Of a stretch of 52,886 nucleotides of DNA, positions 1-52,886 are shown piece after piece (positions within the stretch are counted from its first letter, which is position 1; each line of letters opens with the position of its first letter). Both the position numbers and the translations under genes were made by a program. The notes beneath the pieces are model-generated. The model worked only from the letters and a program-made list of their open reading frames with translations, did not search any database and had not been told where the DNA came from. Source of the stretch: Bacteroidota bacterium (GTDB taxonomy: Bacteria > Bacteroidota > Bacteroidia > JABEUT01); contig JAKAOA010000005.1 of NCBI GenBank assembly GCA_021823405.1, forward strand, positions 1 to 52,886, given 5' to 3'.

Positions 1-12
1 ATTTGAACGAAT

Positions 13-20
13 AAGGGAGG
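13..20 (+). promoter_or_regulatory. Strong Shine-Dalgarno site before trpC
   Basis: The motif AAGGGAGG lies six bases before the trpC ATG. It is a near-ideal Shine-Dalgarno sequence and fixes the start of trpC. Most other genes in this window lack such a site, as is usual in Bacteroidota, so it stands out. Confidence 0.6.
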
Positions 21-26
21 TTACAA

Positions 27-830
27 ATGGGTGATATATTAAAAAAATCAGGTACCATCCTGGATGCCATAGCGGCAAAAAAAGCCCTTGAAATAGCAGA
101 TATATCGCCTGAAAAGATTAAACGATGGAACCGGAAGTACGGTTCGTCCGCTTTTAAGAAAAGTACAAAGTTTGCAAAGGCGATTTTACAAGATAACGTT
201 ACAGTTATCGCAGAAATAAAAAAGGCATCACCTTCGGCAGGCGTTATTAGGGAAAACCTAAATGTTGAGTCGATAGCGGAAATGTATGGTGACAATGGTG
301 CGGCAGCGATATCGGTTGTTACAGACAGCGATTTTTTTCAAGGAGAGTTGTCATGGCTGAAACGGGTAAAGGACAGAGTTTCATTGCCTGTCATTAGAAA
401 AGATTTTATTCTCGACGAAAAACAGGTCTTTGAAAGCAAAGATGCCGGTGCTGATGCTGTTTTACTTATTGCGGCAATCTTAGACGAAACGACTCTTAAC
501 GCGCTTTACGGGTTGATTTACAAACTCGGTATGGAGGTGCTGGTAGAAATCAGGAGCTTGAAAGAGCTGGACATGGCGCTAGGCGCAGGAGCCGAGATAA
601 TAGGAATAAATAACCGAAATCTGGAAAATTTTAAGGTGGGAACAGAGGAATTTGTTCAGCTCGTAAATCAGATTCCGGATAATAAAATTGTGGTAGCCGA
701 GTCCGGTATTCATAAAAGGGAAGATTTACTTTTTATACGAGAACATGGCGCCGATGCAGTACTTGTAGGAACTCATCTTATGCGGTCTGAAAACCCCGGT
801 AATGCGCTATATGAATTAATTAAAGGATGA
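27..830 (+). CDS. trpC: Indole-3-glycerol phosphate synthase
   Basis: Catalyses ring closure of CdRP to indole-3-glycerol phosphate in cytosolic tryptophan synthesis. The 267-residue length is normal for a monofunctional TrpC. Family motifs are visible in order: 'VIAEIKKASPSAG' near residue 60 with the catalytic Lys, 'VIRKDFILDEKQVFE' near 122, 'ADAVLLIAAIL' near 142, 'EIIGINNRNL' near 192 and 'VAESGI' near 222. The start is supported by a strong Shine-Dalgarno site. Its stop overlaps the trpF start (ATGA), so the two are translationally coupled. The upstream members trpE, trpG and trpD would lie to the left of the window. Confidence 0.97.
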   Translation: MGDILKKSGTILDAIAAKKALEIADISPEKIKRWNRKYGSSAFKKSTKFAKAILQDNVTVIAEIKKASPSAGVIRENLNVESIAEMYGDNGAAAISVVTDSDFFQGELSWLKRVKDRVSLPVIRKDFILDEKQVFESKDAGADAVLLIAAILDETTLNALYGLIYKLGMEVLVEIRSLKELDMALGAGAEIIGINNRNLENFKVGTEEFVQLVNQIPDNKIVVAESGIHKREDLLFIREHGADAVLVGTHLMRSENPGNALYELIKG

Positions 831-1489
831 AAAAATTGAAGGTGAAGTTTTGCGGCATGAAGGATGAGGATACGATTGAGTATGCTTTAGAACTTGGTGC
901 GGACTATCTTGGCTTCATAGTGGATTATCCGCAAAGCCCACGAAATAATTCTTTCAACGAATTTTGCAAAAAAGCTGAACGTTTGCGTAAAACCAATAGC
1001 GGCAAGTATAAAATAGTTGCGGTTTGCGTGGATATGCCAACAAGTAATATTGAAAATCTGATAAAAGACGATTTAGCCCAAATTATACAACTTCACGGCA
1101 AGGAAAATATTAGCGTATGCAGACGAGTAAAAAAACGGACAGAGACATGGAAAGCCGTTTCAGGAAAGAATAATTTGGGTAGTGAAGTAATACTTGGTAT
1201 AGCGAGTGTGGTGGATAAAATTCTTGTAGATTCAGGAACCGCAGAAGAAAAGGCATCAGGCAAGTCGGGGTTCTATAATAATCATGAACTATATAACCTG
1301 CTGGTACAAAGAGGAATATCTACGATACTTTCAGGCGGGATAAATGCCAATAATGTGAAGTTTTATCTTAAAAATTTCAATCCATCCATTATAGATATAT
1401 CAAGCGGTATTGAGTCATCTCCCGGGGTAAAAAGCAGGAAAAAAATGAAGGAATTTATGGATATGGCAGTGTATTTGAACAGGGACTAA
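827..1489 (+). CDS. trpF: Phosphoribosylanthranilate isomerase
   Basis: Performs the Amadori rearrangement of phosphoribosylanthranilate to CdRP, the step before TrpC. The 220-residue TIM barrel carries '[14 protein letters not shown]' at the N terminus with the catalytic Cys, 'GADYLGFIV' and 'SPR' near residues 24-38, 'IIQLHG' near 87, and a phosphate-binding end with '[10 protein letters not shown]' and 'IDISSGIE'. It overlaps trpC by four bases. The trpF-after-trpC order is standard for Bacteroidota trp operons. Sequence conservation is modest but every key motif is present. Confidence 0.95.
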
Positions 1490-1508
1490 AATTTATGAGA
1501 AGGATAAA

Positions 1509-2690
1509 ATGATAAAGAGCAAAAAAGACAAGAAAGGATACTTTGGTGACTTTGGCGGACAATTTGTTCCGGAAACATTGATGACGCCCTTAAAGGAACT
1601 TGAAGATTCGTACATTAAACTTTGGAGAGACAAGCGTTTTAAAGCCGAACTTGACGAGATGTTGTCCGGTTTTGCCGGCAGACCAACGCCTATTTACTTT
1701 GCCGGAAATCTGACAGATCAACTTAATGGAGCGAAAATATATCTGAAGCGTGAAGACCTTACCCATACCGGCGCTCACAAGATAAATAACGCCGCCGGAC
1801 AGGCGCTATTGGCTAAATATATGGGTAAAAAAAGAATCATCGCAGAAACAGGCGCCGGTCAACATGGCGTGGCAACATCAGCAGTTTCGGCGGCGCTGGG
1901 GCTGGAATGCGTAGTTTATATGGGAGCTGTGGACATGGAACGGCAACAGCCAAACGTAAAACGGATGCAACTGCTCGGCGCAAAAGTTATTCCGGTAAAT
2001 TCCGGAAGTAAAACATTAAAGGATGCCATTAATGAAGCTATCCGCGATTGGGTTACAAACATCAGAACCTCGCATTATCTTATCGGGTCGGTACTCGGTC
2101 CCCACCCTTACCCTATTATCGTCCGCAACTTTCAGCGTGTGATTGGAACAGAGGCAAAAAAGCAGATCTTGCAGAAGGAAAAGAGATTACCGGATTATCT
2201 TGTGGCATCTATAGGAGGAGGTAGCAATTCCATCGGTTTATTTTATGACTTTTTGAACGATAATAAAGTACGGATGATTGGGGTGGAGGCAGGAGGCAGA
2301 GGAATAAAATCGGGTAAACATGCGGCTCGTTTTACCGGAGGTAGACCTGGAATACTGCACGGAACGCTATCCTATGTGTTACAGGATAAATTCGGGCAAA
2401 TAACAGAAACACACAGCGTAGCCGCAGGATTGGATTATCCCTCCGTTGGACCAGAACATGCTTACCTGCATAGCATCGGGAGGGTGCAATATACATCTGT
2501 TACGGATAAAGAGGCGATTGAAGCATTCCGATTGTTGTCGGAAATGGAAGGTATAATTCCGGCTTTTGAATCGGCGCATGCTATAGCGTATGGACTAAAA
2601 CTAGCGGGTAAACTGCCGAAAAATAAAATAATTATAATTAACTTGTCAGGCAGAGGGGATAAGGACTTACTCACAAATATAGGGAAATAG
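1509..2690 (+). CDS. trpB: Tryptophan synthase beta chain
   Basis: PLP enzyme that condenses indole with serine to give tryptophan, working as an alpha2beta2 complex with TrpA. The 393 residues match the family. Near residue 85 '[10 protein letters not shown]' holds the PLP-binding Lys; '[10 protein letters not shown]' follows near 113, and 'GGGSNSIG' near 236 binds the PLP phosphate. The N-terminal '[15 protein letters not shown]' is typical of TrpB1. The start at 1509 follows an AGAAGG purine stretch; an ATG at 1495 runs at once into a stop. It lies 19 bases after trpF in the same operon. Confidence 0.98.
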
Positions 2691-2734
2691 GGTTAAAGTA
2701 AGCGGGCTATGAATAATGAATTGCCATTTGAACA

Positions 2735-3538
2735 ATGATGAAGATAAAAACGGAAAATAACAGCTTCCGGCGCGCATTCGACGGAAAAAACAAATCCGGC
2801 AAGGTTGCTTTTATGCCATTTCTTGTGGCAGGAGACCCTGATTATGCAGGATGTTTAAAAATGCTTAAAACCGTAACAAGGTATGCCGATATGCTGGAGA
2901 TAGGATTCCCATATTCAGACCCGTTGGCAGACGGACCGACCATACAGGCGGCGGACGAGAGATCTCTGAAGGCGGGGATGAACACCGATAAGGTTTTTAA
3001 TCTTATCCGGGACTTGCGTTCATTCTGCAATAAACCGATTACAGCGCTGGTTTATGCTAACCTCGTTTACCGTTACGGATTGGATCCATTCTATAAGAAG
3101 TGCGCGCGAACCGGTATTAATGGTGTTCTTGTTCCCGATGTGCCTATTGAGGAGTCAATCCCTTTTGTTAATGCGGCTAACAGACATGGAGTTTATCCAA
3201 TTTTTATGTTAACGCAGACGACTACCGATTCACGGCTTAAAGAAATTCTGAAATATGCGCGGGGTTACCTATATCTTGTATCGGTATTGGGAGTTACAGG
3301 GAGCAGAAATTCTCTGGGAAACGAGACATTCGAATTTATTGAAAGAATAAAAAAAATCACCACCCTGCCTGTTGCCCTTGGCTTTGGAATTTCGAAAAAA
3401 GAACAGATAGACAAAGCAACTAAAGCAGGTATTAACGGAGTAATTGTCGGCAGCGCAATAATTAAAATTATTGAACTAAACATCAAAAATCCGTGCCTGA
3501 AAGTTGAAAAATTCATAAAAGAATTAGGAGTCGCCTGA
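2735..3538 (+). CDS. trpA: Tryptophan synthase alpha chain
   Basis: Cleaves indole-3-glycerol phosphate to indole and glyceraldehyde-3-phosphate; indole is channelled to TrpB. The 267-residue barrel shows 'EIGFPYSDPLADGPTIQ' near residues 56-72 with the catalytic Glu and Asp, 'LVPDVPIEE' near 131, 'LVSVLGVTGSR' near 182 and 'VALGFGISKKEQI' near 216. Two consecutive ATG codons start the gene; the first is used here. It is the last gene of the operon and faces a lipoprotein gene on the other strand. No clear hairpin terminator is seen in the 39-base gap. Confidence 0.97.
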   Translation: MMKIKTENNSFRRAFDGKNKSGKVAFMPFLVAGDPDYAGCLKMLKTVTRYADMLEIGFPYSDPLADGPTIQAADERSLKAGMNTDKVFNLIRDLRSFCNKPITALVYANLVYRYGLDPFYKKCARTGINGVLVPDVPIEESIPFVNAANRHGVYPIFMLTQTTTDSRLKEILKYARGYLYLVSVLGVTGSRNSLGNETFEFIERIKKITTLPVALGFGISKKEQIDKATKAGINGVIVGSAIIKIIELNIKNPCLKVEKFIKELGVA

Positions 3539-3577
3539 TTAGCGAAGGTCATTTCCTGCCATTCTATTACTTATAGT

Positions 3578-4138
3578 TTAATTTTTTGTCGGAGGCGCTA
3601 CAGGTGTCAGAGTTTTTGCGGAGTTAAACATGGTCTGTGCCTGTTCTTTTGAGAAAGTGTAAACGGTGCCATCCGTTCCCTGCTGAAGGTCGGAGACATA
3701 GTAAGTTGTATTTCCCTTTTTTACCAGACAATAGATATGAAACTCCTCTTTCGCATTGGCAAAAGCGTTGGTATCTTTCTGGGTTGAATAAAACAGGTTG
3801 CTGCTATCGTTAGCCACCCATGTTTTGGGCTTATTCAAATCATCGCCGTTAATGTCGTTCTTCTTCATTCCAACCGATTCCCCGGAAACGTTTATTGTAA
3901 TATAAAAACCCTTACCCACATTAATAAGTATAGAACCGTCGCTGTTTTCAACGATTCCGTAGATCTTTTTAGTGGTATCAGGCACATCAATAGTAGCCGG
4001 CAGGTGCCATTTGGTAAGATCGATACGCACCATGCCCGGGGCAATAGGAACTTCGTTCTCACCGGATTGGCTGTTTTTACATGAATTCATAGCTAATAAC
4101 GCTAATACGAGCGCGCAGAGGGATAGTTTTTTTCTCAT
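3578..4138 (-). CDS. Putative lipoprotein of unknown function
   Basis: A 186-residue protein with a lipoprotein signal peptide: 'MRKKLSLCALVLALLAMNSC' ends in a lipobox-like N-S-C, so it should be lipidated and exported. The mature part is short and hydrophilic, with beta-rich segments such as 'DGSILINVGKGFYITINV' and a C-terminal 'DLQQGTDGTVYTFSKEQAQ'. I recognise no family. On the minus strand upstream, TACATTTG (4163-4170) resembles the Bacteroidota -7 box. It stands alone between the trp operon and the polysaccharide locus. Confidence 0.75.
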   Translation of the reverse strand: MRKKLSLCALVLALLAMNSCKNSQSGENEVPIAPGMVRIDLTKWHLPATIDVPDTTKKIYGIVENSDGSILINVGKGFYITINVSGESVGMKKNDINGDDLNKPKTWVANDSSNLFYSTQKDTNAFANAKEEFHIYCLVKKGNTTYYVSDLQQGTDGTVYTFSKEQAQTMFNSAKTLTPVAPPTKN

Positions 4139-4247
4139 AAAAGGTATATTTTAATAACATGGCAAATGTAATCTTTTCTATTATATCAACCATTTCAATT
4201 GTCATTGATTTTCTCTGAAATAGACCTAATATGTATATTTGCAATAT

Positions 4248-5078
4248 ATGGAATATGAGATTAAGCCGCATGAAAAACTAAACCTTGGGGTAAAGGAGTT
4301 GTTGCATTACCGGGAACTTTTCTATTTTTTTACATGGCGCGATATAAAGGTAAAATATAAACAAACGGTTCTTGGATTCGCCTGGGCTGTGCTCCAGCCA
4401 ATAATCCTGATGATTGTCTTTTCGGAGATAGGACAGGCGTTCAATATACCCAGAGAAGGCGGTTTACCGAGGCCTCTTTTCGCGTATTCCGGGTTGCTGT
4501 TATGGAATATCTTCGCGTCAGGCGTTACCAACGCAGGCAACAGCATGGTAACTAACGCCGCTATCATTAAAAAGATATATTTCCCGAGATTGATAATACC
4601 TGTTTCCGCCGTCTTGAGCGCCCTGTTTGATTTTATAATGGCTTTTATTGTATTTATCGCTATGCTGATTTATTATATCTGGTTAGGCGAAGTTAAATTT
4701 AATCCGTTAAGCTTTATCGCAGCGCTACCGGCAAGTTTACTGATAACATCTATTTCCACCTTCGGCATAGGCGCTTTAATTGCTTCCCTGAATCTTAAGT
4801 ACAGGGATTTCCGGTATATCATACCATTTATGATTTCTGTTCTTCTTTTTGCCACGCCGGTTATCTATCCGATTACTGGAACCCATTTCCACTGGGCTAA
4901 ATATCTGTTCGCCTTGAATCCATTATACAGCGCGATAGAACTTTTCAGGATATCGTTCAGCTCGGGCGGATTGCATATTTACCTTGTATTAATAAGTTTT
5001 TGTTCCTCAATACTATTTTTTGTTACCGGCATAATATATTTCCGGAAAACAGAAATTTACTTCGCCGATTTGGCATAG
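4248..5078 (+). CDS. wzm: ABC-2 type polysaccharide export permease (Wzm-like)
   Basis: Membrane subunit of an ABC exporter that moves lipid-linked O-antigen or a related polysaccharide across the inner membrane. The cytoplasmic N-terminal 'REYLFYFFTW'-like interface helix is present as 'LFYFFTWRDIKVKYKQT', followed by 'LGFAWAVLQPIILMIVF' and about six membrane segments, including 'LIIPVSAVLSALFDFIMAFIV' and 'FMISVLLFATPVIYPI'. The ORF track begins at a TTG at 4239; the ATG at 4248 is preferred. The ATPase gene starts directly after the stop, so the two form an operon. Confidence 0.9.
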   Translation: MEYEIKPHEKLNLGVKELLHYRELFYFFTWRDIKVKYKQTVLGFAWAVLQPIILMIVFSEIGQAFNIPREGGLPRPLFAYSGLLLWNIFASGVTNAGNSMVTNAAIIKKIYFPRLIIPVSAVLSALFDFIMAFIVFIAMLIYYIWLGEVKFNPLSFIAALPASLLITSISTFGIGALIASLNLKYRDFRYIIPFMISVLLFATPVIYPITGTHFHWAKYLFALNPLYSAIELFRISFSSGGLHIYLVLISFCSSILFFVTGIIYFRKTEIYFADLA

Positions 5079-6287
5079 ATGATGAAGCCCATACTTGAAA
5101 TAAAGAATATATCAAAAAAATTCCGCATCAGGCATAATGTGCAGCCGTACTTAAGCTTGCGCGACTCGGTCACCTCATTCTTCAGAAGAGAGAGAAGTAC
5201 GAGCGAGGAATTCTACGCTCTTAATGGCGTGAGTTTTAATGTGGAGGCGGGACAGAGCATTGGAATAATCGGAAAAAACGGCGCAGGCAAATCCACCCTG
5301 CTTAAAATACTTTCTAAAATAACACCTCCTTCATCAGGCAGAATCATCTCTCGCGGTCGCATAGCGAGTTTGCTTGAAGTGGGTACAGGTTTTCACCCGG
5401 AACTTTCGGGACGCGAAAATATCTATCTGAATGGTTCAATTCTTGGAATGAAGCGCAAGGAGATTCAGGCGAAGTTTGATGAAATTGTAGATTTCAGCGG
5501 TACCGAAAAGTTTTTAGACACTCCTTTAAAGCATTACAGCAGCGGCATGCAACTGCGACTTGCTTTTTCTGTGGCAGCATTCCTGGAACCGGAAATTTTA
5601 ATTATAGACGAGGTGCTTGCGGTCGGCGATATGGATTTCCAGCAGAAATGTATTGGCAAGATGGAAGATGCTGCTGAATCGGGCAAAACAATCCTTTTCG
5701 TCAGCCATAATCTTGCGGCGGTGCAAAGTTTATGCGCCAAGGCGATTCTTATTCATGAGGGAACCGTAAAGCAATTCGACGAAACTTCGAAGGTAATCTC
5801 AACCTATGTTACCCATAACAAGACCATAAATAAAATTGATTTATCAAGACGGAAGAACAAAAGAATGTACATTGAGGATTTTAAAATTCAGGGTGGCAAC
5901 TCTAACGACCCGACGCATATATATCCCGGAAGAGAATGTTCATTTTTGATAGACATTCACTCTGAAACGGAAACTGCGAATGTTCATGTGGGAATTGGAA
6001 TTAATGACCGGAATAATGTTAGGTTAATTACCTTATATACGGGCTTCTTTTCGACCAAATTCAAGTTAAAAAAGGGTCTGAATAAGTTGATTTGTAGAGT
6101 GGATAGCTTATCTTTGAAGCCGGATACTTACTCCGTTCAGATTTATGTGGGAAGCGAATTTGAGTCATACGATACGAGCCATGATGAGGTATCAATGGTA
6201 GTTACGCCTATCGATTTTTATTATAAAATTCTTCCGGATTCCTCGCAGGGTTCAATAATTACAAAACATTCATGGGAGCAAAACTAA
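5079..6287 (+). CDS. wzt: ABC polysaccharide exporter ATPase with C-terminal substrate domain (Wzt-like)
   Basis: Energises the adjacent permease. The N-terminal nucleotide-binding domain has Walker A 'GIIGKNGAGKSTLLKIL' near residue 63, the signature 'HYSSGMQLRLAFSVA' near 153 and Walker B 'ILIIDEVLAVGD' near 175. After about residue 245 a beta-rich extension of some 150 residues follows ('HIYPGRECSFLIDI', 'LKPDTYSVQIYVGSEF'). This matches the Wzt C-terminal domain, which in related systems binds the capped end of the glycan. The ATG abuts the permease stop with no gap. Confidence 0.93.
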   Translation: MMKPILEIKNISKKFRIRHNVQPYLSLRDSVTSFFRRERSTSEEFYALNGVSFNVEAGQSIGIIGKNGAGKSTLLKILSKITPPSSGRIISRGRIASLLEVGTGFHPELSGRENIYLNGSILGMKRKEIQAKFDEIVDFSGTEKFLDTPLKHYSSGMQLRLAFSVAAFLEPEILIIDEVLAVGDMDFQQKCIGKMEDAAESGKTILFVSHNLAAVQSLCAKAILIHEGTVKQFDETSKVISTYVTHNKTINKIDLSRRKNKRMYIEDFKIQGGNSNDPTHIYPGRECSFLIDIHSETETANVHVGIGINDRNNVRLITLYTGFFSTKFKLKKGLNKLICRVDSLSLKPDTYSVQIYVGSEFESYDTSHDEVSMVVTPIDFYYKILPDSSQGSIITKHSWEQN

Positions 6288-6310
6288 CATCAATTCGCAA
6301 TAAATAATGT

Positions 6311-7144
6311 ATGGAAAATCAGGGGGCGAAATTTATTGAGCTGCTAAAAAAAGTATTGATTGACTATCATCGGATAGATCTTGAAGAATATAGGCCATTA
6401 AATGGTAATCCTAAGATACTAACCGCAATTGTCAAGCTGTTCAACAGGAGGTATCGTGGAAAAAAAATTGCATTATGCGAGTTAAATGATACGAGTAAAG
6501 AGAAACGTATGCAAGGTCTCGATTGGCCCTATTATGCCGATACGATGATAGGAATGAAACGGCTTGATAATCTTGAATTCTGCGTAAGGGATGTAATAAA
6601 AAATAATGTAGAAGGCGACTTTATAGAATTAGGCGTGTGGCGCGGCGGAGCTACTATTTTAATGCGCGCTCTGCTAAAAGTTATGAATATTACCGATAGA
6701 AGTGTCTGGGTTGCCGACTCATTTGAAGGGCTGCCACGTCCTGATGAAAAAACTTATCCTGTAGACAAAGGCGACCAACATCATACCTACACCGAACTCG
6801 CAATATCATTGGAACAGGTAAAAAATAACTTTGAAAAATATGGGCTACTCGATGAACAGGTAAAATTTTTGAAAGGATGGTTTAAGGACACTTTGCCAAC
6901 TGCTCCTATAAAAAAGCTTGCCGTGTTGCGGCTGGATGGAGACATGTATGGCTCTACAATGGATGGGCTGGTAAACCTGTATCCTAAACTTTCAGTAGGC
7001 GGGTATGTGATAATCGATGACTGGGGAGCTGTTCCGGGTTGTAAACGTGCTGTTCAGGATTTCAGAAATAAACACAACATAAAAGAAGAGATCCGACAAA
7101 TTGATTGGGGAGGTGTATTTTGGAGAAAGGAACATTCATATTAG
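6311..7144 (+). CDS. TylF/MycF-family sugar O-methyltransferase
   Basis: SAM- and metal-dependent methyltransferase of the macrocin O-methyltransferase (TylF) family, likely modifying a sugar of the exported glycan. Motifs: 'DFIELGVWRGGATILM' near residue 103 for SAM binding, 'VWVADSFEGLPRPDE' near 134, 'LRLDGDMYGSTMDGL' near 208 and 'GGYVIIDDWGAVPGC' near 230 with the metal-binding Asp residues. Length 277 is close to the family. It lies 23 bases after the ATPase gene in the same orientation, so it is probably co-transcribed with the exporter. Confidence 0.9.
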   Translation: MENQGAKFIELLKKVLIDYHRIDLEEYRPLNGNPKILTAIVKLFNRRYRGKKIALCELNDTSKEKRMQGLDWPYYADTMIGMKRLDNLEFCVRDVIKNNVEGDFIELGVWRGGATILMRALLKVMNITDRSVWVADSFEGLPRPDEKTYPVDKGDQHHTYTELAISLEQVKNNFEKYGLLDEQVKFLKGWFKDTLPTAPIKKLAVLRLDGDMYGSTMDGLVNLYPKLSVGGYVIIDDWGAVPGCKRAVQDFRNKHNIKEEIRQIDWGGVFWRKEHSY

Positions 7145-7188
7145 CATAGGTTCCCGGAGGTCGTTTTATCAATTGCAACCGAAGAGTC

Positions 7189-8091
7189 ATGGTTTCTATT
7201 ATTATTATTAACTATAACACGTATCAACTAACTAGTGTTTGCATACGATCCATTTATAAAAGCACTTTAAATATTGAGTTTGAAATCATACTTGTTGATA
7301 ACGGCTCTACCGAATGCAGCGCTGAACTCTTTAAAAATGAGTTCCCGGAAATAATTCTGATAAAAAGTGATAAAAATCTGGGTTTTGCGAAAGGAAATAA
7401 CCTTGGAATAAGTAAGGCAAGGGGAGACATCATACTTTTACTTAACAGCGATACCCTACTAATTGGAAATTCAATAGGAGAATGCGCTATAAAACTCACC
7501 TCGCTCCCTGATAATTTTGCCGCTATTTCCTGTATGCTGTCTTCCCCCGATGGCGCTATTCAGAAACAATGCTCGCGCTTCCCAAGAATTTTTAATGAGT
7601 TTATTGAACTTACAAGAATCCACAAGCTGCTGCCTGCATGGAAAAGAGCCGTTATTATGTTAGGTTCGTATTACGACCATAAAAGCGACATTTCTCCCGA
7701 TTGGTTCTGGGGCACTTTCTTTATGTTCAGAAAAGCGGTTCTAAAGGATATTCCCAATGCGATACTTAACGAGGATTATTTCATGTATTGTGAAGATATG
7801 CGCTGGTGCTACGACTTTAAGAAAGCAGGAAAAAAGATGTACTATTATGCGAAACCACGAATTATTCACGTAACCGGCGGTTCAGCGGCCAACAAGTCAG
7901 ATAAGCAAACTCAAATAATAACCAATGAGCTTGATTTTACTGTAAAAACACGCGGTACCTTTTACATGTTGATTTATGGATTAACCAGAGCGTTTAATAT
8001 ATTGCTTTCCGCCGGCAGGTCTCCCATGAAAATAGCGAGTTTTCGAGAATATATCAAGGACTCCATGAAGCTTTTCAGTCGGCGGATGTAA
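7189..8091 (+). CDS. Glycosyltransferase family 2 (rhamnosyltransferase-like)
   Basis: Inverting GT-A glycosyltransferase. 'MVSIIIINYNTYQLTSVCI' at the N terminus, 'IILVDNGSTE' near residue 34, and 'ILLLNSDTLL' near 80 with the DXD-equivalent N-S-D. Then 'WFWGTFFMFRKAVLKDI' near 165 and 'NEDYFMYCEDMRWCYDFKKAG' near 185, typical of WbbL-like rhamnosyltransferases. Acceptor and donor cannot be told from sequence. Its stop codon directly abuts the stop of the methyltransferase on the opposite strand. Confidence 0.9.
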   Translation: MVSIIIINYNTYQLTSVCIRSIYKSTLNIEFEIILVDNGSTECSAELFKNEFPEIILIKSDKNLGFAKGNNLGISKARGDIILLLNSDTLLIGNSIGECAIKLTSLPDNFAAISCMLSSPDGAIQKQCSRFPRIFNEFIELTRIHKLLPAWKRAVIMLGSYYDHKSDISPDWFWGTFFMFRKAVLKDIPNAILNEDYFMYCEDMRWCYDFKKAGKKMYYYAKPRIIHVTGGSAANKSDKQTQIITNELDFTVKTRGTFYMLIYGLTRAFNILLSAGRSPMKIASFREYIKDSMKLFSRRM

Positions 8092-8991
8092 TCAGTTTTT
8101 TATATACCATCCTTTCAGCGAGGAGCCAATGCCAAGCATATTGAGAAAATAATTTGTAACGCTCATCAGTGAGCCCACTATGATGTTCGTCTGACTTTTA
8201 CTCAATAAAGCGGAATCGGCGTTGCTGTTCCTATTTGTTTCAAGCGCCGGAATATTCTTTGATCTATCAGCAAGCAAACTCCTTCTCAATCTTGAAATGC
8301 TAAATCCAGTCGTCCTGATTTTTCTTTCTCTGAATCCATTATTTTCAAAAAGATAAGTAAGAGTTCGGGGAGTATAATAACACAAGTGTTCAGGATATTC
8401 AATGATATTATACCTGTCTTTAAGAATATACCGCGATAATGCGTTAAAATTAGGCGTAGTGACATATACAAGGCCACCCTTTCTGACAACTTTTCTCATC
8501 GCCGAAACCGTTTCAACGGGATTATTTATATGTTCAATAACTTCGAAGGATGTTACAACGTCGAAGAAATTTTCAGGATATGACAGATCATTCAGTGCAC
8601 CGCATTTTACTTCTATATTTTTGCTCTTGCATATTTCCGTGGCTTCGTCAGAATACTCGGTACCGTGCGCTTCCCAGCCCAACTTCTTCGCCTCTTCAAG
8701 AAAAAATCCGTCTCCGCATCCCACATCCAATATTTTATTTGAGTTCCGATATGGTTCGAATTCTTCAAGAAGTTCGCGGTACCGCCGGCGTATTGCAGAC
8801 GGACAATCGCCCTGTCTTGGATATTTATTATAATAATCGGTTAATTCCTGTTTCGCGGGTATTCTTGAACAAAAGACGAACCCAGTCGGCTTGCTCTTCA
8901 CGAGATAATGCCTTTCGTATCCCTTTAACTCTTTTAGGTCGGCTGATCCGCTGATCAGGCATAGATGATGTTTCGGAAATTTATTATCCAT
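8092..8991 (-). CDS. Class I SAM-dependent methyltransferase
   Basis: A 299-residue protein with a Methyltransf_23/11-like core. Motif I 'KILDVGCGDGFFLEEAKKLG' lies near residue 83, the acidic 'GTEYS' near 106, and 'FDVVTSFEVIEHINNP' near 138, followed by 'VRKGGLVYVTTPNF'. A C-terminal helical tail of about 80 residues follows. Similar proteins in polysaccharide loci methylate sugars or glycan ends, but the substrate is unknown. It is convergent with the preceding glycosyltransferase and lies six bases after the GT2 gene on its own strand. Confidence 0.88.
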   Translation of the reverse strand: MDNKFPKHHLCLISGSADLKELKGYERHYLVKSKPTGFVFCSRIPAKQELTDYYNKYPRQGDCPSAIRRRYRELLEEFEPYRNSNKILDVGCGDGFFLEEAKKLGWEAHGTEYSDEATEICKSKNIEVKCGALNDLSYPENFFDVVTSFEVIEHINNPVETVSAMRKVVRKGGLVYVTTPNFNALSRYILKDRYNIIEYPEHLCYYTPRTLTYLFENNGFRERKIRTTGFSISRLRRSLLADRSKNIPALETNRNSNADSALLSKSQTNIIVGSLMSVTNYFLNMLGIGSSLKGWYIKN

Positions 8992-8997
8992 CGTTTT

Positions 8998-10035
8998 TTA
9001 TCCTCCTGAAATTTTAATTTGTGGGGCGGCAGGAGCCGCTAACCTCATGCTGTACTCCTTATAATAAGCGTGCCGAAATCCCTTAAAGATATATAAGCCG
9101 CATAAAATATTATAGAACCTGAAGATGATGTTATCGCTGACACGGATAATTTCAAGAAACCGCGTTAACGATTTCAAAATCATAAGAAACAAGGAAAAGG
9201 AAAGCAGGTACTTTATTGCCTTTTTCAACTTTAATCCGTTGGGGTCGTGTCTTTGAAGAGGGGTATTTTCTTTGTATAATGCCGTCTCTTTTCTGAACGG
9301 AAAAAGTTCGCACAGCAAAACAAATCCCTGAACCCCTGTAAACTGGCGTGATAGCCATCCGTTAAGCGAGAGGCGGTCTTTCTCGTTATGCAAACAAACA
9401 ATGCTATTATCTATAATCAAACGAAAACCATTTTTGGCTGCGCGCATTGTAAATTCTTGGTCTTCGCAGCCGGCATAAGGGAAACTTGTATGGAATCCCC
9501 CAAGTTCCCTAAAATCGTTCCGGGTGATACTCAAGTTGAAAGTGGCAAGCGAGTCGGTGTAAAATATACCTTCGGAAATTAAATTTTCCTTCCTCACCTG
9601 AACAGGCGCATAATCATTAGCAACCTTATACCTGCCGAATGAGGTTAGCAACGATTCTTCCCTTAAATTTGGGCTATATTCCCAAGTTCCTGAAATAAGT
9701 GACCTTGGGTATTTTAGGTGTAAATCTAAATGTTTTTCGATACAACCGGGAGGCGCCAGCATATCGTCATCAAGAAACAGAAATATATCACCCTTTGCAT
9801 ATTCCGCACCTGTATTACGGGCATTTCCGGCGCCGCTGCCCTTGTTCTTTAAAAGATGTACGCCGCTATAACCGTTTAACACCGAATCCGGAATATCATC
9901 ACCGTCGTTCACTATTATAACTTCAAACAATCCGCTCTTATTGCTTTGCTCGCGCATCAGCTGTAAGAGGGTTTCTTCCAGTATGGAGAAACGGTTTCTG
10001 GTCGGTATAACAATACTGATTTTCATGACAGACAT
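8998..10035 (-). CDS. Glycosyltransferase family 2
   Basis: GT-A glycosyltransferase. 'MKISIVIPTRNRFSILEETL' opens the catalytic domain, 'EVIIVNDGDDIPD' follows near residue 40, 'GNARNTGAEYAKGDIFLFLDDDMLAPPG' near 75 includes the D-D-D metal site, and 'YAGCEDQEFTMRAAKNGFRL' near 195 is the catalytic ED region. A C-terminal hydrophobic stretch 'YLLSFSLFLMILKSL' may anchor it to the membrane. The ORF track starts at a TTG; the ATG codons at 10035 or 10026 are better starts. It forms a two-gene leftward unit with the methyltransferase. Confidence 0.88.
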   Translation of the reverse strand: MSVMKISIVIPTRNRFSILEETLLQLMREQSNKSGLFEVIIVNDGDDIPDSVLNGYSGVHLLKNKGSGAGNARNTGAEYAKGDIFLFLDDDMLAPPGCIEKHLDLHLKYPRSLISGTWEYSPNLREESLLTSFGRYKVANDYAPVQVRKENLISEGIFYTDSLATFNLSITRNDFRELGGFHTSFPYAGCEDQEFTMRAAKNGFRLIIDNSIVCLHNEKDRLSLNGWLSRQFTGVQGFVLLCELFPFRKETALYKENTPLQRHDPNGLKLKKAIKYLLSFSLFLMILKSLTRFLEIIRVSDNIIFRFYNILCGLYIFKGFRHAYYKEYSMRLAAPAAPQIKISGG

Positions 10036-10205
10036 TAGCAAAGTTAGGAAAAAGAGAATTGCGTGGTAAAATTGCTGTATCTATGCTAATAGAGCACTTA
10101 TCCTTAGTTATCTTAGTATTGCTGTATAGCATCCCAACCTGTTGTTGAACAATTAGTATTAAATTTACAATCAATTTACACGTAAATTTATCCCGTTAAT
10201 GACAA

Positions 10206-11174
10206 ATGAGTAGCAACAGGGTGAGAAAGATATTTAAAAATATACGCGGATGGTATGTTATTAACGGTCCTGTAAGATTTTTTATCAAAGGAATTACCGG
10301 ATTCAGTCAGCGTATTTTCGATTTTTTTTCAATTCATTGGCCCGTTCACGGAATTATAGCATTTGCCCTGCCTAATGATGAAATTGTAAAAATGTTCTCA
10401 AAGGGTGATGACTTCATTTCAACGCGAACATATTGGAACGGATTTATGGGTTATGAAGGTCCTTCCGTAAAGCTGTTCTATTATCTGTCCAAAAAATCGA
10501 ATGTAATTTTTGATATAGGCGCAAATGTTGGCTATTTCTCGCTTATTGCAGCGGCAGCCAATAAAAATGCAAAAATATATTCGTTCGAGCCCATCGATTT
10601 TATCTTTAACCGGCTTGAGCATAACAAAACCATAAATGGTTTCAAGAATATTGTTGCGGTAAAGTCAATAGCCGGCGACTCTAATTCAACTGTATCCTTT
10701 TATGCACCTGATACAAACGCAATTTCTTTTGCCGGGTCAACAAAAAAGGGATGGGCTCCCAACTCAACTGAAATAAGGGTAGAATCGGTAACTATTAATG
10801 AATATAAAAGAATAAACCGGATTCCGGTTATCGACCTAGTCAAAATAGATTGTGAATTCCATGAGGTGGAGGTGCTGAATGGTATGTCGGAGGTTTTGAA
10901 AGAAAGCAAACCGGTAATTATAATGGAGGTGCTTTTTCCTGAAGAGCAGGGGCATGAACACTTCGATTTCGATCACCATATAGAAATAGAGCGAATTATG
11001 AGAAAGTACGGGTACTGTTCTTATTTAATAACCGAAACCGGTTTGATCCGCATGGACAAGCTCGAGTATAATCCGGAACAGAGAAATTATCTGTTCTCGC
11101 CAAGATTTTCGGACAAGTCATATCTCTCCTATTCCGATATGGAAACTTTGATAGGCAAGATAACCGCTTTGTAA
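10206..11174 (+). CDS. FkbM-family methyltransferase
   Basis: SAM-dependent O-methyltransferase of the FkbM type, common in O-antigen and capsule loci. 'NVIFDIGANVGYFSLIAAAA' near residue 99 is the SAM-binding motif, 'IYSFEPIDFIFNRLEHN' near 125 the second acidic motif, and 'VDLVKIDCEFHEVEVLNGM' near 205 the characteristic 'IDxEGxE'-like region, here D-C-E-F-H-E. Length 322 includes an N-terminal extension with 'VRFFIKGITGF'. It diverges from the GT2 gene across 170 bases that probably hold both promoters. Confidence 0.88.
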   Translation: MSSNRVRKIFKNIRGWYVINGPVRFFIKGITGFSQRIFDFFSIHWPVHGIIAFALPNDEIVKMFSKGDDFISTRTYWNGFMGYEGPSVKLFYYLSKKSNVIFDIGANVGYFSLIAAAANKNAKIYSFEPIDFIFNRLEHNKTINGFKNIVAVKSIAGDSNSTVSFYAPDTNAISFAGSTKKGWAPNSTEIRVESVTINEYKRINRIPVIDLVKIDCEFHEVEVLNGMSEVLKESKPVIIMEVLFPEEQGHEHFDFDHHIEIERIMRKYGYCSYLITETGLIRMDKLEYNPEQRNYLFSPRFSDKSYLSYSDMETLIGKITAL

Positions 11175-11187
11175 TTTAATTCAATTC

Positions 11188-12318
11188 GTGCATGTAGTTC
11201 ATCTTATAGCCAATAATTCTTCGGTACCTTATTTTAACTGGTTTGCCGAACGAATAGGTAAGTATCCGGATATGAAGTTCTCATTTGTGGCTTTATATCC
11301 TGATAAGCCGACTCTAATAGAAGAACTTAGAAATAGAGGGTGCGATGCCTATTGGGTAAGATTTGACCATAGGCAAAGAAAAGCCGGTATGATAACTTCT
11401 TTCTTTCGCTTATTCCGCCTCTTTCGCATGCTGAAGCCGGATGCAATTCATACCCATCTCTTCGACGATTCGCTACCGGCATTGTTAGCAGCGCGATTGG
11501 CGAGGGTAAAAATAAGAGTAATACTGAAACAGGACACAGCATTTCACTGGAATTTTAAACCTATATGGGTATGGGCGGATAGATTTAATAATATTAACGC
11601 TACGCATATTGTTGCCACTAGCGGTGAATCAAAAAAATTTATTTTGGAAAATGAAAAAGCCCGAGCGTCAAAAGTGTATATGGTTCATCACGGTATTGAC
11701 CTAAAGGCGATTAAAATGCAGGATGAGAACCTTAAAAATAAGTTGAAAGAACAATTTAATCCCCGGAAAGGGTTTCTAATTTTAACTATAGCCCGTTATA
11801 TCGAATGGAAGGGATACAGGTACATAATAGAAGCGGCTAAAACCATTATCGCATTAAATAAAAATATTAAATTTCTCTTCGCAGGTTATGGAGAACAGGA
11901 ACAGGAGCTGCAACAACTTATTAGTACTCACGGTTTAAATGATTATATTCAATTAACCGGATGGGTTGACCGGAACTACATACCATCGCTCTTTGGCATT
12001 GCCAACATTTATTTGCACGCCGCCGTTATGGAACCTTTTGGCTTTGTGATAGCCGAAGCAATGGCAAATGGGGTGCCTATTGTATCGACAAAGACAGGTG
12101 TTGCCGCGGACCTACTAACGCACAAGGAAACGTGCTATTTTGTAGAAAGCAGGAATGGTTCAAGTATTGCAGAGGGTATAGCTTGGATGATTGAGCACCT
12201 TAAAGAAAGAGAGGAAATGAAAGGGAAATTGGAAACGATGGCTATTGAATCTTTGGGAGTGGATCTAATGCTGGAAAAGTATCTAAAACTGTATAAAGGT
12301 CAGCTGACGAATAACTGA
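11188..12318 (+). CDS. Glycosyltransferase family 4
   Basis: Retaining GT-B glycosyltransferase. The N-terminal half carries 'HVVHLIANNSSVPYFNW' and 'LKPDAIHTHLFDDSLPALLAA' near residue 82. The nucleotide-sugar-binding half has 'ILTIARYIEWKGYRYIIEA' near 192, 'FLFAGYGEQEQELQQLI' near 225 and the E-x7-E motif in 'EPFGFVIAEAMANGVPIVST' near 282. A GTG codon is the only sensible start, 13 bases after the FkbM stop, so the two genes are probably coupled. Donor sugar unknown. Confidence 0.9.
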   Translation: MHVVHLIANNSSVPYFNWFAERIGKYPDMKFSFVALYPDKPTLIEELRNRGCDAYWVRFDHRQRKAGMITSFFRLFRLFRMLKPDAIHTHLFDDSLPALLAARLARVKIRVILKQDTAFHWNFKPIWVWADRFNNINATHIVATSGESKKFILENEKARASKVYMVHHGIDLKAIKMQDENLKNKLKEQFNPRKGFLILTIARYIEWKGYRYIIEAAKTIIALNKNIKFLFAGYGEQEQELQQLISTHGLNDYIQLTGWVDRNYIPSLFGIANIYLHAAVMEPFGFVIAEAMANGVPIVSTKTGVAADLLTHKETCYFVESRNGSSIAEGIAWMIEHLKEREEMKGKLETMAIESLGVDLMLEKYLKLYKGQLTNN

Positions 12319-12325
12319 CGGGGAA

Positions 12326-13198
12326 TCATATAATTTTCTTTAATAATGTCACTATCATTGGCGGATAAACAAGGACCGATTTTATAGCATATCTGATAGC
12401 GCGTAATGGGTTCTTCGCGTTTTTATACCAGCTGCCCGACAGGATAAGATAAATATTGGCAATTATCTTGTTCCGGTAGCTGCCCGGAGGGAGAATATTC
12501 TCATCTTTTATTTTCTTTATAATATATTTCTCATCATGTTCCAGCAGTTTAACGCTCTTACTCATGCTGCCAGGTGCATTCCGGTATTTTACCAGCGTTT
12601 TAGGCAAATAAAATCCTGTGGCATATTTGGAAAGTACTATCTTCATATATCTGTCGGCGCAATTGGACAAATTTTCATCGAAGTGAAATTTCTCTTTCAT
12701 CAAGCCCGATTTAACCATAATATTTGAAGAAAAGGCGGGTATATTCTCACTTTTCCACTCCATTACAGTTTTAAATAGATTTTGCGCCTCCGCCCCTTTC
12801 TCCACTGATACATCAGTCAGATTCGAGTCGCACTTTACAGCATCTGAATAAATAAAGTCGGAAGAACTGTTCCGCGTCAGAGCATTATACTTTTCTTCAA
12901 GGTTGGCAGGCAGGTACATATCGTCGGCATCGAGAAGCGCGATATATTTTCCACCTGCCGCTTTTATTCCTGCGTTGCGGGCGGCAGATACTCCATTATT
13001 CTCCTGCCGGATAATCTTAATTCTGCGGTCGGTTAAATATGAACTTACAATCTCTGCAGTATTATCCGTAGAGCCATCATCCACCACTATCAGCTCCCAC
13101 AATGGAAATGTCTGATTTATAACTGAAGTAATGGCTTGAGCGATAAAGCCGGCTGCATTGTAAGCAGGAGTTATTACGCTTATTTCCGGAACATTCAT
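12326..13198 (-). CDS. Glycosyltransferase family 2
   Basis: GT-A enzyme. From the preferred start, 'MNVPEISVITPAYNAAGFIAQ' is followed by 'LIVVDDGSTDNTAEIV' near residue 32, 'AARNAGIKAAGGKYIALLDADDMYLP' near 65 with the DXD site, and a C-terminal helical region. The ORF track extends the start 60 bases upstream into the divergent glycosyltransferase; the ATG at 13198 starts right at the family N terminus and leaves a 73-base promoter region. Convergent with the GT4 gene, seven bases between stops. Confidence 0.9.
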   Translation of the reverse strand: MNVPEISVITPAYNAAGFIAQAITSVINQTFPLWELIVVDDGSTDNTAEIVSSYLTDRRIKIIRQENNGVSAARNAGIKAAGGKYIALLDADDMYLPANLEEKYNALTRNSSSDFIYSDAVKCDSNLTDVSVEKGAEAQNLFKTVMEWKSENIPAFSSNIMVKSGLMKEKFHFDENLSNCADRYMKIVLSKYATGFYLPKTLVKYRNAPGSMSKSVKLLEHDEKYIIKKIKDENILPPGSYRNKIIANIYLILSGSWYKNAKNPLRAIRYAIKSVLVYPPMIVTLLKKII

Positions 13199-13271
13199 AT
13201 ATAGGAATTGACAAAAATACCTATTTTTGAAAGGATACGAAGTTAAGCGAATATCCACACGTCACCAAGTC

Positions 13272-14474
13272 ATGAGTTCAATGAACGGCAGAATACTATT
13301 TATCACACAATGGAAGTATGACGATGCGTTGGTGCAAACCTACACATTGCCGTATATAAGGATAATCACAAATATCACCTCCAGTTATCCTTATCTGATA
13401 ACCATGAAGGAAGGCAGCAAGTCAACCACGATAGAAAAGAAAAACGGTGTGATTGTGATACAGATGCCATCCGGTAAGAGATTGCTCTATATGGGCTGGC
13501 TGCTCAATTTTTTGAAACTATATATTATTTCAGGAAGAAAGAATATCCGGCTGATACATGCATGGTGCACAACTGCAGGAACGATAGGCGCGCTTTTAAA
13601 GCTTCTCGACAAAAGAAAGACACTGGTGATAGACAGTTTTGAACCCCATGCCGAGGCAATGGTGGAGAACGAGAGCTGGAGGAGCGGCGGCATTAAGTTT
13701 AAATCTCTGTTTTATATGGAAAAGCTGGAAGCCGCAATAGCCGACCATTTAATTTTCGCCGCGCCGGGAATGGAGAACTATATATTAAAAAAGTATAAAA
13801 CCCAAGTCACGAATTTCTATGTAAAACCTGCCTGCACCGACCTTGATATGTTTTCGGATAAATACATGAAAGATGAGGCGTTAATGGCAAAATACTGTCT
13901 GCAGGATAAGATTGTATGCGTTTACGCCGGAAAATTCGGTGGCATCTACCTTGAAGATGAAACATTCGCGTTCATACAAAGCTGCGATAAATACTGGGGC
14001 GATGACAGGTTCCGCTTTCTGCTTCTTAGCAACGTTTCGGAAGAATATATCAGGGAAAAAATTTCAAAGTTCTCTATTCGCCAATCGGTCGTGATAAAAT
14101 TGTTTATTCCGCACAGCGAGGTGCCTTCTTATATGGGCTTGGCAGATTTTGCTATATGTCCCGTGAAGCCGGTGGAATCTAAAAAATACTGTTCTCCGAT
14201 AAAAAATGGTGAGTATTGGGCGATGGGGCTGCCCATAGTTATCACACCGAATATTTCTGTGGACTCGGATTTAATCCGCAATAATCATGCCGGAGCCATA
14301 TTGGAGGGCTTTACAGATGCTGATTATAAAAATGCAATAAAACAGGTTGATTCAATCCTTCAAGGAAAAAGCAGGCGGGAGGTATATACATTAATACGAC
14401 CTTTGGCTGAAAAGTACCGTAATTTCGGAATTGCAGAGAACGTTTACAAAAAGATTTACGGGCAAATATCTTAA
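13272..14474 (+). CDS. GT-B glycosyltransferase (GT4-like)
   Basis: About 400 residues with a GT-B layout. 'MNGRILFITQWKYDDALVQ' opens the N-terminal domain and 'IRLIHAWCTTAGTIGALLK' lies near residue 95. The C-terminal domain begins at 'IVCVYAGKFGGIYLEDETF' near 213, with 'YMGLADFAICPVKP' and 'KNGEYWAMGLPIVITP' near 285-325 as the donor-binding region; Glu in 'KNGEYW' sits where the second E of E-x7-E lies. The ORF track start at 13227 overlaps the divergent gene, so 13272 (or 13281) is preferred. Its 3' end overlaps the kinase gene by four bases, tail to tail. Confidence 0.83.
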   Translation: MSSMNGRILFITQWKYDDALVQTYTLPYIRIITNITSSYPYLITMKEGSKSTTIEKKNGVIVIQMPSGKRLLYMGWLLNFLKLYIISGRKNIRLIHAWCTTAGTIGALLKLLDKRKTLVIDSFEPHAEAMVENESWRSGGIKFKSLFYMEKLEAAIADHLIFAAPGMENYILKKYKTQVTNFYVKPACTDLDMFSDKYMKDEALMAKYCLQDKIVCVYAGKFGGIYLEDETFAFIQSCDKYWGDDRFRFLLLSNVSEEYIREKISKFSIRQSVVIKLFIPHSEVPSYMGLADFAICPVKPVESKKYCSPIKNGEYWAMGLPIVITPNISVDSDLIRNNHAGAILEGFTDADYKNAIKQVDSILQGKSRREVYTLIRPLAEKYRNFGIAENVYKKIYGQIS

Positions 14475-15919
14475 ACTTCAAAGGTAATGATGAATGTTGT
14501 TCCCTTATTTAATACTGAAGTTACATTTATAGTACCGTTATGCAACCTGATTATCTTCTCGGCAAGCGATAGCCCTATGCCTGACCCCTCGTAACCTGCG
14601 GAGCTTCTCGCCCGATAGAAAGGTTTAAAAATATGTTCTATCTCCTCTGCCTCTATTCCTATTCCGTTATCTTCTATTTTTATGCAAACATCGTTATTAC
14701 TGCAATAAACATCGCACCTCACCTCCTTATCCTCTGAAAATTTTAAGCCATTCTTCAGAATGTTACTGATGGCTATAAACAATAATCGCCTGTTACCCGA
14801 TATAGTATATCTGGCCGGGTTATCCGGCAAATCATAGTTCATTTTTATTTTCTGTGCGGCTTTGCTCCCGTCAGGCGATTCATTGGCAAGTTCGTCAACT
14901 GCCTCCCATAGCAGTTCATCTAACCGTATTTTCTGCAATTCCGAAGTATCGGCGCCCGTTTGCGTGAGTTCCAGCAAACTGTTCAGCATGGCATGAAGCT
15001 TTTCCGACTCGTCAATAATGTTTCGCAGGGTGCTCCGGTATTCCTCGCATTCCCTGTCCGTTTTAAGCGTTATTTCGGCATTGCCCAGAATCTTAGTCAG
15101 GGGAGTGCGCAGTTCATGTGATGCATTGGATATAAATGATCGCTGGTCGCTGAACGACTGTTCAAGATGTTCAAGCAGGTTATTTATAGCATCGGAAAGC
15201 TGATTTATTTCATCTTTCTTATGACGTGAAATGCCCAATCGATGATGCAAATTTGTACTACGGATTATTTTAAGGTCGTTGGTTATTTTCAAAATCGGCT
15301 GTAAGGCGATGGTTGCAAAAATTCTCCCCAATACAAACGTTATGGCTAAAGAAGCCAAAAAGGAAAATGTCATTATGAGCAACAGTTTATGCATCTCCTG
15401 CAGACCGGCATCATCGATGGCTGATGCGATGATTACAAAATTCCCTGAATTATCCCGATAATACAGACCGGTAAACTGCTGGTTGCTTTTTGAAAAATGA
15501 ATTTTTTTCTTTTCAATTACCTCGTCAATTAACTTCTTAAGCGATTCGGAAGGTTTGGAGCTAGCAGTATCTTCCTGAATGAATCTTAATGAGGAGTGTA
15601 TGTTCTTCAGGTTGGCGTTCGACCAGCTTACAGAGTCCTCCTTTATAAGCACGCCGCGGTATTGATCGTTGTAAATATGCGTTACTTCATGCGACAGCAT
15701 TTGCGGATAGGTCTGTATGACTTTCCTGAACTGGTCGCTCGTCATATTATCCTGCGCCAGATAAAGCTCGCCTACGATAAGCGCACGGTAATCAAGCCGT
15801 GAGTAAAAACTTTCTTTCCTGTTTTGGTCAACCGATACATATATTGCCGACAATGCAAGGAAGAGCAATATGGCGAACATAAGAGTAAATTGCAGAGCCA
15901 GCCGGTTTTTTACTTTCAT
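14471..15919 (-). CDS. Membrane sensor histidine kinase
   Basis: A 482-residue two-component kinase. It has a membrane segment at about 10-29, an extracytoplasmic sensor domain to about 175 with no family I recognise, a second membrane segment near 180-203, and a HAMP linker. HisKA carries the phospho-accepting His in 'SHELRTPLTKILGN' near 266. The ATPase domain has N-box 'NILKNGLKF', 'DNGIGIEAEEI' and 'GSGIGLSLAEKI'. No response regulator is next to it on either side, so its partner is elsewhere. Its 3' end overlaps the opposing glycosyltransferase gene. Confidence 0.92.
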   Translation of the reverse strand: MKVKNRLALQFTLMFAILLFLALSAIYVSVDQNRKESFYSRLDYRALIVGELYLAQDNMTSDQFRKVIQTYPQMLSHEVTHIYNDQYRGVLIKEDSVSWSNANLKNIHSSLRFIQEDTASSKPSESLKKLIDEVIEKKKIHFSKSNQQFTGLYYRDNSGNFVIIASAIDDAGLQEMHKLLLIMTFSFLASLAITFVLGRIFATIALQPILKITNDLKIIRSTNLHHRLGISRHKKDEINQLSDAINNLLEHLEQSFSDQRSFISNASHELRTPLTKILGNAEITLKTDRECEEYRSTLRNIIDESEKLHAMLNSLLELTQTGADTSELQKIRLDELLWEAVDELANESPDGSKAAQKIKMNYDLPDNPARYTISGNRRLLFIAISNILKNGLKFSEDKEVRCDVYCSNNDVCIKIEDNGIGIEAEEIEHIFKPFYRARSSAGYEGSGIGLSLAEKIIRLHNGTINVTSVLNKGTTFIITFEV

Positions 15920-15964
15920 GATGCATAATCTTTAAAAGCGTCGCCGTTTGTATGGAACAATAAT

Positions 15965-16816
15965 TTAAAATTCAAGAGAAACTCCGCCTATTATTTGCAA
16001 TAACCCAATATCCATAACTTTAGGCGAATCGAAAGTGTTAGCCGAATATGAATTGGGCGGCATTGTATTGGAGTTATTATAGTTTAATATACTGTAATTT
16101 GGGTAGGTAATATTCGTGCCTTCATAATTAACGTCTAGGTGGATGCCAATGCCGTCAACAATGTAATACATTAATCCTACGCTGCCGAAATAACCGAACC
16201 CCCGCCCTTCGCTGAATGAATAAAGCGTAGTTTGCCCCGGTCCGATAAAAAATACCGAGGGGTAATTGGAAGATACTATACCCGCCAGTACCTTCGCCTC
16301 GAAACTTATGTTGCTCCTTAATGGATTTAAATGGAAAGAATGGTGTTTCCCATTATCTGCATTTGAACGCGTTGGCGACAGAGGTATGCAGTAGTAGGGT
16401 CCGGCTATAAACTGGGTAATATTGAAGTTATCGCCACTGGTAACATATATCTGGCTCTGCGGGTTTAATTTGTGGTACTGCGCGCTTAAAGATTGGATGT
16501 CATAAGTATTTACATCTTCACCATACATCAGCATTACGTTCCAATGATGATAAAACCTCCAGGCAGCATAAAAGTCGTAATGGAAGCTGGTTTTAATCCC
16601 TACGGCATAGCCGTTTAGACGGTTGGTGTCGCCATTGCCAATTTTTCCAAGCGGCAGGTTGGAGAAATTTTCCCTTCCGAAATCGAGCATCGGAAAATTA
16701 ACGCCGTTAGAGTAACCTACAACAAAACCTTTGTCCTCTCCACCTAAAAACAATTGTGCGTTGCAATGGAACCAAATTGCAAGTAGCGCTATCGGAAAGG
16801 TAATCAGTTTCTTCAT
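15965..16816 (-). CDS. Predicted outer-membrane beta-barrel protein
   Basis: From the ATG at 16816 the protein starts with a Sec signal peptide ending 'FHCNAQ', a typical Bacteroidota cleavage site. The mature part of about 260 residues is rich in alternating aromatic and small residues ('YDFYAAWRFYHHWNVMLMYG', 'GYFGSVGLMYYIVDGIGIHL') and ends in 'LQIIGGVSLEF', with a terminal Phe as in outer-membrane barrels. No family assigned. It lies 46 bases upstream of the sensor kinase on the same strand, so the two may be co-transcribed. A TAGCTTTG box on the minus strand (16870-16877) is a possible promoter. Confidence 0.72.
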   Translation of the reverse strand: MKKLITFPIALLAIWFHCNAQLFLGGEDKGFVVGYSNGVNFPMLDFGRENFSNLPLGKIGNGDTNRLNGYAVGIKTSFHYDFYAAWRFYHHWNVMLMYGEDVNTYDIQSLSAQYHKLNPQSQIYVTSGDNFNITQFIAGPYYCIPLSPTRSNADNGKHHSFHLNPLRSNISFEAKVLAGIVSSNYPSVFFIGPGQTTLYSFSEGRGFGYFGSVGLMYYIVDGIGIHLDVNYEGTNITYPNYSILNYNNSNTMPPNSYSANTFDSPKVMDIGLLQIIGGVSLEF

Positions 16817-17026
16817 TAATATTGCCCGGTTACATTTAATTTTCATATATATTTTTGCGAAGGTGATTTCAAAGCTAATAATTTATTTTAAACCGGTTGC
16901 CTTACCTTTCTGATTTCTTTCCTTGCCATAACGCTATTTCATCTGCTATTCGGTATGTGCGGTTTATACCTACAAAGAATGCAGTCAACAATTGATTTTG
17001 CCGCAATGCGCAAACTCCGTTCGGTG

Positions 17027-17071
17027 TAGTTTAGTGAAGAGTGGAAATTGGGTATCCCGATAGTTATCGGG
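17027..17071 (+). repeat. Dispersed repeat with hairpin, copy A
   Basis: Starts TAGTTTAGTGAAGA and ends in the hairpin CCCGATA-GT-TATCGGG. A related copy lies on the minus strand at about 37001-37044, where TAGTTTAGTGAAGA is followed by TTGGGA and a CCCGATA half-site. The shared order suggests a genome-wide dispersed element. Confidence 0.55.
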
Positions 17072-17293
17072 TTGTGAAAAAGTCATACTCATTTGGCAGG
17101 CATATCTCGCTATGTGTGTTTTAGTCATTAGATATAGAATTTAAAACTTTAAATCCCCGACAGAATTCTGTCGTTTTCTGTCGGAAAATGCGTATTTTTT
17201 CATATTGCCGGTAGGGTATATTTTAATGAAACATATTGATTTCCAATCATTTTATAAAGATTTGAAAAATTGACGTTATTCCGACCAAAATTG

Positions 17294-17313
17294 AACCCGA
17301 TAGCTATCGGGTT
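17294..17313. repeat. Perfect 20-bp palindrome, copy 1
   Basis: AACCCGATAGCTATCGGGTT equals its own reverse complement. The identical 20-mer occurs at 37072-37091, and the core CCCGATA...TATCGGG also at 17056-17071. It could be a protein-binding site or a REP-like element. Confidence 0.8.
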
Positions 17314-17427
17314 GTTAAAATGCACAAATTCAAAACATCGGCATAGCTGCCCGTTCAGGCATTTTACGTTCACAAAATCATTTACGGGCACTATTTTTTC
17401 TTTTATCAAAATCATTTTATAGCAGTT

Positions 17428-17510
17428 AGAAGTTTATCTCATAGCTTATCGTTTATATCTCATAGTTCATCGCTCATAGTTTGTATCTTATAGTTCATAG
17501 CTTATCGCTA
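17428..17510. repeat. Imperfect tandem low-complexity repeat
   Basis: Several degenerate copies of a 12-16 base unit resembling TCATAGTTTATCG follow each other. No gene or RNA is evident. Slippage-derived repeats of this look are common between Bacteroidota genes. Confidence 0.5.
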
Positions 17511-17609
17511 AAGAACGCAAATATATACATTATTTATTACATATTACATATATTGATAAATTATTTATTAACAATCTGCCTCACCCAGCTCTTATTCCAC
17601 CTCACCCTG

Positions 17610-17633
17610 CCCTCTCCTTGAGTAAGGAGAGGG
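17610..17633. repeat. CCCTCTCCTT inverted repeat, copy 1
   Basis: CCCTCTCCTT and AAGGAGAGGG flank a 4-base loop, preceded by CCTCACCCTG. It is downstream of the peptide-binding protein gene (minus strand) and may help end its transcript or be a REP-type element. Confidence 0.6.
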
Positions 17634-17673
17634 TTCACTTGAACTCAAACGACCATTACTCTACCTCACCCTG

Positions 17674-17697
17674 CCCTCTCCTTGTGCAAGGAGAGGG
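17674..17697. repeat. CCCTCTCCTTG inverted repeat, copy 2
   Basis: CCCTCTCCTTG and CAAGGAGAGGG with a two-base loop, preceded by the same CCTCACCCTG lead as copy 1, 64 bases away. The pair forms a tandem REP-like unit. Confidence 0.6.
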
Positions 17698-17765
17698 TGA
17701 ATGCCGAAAAATACTACTCTTCCAGATATTTTGCATTCACAAAATTGCTTAGGGGGCAGCGTACA

Positions 17766-19433
17766 TCATTCCTCCTTCGTCTTGGTAACATACCGCAGGT
17801 CGAGCATGTTCAGGGAGTTCACCGGTAAGCCCGATACCCGGTTGCTGACAAGCCGTATTACCTCATCGTAGTAGAGCGGAACTACAGGCGCGGCATCCAT
17901 CACCATTTCATCCAGTTTTCTGTAGTCGGCATAGCGCGACGAATCGTTTCTATCTCCTATTGCTTTATCGTACAACTCGTCGAATGCCGCATCGGAATAG
18001 TGAAAATAATTCACCCCTTGAGGGGAGAAATTTTTTGTACAGAAAAGGGAGAGAAAGTTTTCTTCATCGGGATAGTCACCCACCCACGATTTTTTGAAGA
18101 AATAGCACTGTCCGCTTGCCACACATTCCGAAAGTATGGCGGGTTGTTCGCGCAATACATTAATTTTAATTCCTACCTGTTGCAGCTGGCTCTGCACTGC
18201 CATGGCGAGCTGTTCCCATTCGCTGCTTACCCGCAATACAAGCGCAGGAAGGTTATTACCGTTCGGGTATCCGGCTTTGGCAAGCAGTTCGTGCGCCTTA
18301 TCGGGATTGTACCTGTATTCTTCAATTTTATTGTCCTTTGAACCGGGCAGGAATGGAGGAACAAAGCCGCCGTTTGCCGGTATTCCTACGTTATTGCGCA
18401 AATAACGCACTATATCTTCCTTGTTTATTGCATAATTTATCGCTTGTCTTAATGCTTTACTGCACAATGGGTTTTTATTCACATCGTTTTTCGACGAATC
18501 CATCATAAAGCCCAAATAATCGGTTTTTATAAAGGGGGCGCGCTGCATGTACATCTTTTTTCTAAATTCGTCCTTCAGTTGTCCGTCGGGAGTAAGCACC
18601 TCTCTCGGATTAATGGCTAATATTCCCGACACCATGTCTATCTTACCGTCGAGAAACTTGAGAAACGATGTTTCAGCGTCCCTTATAAAGGTTATTACTA
18701 CGCCGTCGATATAAGGCAAAGACGTTCCCTGCTTATCCTTTTCAAAATAATGGTTATTGCGAACAAGTATCATCCTGTCTCCGCGTTCCCATCTTTTTAG
18801 CTGAAAGGGACCTGTGCCTATGGGATGCTCGCCGAAATCAAGCCCGTACCTATCAACCGCTTCTATAGGTATTACCGAGAAATACTTCATCGTTAATATG
18901 TTCATAAAGGGGGCGTAGGCGCGCTTCATATATATTATAAAGGTAGAATCGTTAGGAGCGTAAAAACCCTGATAGGTTCCCGGATAAACCCTGTCCACAT
19001 TCTCCAGCAAAGTGGTTGCATCGGAAATGCGCGCATCAAATAAACGGAAGAAGCTATGCACAAAATCGGAAGCGGTAACTTTCCTGCCTTTACCACCCGG
19101 AAAGATTGAATCGTCCTGAAAATAAACATCTTGCCTCAAATGAAAGGTGTAGATTTTCCCGTCAGGTGCAATCTCCCATGCTTTTGCCAGACAGGGTTTT
19201 ATTCTTAACGAATCGTCGAGCTGAACAAGTCCGTTATATATCTGGTTATCTATCACCTCACTCTCAAAGCTTCGCGCCGATGCAGGGTCGAGCGATGTTA
19301 CATCGCCCATTTCGTTGTAACGGAAGAAGGTAAAAGTTTTATGAGCGGTATTTTGCCGGCAAGACATCAGCCAACAGCTAATAACCGACAAATATGTAAA
19401 TAGGACTATTTCAGCGGCAATACTTTTTTTCAT
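17766..19433 (-). CDS. Peptide ABC transporter substrate-binding lipoprotein (SBP family 5)
   Basis: A 555-residue lipoprotein: signal peptide ending 'CWLMSC', then the family-5 (DppA/OppA-like) fold. 'MGDVTSLDPASARSFESEVI' near residue 42 is the typical start of the mature domain, 'LAKAWEIAPDGKIYTFHLRQDVYFQD' near 83 the next block, 'PIGTGPFQLKRWERGDRMIL' near 205 and 'ALRQAINYAINKEDIVRYL' near 325. It should bind oligopeptides or similar solutes at the cell envelope. No permease or ATPase gene is adjacent. It diverges from mtaB. Confidence 0.92.
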   Translation of the reverse strand: MKKSIAAEIVLFTYLSVISCWLMSCRQNTAHKTFTFFRYNEMGDVTSLDPASARSFESEVIDNQIYNGLVQLDDSLRIKPCLAKAWEIAPDGKIYTFHLRQDVYFQDDSIFPGGKGRKVTASDFVHSFFRLFDARISDATTLLENVDRVYPGTYQGFYAPNDSTFIIYMKRAYAPFMNILTMKYFSVIPIEAVDRYGLDFGEHPIGTGPFQLKRWERGDRMILVRNNHYFEKDKQGTSLPYIDGVVITFIRDAETSFLKFLDGKIDMVSGILAINPREVLTPDGQLKDEFRKKMYMQRAPFIKTDYLGFMMDSSKNDVNKNPLCSKALRQAINYAINKEDIVRYLRNNVGIPANGGFVPPFLPGSKDNKIEEYRYNPDKAHELLAKAGYPNGNNLPALVLRVSSEWEQLAMAVQSQLQQVGIKINVLREQPAILSECVASGQCYFFKKSWVGDYPDEENFLSLFCTKNFSPQGVNYFHYSDAAFDELYDKAIGDRNDSSRYADYRKLDEMVMDAAPVVPLYYDEVIRLVSNRVSGLPVNSLNMLDLRYVTKTKEE

Positions 19434-19601
19434 ACTTACTTGTTTTTTTTACGTGTCGGCATGTGTATATTACAAAATTCCCATTTTTTTTTACTTTCAT
19501 CTGTCCGTCTCCAAATAGTTTTTAACAGGATGGTGTGTATGAATAAAACGGGAATTGATGAAAAAAATGATAGCCGCCGGAAGTCAGCAGACGCACCGGA
19601 C

Positions 19602-19631
19602 TTGCGCTGTATAGATAAATTACTACTTTTG
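19602..19631 (+). promoter_or_regulatory. Bacteroidota-type promoter for mtaB
   Basis: TTG at 19602-19604 and TACTTTTG at 19624-19631 are separated by 19 bases. This matches the -33/-7 pattern (TTTG, 19-21 bases, TAnnTTTG) of Bacteroidota. The MtaB ATG at 19644 lies just downstream, so the leader would be only a few bases. The site argues against the upstream ORF start at 19440. Confidence 0.55.
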
Positions 19632-19643
19632 CGCGTAAAGGAA

Positions 19644-21035
19644 ATGAGCAGAACATTCGCCATACATACCCTCGGCTGCAAACTGAACTATTCCGAGTCA
19701 TCATCAATTGCATGTTGTTTGACTGAAAACGGATTTACCAAGGTACAGTTCAAAGAAAAAGCGGAGCTGTATGTTATAAACACCTGTTCGGTAACACAGG
19801 AAGCCGACAAGGAGTGCAGGCAGATTGTCCGTTCCGTTCTGCGGCGAGCGCCAGGCGCCTTTATCGCAATTACGGGATGCTATGCCCAGCTTAAACCTGA
19901 AGAAATAGCCGGTATAGAGGGTGTGGATTTAGTACTGGGCGCTTCCGAGAAATTCAACCTGCCGCTTTATCTTGATAATCTTGATAAAAAGGGGTTCGCC
20001 CAAATCCATTCCTGCGAAATTGAGAAAGTAAACATCTTCCATCCTGCTTATTCTTCGGGCGACAGAACGCGGAGTTTTCTGAAAGTGCAGGACGGCTGCG
20101 ATTACAATTGCTCCTATTGCACCATACCGCTTGCAAGGGGCGGCAGCCGCAGCGATTCCATAGCGAACGTGAACAGAAACGTTTATTCCATCGCTTTAAA
20201 GGGAATCAAAGAAATTGTGCTTACGGGGGTGAATCTGGGAGATTACCGCGAACCGCAGTCAGGCGCCGGGTTCTTTGAACTGATTCAGACGCTTGAAGAT
20301 ACAAAGGCGCCGGTTCGTTTCCGTATTTCGTCCATAGAACCGAACTTGCTGAAAGATGAGATAATAGAATGGGTAAGGAGGTCGCAGAAGTTCGTACCCC
20401 ACTTTCATATTCCACTGCAGTCGGGAGCCGACGCCATATTAAAAAAAATGCGCCGCAGGTACCTTCGCGACCTCTATACTGAAAAGGTAACGCGTATTAA
20501 ATCGCTGATGCCGCATTGTTCAATCGGCGTTGACGTAATAGCAGGGTTCCCGGGCGAAACGGATGAATATTTTAGCGAATCTTACGAATTCCTGCGTTCG
20601 CTCGATGTTTCGTACCTCCACGTGTTCACCTATTCCGAAAGAGATAATACGTCCGCAGTACTCTCTGATTTGGAAAGCGATTCTATTCCCATGGAGATAA
20701 GAAGGAAACGGAACAGGATGCTGCAGATTCTATCCGAAAAAAAGGAACGGCGTTTTTTCGAGCAGAATGTGGGCTCGGTTCGTCCCGTTCTTTTTGAGGC
20801 GCGTAACCGTAATGGATTTCTGTACGGCTATACCGACAATTATATCAGGGTAAAAACGGTATTTAATAAAGCATTACAAGGGCAAGTGGCGAAGGTTGAA
20901 CTGGGCGAACTTACAACTGACGGAATGATGAGCGCAGCCCTTGCTAAACCCATAATACCCGATTTCATAAGCCAAGGCATAGATGCGGAAACCGGGTATT
21001 TAACGGTTCCGGCGGCATTAGAAAATATAAACTAA
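19644..21035 (+). CDS. mtaB: tRNA t6A37 methylthiotransferase MtaB
   Basis: Radical-SAM enzyme that converts t6A to ms2t6A at position 37 of ANN-decoding tRNAs. The N-terminal UPF0004 domain starts 'FAIHTLGCKLNYSES', with further cluster-binding Cys in 'INTCSVTQEADKECRQ' and 'AITGCYAQ'. The radical-SAM CxxxCxxC is 'CDYNCSYCTIP'. 'FHIPLQSGADAILKKMRRRY' and 'GVDVIAGFPGETD' follow, and a C-terminal TRAM-like domain closes the protein. The track start at 19440 adds 68 unconserved residues; the ATG at 19644, after an AAAGGA site, fits family and promoter. Confidence 0.95.
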   Translation: MSRTFAIHTLGCKLNYSESSSIACCLTENGFTKVQFKEKAELYVINTCSVTQEADKECRQIVRSVLRRAPGAFIAITGCYAQLKPEEIAGIEGVDLVLGASEKFNLPLYLDNLDKKGFAQIHSCEIEKVNIFHPAYSSGDRTRSFLKVQDGCDYNCSYCTIPLARGGSRSDSIANVNRNVYSIALKGIKEIVLTGVNLGDYREPQSGAGFFELIQTLEDTKAPVRFRISSIEPNLLKDEIIEWVRRSQKFVPHFHIPLQSGADAILKKMRRRYLRDLYTEKVTRIKSLMPHCSIGVDVIAGFPGETDEYFSESYEFLRSLDVSYLHVFTYSERDNTSAVLSDLESDSIPMEIRRKRNRMLQILSEKKERRFFEQNVGSVRPVLFEARNRNGFLYGYTDNYIRVKTVFNKALQGQVAKVELGELTTDGMMSAALAKPIIPDFISQGIDAETGYLTVPAALENIN

Positions 21036-21072
21036 AAACCGTCTTCTGAACACCTATAAATAATCGATTTTT

Positions 21073-22236
21073 ATGTACGCCTCACTCTACTATCTTTTCG
21101 CAGACCTCTTCGGTATAAAAATAGAAGCCCTTAAGATGGTGCAGACCTTTGGTTTCTTTCTCGTTGTCGCCTTCCTTGTTTCCGGATACGTTTTCACCCT
21201 TGAACTGAAACGCAAAGAAAAAAACAAACTGATTTTCCCATTCAAAGAGGAGCATTGGATAGGAAAAAAAGCTACCGCCGGTGAACTTATTTCTGCTTTC
21301 ATCATTGCTTTTATGCTTGGGTATAAACTTGTTTACATAGCGTTTCATTTCAGCGATTTTGTGAATGACACGCAGGGCTACCTGCTCTCCGTGAAAGGAA
21401 ATTTGTGGGGCGGGTTGCTTGCCGCAGCCGGATATACATATCTGCAATACCGTGAAAAGGAAAAGAGCCGACTGCCCGAACCAAAACTTGAACAAGTTAC
21501 GGTGTTTCCGCACCAGCTGGTTGGCAACATCATAATTATAGCTGCCGGCGCGGGTATTCTGGGCGCTAAGGTGTTTGACTCCCTTGAAAACTTCGATGCG
21601 CTGCTCCATCATCCGCTGGACACCATTTTTTCATTCAGCGGACTTACCATATATGGGGGGCTTATCTTCGGCGCTGTTGCAGTACTCTACTATACATCCA
21701 AAAGAGGCATTAGCATTATCCATACCGTAGATGCTGCTGCACCGGCTATGATGCTCGCCTATTCTGCGGGAAGAATCGGTTGCCAGATGGCAGGAGACGG
21801 CGACTGGGGAATTGCGAATACATTTGCGGAACCGCAATGGCTCAACTTTCTGCCCGACTGGATGTGGGCGTTCAGTTACCCTCACAATGTAATAAACGAA
21901 GGCGTGCCAATACCCGGATGCACGGGCGCTCATTGCTTTATGTTAAGCCCGCCCGTATTCCCCACCCCGTTTTACGAAACTGTTGCCTGCGGTATCCTGT
22001 TTCTCATTTTATGGTTAATCAGAAAAAGGGTAACCGTTCCGGGAGTCATGTTTTCAATATACCTCGCCATGAACGGCGTTGAGAGGTTTCTTGTAGAATT
22101 AATCAGGGTAAACATAAGGTACCACTTTTTCGGCATCAGCGCAACGCAGGCGCAACTTATTTCTCCGTTATTTTTTCTTGCCGGAATAATCGGTATTATC
22201 TATTTCAGGAAAAAAGCAGCTACCGCTTCCCCCTAA
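21073..22236 (+). CDS. lgt: Prolipoprotein diacylglyceryl transferase-like membrane protein
   Basis: An Lgt-family inner-membrane enzyme, expected to transfer diacylglycerol from phosphatidylglycerol to lipobox Cys. It has about seven membrane segments. Family marks: 'LTIYGGLIFGAVAVLYY' near residue 195, 'YSAGRIGCQMAGDGDWGI' near 233 (the Lgt signature, with Cys-Gln where Asn is common), 'PTPFYE' near 304, and 'FLVELIR' near 345. At 387 residues it is longer than E. coli Lgt and has a variable insert around 'PQWLNFLPDWMWAF'. It may be a divergent paralog. It lies 37 bases after mtaB; a weak TAATCTT/AAGATTA hairpin spans its stop. Confidence 0.87.
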   Translation: MYASLYYLFADLFGIKIEALKMVQTFGFFLVVAFLVSGYVFTLELKRKEKNKLIFPFKEEHWIGKKATAGELISAFIIAFMLGYKLVYIAFHFSDFVNDTQGYLLSVKGNLWGGLLAAAGYTYLQYREKEKSRLPEPKLEQVTVFPHQLVGNIIIIAAGAGILGAKVFDSLENFDALLHHPLDTIFSFSGLTIYGGLIFGAVAVLYYTSKRGISIIHTVDAAAPAMMLAYSAGRIGCQMAGDGDWGIANTFAEPQWLNFLPDWMWAFSYPHNVINEGVPIPGCTGAHCFMLSPPVFPTPFYETVACGILFLILWLIRKRVTVPGVMFSIYLAMNGVERFLVELIRVNIRYHFFGISATQAQLISPLFFLAGIIGIIYFRKKAATASP

Positions 22237-22288
22237 TCTTCTTACCGTAAGATTATCCTAAATTATTTCCGGTTATTATTTATTAATT

Positions 22289-22296
22289 TAACTTTG
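22289..22296 (+). promoter_or_regulatory. TAnnTTTG -7 box before small membrane gene, copy 1
   Basis: TAACTTTG lies 26 bases before the ATG and is kept as TAATTTTG (24398-24405) in the second copy. No good -33 TTG is seen at the expected distance, so this is a half-site match only. Confidence 0.4.
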
Positions 22297-22322
22297 CCCG
22301 CCAAATACCAATTCCTTCTAAA

Positions 22323-22529
22323 ATGAAAAAGAATCATATCATCTCCTTCGTCATTTTTTTGGTTACCTACCTGCTGCCGTTCCGCTATGCGGTGCTGGAG
22401 TTTAAGTCATCCTTTTTGAGCGCCTTCGGCGTGCTGTTCACCGCCATCGGCTTCCTTGCAGGTTTTTATTATCTGGTAAAAGAAGATAAGAGCGGCGGGC
22501 ATGAACATGCCAATACCGAAAGCCATTAA
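22323..22529 (+). CDS. Small two-helix membrane protein, copy 1
   Basis: A 68-residue protein with two hydrophobic helices, 'HIISFVIFLVTYLLPFRYAV' and 'FGVLFTAIGFLAGFYYLV', then a charged tail with His ('GHEHANTESH'). Nearly identical to the gene at 24431; the differences cluster at residue 4 and in the tail. Conservation of the reading frame and hydrophobic core in both copies suggests a real gene. Function unknown. Confidence 0.7.
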   Translation: MKKNHIISFVIFLVTYLLPFRYAVLEFKSSFLSAFGVLFTAIGFLAGFYYLVKEDKSGGHEHANTESH

Positions 22530-22538
22530 TCCGGCGCT

Positions 22539-22612
22539 TCAAAAGTTGTTCGTAAGCCCGAAGTTTATTTTACCGTAACTGAAGTTAAGGGGGTATGTTG
22601 CTTGCCTTGCCT
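22539..22612 (-). pseudogene. Remnant of the 3' end of an Omp85-family gene
   Basis: On the minus strand this stretch encodes 'INFGLTNNF' and a stop, exactly the end of the intact gene at 24647-26590. An extra base ahead of it (ATACCCCCTT against ATACCACTT) breaks the frame, and the match ends after about 70 bases. It is a leftover of the duplicated block. Confidence 0.8.
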
Positions 22613-22847
22613 GCCGGATGCAAACGAAATTATCCTCCTAAGTCATAATCAATATTAGCGCTGCATCTCAAACCAACTGATGCTTCGAGTTATTGATAGT
22701 TGAACGACCGCCGGTTAGCAATAGTTTTTGCGACAACAGTTAAATTTTGGGTTGAAAGAATGCCTCTGCAAGGATTATAAACTCCGTCCGAAATATGCCC
22801 ATTCTGTTGTTTAATGACATTGCTTACGGACTTGTACGTGTATCGAA

Positions 22848-24053
22848 TTATAATCGGAATCCTAATACCAACACGTCATCTATCTGTTCCTGATCGCTTT
22901 TCCACTGGTTAAAGGTTTTCTCCAGTTCTTTCTTCTGCAGGTCCATTGTTAAAGGTGATATTTGAGTTAACTTTTCTTTTAGTTGTTTATAGGTGAACTT
23001 TTTATTCTTCAAGCCGCCAAACTGGTCAGCGAACCCATCGCTGAACAGGTAAATCGCTGTTCCCCTTTTTAGGGAGAGGGTAGTTGTTTTAAATGGACGT
23101 GGTTTTGAATAACCTCGCCCTATCGCCTGCTTATCGGGTTCAATTTCTTTTAGACACACATCTTCTATATACCAGAGCGGGTTGTTGGCTCCCGCCCACT
23201 TTATCGTTACTCTGTCATCATCCGGAAGCATAGAAATGAGTGAAATATCCATGCCATCATGTACAGAAAATCCGTTTTTCTGAAATGTATCGAATACCAA
23301 ATGACAGGTCCTGTCCAAAATCATACCCGGATCTGCATCATTTAGCTCCCTTACCGCCATATTTAAGGCATTCTGGCAAACAACGCTGACCAGAGCGCCG
23401 GGAACGCCATGACCGGTGCAATCGCAGGCAGCGATAATCAGATGGTCTTCATCCGATTGCGGAGGTATAAACCAATAAAAGTCACCAGAAACGATGTCTT
23501 TGGGTTGATAAAAGACGAATGATTGAGGAAGGTGCGTCTCAATTAATGTCAAAGAGGGCATCATAGCTTCCTGTAATCTGCGCGCATAGGTAATAGATTC
23601 AAGAATATTTTTATTCTTTTCTTCAATTATACTCTTCTGCGCTTTTACCTCCGCGGTTCTTTCCTGCACCTTTTTTTCAAGTACTTTAGAAGCCATTTTG
23701 CTTTCTGTAATATCCATAGACAGGATAAACAACCCCTCCGGCACCGGTTCTACTCTTAACTCAAACCACCCCTTACTGTCATCAGGAAAAACAAATTCAT
23801 TCTCTATGCGTCTCGAGACATTCTGTTCAAGGCAATTTTGCAGATTTTTAAACATATCCGTATTTTCTATTCCCGGATATTTCTCCATCATCGTATAGCC
23901 GAGTAAATCCTCCTTAACCTTGAATTTACCTTGCTTTACAACCGCATCGTTTACATATAAGTAACGCCATTCTGGACTAATTAATTGGAATCCTTCTATA
24001 AGATTGTCCAATAGGGATTCCAGATTCTTAAAATTGTAATTTTTTTCATTCAT
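22848..24053 (-). CDS. PAS-SpoIIE protein serine phosphatase
   Basis: A 401-residue cytosolic regulator. Residues 10-115 form a PAS domain ('LIEGFQLISPEWRYLYVND', ending 'FILSMDITESK'); 118-155 a coiled coil ('VLEKKVQERTAEVKAQKSII'); from about 175 a SpoIIE/PP2C phosphatase: 'PKDIVSGDFYW' with the metal-binding Asp, 'AACDCTGHGVPGALVS' near 218, and 'LFSDGFADQFGG' near 338. Such proteins dephosphorylate anti-sigma-factor antagonists or similar partners in response to a signal sensed by PAS. No partner genes are adjacent. On the minus strand, TATCTTTG (24147-24154) may be its promoter. It sits between the two 330-bp repeats. Confidence 0.92.
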   Translation of the reverse strand: MNEKNYNFKNLESLLDNLIEGFQLISPEWRYLYVNDAVVKQGKFKVKEDLLGYTMMEKYPGIENTDMFKNLQNCLEQNVSRRIENEFVFPDDSKGWFELRVEPVPEGLFILSMDITESKMASKVLEKKVQERTAEVKAQKSIIEEKNKNILESITYARRLQEAMMPSLTLIETHLPQSFVFYQPKDIVSGDFYWFIPPQSDEDHLIIAACDCTGHGVPGALVSVVCQNALNMAVRELNDADPGMILDRTCHLVFDTFQKNGFSVHDGMDISLISMLPDDDRVTIKWAGANNPLWYIEDVCLKEIEPDKQAIGRGYSKPRPFKTTTLSLKRGTAIYLFSDGFADQFGGLKNKKFTYKQLKEKLTQISPLTMDLQKKELEKTFNQWKSDQEQIDDVLVLGFRL

Positions 24054-24392
24054 AGGTTCTTGTTTTAATCAAATTAATAATTATGGAAGGAAGAACAATT
24101 ACGAAGAAAATAGAAAGATAAAAAAAGGAAACTACTTTTTTTTTGCCAAAGATAAATAATTTAAATGAAAAATAAAAGCACTATTGCAGCTGATAAAACC
24201 TATACTGCGATTATTGCTCTGATAACGATTTATTTATTTTAAAAAAAAATTTAAATTACATCGCCGCCGGTCATATGAATAATAAAAAATGATTGCTTAA
24301 ATTATGAGTTAGATTATTTTAATTGTCAGTTGCCCTGATTTTATTTAACTCAATTTGTAATTAATTTAGGAAATTCCTTTTGAGATGTTCCG
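24054..24392. other. AT-rich intergenic region
   Basis: Non-coding and very AT-rich, with long A and T runs. It probably holds the promoter of the minus-strand phosphatase (TATCTTTG box at 24147-24154). I see no RNA gene or further repeat. Confidence 0.5.
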
Positions 24393-24719
24393 TAATTTAA
24401 TTTTGCCCGCAAATACCAATTCCTTCTATAATGAAAAAGTACCATATCATCTCCTTCGTCATTTTTTTGGTTACCTACCTGCTGCCGTTCCGCTATGCGG
24501 TGCTGGAGTTTAAGTCATCCTTTTTGAGCGCCTTCGGCGTGCTGTTCACCGCCATCGGCTTCCTTGCAGGTTTTTATTATCTGGTAAAAGAAGATAAGAG
24601 CACCGGGCATGAACATACGAATACCGGAAGCCAGCCATAAGCTTATTCAGAAGTTATTCGTAAGCCCGAAGTTTATTTTACCGTAACTGAAGTTAAGTGG
24701 TATGTTGCTTGCCTTGCCT
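24393..24719. repeat. 330-bp direct repeat, copy 2
   Basis: Second copy of the block at 22284-22612. Here the right part is the intact 3' end of the Omp85 gene, so this copy is probably the original arrangement and copy 1 the derivative. Confidence 0.85.
24431..24640 (+). CDS. Small two-helix membrane protein, copy 2
   Basis: A 69-residue near-duplicate of the protein at 22323. The two membrane helices and the 'KEDKS' linker are identical; residue 4 is Tyr instead of Asn and the tail reads 'TGHEHTNTGSQP'. It converges with the Omp85 gene, with six bases between the stops. No known family; the His-containing tail is its only obvious chemical feature. Confidence 0.7.
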   Translation: MKKYHIISFVIFLVTYLLPFRYAVLEFKSSFLSAFGVLFTAIGFLAGFYYLVKEDKSTGHEHTNTGSQP

Positions 24720-26590
24720 ACAGCATAAGCGATAGAGAAAATACCCGCCTTTGTCTGAAAATTCATGCCCGCCCCGAAACCCAGCGGCGTATCGTCAAAA
24801 TACTGTATGGTGGATGGCAGCGTTTCGCGGCACCAGCCCTGATCGAAAAACAAAAAGAGAAATGAATTCTGTTCAAGAAGATAATGGAACTCTATTGTAC
24901 CTACCGAATAAGACGAGGCGTAGATGGATTGTTCATCGAAACCGCGCATCACTTCAAACCCGCCTATCCGGTACAGGTCGTTCACCAGAAGCGACGGCGC
25001 ATCCATCATTGCGCCTTGCACCTCCAGTTTAAAAGCGCTGCGCATTGTGCATGGTATATAATATTCCGCCAGAAGAGACCCTTTGTAAACTGTGGAGTTT
25101 AATTGTAATCCCTCATATAGCGAAGGGTTCAGATTGGGATTTTCCGAAATAGTTTTTATGCCTGCTGAAGCGTTGGCAAGAATATAATAGCCCCTCCTCG
25201 GGTTGTAGGGATAATCTAGTTCATTCGTTCTGAATTCGAGACCGTATAAAGAGGTATTGCTATTGGCAAAAGGCGGTAATACACTCGGATTTTGCTGGGC
25301 GGTATTGGTTATCACTACGTTAGATATATTTTCATAATATGCTTCCCAATAGTTGCCTCCGTTCATCAAGTATTTAAGCCCTATTTTAGTATCAAGTTGC
25401 AGGTAGGTGGTATCTTGTTTGAAAAGGTTGGCGTCAATATCAAGTCCGAGAGGCGACCGGAACAGATACGGGTAGCCGAAATGCAACGCCAACTGTTGTG
25501 TTAATGGCTCGATATGCTGCCAGTGGAATCCTATTTCCTCCGCTTGGTGAAACGAATTGGTAAGCTGAAGGTCTATATCGCCGGTCAGTATTATCCCGCC
25601 GGTATTCTGATTGGGCAGGATACCGACGATACCGTTAAACTGGTTGGCTGACTTTTTATCCAGGTAGAGTAAAATTCTTACCTGACTTTGTATAAATATG
25701 ACTTGAACGGGCTTTGTTTCATAGAGGAATGGAACTGATTTCAACCTGTCGCTTATAGCATCCACTTTGGCTTCGTCATAAAGGTCGCCGGGCTTTATAC
25801 CCAAATAGCCATAGAGATACCTCGGCGACAATTTAAGGTTGCCCTTCACCTCTATGCTGTCAATTTTTTCTATTTTCTGCTTCTCTACCTTTAAAGTGGC
25901 AGATATCTCGTTCCCATTGAATTTAATGCTGTCCAACCTTATCTGCGCAAACGGGTAACCCTGATTTTCGTACCAGATTAAAATCTTATTCATCATCTTA
26001 ATCGCGCTCTTATAATAAAGCGGTCTGCCGGAAAAGAGCTTGGCATGATACCCGGACATGTTCAGCGGCTCCTGGTCAATGTTTCCCTTGCGCAGCCATG
26101 CCCACTCGTATCTGTCTCCCACGGTAATATATGCGGTGAGCAGAAGGGAGTCCTGTACCAAACTGTCGGTAGCGGCAGCAAGATAAGAACTGTTGTATAA
26201 CACAAAAAGCGCCCTGCTGATTTCTTTATCGCGTTCTGCCGCTGTTTGAAATTTACTCTGATAAGCGGGCATTTTAAAATGTCGCTCTAAAGCCGAATCG
26301 TTGTAAACAATCTTCAGTCGCAGGTTTTTGGGTAGAACCGGAGACGCTTTTGGTGGTACCGTAATCTTTTTCTTTAACGTATCTGCTTTGGTATGAAGGG
26401 TATCTCTTTTGACAAGAGAATCTTTAGCGGTTATGGTATCCTTTTTATGAAAGGCGGTATCCCGAAAGGTGAACATGGTATCCTTTACTGCCGGTTTGAA
26501 ACGGTTGTTCCTTTGCGCAGGCAGTAAAACGGCGCTAAAAAAGCAAAGGGCGCATATCAAAACAGATTTTATCAAGCTGCGAGAGTCCAT
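24647..26590 (-). CDS. Omp85/BamA-like outer-membrane protein
   Basis: A 647-residue protein with signal peptide ('CFFSAVLLPAQ'), a low-complexity Thr/Lys/Asp region at about 30-80 ('KDTITAKDSLVKRDTLHTK'), then POTRA-like segments, of which 'IDSIEVKGNLKLSPRYLYGYLGIKPGD' near residue 240 is clear. A C-terminal 16-strand-type barrel of about 330 residues follows, with 'YRIGGFEVMRGFDEQSI' near 555 resembling the Omp85 VRGF/Y motif. It ends in Phe. It is likely an outer-membrane translocation or assembly factor; it is shorter than BamA, so its role is open. Its last 70 bases recur at 22539. Confidence 0.85.
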   Translation of the reverse strand: MDSRSLIKSVLICALCFFSAVLLPAQRNNRFKPAVKDTMFTFRDTAFHKKDTITAKDSLVKRDTLHTKADTLKKKITVPPKASPVLPKNLRLKIVYNDSALERHFKMPAYQSKFQTAAERDKEISRALFVLYNSSYLAAATDSLVQDSLLLTAYITVGDRYEWAWLRKGNIDQEPLNMSGYHAKLFSGRPLYYKSAIKMMNKILIWYENQGYPFAQIRLDSIKFNGNEISATLKVEKQKIEKIDSIEVKGNLKLSPRYLYGYLGIKPGDLYDEAKVDAISDRLKSVPFLYETKPVQVIFIQSQVRILLYLDKKSANQFNGIVGILPNQNTGGIILTGDIDLQLTNSFHQAEEIGFHWQHIEPLTQQLALHFGYPYLFRSPLGLDIDANLFKQDTTYLQLDTKIGLKYLMNGGNYWEAYYENISNVVITNTAQQNPSVLPPFANSNTSLYGLEFRTNELDYPYNPRRGYYILANASAGIKTISENPNLNPSLYEGLQLNSTVYKGSLLAEYYIPCTMRSAFKLEVQGAMMDAPSLLVNDLYRIGGFEVMRGFDEQSIYASSYSVGTIEFHYLLEQNSFLFLFFDQGWCRETLPSTIQYFDDTPLGFGAGMNFQTKAGIFSIAYAVGKASNIPLNFSYGKINFGLTNNF

Positions 26591-26769
26591 TTATAGATAA
26601 CGAAATTACGAATTAGAAATTATCTGTCATTGTTCAGTTAATCAGTGAGACGACTTACCCCATGCCTGTATCACATTGCCTGCGGTCGCATATCATGGTA
26701 ATATTCCTATATTGCGGGGTAATCCGCCTCCTAAATCCGCTTGTCTTTTCTAACGTATTAATAACAGAA

Positions 26770-28188
26770 ATGCCGCTCGCCCGCAGGTTCTCAACCATAG
26801 CCCTTCCGTGCATCCTGATTTTCCTATATATAGCCGTACGCTGTTTTACCGTTGATATTACGCATGACGAGGCATACTCCTTCAAAGTGATGAAGCATTT
26901 CTGGTATGCCGAAGCCCTTTGCACCGGAAATACACATTGGCTTAACAGTATTGCCATTAAGGCGGCTATTCTGTCGGGCTTTGAAAAAAACTGGCAAATA
27001 CGGTGGTTCAGCATGTTATCGGCCGCCATCTTCATCTTTATCAGTTACAGGTGGATAATAAGCTTTAAACGAACAGGCATGAGGATATTCGCCTTCGCCC
27101 TGCTGTTGTTAAACCCATACGTAACTGATTATCTGGGATTGGCGCGAGGGTATTCATCGGGCATTATGTTCGAAATGGCGGCAATTCTTCTACTGTTTAA
27201 GCGCCGCGCTGATAACCATGGCTATAAAGCAAGTATTGGGCTGCTATGCGCTGCTTTAAGCGCAATATCCAATTACAGTTTTGCATTTTTCTTCGCCGGC
27301 TATGGCATGGTATATTTCCTTAATGACTACTTCAGAAAAGGCGCCCGGTTTCTGAAAAGCCGGTATTTCTATTTGGACATGTTCCTCTGCGCAGGCGTTT
27401 CATTATTTATAATCAGGGCGCTGATATTTAATTTCAGATGCTCCGGTGATATAGTCGGGGCGGGAACAGCCAATCTTACCGATGTAAGCAGTATGTTCAT
27501 CGCCGACTTATTTTACGGTAATCTGAATTTACGTGGCTGGTTGCCGGTAGCTTTGGCTGTTCTGCTAATCTGCTTCATTACTATCGTTTGCGTTTTTGGA
27601 TTATCAGGGAAAACAGAAATCCAAAATCCAGCATACCATTACGCCAGCGCTATACTTTCGCTCACCTTGTTTCTGATAGCCGCAGCACATTTTGTCTTCC
27701 ATATAGTACTGCCTTATGCGAGAAGCGCACTATTTCTGTTTCCGCTTATATGTTTGAACATCGTATATTTTGCCGACAGCGTGAAAACAAAATCGGTTAT
27801 TTTAGCGGCGGTAAGCGCTCTGCTTATTGCTAATTTTTGCCTCTCGATGAGTTTCACCAGCGCTTTGGATTTTGAAGCGCAGGAAGGAACAAAGGAGGTG
27901 TTTGCACAGATAGATAAAATGCAAATTAAAAATGTTGTAATGGGCAAATGGACTTACGGGGTTTATATTAACTATTACCGGCAAACAGACCATCCTTACT
28001 ACCGCTTTCACGGCTCTTATGCCGATAGCATCACCTGTTCGCGCGATACGCTTTATGCGCTGCTTTCCGAACCTTACCGGTTTAAATTGACTTCATGTTA
28101 TAAGGCGGATACCTTGCTGAAACCGAAAGCAGGGAATATGATACTGGTAAAACTCCTTAAAGTAGCCGATAACCAACGTGTAAATTAG
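26770..28188 (+). CDS. GT-C-like integral membrane glycosyltransferase
   Basis: About 470 residues with some ten membrane helices. After the first helix comes 'VDITHDEAYSF', an Asp-Glu motif in the first outer loop as in GT39/ArnT/PMT-type enzymes that use polyprenyl-phosphate sugars. Then 'GLARGYSSGIMFEMAAILLL' near residue 130. The C-terminal third is soluble and extracytoplasmic. The track start at 26662 adds 36 residues; the ATG at 26770 puts a single helix before the DE loop and is preferred. It probably decorates a surface glycan or protein. It converges with the tamL-like gene. Confidence 0.72.
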   Translation: MPLARRFSTIALPCILIFLYIAVRCFTVDITHDEAYSFKVMKHFWYAEALCTGNTHWLNSIAIKAAILSGFEKNWQIRWFSMLSAAIFIFISYRWIISFKRTGMRIFAFALLLLNPYVTDYLGLARGYSSGIMFEMAAILLLFKRRADNHGYKASIGLLCAALSAISNYSFAFFFAGYGMVYFLNDYFRKGARFLKSRYFYLDMFLCAGVSLFIIRALIFNFRCSGDIVGAGTANLTDVSSMFIADLFYGNLNLRGWLPVALAVLLICFITIVCVFGLSGKTEIQNPAYHYASAILSLTLFLIAAAHFVFHIVLPYARSALFLFPLICLNIVYFADSVKTKSVILAAVSALLIANFCLSMSFTSALDFEAQEGTKEVFAQIDKMQIKNVVMGKWTYGVYINYYRQTDHPYYRFHGSYADSITCSRDTLYALLSEPYRFKLTSCYKADTLLKPKAGNMILVKLLKVADNQRVN

Positions 28189-28209
28189 CGCAGCCATGCG
28201 CCTGACATT

Positions 28210-30765
28210 TCAGAACGGATACCCGATTCCCAGATTTATTGCCGTTTTAGAGAAACTAAAAAGGGGCTTCACATTGAAGAATTGCCTGTCGGGAATTCCA
28301 GGGTCGTGCCATGGAAAGCCGAAATCGAAGCGGACAACAAAATATGTAAAGTCGAGTCGCAGCCCCACACCTGGGCTTAAAGCAATCTGATTATAGAAAG
28401 CATTTGGTCCGCTGAACATAAACCCGGCATTCGGGATAGCCGGGTTATTGAAGTGCAGCCATACATTCCCGGCATCGCAGAAAATGGCGAGGTTGAATAT
28501 TTTAATGACGTTGAAACGATATTCGGCATTCAGTTCAAACTTTTCATCTCCTATTTCGTCCAGATTAGCGTTTCCTGAATTATCGCCCGGTCCGAGCGCT
28601 CTGGCTTCAAAGCCCCTTATGTCATCGGAACCGCCTGCCCAGAAACTCTTATCGAAGGGCAACTCATAAGTATTTGCAAGCGGTACGGCGTAACCGATAA
28701 GTTCGCGAAATACAAGGCGGTCGTATTTGCTCAATACCACATAGTATCTCCATTCCTCCTGAAATTTGTAGTATAGCGAATATTGCACTCCGGCTATGGC
28801 GGTAACCAAATTTGTTTGGTTGAAAAGATTATTGTAAAGGTATGGAAACATCCCCGATTCCTCTCCGCTTATCTGCAAGAATCCGAAACTCCTGTCCTTT
28901 TTTATAAGCTGGTTGTTCAGCGTTAAGGTAACTGCCATGTCCGTTATCAGGTGATTGCTGAAACTATTTTCGAGGAAAAAGTTATCGGTAGATATAATAG
29001 TATTTTCAAAAGTGGGGAACAGATTCGCTTTATCGTAGCTCCATTCCAACGGTTTTACACTCAAATTCAGATTGTGCGATTTGGTTAAAAACCAATCCCA
29101 TTCGTAACTCACGCCGAATAATTCTCTGCTATAAAAGGCGGGGCGGTTCTGATAGTCATATAATACTTTGAACAGGGTTTGCTGGTTATCCTGGGGGCGA
29201 GGATTAAAGAAATCGGGCAGTATTCGCGGCAGACGGAAATCCATTTCACCGCCGAAGTCGACGGTATTAGGCAGTATGCTGTTAAGAGTTCCTCCGATAA
29301 CGCTGCTACCTATGCTTTGTTCCTCCACGCCACCTTTTAATTTAAAGGTCAGGTCTTCACCGCCTCTGAAACAATTCTTGCTTTCATAGAGCACATCACC
29401 CTGTATGCCAAGGTCGCCGCCAATATTATCAAATTCTCCTTCCACCCCTACCGATTGCCGTACCACCGGCATAAGTTGGACGTAGCAATCCAATAAATTA
29501 CTGTCTTCTTTCACAGGTGTAAATTTTACGTTTACATATCGGAAGATTTTTAAGTCCGCCAGACCGGCGTATGTATTATCAACATCCGAAACCTTGTATA
29601 TAGAACCGGAACGCAGATAAATCTTGTTCAACAGGATTTTCGGCTTTATATCCGGTTCGCTGCCCGGAAAGACCATCATGCATCTGTCAAGCCGAAGCGT
29701 ATCGGCAGGTTTATAATTATTCGGCTCTTGCGGATTGTACCCCAACTCCATTATCACAGTACGGAGATGGTATAAAGGATGAGGCGACTGAATGATGGAG
29801 TCATGCGTTATGACCCCTTTTATATATCGTTCAAATTTACGTATAACAATAGTAACAGCCATCCTCCGGTTCCCGACTGTACTATCAATTTTAAAGAAGA
29901 TATACTCTTTGCCGAAAGCGAAATACCCCTCATTGTTCAGTTGACGGGTGATTCTGTCCCGTTCCTGTTGGAATACATCGTAATCAAAGTTCATTCCCCG
30001 TTTTATCAGGCAGGAGGAAGTATCGGAATAAACATAAGGGGCAATGACACTATCCTCGAAGGAATAGCGAACAGAGGATATCTTATAAGGTTTCCCCGGA
30101 ATTATGATGTAGAACACCCTTGCCTTCCTGTCGTTTATCGCCACCGAATCACCCACTTTGCAATCGTAATATCCTTTATCGGCGAGAAAATATTTCAACT
30201 GGCGGCGCGAATTATTCATAAGACCGGAATCGAGTATTACGGGGCGTTCGCCGGAATTCATTATTTTTTCGCGGAAAGTAAGTTTATCCTTTTTTGCTTT
30301 AATTACAGCCGCGCTTATCGGCAACTTTCCTTCAGCTATTCTCTTTGCATTCTTCTCTTTGTATTTTTCATCAATTTTGAGGTTTCGTTCCAGCTTCTTC
30401 TGTGCGGTTTTAGCGGAATCGAAAAGGTTATATATCCAAAGATGCAGAGGGATAAAGTGGAGCAGACGTGTGTTGGGCTTTTGCTTAATATAGTTTATCA
30501 ACACTTCCGGCGCAATTTCGGGGGGAACGGTAATTGCCTCTACCAGGTTCTTACCGGATGATTCTATTACGCTCGTTATCTTTTTATTTGCCGGACCGGT
30601 ACGGTATCGGAATATGTTCCGTGTAAGCAGATAATGCCCCTTGGTAACCCGTTTTGCAGTATTACATGAAACGAGGAGCAGCACGGTTACCGAGCTAAAT
30701 GTAAATAAGCTCAACCGCCATGGCGTTTTATGCAGTGTTATTTTGTATTTTATGAGCGAAATCAA
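28210..30765 (-). CDS. tamL: TamL-like lipidated Omp85 protein
   Basis: An 851-residue Omp85 member with a lipoprotein-type N terminus: a hydrophobic segment ending 'VTVLLLVSC' followed by 'NTAKRVTKGHYLLTRN'. POTRA-like repeats fill residues 60-430 ('ILLNKIYLRSGSIYKVSDVD' near 375), then a surface-antigen barrel with 'AGGSDDIRGFEARALGPGD' near 720 (the xRGF motif) and a terminal Phe. Lipidated TamA-type proteins (TamL) are known in Bacteroidota and pair with TamB. No tamB is seen in the window. The function is envelope protein assembly or lipid homeostasis, by analogy. Confidence 0.87.
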   Translation of the reverse strand: MISLIKYKITLHKTPWRLSLFTFSSVTVLLLVSCNTAKRVTKGHYLLTRNIFRYRTGPANKKITSVIESSGKNLVEAITVPPEIAPEVLINYIKQKPNTRLLHFIPLHLWIYNLFDSAKTAQKKLERNLKIDEKYKEKNAKRIAEGKLPISAAVIKAKKDKLTFREKIMNSGERPVILDSGLMNNSRRQLKYFLADKGYYDCKVGDSVAINDRKARVFYIIIPGKPYKISSVRYSFEDSVIAPYVYSDTSSCLIKRGMNFDYDVFQQERDRITRQLNNEGYFAFGKEYIFFKIDSTVGNRRMAVTIVIRKFERYIKGVITHDSIIQSPHPLYHLRTVIMELGYNPQEPNNYKPADTLRLDRCMMVFPGSEPDIKPKILLNKIYLRSGSIYKVSDVDNTYAGLADLKIFRYVNVKFTPVKEDSNLLDCYVQLMPVVRQSVGVEGEFDNIGGDLGIQGDVLYESKNCFRGGEDLTFKLKGGVEEQSIGSSVIGGTLNSILPNTVDFGGEMDFRLPRILPDFFNPRPQDNQQTLFKVLYDYQNRPAFYSRELFGVSYEWDWFLTKSHNLNLSVKPLEWSYDKANLFPTFENTIISTDNFFLENSFSNHLITDMAVTLTLNNQLIKKDRSFGFLQISGEESGMFPYLYNNLFNQTNLVTAIAGVQYSLYYKFQEEWRYYVVLSKYDRLVFRELIGYAVPLANTYELPFDKSFWAGGSDDIRGFEARALGPGDNSGNANLDEIGDEKFELNAEYRFNVIKIFNLAIFCDAGNVWLHFNNPAIPNAGFMFSGPNAFYNQIALSPGVGLRLDFTYFVVRFDFGFPWHDPGIPDRQFFNVKPLFSFSKTAINLGIGYPF

Positions 30766-30810
30766 ATAAAATCCGGCTTGGTTTGTACCGACTTTGGCAA
30801 ATATGCAAAA

Positions 30811-31737
30811 CTACTTTACTTTTCGCTCCATAGTATTCCTTAAGCCGGAAAAAGATTCAAGTTCCGCCCTTACCGACCCGATAATAAGCGGCGCTTCTAC
30901 AAGCAGGGGCATATGGTTCTCGTCGTCGGTAGCCCATACAATCATTTTTGCGCCTTCTCTGAAAATAGTGCCGGCTATCAGTTCCACACTTATCTTTTCA
31001 CATCTGTAACGTCCGAACGAGGATGAAACCTCCTCTTTACCCAAATACCGTACATGTACCTTATATATTTTCCCATCGAGATAAATATTGACCAAAATGG
31101 TATCTTTTACGCCTATTGCACCAAAATCTATACACCGTGTAAGATATACCCCCGTTAATATATCTACAGCCCCATCCGGCACCCGCACCGAATCGCGGCT
31201 GTAGGTTTTTCCCTCTTTCATATAATAAACTATATGCTTTTTATTATCAAATACATTATCATTCACCACATTCACAGATGCTTCGTGTGTTGAACGGTAA
31301 AAGCGCATTGAGGTAAAATTCAGCGTATCTATATAAGTGGTAAGTGTATCGCGTATTTTGTAAAACCAGTCGTATTTCGGATAACTGCGCCCAAGGGCGG
31401 TGACGTAATAGCAAGGCATTCCGTAAAAATCCTTAAATGTTACATTTACGCTTGCCTCGCCTGTCTGTAACCATAGAAAGCGCCAATGATAGTATAGCTT
31501 ATATTCTAGGCGTTCGCCTTGTTTAAATGCCTTATACAGCGCTCCGCAGCCGGGGTAAACGGCTCTGAAGGACGAACAATTGGGTTGTGCATAAAGGGAC
31601 GCCGAAGATAAGAGAAATGCGAGGAACATACGCCGGAATTTGCCGGAATTGAAATAGATAAAAAATCTTCGTTTGTTTTTTTCTGCATTATTTCTGCTGA
31701 TAGTATTAGAGGTTTCGGTTTTGTCCGCTTGCGTCAT
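30811..31737 (-). CDS. DUF3108-like exported protein
   Basis: A 308-residue protein with DUF3108-type features: 'AFKQGERLEYKLYYHWRFLWLQTGEASV' near residue 70, 'YYVTALGRSYPKYDWFYKIRD', 'VPDGAVDILTGVYLTRCID' near 193 and 'GRYRCEKISVELIAGTIFREG' near 252. The signal peptide sits at 'MFLAFLLSSASLYAQ', which suggests the real start may be the ATG at 31629. The annotated start lies four bases after the stop of the T9SS gene, so they may be co-transcribed. The role of DUF3108 proteins in the periplasm is not established. Confidence 0.82.
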   Translation of the reverse strand: MTQADKTETSNTISRNNAEKNKRRFFIYFNSGKFRRMFLAFLLSSASLYAQPNCSSFRAVYPGCGALYKAFKQGERLEYKLYYHWRFLWLQTGEASVNVTFKDFYGMPCYYVTALGRSYPKYDWFYKIRDTLTTYIDTLNFTSMRFYRSTHEASVNVVNDNVFDNKKHIVYYMKEGKTYSRDSVRVPDGAVDILTGVYLTRCIDFGAIGVKDTILVNIYLDGKIYKVHVRYLGKEEVSSSFGRYRCEKISVELIAGTIFREGAKMIVWATDDENHMPLLVEAPLIIGSVRAELESFSGLRNTMERKVK

Positions 31738-31741
31738 AAGG

Positions 31742-34519
31742 TTATTTAACGAACGCCATACGAACGGTTTTCACATCATTTCCGGCTTGTAAGCGACAGA
31801 AATAAATGCCATCCTGTTCGTCACCCGGCTGGTAGCTGATAACGTGTAACCCTTGTTGCATCGTACCTTCCGCCAGTTGTTTCACCAGCTTTCCGTTTAC
31901 ATCATATATGCTGCATTGCACATATCTGGTATCAGACAGGGTGAAACTTATAGATGCTTCCCTGTTGAATGGATTGGGATATACTGTAACCCCTAATCCG
32001 GCTGGGATAGCCGATGTAAGAGGCGGAACCGATGCAATCTGACTTATGTTGTTAATGTTTGCAGTGTAAACGCCGCGGGCATGAGTAGCCACAGCCACAA
32101 GTCCGTCTTGCTGACGTATGTCAACCATATTACATACAGCGTTGCCGATTGAATTAAGTCCTTGTTGCACCCATATGGTTGAATTGCCCAGAAGATGATT
32201 TGTGGCATAGAGCCCCGTACTTGCCGCAACCCAATAAATAGTGTCGCCCGACGGCAAATGCTGAATAGCTGCCCAGCGTAATGATGGCTCGTTTACGCCA
32301 TTCAGGTTACCCCCGATTCTTGACCAAGATGCGCCGCGATTATTGGTTAAAAAGAGATTGTGTGTATTATAATTGGAGAATACGACAATTGCGATATTCG
32401 CGTTGTCGGGGTCAACGGTGATGCAGTCAACATATCCGATTGGGAAGGCGTTCGGTCCACTAGTTTGAGTCACGTTAACGGGGGTGGGTGTACCTATGTT
32501 TGCGCTATCCACTCTATAAACCCTCTGGTTGTTTGTTCCGTAATATACTATGTTCGCCGGTGTGGTGGAGACCGCAATTGCAGTCAGAAATTCGCTATTC
32601 GGCACGCTGTCGGGCCATTTTATCCAGTTTGTACTAATGGAATCCCACATATTTGAGAGTGGTATGGCGGAGAGGTTGTTGTTTCTCCAAAGGTGATTAC
32701 CGCCGCTGAAGTACATAATATAGTTATTATTAGGATCTATCTGGTAAGGGTTAAGCCATTCGTAGTTCTTTCCACCTATCGGGTCAATGCGGTTAAAGGC
32801 AGTTACTGTTCCGTTCAGAGTATCCATCTGTACCTTGAACAATTTTCCTGTTGTTATTTCGTAATAGAAGGTTTTACCGCTGTCGGCGATGTAGCAGAAG
32901 GAACCGTCTCCGAAAATGGGTTTTGTCCAGTAGTTTGTTAATAGTGCGCTGTTATCAAATAGACAGTCATTGTCTTGTGCTCCTGCTACAAGTATGTTAC
33001 TTCCCGGGTCGGTATGATTGGAACTTACAGTATAGAACATCGTGGTAACATATCCGCTGTCGAAAGTTTTCCATCTGACATTGGCTGCCGTGTCGTTATA
33101 GGTTTTAAATAATCCGCCGTCGCATCCGGCATACATGACGAGCGGATTGGACGGCGAGAAAAAGAATACATGTTGGTCGGGGTGGCTGCCGGGGTAAACC
33201 GCTATATTCGGAAGCGTAGCACCTACTGCATATCCTGCTATATGGGCGGAATGGGTATTATCGAAGAATCCTGTTGTAGAACGGAAAATATCGGTGCCTC
33301 CTAAAAATACTGTGCTTGTATCGCCTGGAAGAAAACTGACTACCATGTCGTAAGAGCCCTGGCAATTGTATTTGTCGAACATTGAGCCCGTGTGTGGAAG
33401 ATTGGCGGAAAGGTCGTACCATACCCCACCTGCACTGTCTCCATCGCCCGACAGGTATTTATATTTCCATAAACTGTTCCATTCCACCTGTCCTTGGAAA
33501 TTGGTATCAGGGGTTCCATATCCGGGCGTGTTGGCGAGGAAGTAAAGCTGGCTGTCGTTGGCGGGGGCGAAATTCATAACAATACGGTTATAGGTGGGCG
33601 GAAAATTGGGAGGCGTGATTTTGTGAAAATGTATGCCGTCAGCAGAACGCCATATTCCCTTCTGGGTACCGTCGCTGCTGATGGTTACATAGACCGCCCT
33701 ATGCGGGGTTACAATAACATTGGTAAAGTAACCGACGCTTGTAGGACCGCCAAAAATGTTTGTCCAAGTTCTGCCGGAGTCGGTAGAGCGGGATACAAGA
33801 CCGTTCAGCATGGAGGCATATACTATGCTTAATGAGTCAGGTGCGGCGGAGTCGGTGGCTATGCTCCAAACGCCTTGCCAGTTACTTACATAATTCACGC
33901 TATTATTCGCCGTTGCAGTAAGTGATGTCCATGTTTGCCCGTTGTCGGTTGACCTATATATTCCATTGCCGAGATAAAACGCTCCCGTTGCACTGGCTGA
34001 TTGACCATAGCATTCACCAGAGCCGTAATACCAAACGTTGCTGTGCCCGTTGTAAAGGCGTTTATCCTGTGCAAGGCATGAAACGCCCTGCTGAATAGCG
34101 AGGTTGGTTGTAAGCGACCATGATTTACCGCTGTCGGCGCTGCGCCACATACCTCCCGAGGTGGTTCCGGCAAGTAATATGCTTTCACTCTTTATATCGG
34201 CGGCGAATGCCCTTGTTCTCCCGCCTACATTCCACGGTCCGCGCTCATTCCATGTTGCACCTGCCACTCGTCCGTTTCCCTGCCGAGCATCGTTAGGCAG
34301 GCCGGCTGCGAAAGTGAGTTCAAGGTTGCGTATATTATCGGGTATCCTCCCTGTAACGGGGTCGGCAAGTCGCTGCTGTTCCCATCTAAAATAATCTTCT
34401 GCATCTTCTGCCTCGCCCACAACGCCCTTTACGGCTCTGCCTGTCAGGTGACGGTTGAATATAACGGCTATCGCAATGAATGCGACTGTTAAAGTAAAAA
34501 GTAATATTATCTTTTTCAT
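31742..34519 (-). CDS. T9SS-secreted beta-propeller (BNR/sortilin-like) protein
   Basis: A 925-residue protein with N-terminal membrane or signal segment, followed by repeated BNR-type blades: 'GMWRSADSGKSWSLTTN', 'GIYRSTDNGQTWTSLT', 'VSRSTDSGRTWTNIFGG', 'LFLTNNRGASWSRIGG'. The last 80 residues form a type A T9SS sorting domain ('GLGVTVYPNPFNREASISF', 'IYDVNGKLVKQL', 'IYFCRLQAGNDVKTVRMAFVK'). It should cross the outer membrane by T9SS and be anchored or released. BNR blades alone do not show enzyme activity; adhesion or glycan contact are possible. Confidence 0.9.
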   Translation of the reverse strand: MKKIILLFTLTVAFIAIAVIFNRHLTGRAVKGVVGEAEDAEDYFRWEQQRLADPVTGRIPDNIRNLELTFAAGLPNDARQGNGRVAGATWNERGPWNVGGRTRAFAADIKSESILLAGTTSGGMWRSADSGKSWSLTTNLAIQQGVSCLAQDKRLYNGHSNVWYYGSGECYGQSASATGAFYLGNGIYRSTDNGQTWTSLTATANNSVNYVSNWQGVWSIATDSAAPDSLSIVYASMLNGLVSRSTDSGRTWTNIFGGPTSVGYFTNVIVTPHRAVYVTISSDGTQKGIWRSADGIHFHKITPPNFPPTYNRIVMNFAPANDSQLYFLANTPGYGTPDTNFQGQVEWNSLWKYKYLSGDGDSAGGVWYDLSANLPHTGSMFDKYNCQGSYDMVVSFLPGDTSTVFLGGTDIFRSTTGFFDNTHSAHIAGYAVGATLPNIAVYPGSHPDQHVFFFSPSNPLVMYAGCDGGLFKTYNDTAANVRWKTFDSGYVTTMFYTVSSNHTDPGSNILVAGAQDNDCLFDNSALLTNYWTKPIFGDGSFCYIADSGKTFYYEITTGKLFKVQMDTLNGTVTAFNRIDPIGGKNYEWLNPYQIDPNNNYIMYFSGGNHLWRNNNLSAIPLSNMWDSISTNWIKWPDSVPNSEFLTAIAVSTTPANIVYYGTNNQRVYRVDSANIGTPTPVNVTQTSGPNAFPIGYVDCITVDPDNANIAIVVFSNYNTHNLFLTNNRGASWSRIGGNLNGVNEPSLRWAAIQHLPSGDTIYWVAASTGLYATNHLLGNSTIWVQQGLNSIGNAVCNMVDIRQQDGLVAVATHARGVYTANINNISQIASVPPLTSAIPAGLGVTVYPNPFNREASISFTLSDTRYVQCSIYDVNGKLVKQLAEGTMQQGLHVISYQPGDEQDGIYFCRLQAGNDVKTVRMAFVK

Positions 34520-35525
34520 TCCTCCTGGTTTAATGCCGGCTAGGCGTTTTTAATTTAATTGCAGTGTAGTCAATTAATGTAAAATTACAAATTTAATCAA
34601 TCTGCACGGCATCGTGCTATTTTTTTGCTCCCCTGATACCGCCGATACTGAATTACTACCTGAAAGTTAAATCGAACGGCATGGCTCTAATACATTCCTG
34701 AAAAAAATTGTCGGATGCGCAATAAAACAATGTTCTACCTCGTATCTATCCGGAATCATAATCCGGCAAGAAATGAGTATGGATCTGATACACCTTCCTC
34801 AACATTAACAAGTATATATTTTGCTACCGTTAATCTTGCGCCTAATAATAACTGTAATAAAAAAATGATAAATTTTCGGAACTTTGAGGCGGGAAATTGG
34901 AATAAAGGTTAGTATTGTAAAAGAAAATCCAATTCCAATGAGATTTTCCAATGCGTAAGCCGTAATAGTAAGGGCTTCTCGCAGCTATGCAATGATGTCT
35001 TCTATTATTCTGAATGATCTTACTCCAGATTGTTATGAAAATCTCAATTTTCTTTACAGATTTAACTTCATAGAGAAAGGGTATCCGATATTTTTCAAAA
35101 GCCGCACTCAACTTAGATTTTGCGTAATTATTCAATTTTGAAGAAATCAAGTATAAGCGCTGTTTAGTATGGATTTTCTCTCCTGTTTTGCATAATCATT
35201 TGCGTGAGGGATAGAAGCGGAAAGCCCGCATCCGCCATCCGGCGGAGAGGACTTGTAGCGGATAGCCCGACCCCTTGCGCAGCTTGGGGGTACGCCCAAA
35301 AATGGAATTGAATGAAGAAGCAAGTCAGAATAAACTCAATAGTTTCATTGCCGAAATAATATTTCCCCGACAATAGTGTTTTTATTTATAAAAAATTCAG
35401 TCCTTACCGGCTATCCCCGAAATAGTACCATATATTTCATTACTCATCGGTAGAAAACGTAAATTTGCAAAGCCGTTGTAACTGCCGGTAATGATTTATT
35501 AATCGCCAATTACTATTTATACCCC
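34520..35525. other. Non-coding region with dispersed repeat
   Basis: About 1 kb without a supported gene. The upstream part holds the minus-strand promoter region of the T9SS gene. ORFs here (34842-35150 and 35164-35373, minus) lack starts, signals or family features. The 35.2-35.3 kb part is a GC-richer repeat, listed separately. Confidence 0.6.
35205..35305. repeat. GC-rich dispersed intergenic element
   Basis: Sequence including CATCCGCCATCCGGCGGAGAGG and AGCCCGACCCCTTGCGCAGC with two inverted-repeat parts (CCGCCATCCGGCGG; GACCCCTTGCGCAGCTTGGGGGT). It differs in base content from its surroundings. I recall similar 'agcccgaccc' elements between genes in several Bacteroidota, but cannot check this here. 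Confidence 0.45.
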
Positions 35526-36032
35526 ATGAGCATTAAAAGAGATATGTTAAAGGAGAAATTATTAAACTCCAAAAGTTTTAATACTGTATTTATAGTGCGC
35601 GAGGATGAGGAACGGGTGCGCCGTGAGCAGCTGGAAATACTTGTGGAACTGCTGTGCGATGATAGACATAAGGCATCAAAAGGCGAGGTATTTAACTTCC
35701 TGAAACGGGAAAAGAAAGCCGTTGACCTGCTTATCAGAGCCATTTCGGAAGCAAAGAGAGATAAAAAACGGCTCTTAGCCGCCTGCTGGGAGGCAGACCT
35801 TGATTGCGACCGGTACATCTCTTTCTTCACCGACATTATTCTGAAGGATGAATTTGAAGTGGCATTGGAGGCATTTACCGTAGTTGAGAATTTAAAAAAA
35901 ATAGAGCCCGAGCAGGCAATGGTTTTACTGGCGAAAGTGAATGACGCTCTTCCTTCCATAACAGACCCGGGTCAGAAGGTGCTTGTTTCCGACCTTGCCG
36001 GATTTCTTAACAATCATATCTATAGCAACTGA
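35526..36032 (+). CDS. Hypothetical protein, alpha-helical
   Basis: A 168-residue cytosolic protein without signal or membrane segment. It is highly charged and probably all-helical ('VREDEERVRREQLEILVELL', 'FLKREKKAVDLLIRAISEAKRDKKR', 'LAKVNDALPSITDPGQKVLVSDLAGFL'). HEAT-like repeats are possible. Its stop overlaps the presumed CTG start of the following lipoprotein gene, so the two are likely a coupled pair. No known family recognised. Confidence 0.75.
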   Translation: MSIKRDMLKEKLLNSKSFNTVFIVREDEERVRREQLEILVELLCDDRHKASKGEVFNFLKREKKAVDLLIRAISEAKRDKKRLLAACWEADLDCDRYISFFTDIILKDEFEVALEAFTVVENLKKIEPEQAMVLLAKVNDALPSITDPGQKVLVSDLAGFLNNHIYSN

Positions 36033-36895
36033 AATCACTTCTAAACCAATTCAGATATGTTGCTGCGCTTGCCCTGCTGCTCTGCTATTCCTGCAACCTG
36101 ATTCGGAAAAAGCCAAACCGACCTGCGCCCGTAGCACAGGCATTCGACAGTTATCTCTATCCTGCCGACATTAAAGAATTACTGCCCAGAAATACCAGCC
36201 CACACGACAGCGCCGCAATAGTAAGGCAATACATACACAACTGGACGGAAGAACAGGCGCTCCTGCATCAGGCGGAAAATAATTTGGGCGATTCCCTAAA
36301 GAATGTTTCTAAACAGATAGAAGATTACAAGAACTCGCTTATAATATATTCTTACCAGCAGGAATATATCAGGCAAAAACTGGATACAAACGTAAGCGAT
36401 AGCGAAATAGAAGATTATTATAATAAGAACAAGCAGGACTTTGAACTGAAAAATGATATTGTGAGAATAATTTATGTAAAAACGGGTAAAAAGTCGCCGA
36501 ACCTCGATAAACTGAAAAATTGGATAAACTCAAACGACCCGAAGGACAGGGATAAACTATCCAAATATTGTTATCAGTTTGCAGAAAATTTTTTTCTTAA
36601 CGACCAGGCGTGGCTCATGTTTGACGATGTATTGAAGGAAATACCTATACAGACCTATAACCAGGACATTTTTTTACAGAATAATAAATTTGTGCAAATA
36701 GAAGATAGCGCCGATATCTATTTCCTCGGTATAAAGGGATACATTGTAAAGAACAGCATATCGCCGTTGTCGTTTGAAAGGGAGAATATAAAGAAAATAA
36801 TTCTGAACGGCAGGAAAATACGAATGATAGAGGACATGAAACGAGACCTTTATAATCAGGCGGTGGCAAACGGGCAGATAAAAATAGCAAAGTGA
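36029..36895 (+). CDS. SurA-N/PpiC-like lipoprotein with a CTG start
   Basis: The ORF track begins at an internal TTG (36284), but the same frame is open back to a TAG at 36023-36025. Translated from the CTG at 36029 it gives a lipoprotein signal ('RYVAALALLLCYSC') and a region with 'SYLYPADIKELLPRNTS' and 'IVRQYIHNWTEEQALLHQA', typical of Bacteroidota lipoproteins related to the SurA N-terminal chaperone domain. 'VSDSEIEDYYNKNKQDFELK' follows. No parvulin catalytic domain is present. CTG is the only plausible start and overlaps the TGA of the preceding gene. It probably acts as a periplasmic chaperone. Confidence 0.75.
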   Translation: MKSLLNQFRYVAALALLLCYSCNLIRKKPNRPAPVAQAFDSYLYPADIKELLPRNTSPHDSAAIVRQYIHNWTEEQALLHQAENNLGDSLKNVSKQIEDYKNSLIIYSYQQEYIRQKLDTNVSDSEIEDYYNKNKQDFELKNDIVRIIYVKTGKKSPNLDKLKNWINSNDPKDRDKLSKYCYQFAENFFLNDQAWLMFDDVLKEIPIQTYNQDIFLQNNKFVQIEDSADIYFLGIKGYIVKNSISPLSFERENIKKIILNGRKIRMIEDMKRDLYNQAVANGQIKIAK

Positions 36896-37000
36896 ACGGC
36901 AGCGTTCATCTGTTCCTCTATCGGCAGAAGTGGTGCAATTATTGAATAAAGTCAATTAAGCGCCTATTATACAGCTCCTAAGTGATTTTGCGACCGCATG

Positions 37001-37044
37001 CCGTTAGTTATCGGGACTCCTAACTCCCAATCTTCACTAAACTA
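37001..37044 (-). repeat. Dispersed repeat, copy B
   Basis: The minus strand reads TAGTTTAGTGAAGA followed by TTGGGA and TCCCGATA, matching the order seen at 17027-17071. The inner sequence has diverged. The 320 bases between the lipoprotein gene and tRNA-Phe otherwise hold only the palindrome and the tRNA promoter. Confidence 0.5.
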
Positions 37045-37071
37045 TGCTTCAAGGGGTTTGTCAATTTTAGC

Positions 37072-37091
37072 AACCCGATAGCTATCGGGTT
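37072..37091. repeat. Perfect 20-bp palindrome, copy 2
   Basis: AACCCGATAGCTATCGGGTT, identical to 17294-17313. It lies 128 bases before tRNA-Phe and near the other dispersed repeat, as in the first locus. Confidence 0.8.
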
Positions 37092-37196
37092 CAATCGTAG
37101 TCGGTATAACCTGAAGTTTTATCACGTAATGAGGGGATAAAAATCAAACGCACCGTTTTCCTGTAATCCGGGCTAAAATGAGTTCTTAATTTTTAT

Positions 37197-37204
37197 TACT
37201 TTTG
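37197..37204 (+). promoter_or_regulatory. -7 box of the tRNA-Phe promoter
   Basis: TACTTTTG matches TAnnTTTG and ends 14 bases before the tRNA. The same TACTTTTGCGC string occurs in the mtaB promoter. A -33 TTG at the right distance is not obvious. Confidence 0.45.
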
Positions 37205-37218
37205 CGCACCATTTTAAG

Positions 37219-37291
37219 GGTGCTGTAGCTCAGTCGGTAGAGCGAAGGACTGAAAATCCTTGCGTCACTGGTTCGATTCCAGTCAGCACCA
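37219..37291 (+). tRNA. tRNA-Phe (GAA)
   Basis: A 73-nt cloverleaf. Acceptor stem GGTGCTG pairs with CAGCACC. The D-loop holds AGCTCAGTCGGTAGAGC. The anticodon arm GGACTGAAAATCC has anticodon GAA, and the T arm is CTGGTTCGATTCCAG. Discriminator A; CCA is not encoded. The recombinase on the other strand reads through its 3' two-thirds, which marks this tRNA as the island attachment locus. Confidence 0.97.
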
Positions 37292-38849
37292 CTAAGTTGG
37301 AATACGTCAGGTTGAGTTCCGGTATTCCAACTTTATTTTTGCTCAACGCCTGCGACTGTTGCGCTATCCACAAAAAAGGGCTTCTCAGCTCGGTCGTTCG
37401 ACATTCATTGGTTTTTTTGTTATAGTATATACCCTTCGGAAATAGCAAGTATTGCAGCTTCTGCCTCTCCCTGTATTCCCCGGACTGCCACATTTCATTG
37501 AGGTGTACGGTATAGTTCAAAACCACGTCCACGCATTCTTCCAGGTTCGACACCTGAATGGATGATTTTTCCAGTTTTTGGCTGATTTCCTTCGCTTCCT
37601 CTTTAAATTTAGACTGATACTTTACAAACATTTCCTGACTTATCTCTTCTAATATATACCTTTCTTCCAGACGCTCCAGTTTAGTAGTTACTTCATTTAA
37701 TTGCTTTGTCATCTGCAAGGTATTTTCTTCGTTGGCTTTATTATGCTTATGGTAGGTTCGTATCATTTGCTCCTTTACCAACTCCTTATATTGCCCATCC
37801 ATCTCTATGCGTCCTAAGATAGCTGCAAAGGTATCATGCAGTTCCTTTGCGCTCTTATTGTTACTGCACCCTCTTCTCCTGCATTTATAATACCATAGCT
37901 TTTTCTTCCTTACTATATACCCCGGCATATTGGCATCACAATGCCCGCACTTTAAAAAGTTTTTCAACGGTACATCATTATTTTCATGTTTAACGGTATA
38001 GCCCTGCGTGCGCTGGCTTATGATTTCATTTACTTTCAGAAAGGTTTCTTTGGAAATGAGCTTTTCATGCTTGCCTTCTACCAGCTTTCCTTCCAGCGCA
38101 TCATGGGCAATCATGCCGCAGTAAAAAGGATTACGAAGTATATAGGCTATCTTCTGCGGATATAACTTTAAGCCCATAGCAGCCAGCTTCCTTCGTATCT
38201 CTTCTGCACCTATACCTTCGGCTTTCCATAAAAAGGCTTTTCTCAAGAGCTTGCCTTGTTCATTTACTACCAGCCTGCGTTCGCCATTAGTCTGTATACT
38301 ATCATATCCTATTGGAGGGTGGTGGCACCATTCTCCTCTTAACAGGGCTTCTTTCACTCCTGCCATACATTTATCCTTTCTTAGCTGGTTATCGTATTCA
38401 GAAAAGATAAACTGTATGTTTTGCTGCAAGCTCCCGCTGGGAGTAGTGGTATCGGCTGGCTGGGTTACCGCCTGTACCATTACGCCCTGTTTCTTTAACT
38501 GCTCGGTAATATAGATAGCATTACCGCCTGAACGGGAAAAACGGTCAACACTGTACACAATAATACAGGATATTTTATCCTTGCTCTTTTTCACAAATTG
38601 CAGCATACGGTTGAACTCTTTGCGCTCATCGGTCTTGGCACTCTCGTATGTTCCTCCGAAATATCCCAATATGCCATACTTGTTTTTTAAAGCAAACTGC
38701 TCGCAGGCTTTTTTCTGTGTCTCCAGGCTCATGTTGTTATCGGCCTGCTCTTTGGTGGATACCCTGGTATATATCACACAACTATTGCTTAGTAAACGCG
38801 CTTTGCGCGTACCCTTAGCAAATCTTTCAAATAATATATCGTCAGTCAT
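37230..38849 (-). CDS. Large serine recombinase (site-specific integrase)
   Basis: A 539-residue integrase of the large serine recombinase class. The catalytic domain (about 24-170) begins 'CVIYTRVSTKEQ' with the nucleophilic Ser; 'SVDRFSRSGGNAIYI' and 'FSEYDNQLRKDK' follow. The recombinase domain (about 185-290) has 'PPIGYDS' and 'ILRNPFYCGMIAHDALEGK'. A zinc ribbon 'FLKCGHCDANMPG...YKCRRRGC' lies near 305-335, then a coiled coil (370-440). The last about 20 codons ('LTGIEPVTQGFSVLRSTD') are antisense to tRNA-Phe and its stop lies in the D arm. It should integrate and excise the island. Confidence 0.95.
   Translation of the reverse strand: MTDDILFERFAKGTRKARLLSNSCVIYTRVSTKEQADNNMSLETQKKACEQFALKNKYGILGYFGGTYESAKTDERKEFNRMLQFVKKSKDKISCIIVYSVDRFSRSGGNAIYITEQLKKQGVMVQAVTQPADTTTPSGSLQQNIQFIFSEYDNQLRKDKCMAGVKEALLRGEWCHHPPIGYDSIQTNGERRLVVNEQGKLLRKAFLWKAEGIGAEEIRRKLAAMGLKLYPQKIAYILRNPFYCGMIAHDALEGKLVEGKHEKLISKETFLKVNEIISQRTQGYTVKHENNDVPLKNFLKCGHCDANMPGYIVRKKKLWYYKCRRRGCSNNKSAKELHDTFAAILGRIEMDGQYKELVKEQMIRTYHKHNKANEENTLQMTKQLNEVTTKLERLEERYILEEISQEMFVKYQSKFKEEAKEISQKLEKSSIQVSNLEECVDVVLNYTVHLNEMWQSGEYRERQKLQYLLFPKGIYYNKKTNECRTTELRSPFLWIAQQSQALSKNKVGIPELNLTYSNLVVLTGIEPVTQGFSVLRSTD
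37294..37340 (+). terminator. Rho-independent terminator after tRNA-Phe
   Basis: AAGTTGGAATAC and GTATTCCAACTT form a 12-bp stem around a 16-base loop, followed by TATTTTT. It begins three bases after the tRNA. It lies inside the recombinase coding sequence, which runs the other way. Confidence 0.8.
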
Positions 38850-38903
38850 ATCAATTAGTTATTAAAATTAATAATTAGGAATGAACACAGTACATAATAA
38901 TAA

Positions 38904-38920
38904 GCACGCATTGTGTGTGC
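38904..38920. repeat. Short hairpin GCACGCA-TTG-TGTGTGC
   Basis: A seven-base stem with one G-T pair and a three-base loop, five bases beyond the stop of the small ORF at 38926. One of several look-alike hairpins in the gaps of the leftward array (others at 39230 and 40409-40440). Confidence 0.55.
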
Positions 38921-38925
38921 CTGTA

Positions 38926-39078
38926 TCAGCAGGCGATATTGTAAGAGATGTTTTCACCTCCATTGTTCTGCCCTTCTTTCTTTTTGGCAAAGTTATAATA
39001 GGCGATTTCACAAAAGGTGCGTATCGTTTCCAGTAGGTCTGTGATTTGTTCATCGTTTAGGTTTTTGCATTGCAGCAT
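38926..39078 (-). CDS. Small protein of the island, 50 residues
   Basis: Too short for the track. Its frame gives 'NLNDEQITDLLETIRTFCEI' followed by 'AYYNFAKKKEGQNN', an amphipathic helical protein of a kind often seen next to recombinases in Bacteroidota elements. It starts inside the preceding 27-residue ORF, overlapping it by 22 bases in another frame. The two may be one ancestral gene of about 70 residues split by a frameshift. The 61-residue ORF of the track here uses a less protein-like frame. Confidence 0.5.
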   Translation of the reverse strand: MLQCKNLNDEQITDLLETIRTFCEIAYYNFAKKKEGQNNGGENISYNIAC

Positions 39079-39140
39079 TCAAACTGTTTTGCTTCCTCTA
39101 TACTTATATCTTCGTAGTCCTTTTTCTCTATGATTTTCAT
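39057..39140 (-). CDS. Tiny ORF upstream of the small island protein
   Basis: A 27-residue ORF, 'MKIIEKKDYEDISIEEAKQF' then 'ECCNAKT'. The charged helical composition looks protein-like. It overlaps the next ORF, so it could be a leader peptide, a coupled small gene, or the N-terminal part of a frameshifted gene. Confidence 0.35.
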   Translation of the reverse strand: MKIIEKKDYEDISIEEAKQFECCNAKT

Positions 39141-39229
39141 GCTTGAGTGTGTTTAAGGATGTTGTCATAATTTTCATCTGTTGCATGTTCATATTCAGGG
39201 TGTTTCTTATCGTTTTTTCTTGTTTCAAA

Positions 39230-39246
39230 AACACACTCTGTGTGTT
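39230..39246. repeat. Short hairpin AACACAC-TCT-GTGTGTT
   Basis: Perfect seven-base stem around TCT, between the zinc-ribbon gene and the tiny ORFs. The core CACAC-TCT-GTGTG parallels CACGC-TCT-GCGTG at 40428. Confidence 0.6.
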
Positions 39247-39341
39247 GAATATCAATGTATTACAATATTAAACAATTTCCCTGACATGTCCAATAAATTT
39301 AGCTTTTATTGCATTTCTCCGGCGTTTATTGCCATAATCCC

Positions 39342-40142
39342 CTATGTGTTGGGCGTATGAAAGAGCTCGGAGAAACTGTGCAAAGGGACGCTGCTACCTA
39401 TCTCGTGCAGCATGGCTATGATTTCAATTTTATCATGCCTCTTTACTACCAGCCTCAGCCTGGGGTGGCTCCTGTATTTTTTATAATAAGCGGATAAATA
39501 CCCGTGCAGATGCACTATATGTTCCTTGTAGGGATGCTCGCTTATTTTAAAAGTATCACTGTCCAGCACATAGTTATAACCATTGGCTAAATCCCGTAAC
39601 GCATAGGCAGGTATCTTTCTTCTGCCGCCCAGCTTGAGGGTGCAGTCCAGCAGGCAGCGCAGGTATTTATTTACCTTGCTTATAGCCTCGGCCTGTTCAG
39701 GGGGCCAATGTTCAGATGGGCTGATGTACTTTTCATCAAGCCCTCTCTCATTGACTATATCTCCGATAGAGCTTACAAAACATTCTTCATTTTCCCTTAG
39801 TTTTGAGTTGGCATTAAAGATGCTTTCCCCATTTTCGGTTTGCTCTGCGTTAGTTTTGCGTTGGGGTTCCGTTTGTTTTCCGTTGGGGTCAGAGACCCAT
39901 TCCCCATTTTGCGTTTGTTCTCCGTTGGTTTTGCGTTGGATTTCCGTTTGTAAAACGGGTATTTCGGTATTTATGCCTGCTAAAAGCCCAGCTTTTTTCA
40001 TAGAAAACGCTCTCCACCTGCACAGGGGGCTGCAATAAACGCGCCTTGTATTCTTCGGCTGGTATTCCGTGCCGCACACAGGACATATTCTTTTCCTGTG
40101 GTAAAAGGTATTAGCTGTTTCTTGCTTACTCTGTATCTCCAT
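39342..40142 (-). CDS. Zinc-ribbon protein with internal duplication, unknown function
   Basis: From the ATG at 40142 (266 residues) the protein begins 'MEIQSKQETANTFYHRKR', then a zinc site 'CPVCGTEYQPKNTRRVYC' completed by 'SPLCR' (CxxC, then CxxxC). Residues about 65-115 hold two copies of a 17-residue unit ('QTEIQRKTNGEQTQNGE' and 'QTEPQRKTNAEQTENGE'). The C-terminal 120 residues are ordered and basic ('CLLDCTLKLGGRRKIPAYAL', 'YYKKYRSHPRLRLVVKRH'). I recognise no family; nucleic-acid binding is likely. It overlaps the next upstream gene by 17 bases. Confidence 0.7.
   Translation of the reverse strand: MEIQSKQETANTFYHRKRICPVCGTEYQPKNTRRVYCSPLCRWRAFSMKKAGLLAGINTEIPVLQTEIQRKTNGEQTQNGEWVSDPNGKQTEPQRKTNAEQTENGESIFNANSKLRENEECFVSSIGDIVNERGLDEKYISPSEHWPPEQAEAISKVNKYLRCLLDCTLKLGGRRKIPAYALRDLANGYNYVLDSDTFKISEHPYKEHIVHLHGYLSAYYKKYRSHPRLRLVVKRHDKIEIIAMLHEIGSSVPLHSFSELFHTPNT
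39827..39950. repeat. Imperfect tandem duplication inside the zinc-ribbon gene
   Basis: Two units of about 49 bases, each CCCCATTTT..GTTTG..CTC.GCGTT..TTTTGCGTTGG..TTCCGTTTG in plus-strand sense, lie about 75 bases apart. They encode the repeated QTExQRKTNxEQTxNGE peptide. The spacer contains GGGTC-AGA-GACCC. Confidence 0.65.
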
Positions 40143-40380
40143 AACGGAAGAAATTATAGTCGTTGATGATTTCTTTGATTTGCTGTTCTGCTTTGGTGTT
40201 GTTTTCAGCAAACAGCAGCTCCATCTTTACACTTTCCCTGCCAGCATCCGTAAGCCTGTGCGTAAGACCAGCCTGCAAGATGATGTGCGCCACATCGGCC
40301 ATCACATCGTTGGGGATTTCATATACTTGTTTTATCATGGGGTCAGAGACCCCTTCTTTATTGTTCATTCGATTTTGCAT
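40126..40380 (-). CDS. Small hypothetical protein
   Basis: An 84-residue soluble, acidic, helical protein ('IKQVYEIPNDVMADVAHIIL', 'AENNTKAEQQIKEIINDYNF'). No motif recognised. It overlaps the zinc-ribbon gene, which points to translational coupling. A perfect GGGGTC-AGA-GACCCC inverted repeat (40339-40353) lies inside it and gives the residues 'GVSDP'. The start could be an internal Met (for example the one before 'IKQVYE'). Confidence 0.6.
   Translation of the reverse strand: MQNRMNNKEGVSDPMIKQVYEIPNDVMADVAHIILQAGLTHRLTDAGRESVKMELLFAENNTKAEQQIKEIINDYNFFRYGDTE
40339..40353. repeat. Palindrome GGGGTC-AGA-GACCCC inside a coding region
   Basis: Perfect six-base stem around AGA. A copy with a five-base stem lies at 39886-39898 inside the neighbouring gene; both code for V-S-D-P. 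The stem-plus-3-base-loop form is like that of the TCT hairpins nearby. Confidence 0.6.
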
Positions 40381-40408
40381 TTGTTTTAGGTTTGTAAAAA
40401 GTACGAAG

Positions 40409-40440
40409 CACCCTCTGCATGTAAAAGCACGCTCTGCGTG
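40409..40440. repeat. Tandem pair of TCT-loop hairpins
   Basis: AGCACCCTCTGCATG (imperfect) and AGCACGCTCTGCGTG (perfect CACGC-TCT-GCGTG) lie 19 bases apart. The second touches the stop codon of the membrane coiled-coil gene. They may act as operators, RNA hairpins or weak terminators. Confidence 0.55.
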
Positions 40441-40872
40441 TTAGTCGAGATAGTGGTGGGAAGACCTATACGAAGGCGAGCCGTTCAGTTCCTTGCTATG
40501 AAAGCTCTGCTTTTCTTTCAGCACTTTAAGCTCGGTCTCGGCAAGTATTTGCTTCTCCCTGCTTTCCTCCAGTTTCTTCTTCACACTATTCAGCTCCGTT
40601 TCCAGCTCTTCGTTGTCATCCTGTAGTCCGCTTATCTCCTGCGCCTGGGCTTCTATCCTGCGGTCTTTCTCTTTGCCCAGCAGCCAGTTCCCTACGACTA
40701 CGCCTGCCATGAAGCCTACTATGGAGAACAGGGCCCGTATGATGGGCTGCATGTTTTCCTGCCTCCCTATGAGCTTTTCCAGTTGCTTCTCCAGCCAACC
40801 GCCACCACCGGAGGTGGTTTTGTTATCCACTGTTCCCGGGTTTTGTTTTCCTTCTGTTTTGTTATCCGCCAT
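40441..40872 (-). CDS. Membrane-anchored coiled-coil protein, unknown function
   Basis: 143 residues: a hydrophilic, Gly/Asn/Thr-rich N terminus, an amphipathic 'WLEKQLEKLIGRQENMQ', one membrane helix 'IIRALFSIVGFMAGVVVGNW' near residues 44-63, then a coiled coil ('AQEISGLQDDNEELETELNS' and on). A single-pass protein with its coiled coil probably in the cytosol. No family recognised. It is part of the leftward orphan array and is followed by the hairpin pair at 40409-40440. Confidence 0.7.
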   Translation of the reverse strand: MADNKTEGKQNPGTVDNKTTSGGGGWLEKQLEKLIGRQENMQPIIRALFSIVGFMAGVVVGNWLLGKEKDRRIEAQAQEISGLQDDNEELETELNSVKKKLEESREKQILAETELKVLKEKQSFHSKELNGSPSYRSSHHYLD

Positions 40873-40903
40873 TTTTTATTGATGTTTAAGACAAGGGGTG
40901 GCA

Positions 40904-40935
40904 GCTCCGGCGGGGAATATCATTCCCGCCGGAGC
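40904..40935. repeat. GC-rich hairpin between orphan genes
   Basis: GCTCCGGCGGG and CCCGCCGGAGC pair perfectly over 11 bases around a ten-base loop. No T run follows on the minus strand, so it may be an attenuator, an RNA-stability element or a processing site rather than a full terminator. Confidence 0.65.
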
Positions 40936-40970
40936 CGCTCTCCTCTTGTGGTTGTTACTTATCCCTGTTG

Positions 40971-41957
40971 TCAGGCTGCATGGGGCAACTCCTCACTGCC
41001 TTCATCCTCCTTTTCTTTTTCTGCTATCGGGTTTACAGCTTGATTAGTTGCATCCTTTCGCAATGTTTCGGAAGCCTTTTCCGTTTCCGAAGAATCTTTC
41101 CTTTGGTTTGCCTTGCTTGCATTCTGCACCATTCTTTCTTTCAGCCTTGCAGCATAAGTCAGGGTGGGCATAATGAGCTTTTTCTCTGCCATCAGCAGGC
41201 GTGTCAACGCAAAGAATTGCTCCTGCTCTTTCTCATCAAATCTCTCCTGTATCTCTCTCAAGGCTCCCAGCCTGTCCCTCTCTGCTTCACTCAGCTCCTC
41301 TGTTTCCCCAGTATAGCTGTAAGTGGTTTCGCCTTGCTCTTCGGGTTCATCCTGCTTTTCTTTGTTAGCACTGTCCTCGGCCATAAGCCCTGCCAGTTCC
41401 ATGCCTCCGGGTATCCTTGACAGTAAGCGGGGATTGCGCCGTATAAGGCTCTCGGCAGCCACCGAAGCTATCTCGCCCAGGTGTACGCCTTTTATCTTCA
41501 GGCGCTCTCCTTTTTCCCTTTTTAAGGCGTTCTCCAACTTGTCTATAAACTCTTCCGCTTCTTTTATCTGCTCTTTCAGCTCCTTGTTTTCTTCCACTAC
41601 CTTGTCATACGCCATCTGCTTCTTTATCGCATCTACTTTCTCCTCCACCTTCCTATCTATATCTACACCCGCTAAAGAGGTAGCAGGCGGCTCCTGCCTG
41701 TCCTTCAGGGAGAAGATATGCTTGTCGCTGCGGCTGCCATGACCTTCATAGAGGGTGATGGTTATAGTCTCGGTATCGCCTGTGATATAGTCTTCATAGA
41801 GGTCAAACAAGGAAGTATCCGCCGTGCGGGGCACTACTTTCAGCTCCCCTGCTTTGATTTCATATTCCATTGGCTGACCGCTCTTTTCTTTATTCAGCAG
41901 GAGCTGTTTTAACAAAGCTACCTTGCTGTTGTCGTATTTGCTTTGGTATATACTCAT
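40971..41957 (-). CDS. Coiled-coil protein of the orphan array
   Basis: 328 residues with no signal or membrane segment. Residues 1-90 look globular ('MSIYQSKYDNSKVALLKQLL', 'ITGDTETITITLYEGHGSRS'); 100-165 form a coiled coil ('VEENKELKEQIKEAEEFIDK'); then 'GVHLGEIASVAAESLIRRNP', an acidic linker, a second helical part 'REIQERFDEKEQEQFFALTR', and an acidic/Lys-rich tail. I recognise no family. The short distance (18 bases) to the next gene upstream suggests an operon. Confidence 0.72.
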   Translation of the reverse strand: MSIYQSKYDNSKVALLKQLLLNKEKSGQPMEYEIKAGELKVVPRTADTSLFDLYEDYITGDTETITITLYEGHGSRSDKHIFSLKDRQEPPATSLAGVDIDRKVEEKVDAIKKQMAYDKVVEENKELKEQIKEAEEFIDKLENALKREKGERLKIKGVHLGEIASVAAESLIRRNPRLLSRIPGGMELAGLMAEDSANKEKQDEPEEQGETTYSYTGETEELSEAERDRLGALREIQERFDEKEQEQFFALTRLLMAEKKLIMPTLTYAARLKERMVQNASKANQRKDSSETEKASETLRKDATNQAVNPIAEKEKEDEGSEELPHAA

Positions 41958-41975
41958 GTCCTGTGGTTTTAATGG

Positions 41976-42257
41976 TTACGCTGCCTGTTTTATTTCTTCT
42001 TCCTGTTCCAGGCGCAGTTCAGGCGGCAATTGCTCTTTCTCCCATGTGCGGTATTTCTTCAGCATGGTGTGTTGCAGGCTCCTTATGGTCTCAAGGGTTT
42101 TTATCTTTTCTTCATAGCATTCCTGTAAACGTTCATGACAGGCTACCTGGGCCTTTAAATTCGTATTATCTTCTTCAAGGCGGATGAACCGTATTATGCC
42201 TTGCAGTATTAACTGCTCTGGCGATGCCTCCCCGGCTTTTTTCGTTGTGTTTTCCAT
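41976..42257 (-). CDS. Small coiled-coil protein of the orphan array
   Basis: 93 residues, mostly one long helix: 'PEQLILQGIIRFIRLEEDNT', 'ERLQECYEEKIKTLETIRSL', ending in an acidic 'QEEEIKQAA'. It lies 18 bases upstream of the larger coiled-coil gene and probably acts with it. No family recognised. Confidence 0.65.
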   Translation of the reverse strand: MENTTKKAGEASPEQLILQGIIRFIRLEEDNTNLKAQVACHERLQECYEEKIKTLETIRSLQHTMLKKYRTWEKEQLPPELRLEQEEEIKQAA

Positions 42258-42385
42258 TGTCTTATATTTTAATAATAGGTGTGAATAAAAAAATCTTCTT
42301 GCTGTGATTCTCCCTTTTCCGTGCTATGTGGGATGAAATTTCCTGCTGAACTCCTTTTCTCTTAAAAACATTTTTTCCATATTTA

Positions 42386-42592
42386 TTATTTGTTGTATCT
42401 TGCAGTACGTATTTTATTGATGCTTCTATTTTCAGATGATGAATGCATATATTTCATATTTTTTAGCAGGGAGGCAAGATAGTGCCGCACCCATAGGGCG
42501 CTGTTAACTTTTGCGCGATTTTGTGCGCTTTTATCAGCATTTGTGCGCTTTTGTGCAGTTGTGTCCGGTTTTTTTAATGTGCTCTTTTTCAT
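42386..42592 (-). CDS. Possible Lys-rich small protein
   Basis: An ORF beginning 'MKKSTLKKPDTTAQKRTNAD', rich in Lys, Asn and Ser. Much of its N-terminal half is encoded by the TTTTGTGCGC repeats, so the ORF may be a by-product of a repeat array. The later part, 'ALWVRHYLASLLKNMKYMHS', could be a helix. Weakly supported. Confidence 0.3.
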   Translation of the reverse strand: MKKSTLKKPDTTAQKRTNADKSAQNRAKVNSALWVRHYLASLLKNMKYMHSSSENRSINKIRTARYNK

Positions 42593-42700
42593 TTTTTTTA
42601 TTTGGCGGGCCAAGATAATGCCATGCAACAGGGGTGACCTTAAATCATGTTAGCTTTTGTCAGCTTTCCGTAGTTCGTGTTAGCTTTTGTCAGGATTTTT
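42468..42700. repeat. Cluster of short direct and inverted repeats
   Basis: Three families lie together: TTTGTGCGCTTTT (two copies, with diverged TTTTGCGCGATTTT and TTTTGTGCAG beside them); GTTAGCTTTTGTCAG (two exact copies, about 34 bases apart); and GGCAAGATAGTGCC / GGCCAAGATAATGCC, imperfect palindromes about 135 bases apart. Spacing is not strictly periodic. It resembles an origin or operator region of a mobile element. Confidence 0.55.
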
Positions 42701-42823
42701 ACCGCCATAGGTGGTTTTTTCATTTTCTTTTTTGTAGTTTTTAAAGTGCATTTTCTGTTTGTGTTTTTCATTGTTTATGTTATTATATAAATAATATTAT
42801 AAGAACATTATTATTAAAAAAAT

Positions 42824-43528
42824 TTACGCTTCTGTTTTTTCTACTTTTTTAGCAACGGCATCCGCTACCAGGGCCATCACTTTCTTTAGTATGTCGAGCT
42901 TGTTTTTATAAGTAGCCTTGAGCTGGGCTTCAAGTTCCTGCTTATAGCTTCCTTCTACCCATTCTATAAGGGTCGGGAAGCTATAGTCAAGGTATATGAC
43001 CGGGCAGAGGCGTTTATAATAATGATAGGCTTGCAACTCTTCATGCAGTTTTACATTTATAAACCTCTCTATATCAGGAAAAAGTTTACGGGCTGCCATA
43101 TAAAGCCTGTCCACCGTTGCACGGGGTTCGGAAAAGTTAATCACGGGAAGGAGCATATCGTTGGTCTTTAATATACTTGCTCTCAATTTGGGCTTAAGAT
43201 AGTGCTCTACAGCCTCCTCTATGGAGGTCGAATAAAGCTCGTACTTTTGTTTTAGCCCTTTCATGTCATAGTCCCCTTCTATACGGGAAGATTCGTAGTG
43301 TATGATTTTGCACAGTATCTTTTCCTCAAAGCCCATCAATCCCTTCTTTACTTTATCCAGGCTCTCATAATACACCCCGTACTTGCTTTTGAGTTGCATG
43401 TTCCTGCGGTTATAGGTGAGCTGTATATAAAGGGGGTAGTATTTCTTTCCTTTCTCCCCTGTAGCTCCCTCCAGCAGCCTGTTGAGGTAGAACTTCACCG
43501 TTATTTTTTTCTCCTTTTTCATATCCAA
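42824..43528 (-). CDS. Protein resembling a stand-alone integrase arm-binding domain
   Basis: 234 residues. The first 65 ('KITVKFYLNRLLEGATGEKG', 'KYYPLYIQLTYNRRNMQLKS') look like the arm-type DNA-binding domain at the N terminus of Bacteroidota tyrosine recombinases. The remaining 170 residues lack the R-H-x-x-R-Y catalytic residues and read as a helical region of unknown kind. It is the first gene of the leftward array, so it may bind DNA as a regulator or as a recombination accessory factor. Confidence 0.6.
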   Translation of the reverse strand: MDMKKEKKITVKFYLNRLLEGATGEKGKKYYPLYIQLTYNRRNMQLKSKYGVYYESLDKVKKGLMGFEEKILCKIIHYESSRIEGDYDMKGLKQKYELYSTSIEEAVEHYLKPKLRASILKTNDMLLPVINFSEPRATVDRLYMAARKLFPDIERFINVKLHEELQAYHYYKRLCPVIYLDYSFPTLIEWVEGSYKQELEAQLKATYKNKLDILKKVMALVADAVAKKVEKTEA

Positions 43529-43805
43529 TGGGGCGCAAATATATAAATGTTATTATAAATACATATATATAAGAACGTTTATTTTATCAAAAAGTTGGGC
43601 GGGATAGTAAAAAAATCAGGTCATCCTTAGCAAGTGACTGAAAATCAATAAAATTATTTTTAGTCAGATGGGGTATAAAAATGAATGCCCCTAATACTAA
43701 GGAATTAGAAAAGAAGAAACTGAGCCTAATGAATATAACTAAGTACAGGGCAATTTAAAACACCTATATCGAAGGGCCCATGAAGGAACTTTGCAGAAAA
43801 ATAAT

Positions 43806-44024
43806 ATGAAACAGGATAAAATTCAAGCCACACAAATTGAAATCAGGTGTTATTCCGTAAAAGAATTGGCCACTTTATATCAGTTAAGCGGAAAAACGAT
43901 GAAGAAATTGATTGCTGAATTTGCACCAGACATCGGCAAAAGAGTTGGCCATTGCTACACGCCCAAGCAAGTGAGAGTCATTTTTGATGAAATAGGCATC
44001 CCCGGTACCATAAACCTGAATTAA
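43806..44024 (+). CDS. Small helix-turn-helix-like protein
   Basis: 72 residues from the ATG at 43806 (the track uses a TTG upstream). 'CYSVKELATLYQLSGKTMKK' reads like a MerR/DUF4248-type DNA-binding helix pair, and 'YTPKQVRVIFDEIGIPG' is the usual close of such small Bacteroidota proteins. It precedes istA in the same direction by about 130 bases. Whether it belongs to the insertion sequence or to the island is unclear. Confidence 0.6.
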   Translation: MKQDKIQATQIEIRCYSVKELATLYQLSGKTMKKLIAEFAPDIGKRVGHCYTPKQVRVIFDEIGIPGTINLN

Positions 44025-44152
44025 CCATTCCAAATCAGGAATAATCTGGCAAAATCCATCCTATTTCGTCCTTTTTAAGCCAAATCGCTCCAAATCCGGA
44101 AATGAACCTAATGACCTGTTGTTTATTTGCAGCCCGCAAAAAAATAAACGAC

Positions 44153-45676
44153 ATGAGTAACATCCGGCATATACTTCGCCTTCACACACAAGGCGTAGGT
44201 TTTTTTGAGATTATACGGCAAACCAGCATTTCACGCACTACTTTGAGAAAGCACATTAACGACTTTAAAGGGAGTGGATTAAGCTTTGAAGATATAAACG
44301 AGTTAAGTGATGCCGACTTAGAAGAACTATTTCAGAAGCCGGAAGAAAGACCCGTTGATATAGTGCTGCAAAAGCTCCTTGAACTATTTCCTGCAATGGA
44401 TAGAGAGTTAAAACGAAGAGGGGTGACCAGAATGACACTGTGGCAGGAGTATATCAAAAATTACCCGGATGGCTATGGATATAGCAGGTTTAACCGCTAC
44501 TTCAAGAAATGGAAAGAGCAGGCAAAACCCGTAATGCATAAAGAGCATGTGGCAGGAGATAAGATGTACATAGACTTCGCCGGTCAGAAATTATCCTTTA
44601 TTGACCCGGCTACAGGAACAGTACAGCCCGTTGAGGTTTTTGTGGCTATTCTCGGTGCAAGCCAGCTTACTTATGTGGAAGCTGTGATGACACAAAAGAA
44701 AGAAGACTTTATCCCGGCATGTGAGAACGCTTTGCATTTTTTCGGCGGCGTTCCCGGTGCTATTGTTTGCGATAATTTGCGCGCAGCCGTAAAAAAGGTA
44801 AGCAGGTATGAACCTTCCATAAATGAAACCTTTTTTGATTTTGGCGAACATTACAATACTGCCATATTACCTGCAAGAGTGCGTAAGCCCACTGATAAAG
44901 CTCCGGTAGAAATAGCCATCAGGATAATATACAGCCGTATTTATGCCAAATTAAGAGACCAAACATATAATTCACTCAAAGAATTAAATAAAGCTATTTG
45001 GGATGCTTTGGAAGAGCATAATAATCAAATTATTACAGGCAACGAATATAGCCGCTGGCAACTGTTCAGAGACAGAGAAAAGGCCGCCCTTTTGCCTTTA
45101 CCTTTATTACGCTATGAGTTTAAGAAGCAGGCTTATATTACCGTACCTAAGAACGGCCATATTCGCTTATCAGCCGATAAACATCATTACAGCGTACCTT
45201 ATAACTTCATCGGTAAAAGCATTAAGGTGCTATATTCCAATGAAGATGTCGAAATGTTTTACAATTATGAAAGGATTGCCTTTCACAAGCGGGATAGAAC
45301 CCCATATACATATACTACTGTTAATAAACATCTATTCCCGGCATACCGTTTTACAGCGGAACTGGTATCCGACCGCTTTGTTACGCTCGCCGAAAGTATC
45401 CATCCGGATGTTACGCGGTATATAGGAAAAATTCTTGAAAGCCAGCGCCACAGAGACCAGGCTTACAGAATATGCACAGGTGTTCTTGATTTCGCCAAAA
45501 AGGTAGGTAATGACAGGCTTACTAAAGCTTGCCAGAGAGCTGAAAACTGCGGCATATACAGCTACAGAATTATAAAAAAGATACTGGAACAGGGACTGGA
45601 TATGTGCGATAATGAGGATGAGAAGCTGAAAATGCCTGAACACAACAACATACGTGGCAAAGAATATTATCAATAA
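44153..45676 (+). CDS. istA: IS21-family transposase IstA
   Basis: About 507 residues from the preferred ATG (the track adds 17 residues from 44102). The N-terminal HTH is 'ILRLHTQGVGFFEIIRQTSI'. The DDE core begins 'EHVAGDKMYIDFAGQKLSFI' with the first Asp, 'GGVPGAIVCDNLRAAVKKVS' with the second, and a Glu in 'KAPVEIAIRIIYSRIY'. The C-terminal domain has 'KHHYSVPYNFIGKSIKVLYS'. It moves the element together with IstB. It appears uninterrupted. Confidence 0.95.
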   Translation: MSNIRHILRLHTQGVGFFEIIRQTSISRTTLRKHINDFKGSGLSFEDINELSDADLEELFQKPEERPVDIVLQKLLELFPAMDRELKRRGVTRMTLWQEYIKNYPDGYGYSRFNRYFKKWKEQAKPVMHKEHVAGDKMYIDFAGQKLSFIDPATGTVQPVEVFVAILGASQLTYVEAVMTQKKEDFIPACENALHFFGGVPGAIVCDNLRAAVKKVSRYEPSINETFFDFGEHYNTAILPARVRKPTDKAPVEIAIRIIYSRIYAKLRDQTYNSLKELNKAIWDALEEHNNQIITGNEYSRWQLFRDREKAALLPLPLLRYEFKKQAYITVPKNGHIRLSADKHHYSVPYNFIGKSIKVLYSNEDVEMFYNYERIAFHKRDRTPYTYTTVNKHLFPAYRFTAELVSDRFVTLAESIHPDVTRYIGKILESQRHRDQAYRICTGVLDFAKKVGNDRLTKACQRAENCGIYSYRIIKKILEQGLDMCDNEDEKLKMPEHNNIRGKEYYQ

Positions 45677-45705
45677 TAGTATTAACTCCTTAAAACAAAA
45701 ACAAC

Positions 45706-46443
45706 ATGAATGAATCAACGTTAGAAAAAATGAAAAAGATGAAGCTCTTTGGTATGCACAATGCTTTTAAAACCAGCATTGAATCAGGCAAGACCGAAGA
45801 TTATACATCGGATGAAATGGTTGGCTACCTTATCGGTTCGGAATGGGATGACCGACACAATCGCAGTATAGCCCGACAGCTTAAGAACGCTAAATTCCGG
45901 TATAAAGCATCAATGGAAGAGCTTAATTATGCTACTGACCGAAATCTCGACAAAAACCAAATCATGCGTTTAGGCGAGTGTACGTTTTTAAATAAGCATG
46001 AGAATGTCCTGATTACGGGCAGCACAGGCATAGGCAAAAGTTACATTGCATCGGCTTTAGGTCATCAGGCATGCAGTATGGGATACAGGGTAATGTATCA
46101 TAATACCGCCAAATTGATGGGTAAACTCAAAATTGCGAAGGGAGAAGGCTCTTATGTCAGGGAAATAGCAAAAATAGAACGCCAGAATCTTTTGATACTG
46201 GATGATTTCGGCTTGCAACCATTTGACAGCCAGAGCAGGGCCATACTTATGGAAATAATTGAAGACAGGCATGGCAATGCCTCAACCATTATTACCTCCC
46301 AGGTTCCCGTAAAGGAATGGTATGATATAATTGGTGAGCAAACCGTAGCGGATGCCATAATGGACAGGATAATTCATCAGGCGCACAGGCTTGAAATAAA
46401 AGGCGAGTCCATGCGAAAGAAGATTGCGAAATTGGCAGCATAA
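45706..46443 (+). CDS. istB: IS21-family transposition ATPase IstB
   Basis: AAA+ ATPase of 245 residues that chooses the target and activates IstA. Walker A is 'ITGSTGIGKSYIASAL' near residue 104; Walker B is 'NLLILDDFGLQPFD' near 163; sensor region 'NASTIITSQVPVKEWYDIIG' near 193. 'IMDRIIHQAHRLEIKGESMRK' closes the family pattern. It starts 29 bases after istA. A strong terminator follows 20 bases after its stop. Confidence 0.96.
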   Translation: MNESTLEKMKKMKLFGMHNAFKTSIESGKTEDYTSDEMVGYLIGSEWDDRHNRSIARQLKNAKFRYKASMEELNYATDRNLDKNQIMRLGECTFLNKHENVLITGSTGIGKSYIASALGHQACSMGYRVMYHNTAKLMGKLKIAKGEGSYVREIAKIERQNLLILDDFGLQPFDSQSRAILMEIIEDRHGNASTIITSQVPVKEWYDIIGEQTVADAIMDRIIHQAHRLEIKGESMRKKIAKLAA

Positions 46444-46464
46444 AGTGAATTCTAAAAAGTAAGA

Positions 46465-46488
46465 GAGGGGATACAACTGTGTCCCCTC
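46465..46488 (+). terminator. Terminator after istB
   Basis: GAGGGGATAC and GTGTCCCCTC form a ten-base stem (one G-T pair) around AACT, extended by A-T pairs outside, then TTTATTTAT. It should stop istAB transcripts and shield the hsdM operon. Confidence 0.75.
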
Positions 46489-46579
46489 TTTATTTATAGG
46501 AATTCCGTTCTATTACGAAACAAACATCGGTTTTATTTTGTAATTTTCGCATCCTTATTTTAGCTAACCTACCATTGCA

Positions 46580-48151
46580 ATGGCAAAACAAAAAGAGATA
46601 AAGGAAGAGCCGCTTGAGAAAAAACTATGGAAAGCTGCCGATAAGCTCCGTAAAAACATGGATGCTGCCGAATACAAACATGTAGTATTGGGCTTGATTT
46701 TTTTAAAATACATATCGGATGCCTTTGAAGAACTGTACCAAAAGCTGGTATTACTGAAAAAAGGTGGAGCCGACCCCGAAGATAAAAATGAGTATGTAGC
46801 TGAAAAAGTGTTTTATGTGCCGCCTTCTGCAAGGTGGCAATGGATACAGGGCAGGGCTAAGTTGCCTACCATTGGCAAGGATATTGACGAGGCTATGGAT
46901 ACCATTGAAAAGGATAATCCCTCGTTACGTGGCGTATTACCGAAAGTATATGCACAGGAAAAACTGGATAAAGGCAGCCTCGGCGGGCTTATTGACTTAA
47001 TAAGCACTGCCGTGCTGGGGACTAAAGAGGCTCAAAGTAAGGATATATTGGGCAAGGTTTACGAATATTTTTTAGGCGAGTTTGCACTGGCAGAAGGTAA
47101 AAAGGGAGGCCAGTTCTATACCCCTGCAAGCGTGGTAAAATTATTGGTAGAAATGCTTGAGCCATATGAAGGCAGGGTGTTTGACCCATGTTGTGGTAGC
47201 GGCGGTATGTTTGTGCAAAGTGAAAAGTTTATCAAAGTGCACCAAGACCATTATAAAAAGAACAACGGTAAAAAACTATCCCTTAACCCTGCCGACCATA
47301 TCTCTATTTACGGGCAGGAAAGCAACCAAACTACATGGCGGCTGGCTAAAATGAACCTTGCCATACGGGGTATTGACAGCAGCAATGTTAAATGGAACAA
47401 CGAGGGCAGCTTTTTGAATGATGCTCATAAGGACTTAAAAGCAGATTACATACTTGCCAATCCTCCGTTTAATGACAGCGACTGGAGCGGTGAACTATTA
47501 CAGAAGGATGCTCGCTGGCAATATGGTGTACCGCCTGCCGGAAATGCTAACTATGCCTGGATACAGCACTTTCTGTACCATTTAGCCCCGAATGGGCAGG
47601 CTGGTTTTGTTTTATCCAAAGGCTCACTTACCACTAATACTACAGGAGAGGGTGAAATACGCAAGGCTTTGGTGGAAAATGATTTGATAGACTGCATTGT
47701 AAACCTGCCCACCAAACTATTTTTAAATACACAGATACCCGCCTGTTTGTGGTTTTTAAAACGGAATAAAAAGGAACGTAAGGGCGAAATATTGTTTATC
47801 GATGCCCGTAATCTGGGGTATTTAGTAAACCGCCGCAACCGTAATTTAAGCAATGAGGATATTGCACAGGTTGCCAATACATACCATTACTGGCGTACAA
47901 AAAGCAAGGATTATGTTGATGTGGCTGGCTTTTGCAAAAGCGTAACACTTGACGAGGTAAAAACTCTGAATTATGTTGTTACACCTGGCAGGTATGTTGG
48001 TTTGCCTGATGATGAGGATGATTTTAATTTTACTGAACGTTTTACAAGCTTAAAGGCAGAATTGGAAAAGCAAATGGCTGAAGAGGCTGAATTGAATAAA
48101 CGCATAGTGCAAAATCTAAAAAAAATTCAGTATGAGCCTATTGCTAAGTAA
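46580..48151 (+). CDS. hsdM: Type I restriction-modification methyltransferase subunit
   Basis: A 523-residue N6-adenine methyltransferase subunit. The HsdM N-terminal domain covers about 10-150 ('[20 protein letters not shown]'). The catalytic domain has '[17 protein letters not shown]' near 176, SAM motif '[18 protein letters not shown]' near 198 and catalytic '[15 protein letters not shown]' near 287. It acts with HsdS for sequence recognition. It looks intact. It is followed by a 226-base gap with two hairpins, an Abi gene and the broken hsdS. Confidence 0.96.
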
Positions 48152-48160
48152 AGAAAAACA

Positions 48161-48187
48161 AATTGTCGTATCACTGTCACGACAATT
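48161..48187. terminator. Hairpin after hsdM
   Basis: AATTGTCGT and ACGACAATT pair over nine bases around a nine-base loop, ten bases after the hsdM stop, followed by an A-rich stretch instead of T. It could limit read-through to the Abi gene or protect the hsdM transcript. Confidence 0.4.
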
Positions 48188-48276
48188 AAAAATATAAAGT
48201 ATTGGGCAAACCCGGATAAAAATCAGTTAAGTATGCGGTACTGAAATAATGAAGTTGAACCTTATAAAAACAAAAA

Positions 48277-48310
48277 CCCGGAAGCTTGAATTTCTTCAGG
48301 GGCTTCCGGG
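48277..48310 (-). terminator. Terminator-like hairpin pointing left
   Basis: CCCGGAAGC and GCTTCCGGG pair over nine bases. On the minus strand the stem is followed by TTTTTGTTTTTA, a good U tract, yet no minus-strand gene lies upstream. On the plus strand no T run follows. Confidence 0.55.
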
Positions 48311-48377
48311 AACTATATTCTGAATGCAAATATAATACAAAAATGAATACAAAACACATACAAAAGAGAGAGGGGAT

Positions 48378-49058
48378 ATGATTTTTAGTGATTTTCAGCA
48401 GATAATGTCTTCGGCAAGGATGAGCAGGTACCTCAATGCTTGCGGAGGGAATACCCGGAAAGCAATGACATTATATCGTCTGAACCTGAAGTTATCACAG
48501 GAGCTGTTTACCATAGTTAGTTGCCTTGAAATTGCATTACGGAATGCTATTGATAAGCATTATACAGTGCTTAAAGGGAATGATTGGTTAAGGGATGCTG
48601 CGAGGCCCGGAGGTATGTTTAGTAATAGACAATGTGGTAAAACCCCATATATTATTGCTGCCGGAGAAAGGAAATTGACTATATATTCTCATTCAAAATT
48701 GATTACCGAGATGGATTTCGGTTTTTGGAGGTATGTGTTCGCAAGGCATCAGTTTCACGCTGGAGGACAATCGTTACTCGCAATTTTTCCTTCAAAACCA
48801 ATAAGTACCCCAACTGTAAATTATAATAACACATACGTATTTGATGAATTGGAGAAAATAAATAATATGCGAAATAGGCTGGCTCACCACGAACCAGTAT
48901 GTTTTTTGATTAATAATCATACAAAAGATACAACCTATGCAAGGCAACACTATGCACTAATGCTACAGTTTTTTCAATGGATGAATATTGATGAGGCTGC
49001 CCTGCTTTACGGAATAGACCACATAAATGAAATTTGTAACAGAATTGATGCTTTGTAA
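48378..49058 (+). CDS. Abi_2-like abortive-infection protein with HEPN motif
   Basis: A 226-residue protein of the AbiD/AbiF (Abi_2) type. The first part has 'QIMSSARMSRYLNACGGNTR' and 'LFTIVSCLEIALRNAIDKHY', the middle 'EMDFGFWRYVFARHQFHAGG', and near residue 165 'KINNMRNRLAHHEPV', the R-N-x-x-x-H HEPN ribonuclease motif. HEPN proteins of this kind cleave RNA in some defence systems; for this one it is inferred. It sits between hsdM and hsdS in the same direction; hsdS starts two bases after its stop, so they are co-transcribed. Confidence 0.85.
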   Translation: MIFSDFQQIMSSARMSRYLNACGGNTRKAMTLYRLNLKLSQELFTIVSCLEIALRNAIDKHYTVLKGNDWLRDAARPGGMFSNRQCGKTPYIIAAGERKLTIYSHSKLITEMDFGFWRYVFARHQFHAGGQSLLAIFPSKPISTPTVNYNNTYVFDELEKINNMRNRLAHHEPVCFLINNHTKDTTYARQHYALMLQFFQWMNIDEAALLYGIDHINEICNRIDAL

Positions 49059-49059
49059 A

Positions 49060-50210
49060 ATGAGCCAATGGAAGGAATATAAATTAGGGGATTTAACAGA
49101 ACTTGTAACTAAAGGAACTACGCCAACAACAGTAGGTGGTAAGTTTATTGAAAAGGGTATTAATTTTATTAAGTCTGAGGCTGTAGGTTACGATGGACGA
49201 ATTGATAAATCTACTTTTGTTTTTATTGATGATGCTACACATGCAAGGCTTAGACGTTCCCAATTGGAAAAGGACGATATTCTATTTTCAATGGCAGGCA
49301 TTTTTCTTGGGAAGAATGCACTTGTTACGGAAGATATGCTTCCAGCAAATACTAATCAGGCACTTGCAATTATAAGGTTAAATAAACAAATATCACTCCC
49401 GAAGTACGTTCACTACTACTTGCGCCAAAAGAGCATAATTGATTTAGTGAATAATATGTCAGGGCAATCTGCTCAGCCTAACATCAATTTTGAGGAGATT
49501 AAAAGCATTGCAATTTCACTCCCTTCAATCCCTGAACAAACCGCCATTGCCGAAGTATTAAGAAGCCTTGATGATAAAATAGATTTACTCCACCGCCAAA
49601 ATAAAACATTGGAAGCATTGGCAGAAACGCTGTTTAGGCAGTGGTTTGTGGAGGGAAATGGCAATGAAAGAAAAGAAAAGATAGGAAGCGTTATTGAATT
49701 TGCAAAAGGAAGAAAACCTAATGAGGTTTTTGAAAATTATTTTGAGGGGTTCCTCAACTCTTAATTGAAAACTTTGATAATGGGAGAGCTCTTTATACAA
49801 GACCAGATGGTATGCTTGTAGCAAAAGAAAAAGATTTATTAATGGTTATGGATGGCGCAAGTTCAGGCAGGACAGAAATCGGATACACAGGTGCTGTTGG
49901 CTCAACTATTGGGTTGCTTAAACCCCTAAATAGCTTTAATTACCCCCTGTTTCTGTATCAGTTTCTTAAAACGAATGAAAACTATATAAAAGATAATACA
50001 ACAGGTTCAGCAATTCCGCATGCAGACAAAGCATTAATACTTGATTTGGAATTTTACTTTTCAAATGAATTACAAATACAAGAATTTGAAATACTTATGC
50101 AAGGATGGTTTGATAAAAAACAATTAAACAATATCCAAATCCGCACCCTAACGCAACTGCGCGATACTTTGTTGCCTAAGCTGATGAGCGGCAAAGTGAG
50201 GGTAAATTAA
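49060..50210 (+). pseudogene. hsdS: Type I specificity subunit, frameshifted
   Basis: Two ORFs of the track together give one HsdS of about 383 residues. TRD1 starts 'SQWKEYKLGDLTELVTKGTT'; the central conserved helix is 'LDDKIDLLHRQNKTLEALAE'. TRD2 begins in frame 1 and is cut at 'YFEGFLNS'; in frame 0 it continues 'PQLLIENFDNGRALYTRPDG' and ends 'TLLPKLMSGKVRV'. The break is a one-base loss near 49750-49754 (GGGGTTCCTC; an extra C would restore it). As written, a truncated HsdS with only TRD1 and the spacer helix is made. Start at 49060 is two bases after the Abi stop. Confidence 0.88.
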
Positions 50211-50220
50211 AAGAATATAT

Positions 50221-51558
50221 ATGGAATTTTTCGGCATAGATTGGAATGAAAAGCACATTCTGAAAACAAACACAAAACTTGTTTGCACTTCTGATATTGG
50301 AAAAATCAATGCAGAAGAATTGAAAAAAGAGGTTGAACCTTGGCTCTCAGCTATTTTTCAAAGTGAACATTTGTCATTGCTCATTGGGACAGGTTTAACA
50401 AGTGCAGTTTCTTTTACATCTGGCGTAATCCCTCAAGAAATGTCACGGCTTGCCCTTACTGACGGACTTAGAGATAAGATTAAGAACAAGGCGGATGCAA
50501 CAGCAAAAAAAATGAATCGTGGCGCGGCAAATATTGAAGATGATATTCGTATTGCATTAGAACTGATTAATGGTTTAAAAATCCTTGATGATGAACGCCA
50601 CACAGGTTTAGAAGCAGAACTCAATACAGAACTTCTTGCTTTTATACAGGCAATTCTTAAAACGGAGAGAGATTTTATGGCTAAATTGAAAGCAGATGAT
50701 GAAAAAGGAATCTTGGCTTTTAAGTTGCTTAATAGTTTTATTCTAAGTTTTACAAGCAGAGCAGCATCAAGAGAACGACTTAATCTGTTTACAACCAATT
50801 ATGACAGATTTATTGAATTGGCTTGTGATGAAACTGGCGTATTGCTTTTGGATAGGTTTAAAGGAAAGATTCAGCCAATATTCCGAAATACACGTCTTGA
50901 ATTAGATTATCATTATAATCCGCCTGGTATAAGAGGTGAACCCCGATATGTTGAAGGTGTTGCAAGAATTACAAAACTTCACGGGTCAATTGACTGGAAA
51001 TTTACAGTAGACAAAATTATCAGGTCACTTTTACCCTTTGGTGCAGAAGATAACCATCCTGAAATACCAAAAAATGTTACAGAGCAGGTAGTTATTTATC
51101 CTAATTCTTCTAAAGATATTGAAACGGCATTTTATCCATACGCTGAATTATTCCGTGATTTCTCGTCATCAATTTGCCAGCCAAATTCGGTAATCATTAC
51201 TTATGGTTACGGCTTTGGTGATAGTCACATTAACAGGGTTATTGAGGACATGCTCACCATACCGTCAACTCATTTGGTTGTGATAGCTTGGGATAGAAAT
51301 TATGCAAAAGAAGGAGAAGCTGTTAACTTTGGTGCATCAAGAGATCGCATTGTATATTTTTTGGAAGATAAAAATTCTGCACAATGCACATTATTGGTAG
51401 GCGAACATTTTGCTGACCTGAAAAACCTTGTTGAGTTTTATTTACCCAAGTCGGCTATTGACCGCTTGACAGTTAAAATGCAAAAACTGAAAGATAACAG
51501 AGGCGACCGGAACAAGGGTGATGAAGATTCAGGAAACGAAAATAAAGGTGAGAAATGA
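50221..51558 (+). CDS. SIR2-domain defence protein
   Basis: A 445-residue SIR2-like protein. 'SLLIGTGLTSAV' near residue 52 corresponds to the NAD-binding Gly-rich loop; 'LFTTNYDRFIELA' near 189 holds the conserved Asn193; 'ITKLHGSIDW' near 250 holds the catalytic-type His254; 'VIITYGYGFGDSHINRV' near 324 is the usual SIR2_2 close. A helical insert covers about 75-185 and a charged tail about 425-445. In known systems this pairs with HerA and depletes NAD upon phage attack. Its TGA overlaps the herA ATG. It lies ten bases after hsdS. Confidence 0.92.
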   Translation: MEFFGIDWNEKHILKTNTKLVCTSDIGKINAEELKKEVEPWLSAIFQSEHLSLLIGTGLTSAVSFTSGVIPQEMSRLALTDGLRDKIKNKADATAKKMNRGAANIEDDIRIALELINGLKILDDERHTGLEAELNTELLAFIQAILKTERDFMAKLKADDEKGILAFKLLNSFILSFTSRAASRERLNLFTTNYDRFIELACDETGVLLLDRFKGKIQPIFRNTRLELDYHYNPPGIRGEPRYVEGVARITKLHGSIDWKFTVDKIIRSLLPFGAEDNHPEIPKNVTEQVVIYPNSSKDIETAFYPYAELFRDFSSSICQPNSVIITYGYGFGDSHINRVIEDMLTIPSTHLVVIAWDRNYAKEGEAVNFGASRDRIVYFLEDKNSAQCTLLVGEHFADLKNLVEFYLPKSAIDRLTVKMQKLKDNRGDRNKGDEDSGNENKGEK

Positions 51559-52886
51559 GCAATATTAACCAATACGATTATGATCATTTAAGGAATCTGA
51601 CAATCGGAACGGTTGATTATGTTTCACCGAATGAAATAAAAGTGATGCTTGATATAACAGCACCGCAAAACACTGCTTTGAATACGGGCACTCCTTCTCT
51701 TTTTCCAAGAATTAATGGTTTTGTTTTGATTCCCAATGAAGTTGGTGCATTAGTTGGCCTAATCAGTTGGATTGGCGTTGAGCATAGCCAATACCCCAAA
51801 CGAAAGGGCTACAAAGATTTTGATTTAATTGATTTGCCTTTCCCATTACGAAAAATGTCCATTACGCCAATGGGAACATTAAAGCAGGAAGGTAAAATTG
51901 AAGATAAGACCTACAAATTAGAGAGAGGCGTATACAGTTTTCCTTCAATTGGTGATACAGTTATCCTGCCAACAGATATTCAGCTAAAATCAATCGTTGA
52001 AAACAAGGAGGCAAATTCGGTTGTAAAAATTGGTGTCGCTCCTATTGCCGGAAATGCAGAAGTAAAAGTCAATCCCGACAAGCTTTTTGGCAGACACGTT
52101 GCAATACTTGGGAATACTGGAAGTGGTAAATCATGTAGCGTTGCAGGTGTAATTAGGTGGTCGCTTGAAGCAGCATCAAAAAGTCTACCCGAAGGACAAA
52201 AGTTAAACAATCGCTTTATCATTCTTGACCCGAATGGAGAATATACAAATGCCTTTAATGGCCTGAACTCCGATATAAAAAAATTCAAGGTTGAATTAAC
52301 GGAAGTGGAAAAAGCAACTTTCAAGGAATTGAAAGTTCCTGCATGGTTGTGGAACAGCTATGAATGGAGTTCATTTTCTAATGCAAGTGGAAGAACTCAA
52401 AGACCAATATTAAGGCGGGCATTAAGAGAACTACGTTCTGGTGAAACAGATGGTATTTCAGATTTTCAAACAAGAGCAAGAAGTCATTTTTCGAGTTGCT
52501 ACGCAACCTTGCGAGTTGATTTATCAGTAAGTTCAAATTACAAGGAAAGTGCAACCGCATTTGGAAACAAGCTACTGAGTATTATTGAAGATTGCGATTT
52601 TTTTGAGAATCGCTGTGATATAGATAAATTAAAACCAAAATTTAGGGAACTCTCCATGAGTGTCAAAGCCGTTGCAGATTCACGATACAAATCATTTACT
52701 GATAAGGCGACAGGAAAATTAGTTGAATACTATGCAGCATTTTCCCGTAAAGATGTGGAATCTTGTATTGAAGCAATAAAAGCTTTAGTTGGAAATTTTG
52801 GAGGTTTAAATATTTCCATGGACCCCAATGAGGATACTCCTATACCGTTTAATGTAACTGCAATTCCTGACTACATTAGATCGGAA
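51555..52886 (+). CDS. herA: HerA-like ATPase of a SIR2-HerA system, 3' end outside window
   Basis: Absent from the ORF track because the frame stays open to the edge (444 codons seen). It starts at the ATG overlapping the SIR2 stop (ATGA). The N-terminal part, 'LTIGTVDYVSPNEIKVMLDI' on, fits a HAS-barrel domain. The motor domain begins 'GRHVAILGNTGSGKSCSVAG' with Walker A at residues 186-193, and 'RFIILDPNGEYTNAF' near 221 is the D-P-x-G-E-Y motif of HerA/DUF87 proteins. The Walker B acidic pair and sensor parts lie beyond the edge. It should form a hexamer that works with SIR2. Confidence 0.93.
   Translation, partial: MSNINQYDYDHLRNLTIGTVDYVSPNEIKVMLDITAPQNTALNTGTPSLFPRINGFVLIPNEVGALVGLISWIGVEHSQYPKRKGYKDFDLIDLPFPLRKMSITPMGTLKQEGKIEDKTYKLERGVYSFPSIGDTVILPTDIQLKSIVENKEANSVVKIGVAPIAGNAEVKVNPDKLFGRHVAILGNTGSGKSCSVAGVIRWSLEAASKSLPEGQKLNNRFIILDPNGEYTNAFNGLNSDIKKFKVELTEVEKATFKELKVPAWLWNSYEWSSFSNASGRTQRPILRRALRELRSGETDGISDFQTRARSHFSSCYATLRVDLSVSSNYKESATAFGNKLLSIIEDCDFFENRCDIDKLKPKFRELSMSVKAVADSRYKSFTDKATGKLVEYYAAFSRKDVESCIEAIKALVGNFGGLNISMDPNEDTPIPFNVTAIPDYIRSE

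Follow-up and report, generated by a model that had tools for sequence, protein, structure and literature searches.

The question raised by this locus is why a SIR2-HerA pair stands directly behind the hsdS gene of a type I restriction system, at the place where hsdR would be expected, and whether this position says something about how the pair works. The window (the whole stretch of 52,886 nucleotides analysed here) is the complete contig C149 of a genome whose closest named relatives are Bacteroidetes metagenome bins, and the features that bear on the question are the following:

46580-48151, + strand: hsdM, type I methyltransferase, 523 aa (Pfam N6_Mtase 1.1e-109, HsdM_N)
48277-48310, + strand: strong hairpin between hsdM and abi that may mark a transcript boundary (-21.7 kcal/mol, z -5.2)
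48378-49058, + strand: abi, Abi_2 family, AbiD/PD-T4-5-like (Pfam Abi_2 2.2e-07; PADLOC PD-T4-5 4.9e-13)
49060-49764 (reading frame 49027-49764), + strand: first part of hsdS, TRD1 and central region (Methylase_S 2.8e-19; PDLC03154 1-222 of 406)
49812-50210, + strand: second part of hsdS in another frame, rest of TRD2 and distal conserved region (PDLC03154 296-396 of 406)
50221-51558, + strand: sir2, SIR2_2-family NADase-type effector, 445 aa (PADLOC PDLC04079, Pfam PF13289, PDB 8j4u)
50797-50799, + strand: catalytic Asn193 codon (TTNYD), invariant in 41/41 SIR2 proteins
50980-50982, + strand: catalytic His254 codon (KLHGS), invariant in 41/41 SIR2 proteins
51555-52877, + strand: herA, first ~441 of ~700 codons (PDLC04098), with its C-terminal tail on contig C83 (L026)
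52110-52133, + strand: HerA Walker A (GNTGSGKS), from sequence and alignment
52227-52244, + strand: HerA DPNGEY motif, from sequence, invariant in the 7 HerA aligned
52878-52886, + strand: AGATCGGAA, Illumina adapter remnant, not biological (homology stops at 52877; the 9-mer recurs at other contig ends)

The identification of the pair made in an earlier, sequence-only reading of this DNA holds in each of its parts. The PADLOC SIR2 model PDLC04079 matches the sir2 product at 7e-168 and Pfam SIR2_2 (PF13289) matches it above cut-off, the closest solved chains are the SIR2 of 8j4u/8su9 (1.8e-22 for the 8j4u SIR2), and the residues that had been singled out, Asn193 and His254, are where they were said to be and do not vary across an alignment of 41 SIR2 proteins. 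The same is true of the claimed HerA-like ATPase, for which the PADLOC model PDLC04098 gives 1.4e-144 (profile 6-425 of 686), Pfam DUF87 is above cut-off, the closest solved chains in the PDB are HerA proteins of defence complexes, and both the Walker A and the DPNGEY motif are present. The two genes are adjacent and co-directional, their predicted ATGA overlap lies at 51555-51558, and the ATG of sir2 follows the end of the hsdS reading (50210) by 10 nt, as had also been noticed. AlphaFold monomer models of SIR2 and HerA reached a pLDDT of only 37 and 40, since the alignments behind them (6 and 7 rows) were too shallow.

The explanation that we favour, with a probability of roughly 0.86, is that sir2-herA is an anti-phage module of the SIR2-HerA (Gao_19/Nezha) kind, which occupies as cargo the slot that separates hsdS from hsdR in a type I RM operon. 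An anti-phage function is what we infer from the characterised SIR2-HerA/Nezha/GAO_19 systems (Gao 2020; Tang 2023; Shen 2023; PMC11559045), with which the window has in common an adjacent sir2 and herA in one operon, the catalytic Asn/His, the HerA Walker A and the HMM families; it differs from them in that its lineage (PDLC04079/PDLC04098) is far from the solved complexes and is embedded in a type I operon. The assembly of SIR2-HerA and the gating of its NADase have been described (PMC12198126), and in V. cholerae Nezha the SIR2 residues N168/H227 as well as herA are required for defence (PMC11559045). By analogy, SIR2 would form a dodecamer with a HerA hexamer seated on it, an infection cue relayed by HerA would open the SIR2 pocket, NAD+ would be hydrolysed through Asn193/His254, and the resulting drop in NAD+ would halt phage replication with the infected cell being sacrificed. 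The NAD-depletion reading proposed at the outset thus agrees with what is known of relatives. The pair would probably be self-sufficient, though on one transcript with hsdS and the genes that follow, and type I restriction would act as a separate layer.

Whether the pair really interrupts a type I operon depends on where hsdR is. A search of the same genome returned a single strong HsdR match, encoded on contig C83 of 4.9 kb (a second match, on C96, is weak and under the family cut-off), and this HsdR is complete at 1078 aa with all expected domains. The minus strand of C83 opens with ...DDWQNLNNEKEPI-stop, which is the C-terminal tail of the window's HerA lineage, remains in frame to its stop (DDWQNLN...stop) and has its counterparts in the HerA tails SDDWQSLNKEEEPKEEE and ADDWQNLNQKEVEE of relatives. 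About 30 nt after this tail a rhuM gene starts (Pfam RhuM 1.3e-113, PADLOC PDC-S05), and hsdR overlaps rhuM by GTGA. The window's hsdM is the sole clear type I HsdM of the genome (the sole strong N6_Mtase match in the own-genome search). Because hsdM and hsdR are each present once in the genome, we infer with good support the operon order hsdM-abi-hsdS-sir2-herA-(gap ~0.7 kb)-rhuM-hsdR, including the join of C149 to C83, which is suggested by the short HerA tail together with gene logic. Since hsdR then sits beyond herA and rhuM, sir2-herA reads as an insert between hsdS and hsdR. Its placement in a type I locus, as first proposed, is therefore borne out by hsdM and hsdS in the window and hsdR on C83, three subunit genes that the join would bring into one locus with defence genes lodged between them. 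The accompanying remark that the pair takes the place where hsdR would be expected is right in that it follows hsdS directly, but hsdR itself is present further downstream. The rest of herA and hsdR, which were to be looked for past the contig end, were recovered only in part: the HerA tail and hsdR are on C83, but the HerA middle (~240 residues, including Walker B) is in no contig of this genome. Walker B is present in the HerA of close relatives (L020: VIVMEEAH).

With abi between hsdM and hsdS, this operon has at least three cargo units (abi, sir2-herA and rhuM). The IS21-family genes istA/istB (44102-46443) are directly upstream of hsdM, at a distance of about 137 nt, and may be connected with mobility of this locus.

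The hsdS gene itself appears broken, which the sequence-only reading had not noticed. Both of its parts align to a single full-length HsdS of relatives, the second part to their C-termini, and the frame changes at 49740-49815, at the start of the second target recognition domain, so that the window lacks the intact two-TRD HsdS of those relatives. The frame change is either a real break or a sequencing error; with a broken hsdS, type I restriction may be impaired at this locus. As for transcription, the shared transcript that the sequence-only reading had suggested is likely for hsdS and sir2, as the 10 nt gap leaves no room for a terminator, and less certain at the hsdM end, where the strong hairpin between hsdM and abi means that transcription of hsdM may be separate from that of the genes behind it. 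None of 200 shuffles gave a hairpin as good as the one at 48277-48310, and no T-run follows it on the + strand; the gap of 226 nt between hsdM and abi also holds a further stable hairpin, at 48161-48187 (z -3.3). With regard to a promoter and terminator isolating the pair, the possibility raised beforehand, promoter and terminator scans showed no excess over shuffles and a Bacteroidota-type promoter pattern gave matches at chance level only.

To place the arrangement among its relatives, HsdR relatives were collected from 31 other genomes of the same class, 29 loci were fetched and annotated, and the interval was scored in the 25 loci with hsdS and hsdR recognised on one contig. It is filled in 18 of these and empty in the remaining seven (L063, L072, L075, L077, L078, L080, L087). 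The cargo includes AAA_13/PDC-S06 (L062, L085), Mrr with DUF6119 (L067), Abi_C with DUF900 and RhuM (L068), Fic (L079), AAA_15 (L076), GmrSD (L082), DUF3644 (L081), DUF3800 with a zeta toxin (L061), and in L070 a SIR2-HerA of another lineage (PDLC04080/PDLC04097) that hsdR follows. The RhuM of L068 shares 53% identity with the C83 protein and likewise precedes hsdR. A further locus, L118, reads hsdM-hsdS-(11 nt)-SIR2-(ATGA overlap)-HerA-(4 nt)-hsdR with a SIR2 24% identical to the window's, so that two further SIR2-HerA lineages (L070 and L118, 21-24% identical) fill the slot with the window's layout. A pattern scan of viral contigs found no relative.

In related type I loci the hsdS-hsdR interval is thus a general cargo slot for many defence families. 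What seemed an odd placement of sir2-herA is a documented rule for this type I family, in which the cargo of the interval is interchangeable, and distinct SIR2-HerA lineages occupy it at three loci with nearly equal spacing. The earlier description of the placement as unusual finds no support, given the general use of the slot, the SIR2-HerA pairs in L070 and L118, and the control comparison given below. Embedding of defence genes, and the siting of SIR2/HerA beside R/M systems, are already published, and the window is a clear case of this described habit. In EPEC, the two-gene defence module DarTG2 occupies exactly this hsdS-hsdR interval in a type I operon (PMC12255303); the differences are the cargo and its regulation by RptR. 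Streptococcus thermophilus CR3 carries phage-protective SIR2/HerA between or downstream of R/M systems (PMC11514479), likewise pairs placed by R/M systems, but in a Firmicute and beside R/M systems in an island, not shown between hsdS and hsdR of one operon. The "guilt-by-embedding" approach underlies the PDC families (PMC12988326), and Payne et al. (2024 preprint, doi 10.1101/2024.01.29.577857), as cited in PMC12255303 and PMC12988326, deals with defence genes nested in RM operons; the window's pair appears similarly nested, and the rhuM of C83 is itself a PDC-S05 candidate.

A further reading, which we hold only tentatively and consider improbable on balance, is that SIR2-HerA pairs move as cassettes with gene-precise ends between the slots of type I and type III RM operons, reflecting either coupling to RM as a guard or a dedicated exchange route. 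It draws on the fact that the window's lineage, which here comes after hsdS, stands elsewhere behind a type III mod: in L020 and L021 its relatives (proteins 91% and 87% identical) stand after a type III-like XRE-Res-Mod operon, with DNA homology to the window beginning some 16 bases ahead of the start codon of sir2, and a more distant copy in L025 likewise follows a type III-like operon. It draws further on near-identical flanks that enclose two distant SIR2-HerA lineages, since L040 has the same type III operon as L020 (Res 98% identical) with a different pair (SIR2 18% identical), and the flanks of L020 (4572-13801) and L040 (3633-12335) are 88-97% DNA-identical on both sides, the switch lying within the span from the stop codon of mod to that of herA.

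The L020/L040 comparison has the appearance of a natural cassette swap at gene boundaries, with a ~365-bp conserved stretch after herA. Rfam gave nothing in L020, L040 or L026, and widening the survey of type III slots added one more genome only, which was already in the locus set. The type I slot offers a similar pair of loci in L118 and L168, which are sister systems (HsdM 76%, HsdR 78% identical); where L118 carries SIR2-HerA, L168 has an OLD-family nuclease and a GmrSD_N protein (2822-6461). The L168 pair was considered as Gabija and rejected, its partner being GmrSD_N and not GajB. Together, the window with C83, L118, L168, L070, L020 and L040 form a ready set for testing cargo swap and dependence on the RM host.

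A more specific proposal is that SIR2-HerA is functionally linked to the RM operon and is set off by phage inhibition of restriction, in the manner of PrrC with EcoprrI. The tight embedding of the pair between hsdS and hsdR speaks for such a guard, as do the three SIR2-HerA lineages in the hsdS-hsdR slot, the several lineages found after type III RM genes (L020/L021/L025, L040, L122, L038) and the precedent of PrrC and PARIS (PMC12707154). PrrC, in the type IC system EcoprrI, is likewise a suicide effector lodged within a type I locus, but it is a tRNA nuclease held silent by the RM enzyme, a coupling that would be hypothetical for SIR2-HerA. Against the proposal stands a survey of SIR2_2 proteins in 395 genomes of the class, in which 23 SIR2-HerA pairs were recognised: six (26%) are in a co-directional run with RM genes, and for 16 no RM gene was detected at a distance of up to 9 kb. 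The control set, OLD/GajA TOPRIM proteins from an equally large sample of the class (395 genomes), gave 9/40 loci (23%) in RM operons, RM genes being recognised in both sets by models from the surveyed loci, so that remote RM types may be missed in either. With 6/23 against 9/40, SIR2-HerA has no special attraction to RM operons and a special SIR2-HerA/RM link is rejected; defence genes in general tend to ride in RM operons. In addition, the V. cholerae relatives defend without RM neighbours, SIR2-herA protecting with all other island genes deleted (PMC11559045). We consider the guard unlikely and favour an autonomous module, because the V. cholerae pair works alone and most surveyed pairs have no RM gene nearby.

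It might also be supposed that sir2-herA is a degraded, non-functional passenger with a truncated herA, since herA runs into the contig end, the missing part of it is in no contig of the assembly, and the neighbouring hsdS is broken. The end of herA, however, coincides with the last nine bases of the contig, AGATCGGAA, which we take to be the first bases of the usual Illumina adapter. Immediately before them, at 52877, the DNA homology to the nearest relatives ends, these being the intact copies in L020/L021 (about 84% identity), and the reverse complement of the nine bases is found at bases 1-9 of C10, C64, C114, C120, C158 and C177. Since these bases are adapter, the cut in herA is an assembly artefact and not biology. 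With the expected HerA C-terminal tail in frame on C83 and the motifs conserved, we regard degradation as quite improbable. That the pair replaces hsdR, leaving hsdM-hsdS for modification only and the killing to SIR2-HerA, would fit its position directly after hsdS in a window without hsdR, but, provided that C83 does belong at this locus, the idea is rejected as having hardly any chance of being right, given the genome's only HsdR behind the HerA tail and rhuM on C83 and the hsdR that follows SIR2-HerA in both L070 and L118.

Adapter remnants at contig ends of this genome should be trimmed before genes are called there, and the end of C83 that faces herA may hold one of 5 bases. Several other SIR2-HerA neighbourhoods were seen in passing. 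In L057 (8971-17435) and L060 (8902-17343), from Rhizobium and Methylocella plasmids, the pair is followed by SbcD- and SbcC-like genes, possibly a four-gene variant. In L028 (6466-9525) SIR2-HerA is directly preceded, at 68 nt, by a TrwB/TraG-like coupling ATPase of 1019 aa, and in L090 its place is taken by another 1019-aa protein, unrelated by BLAST. Finally, in L037 (10072-13782), from a genome of the same genus, the SIR2 gene is followed by a HerA of 1236 aa, about twice the usual length and possibly a fusion.
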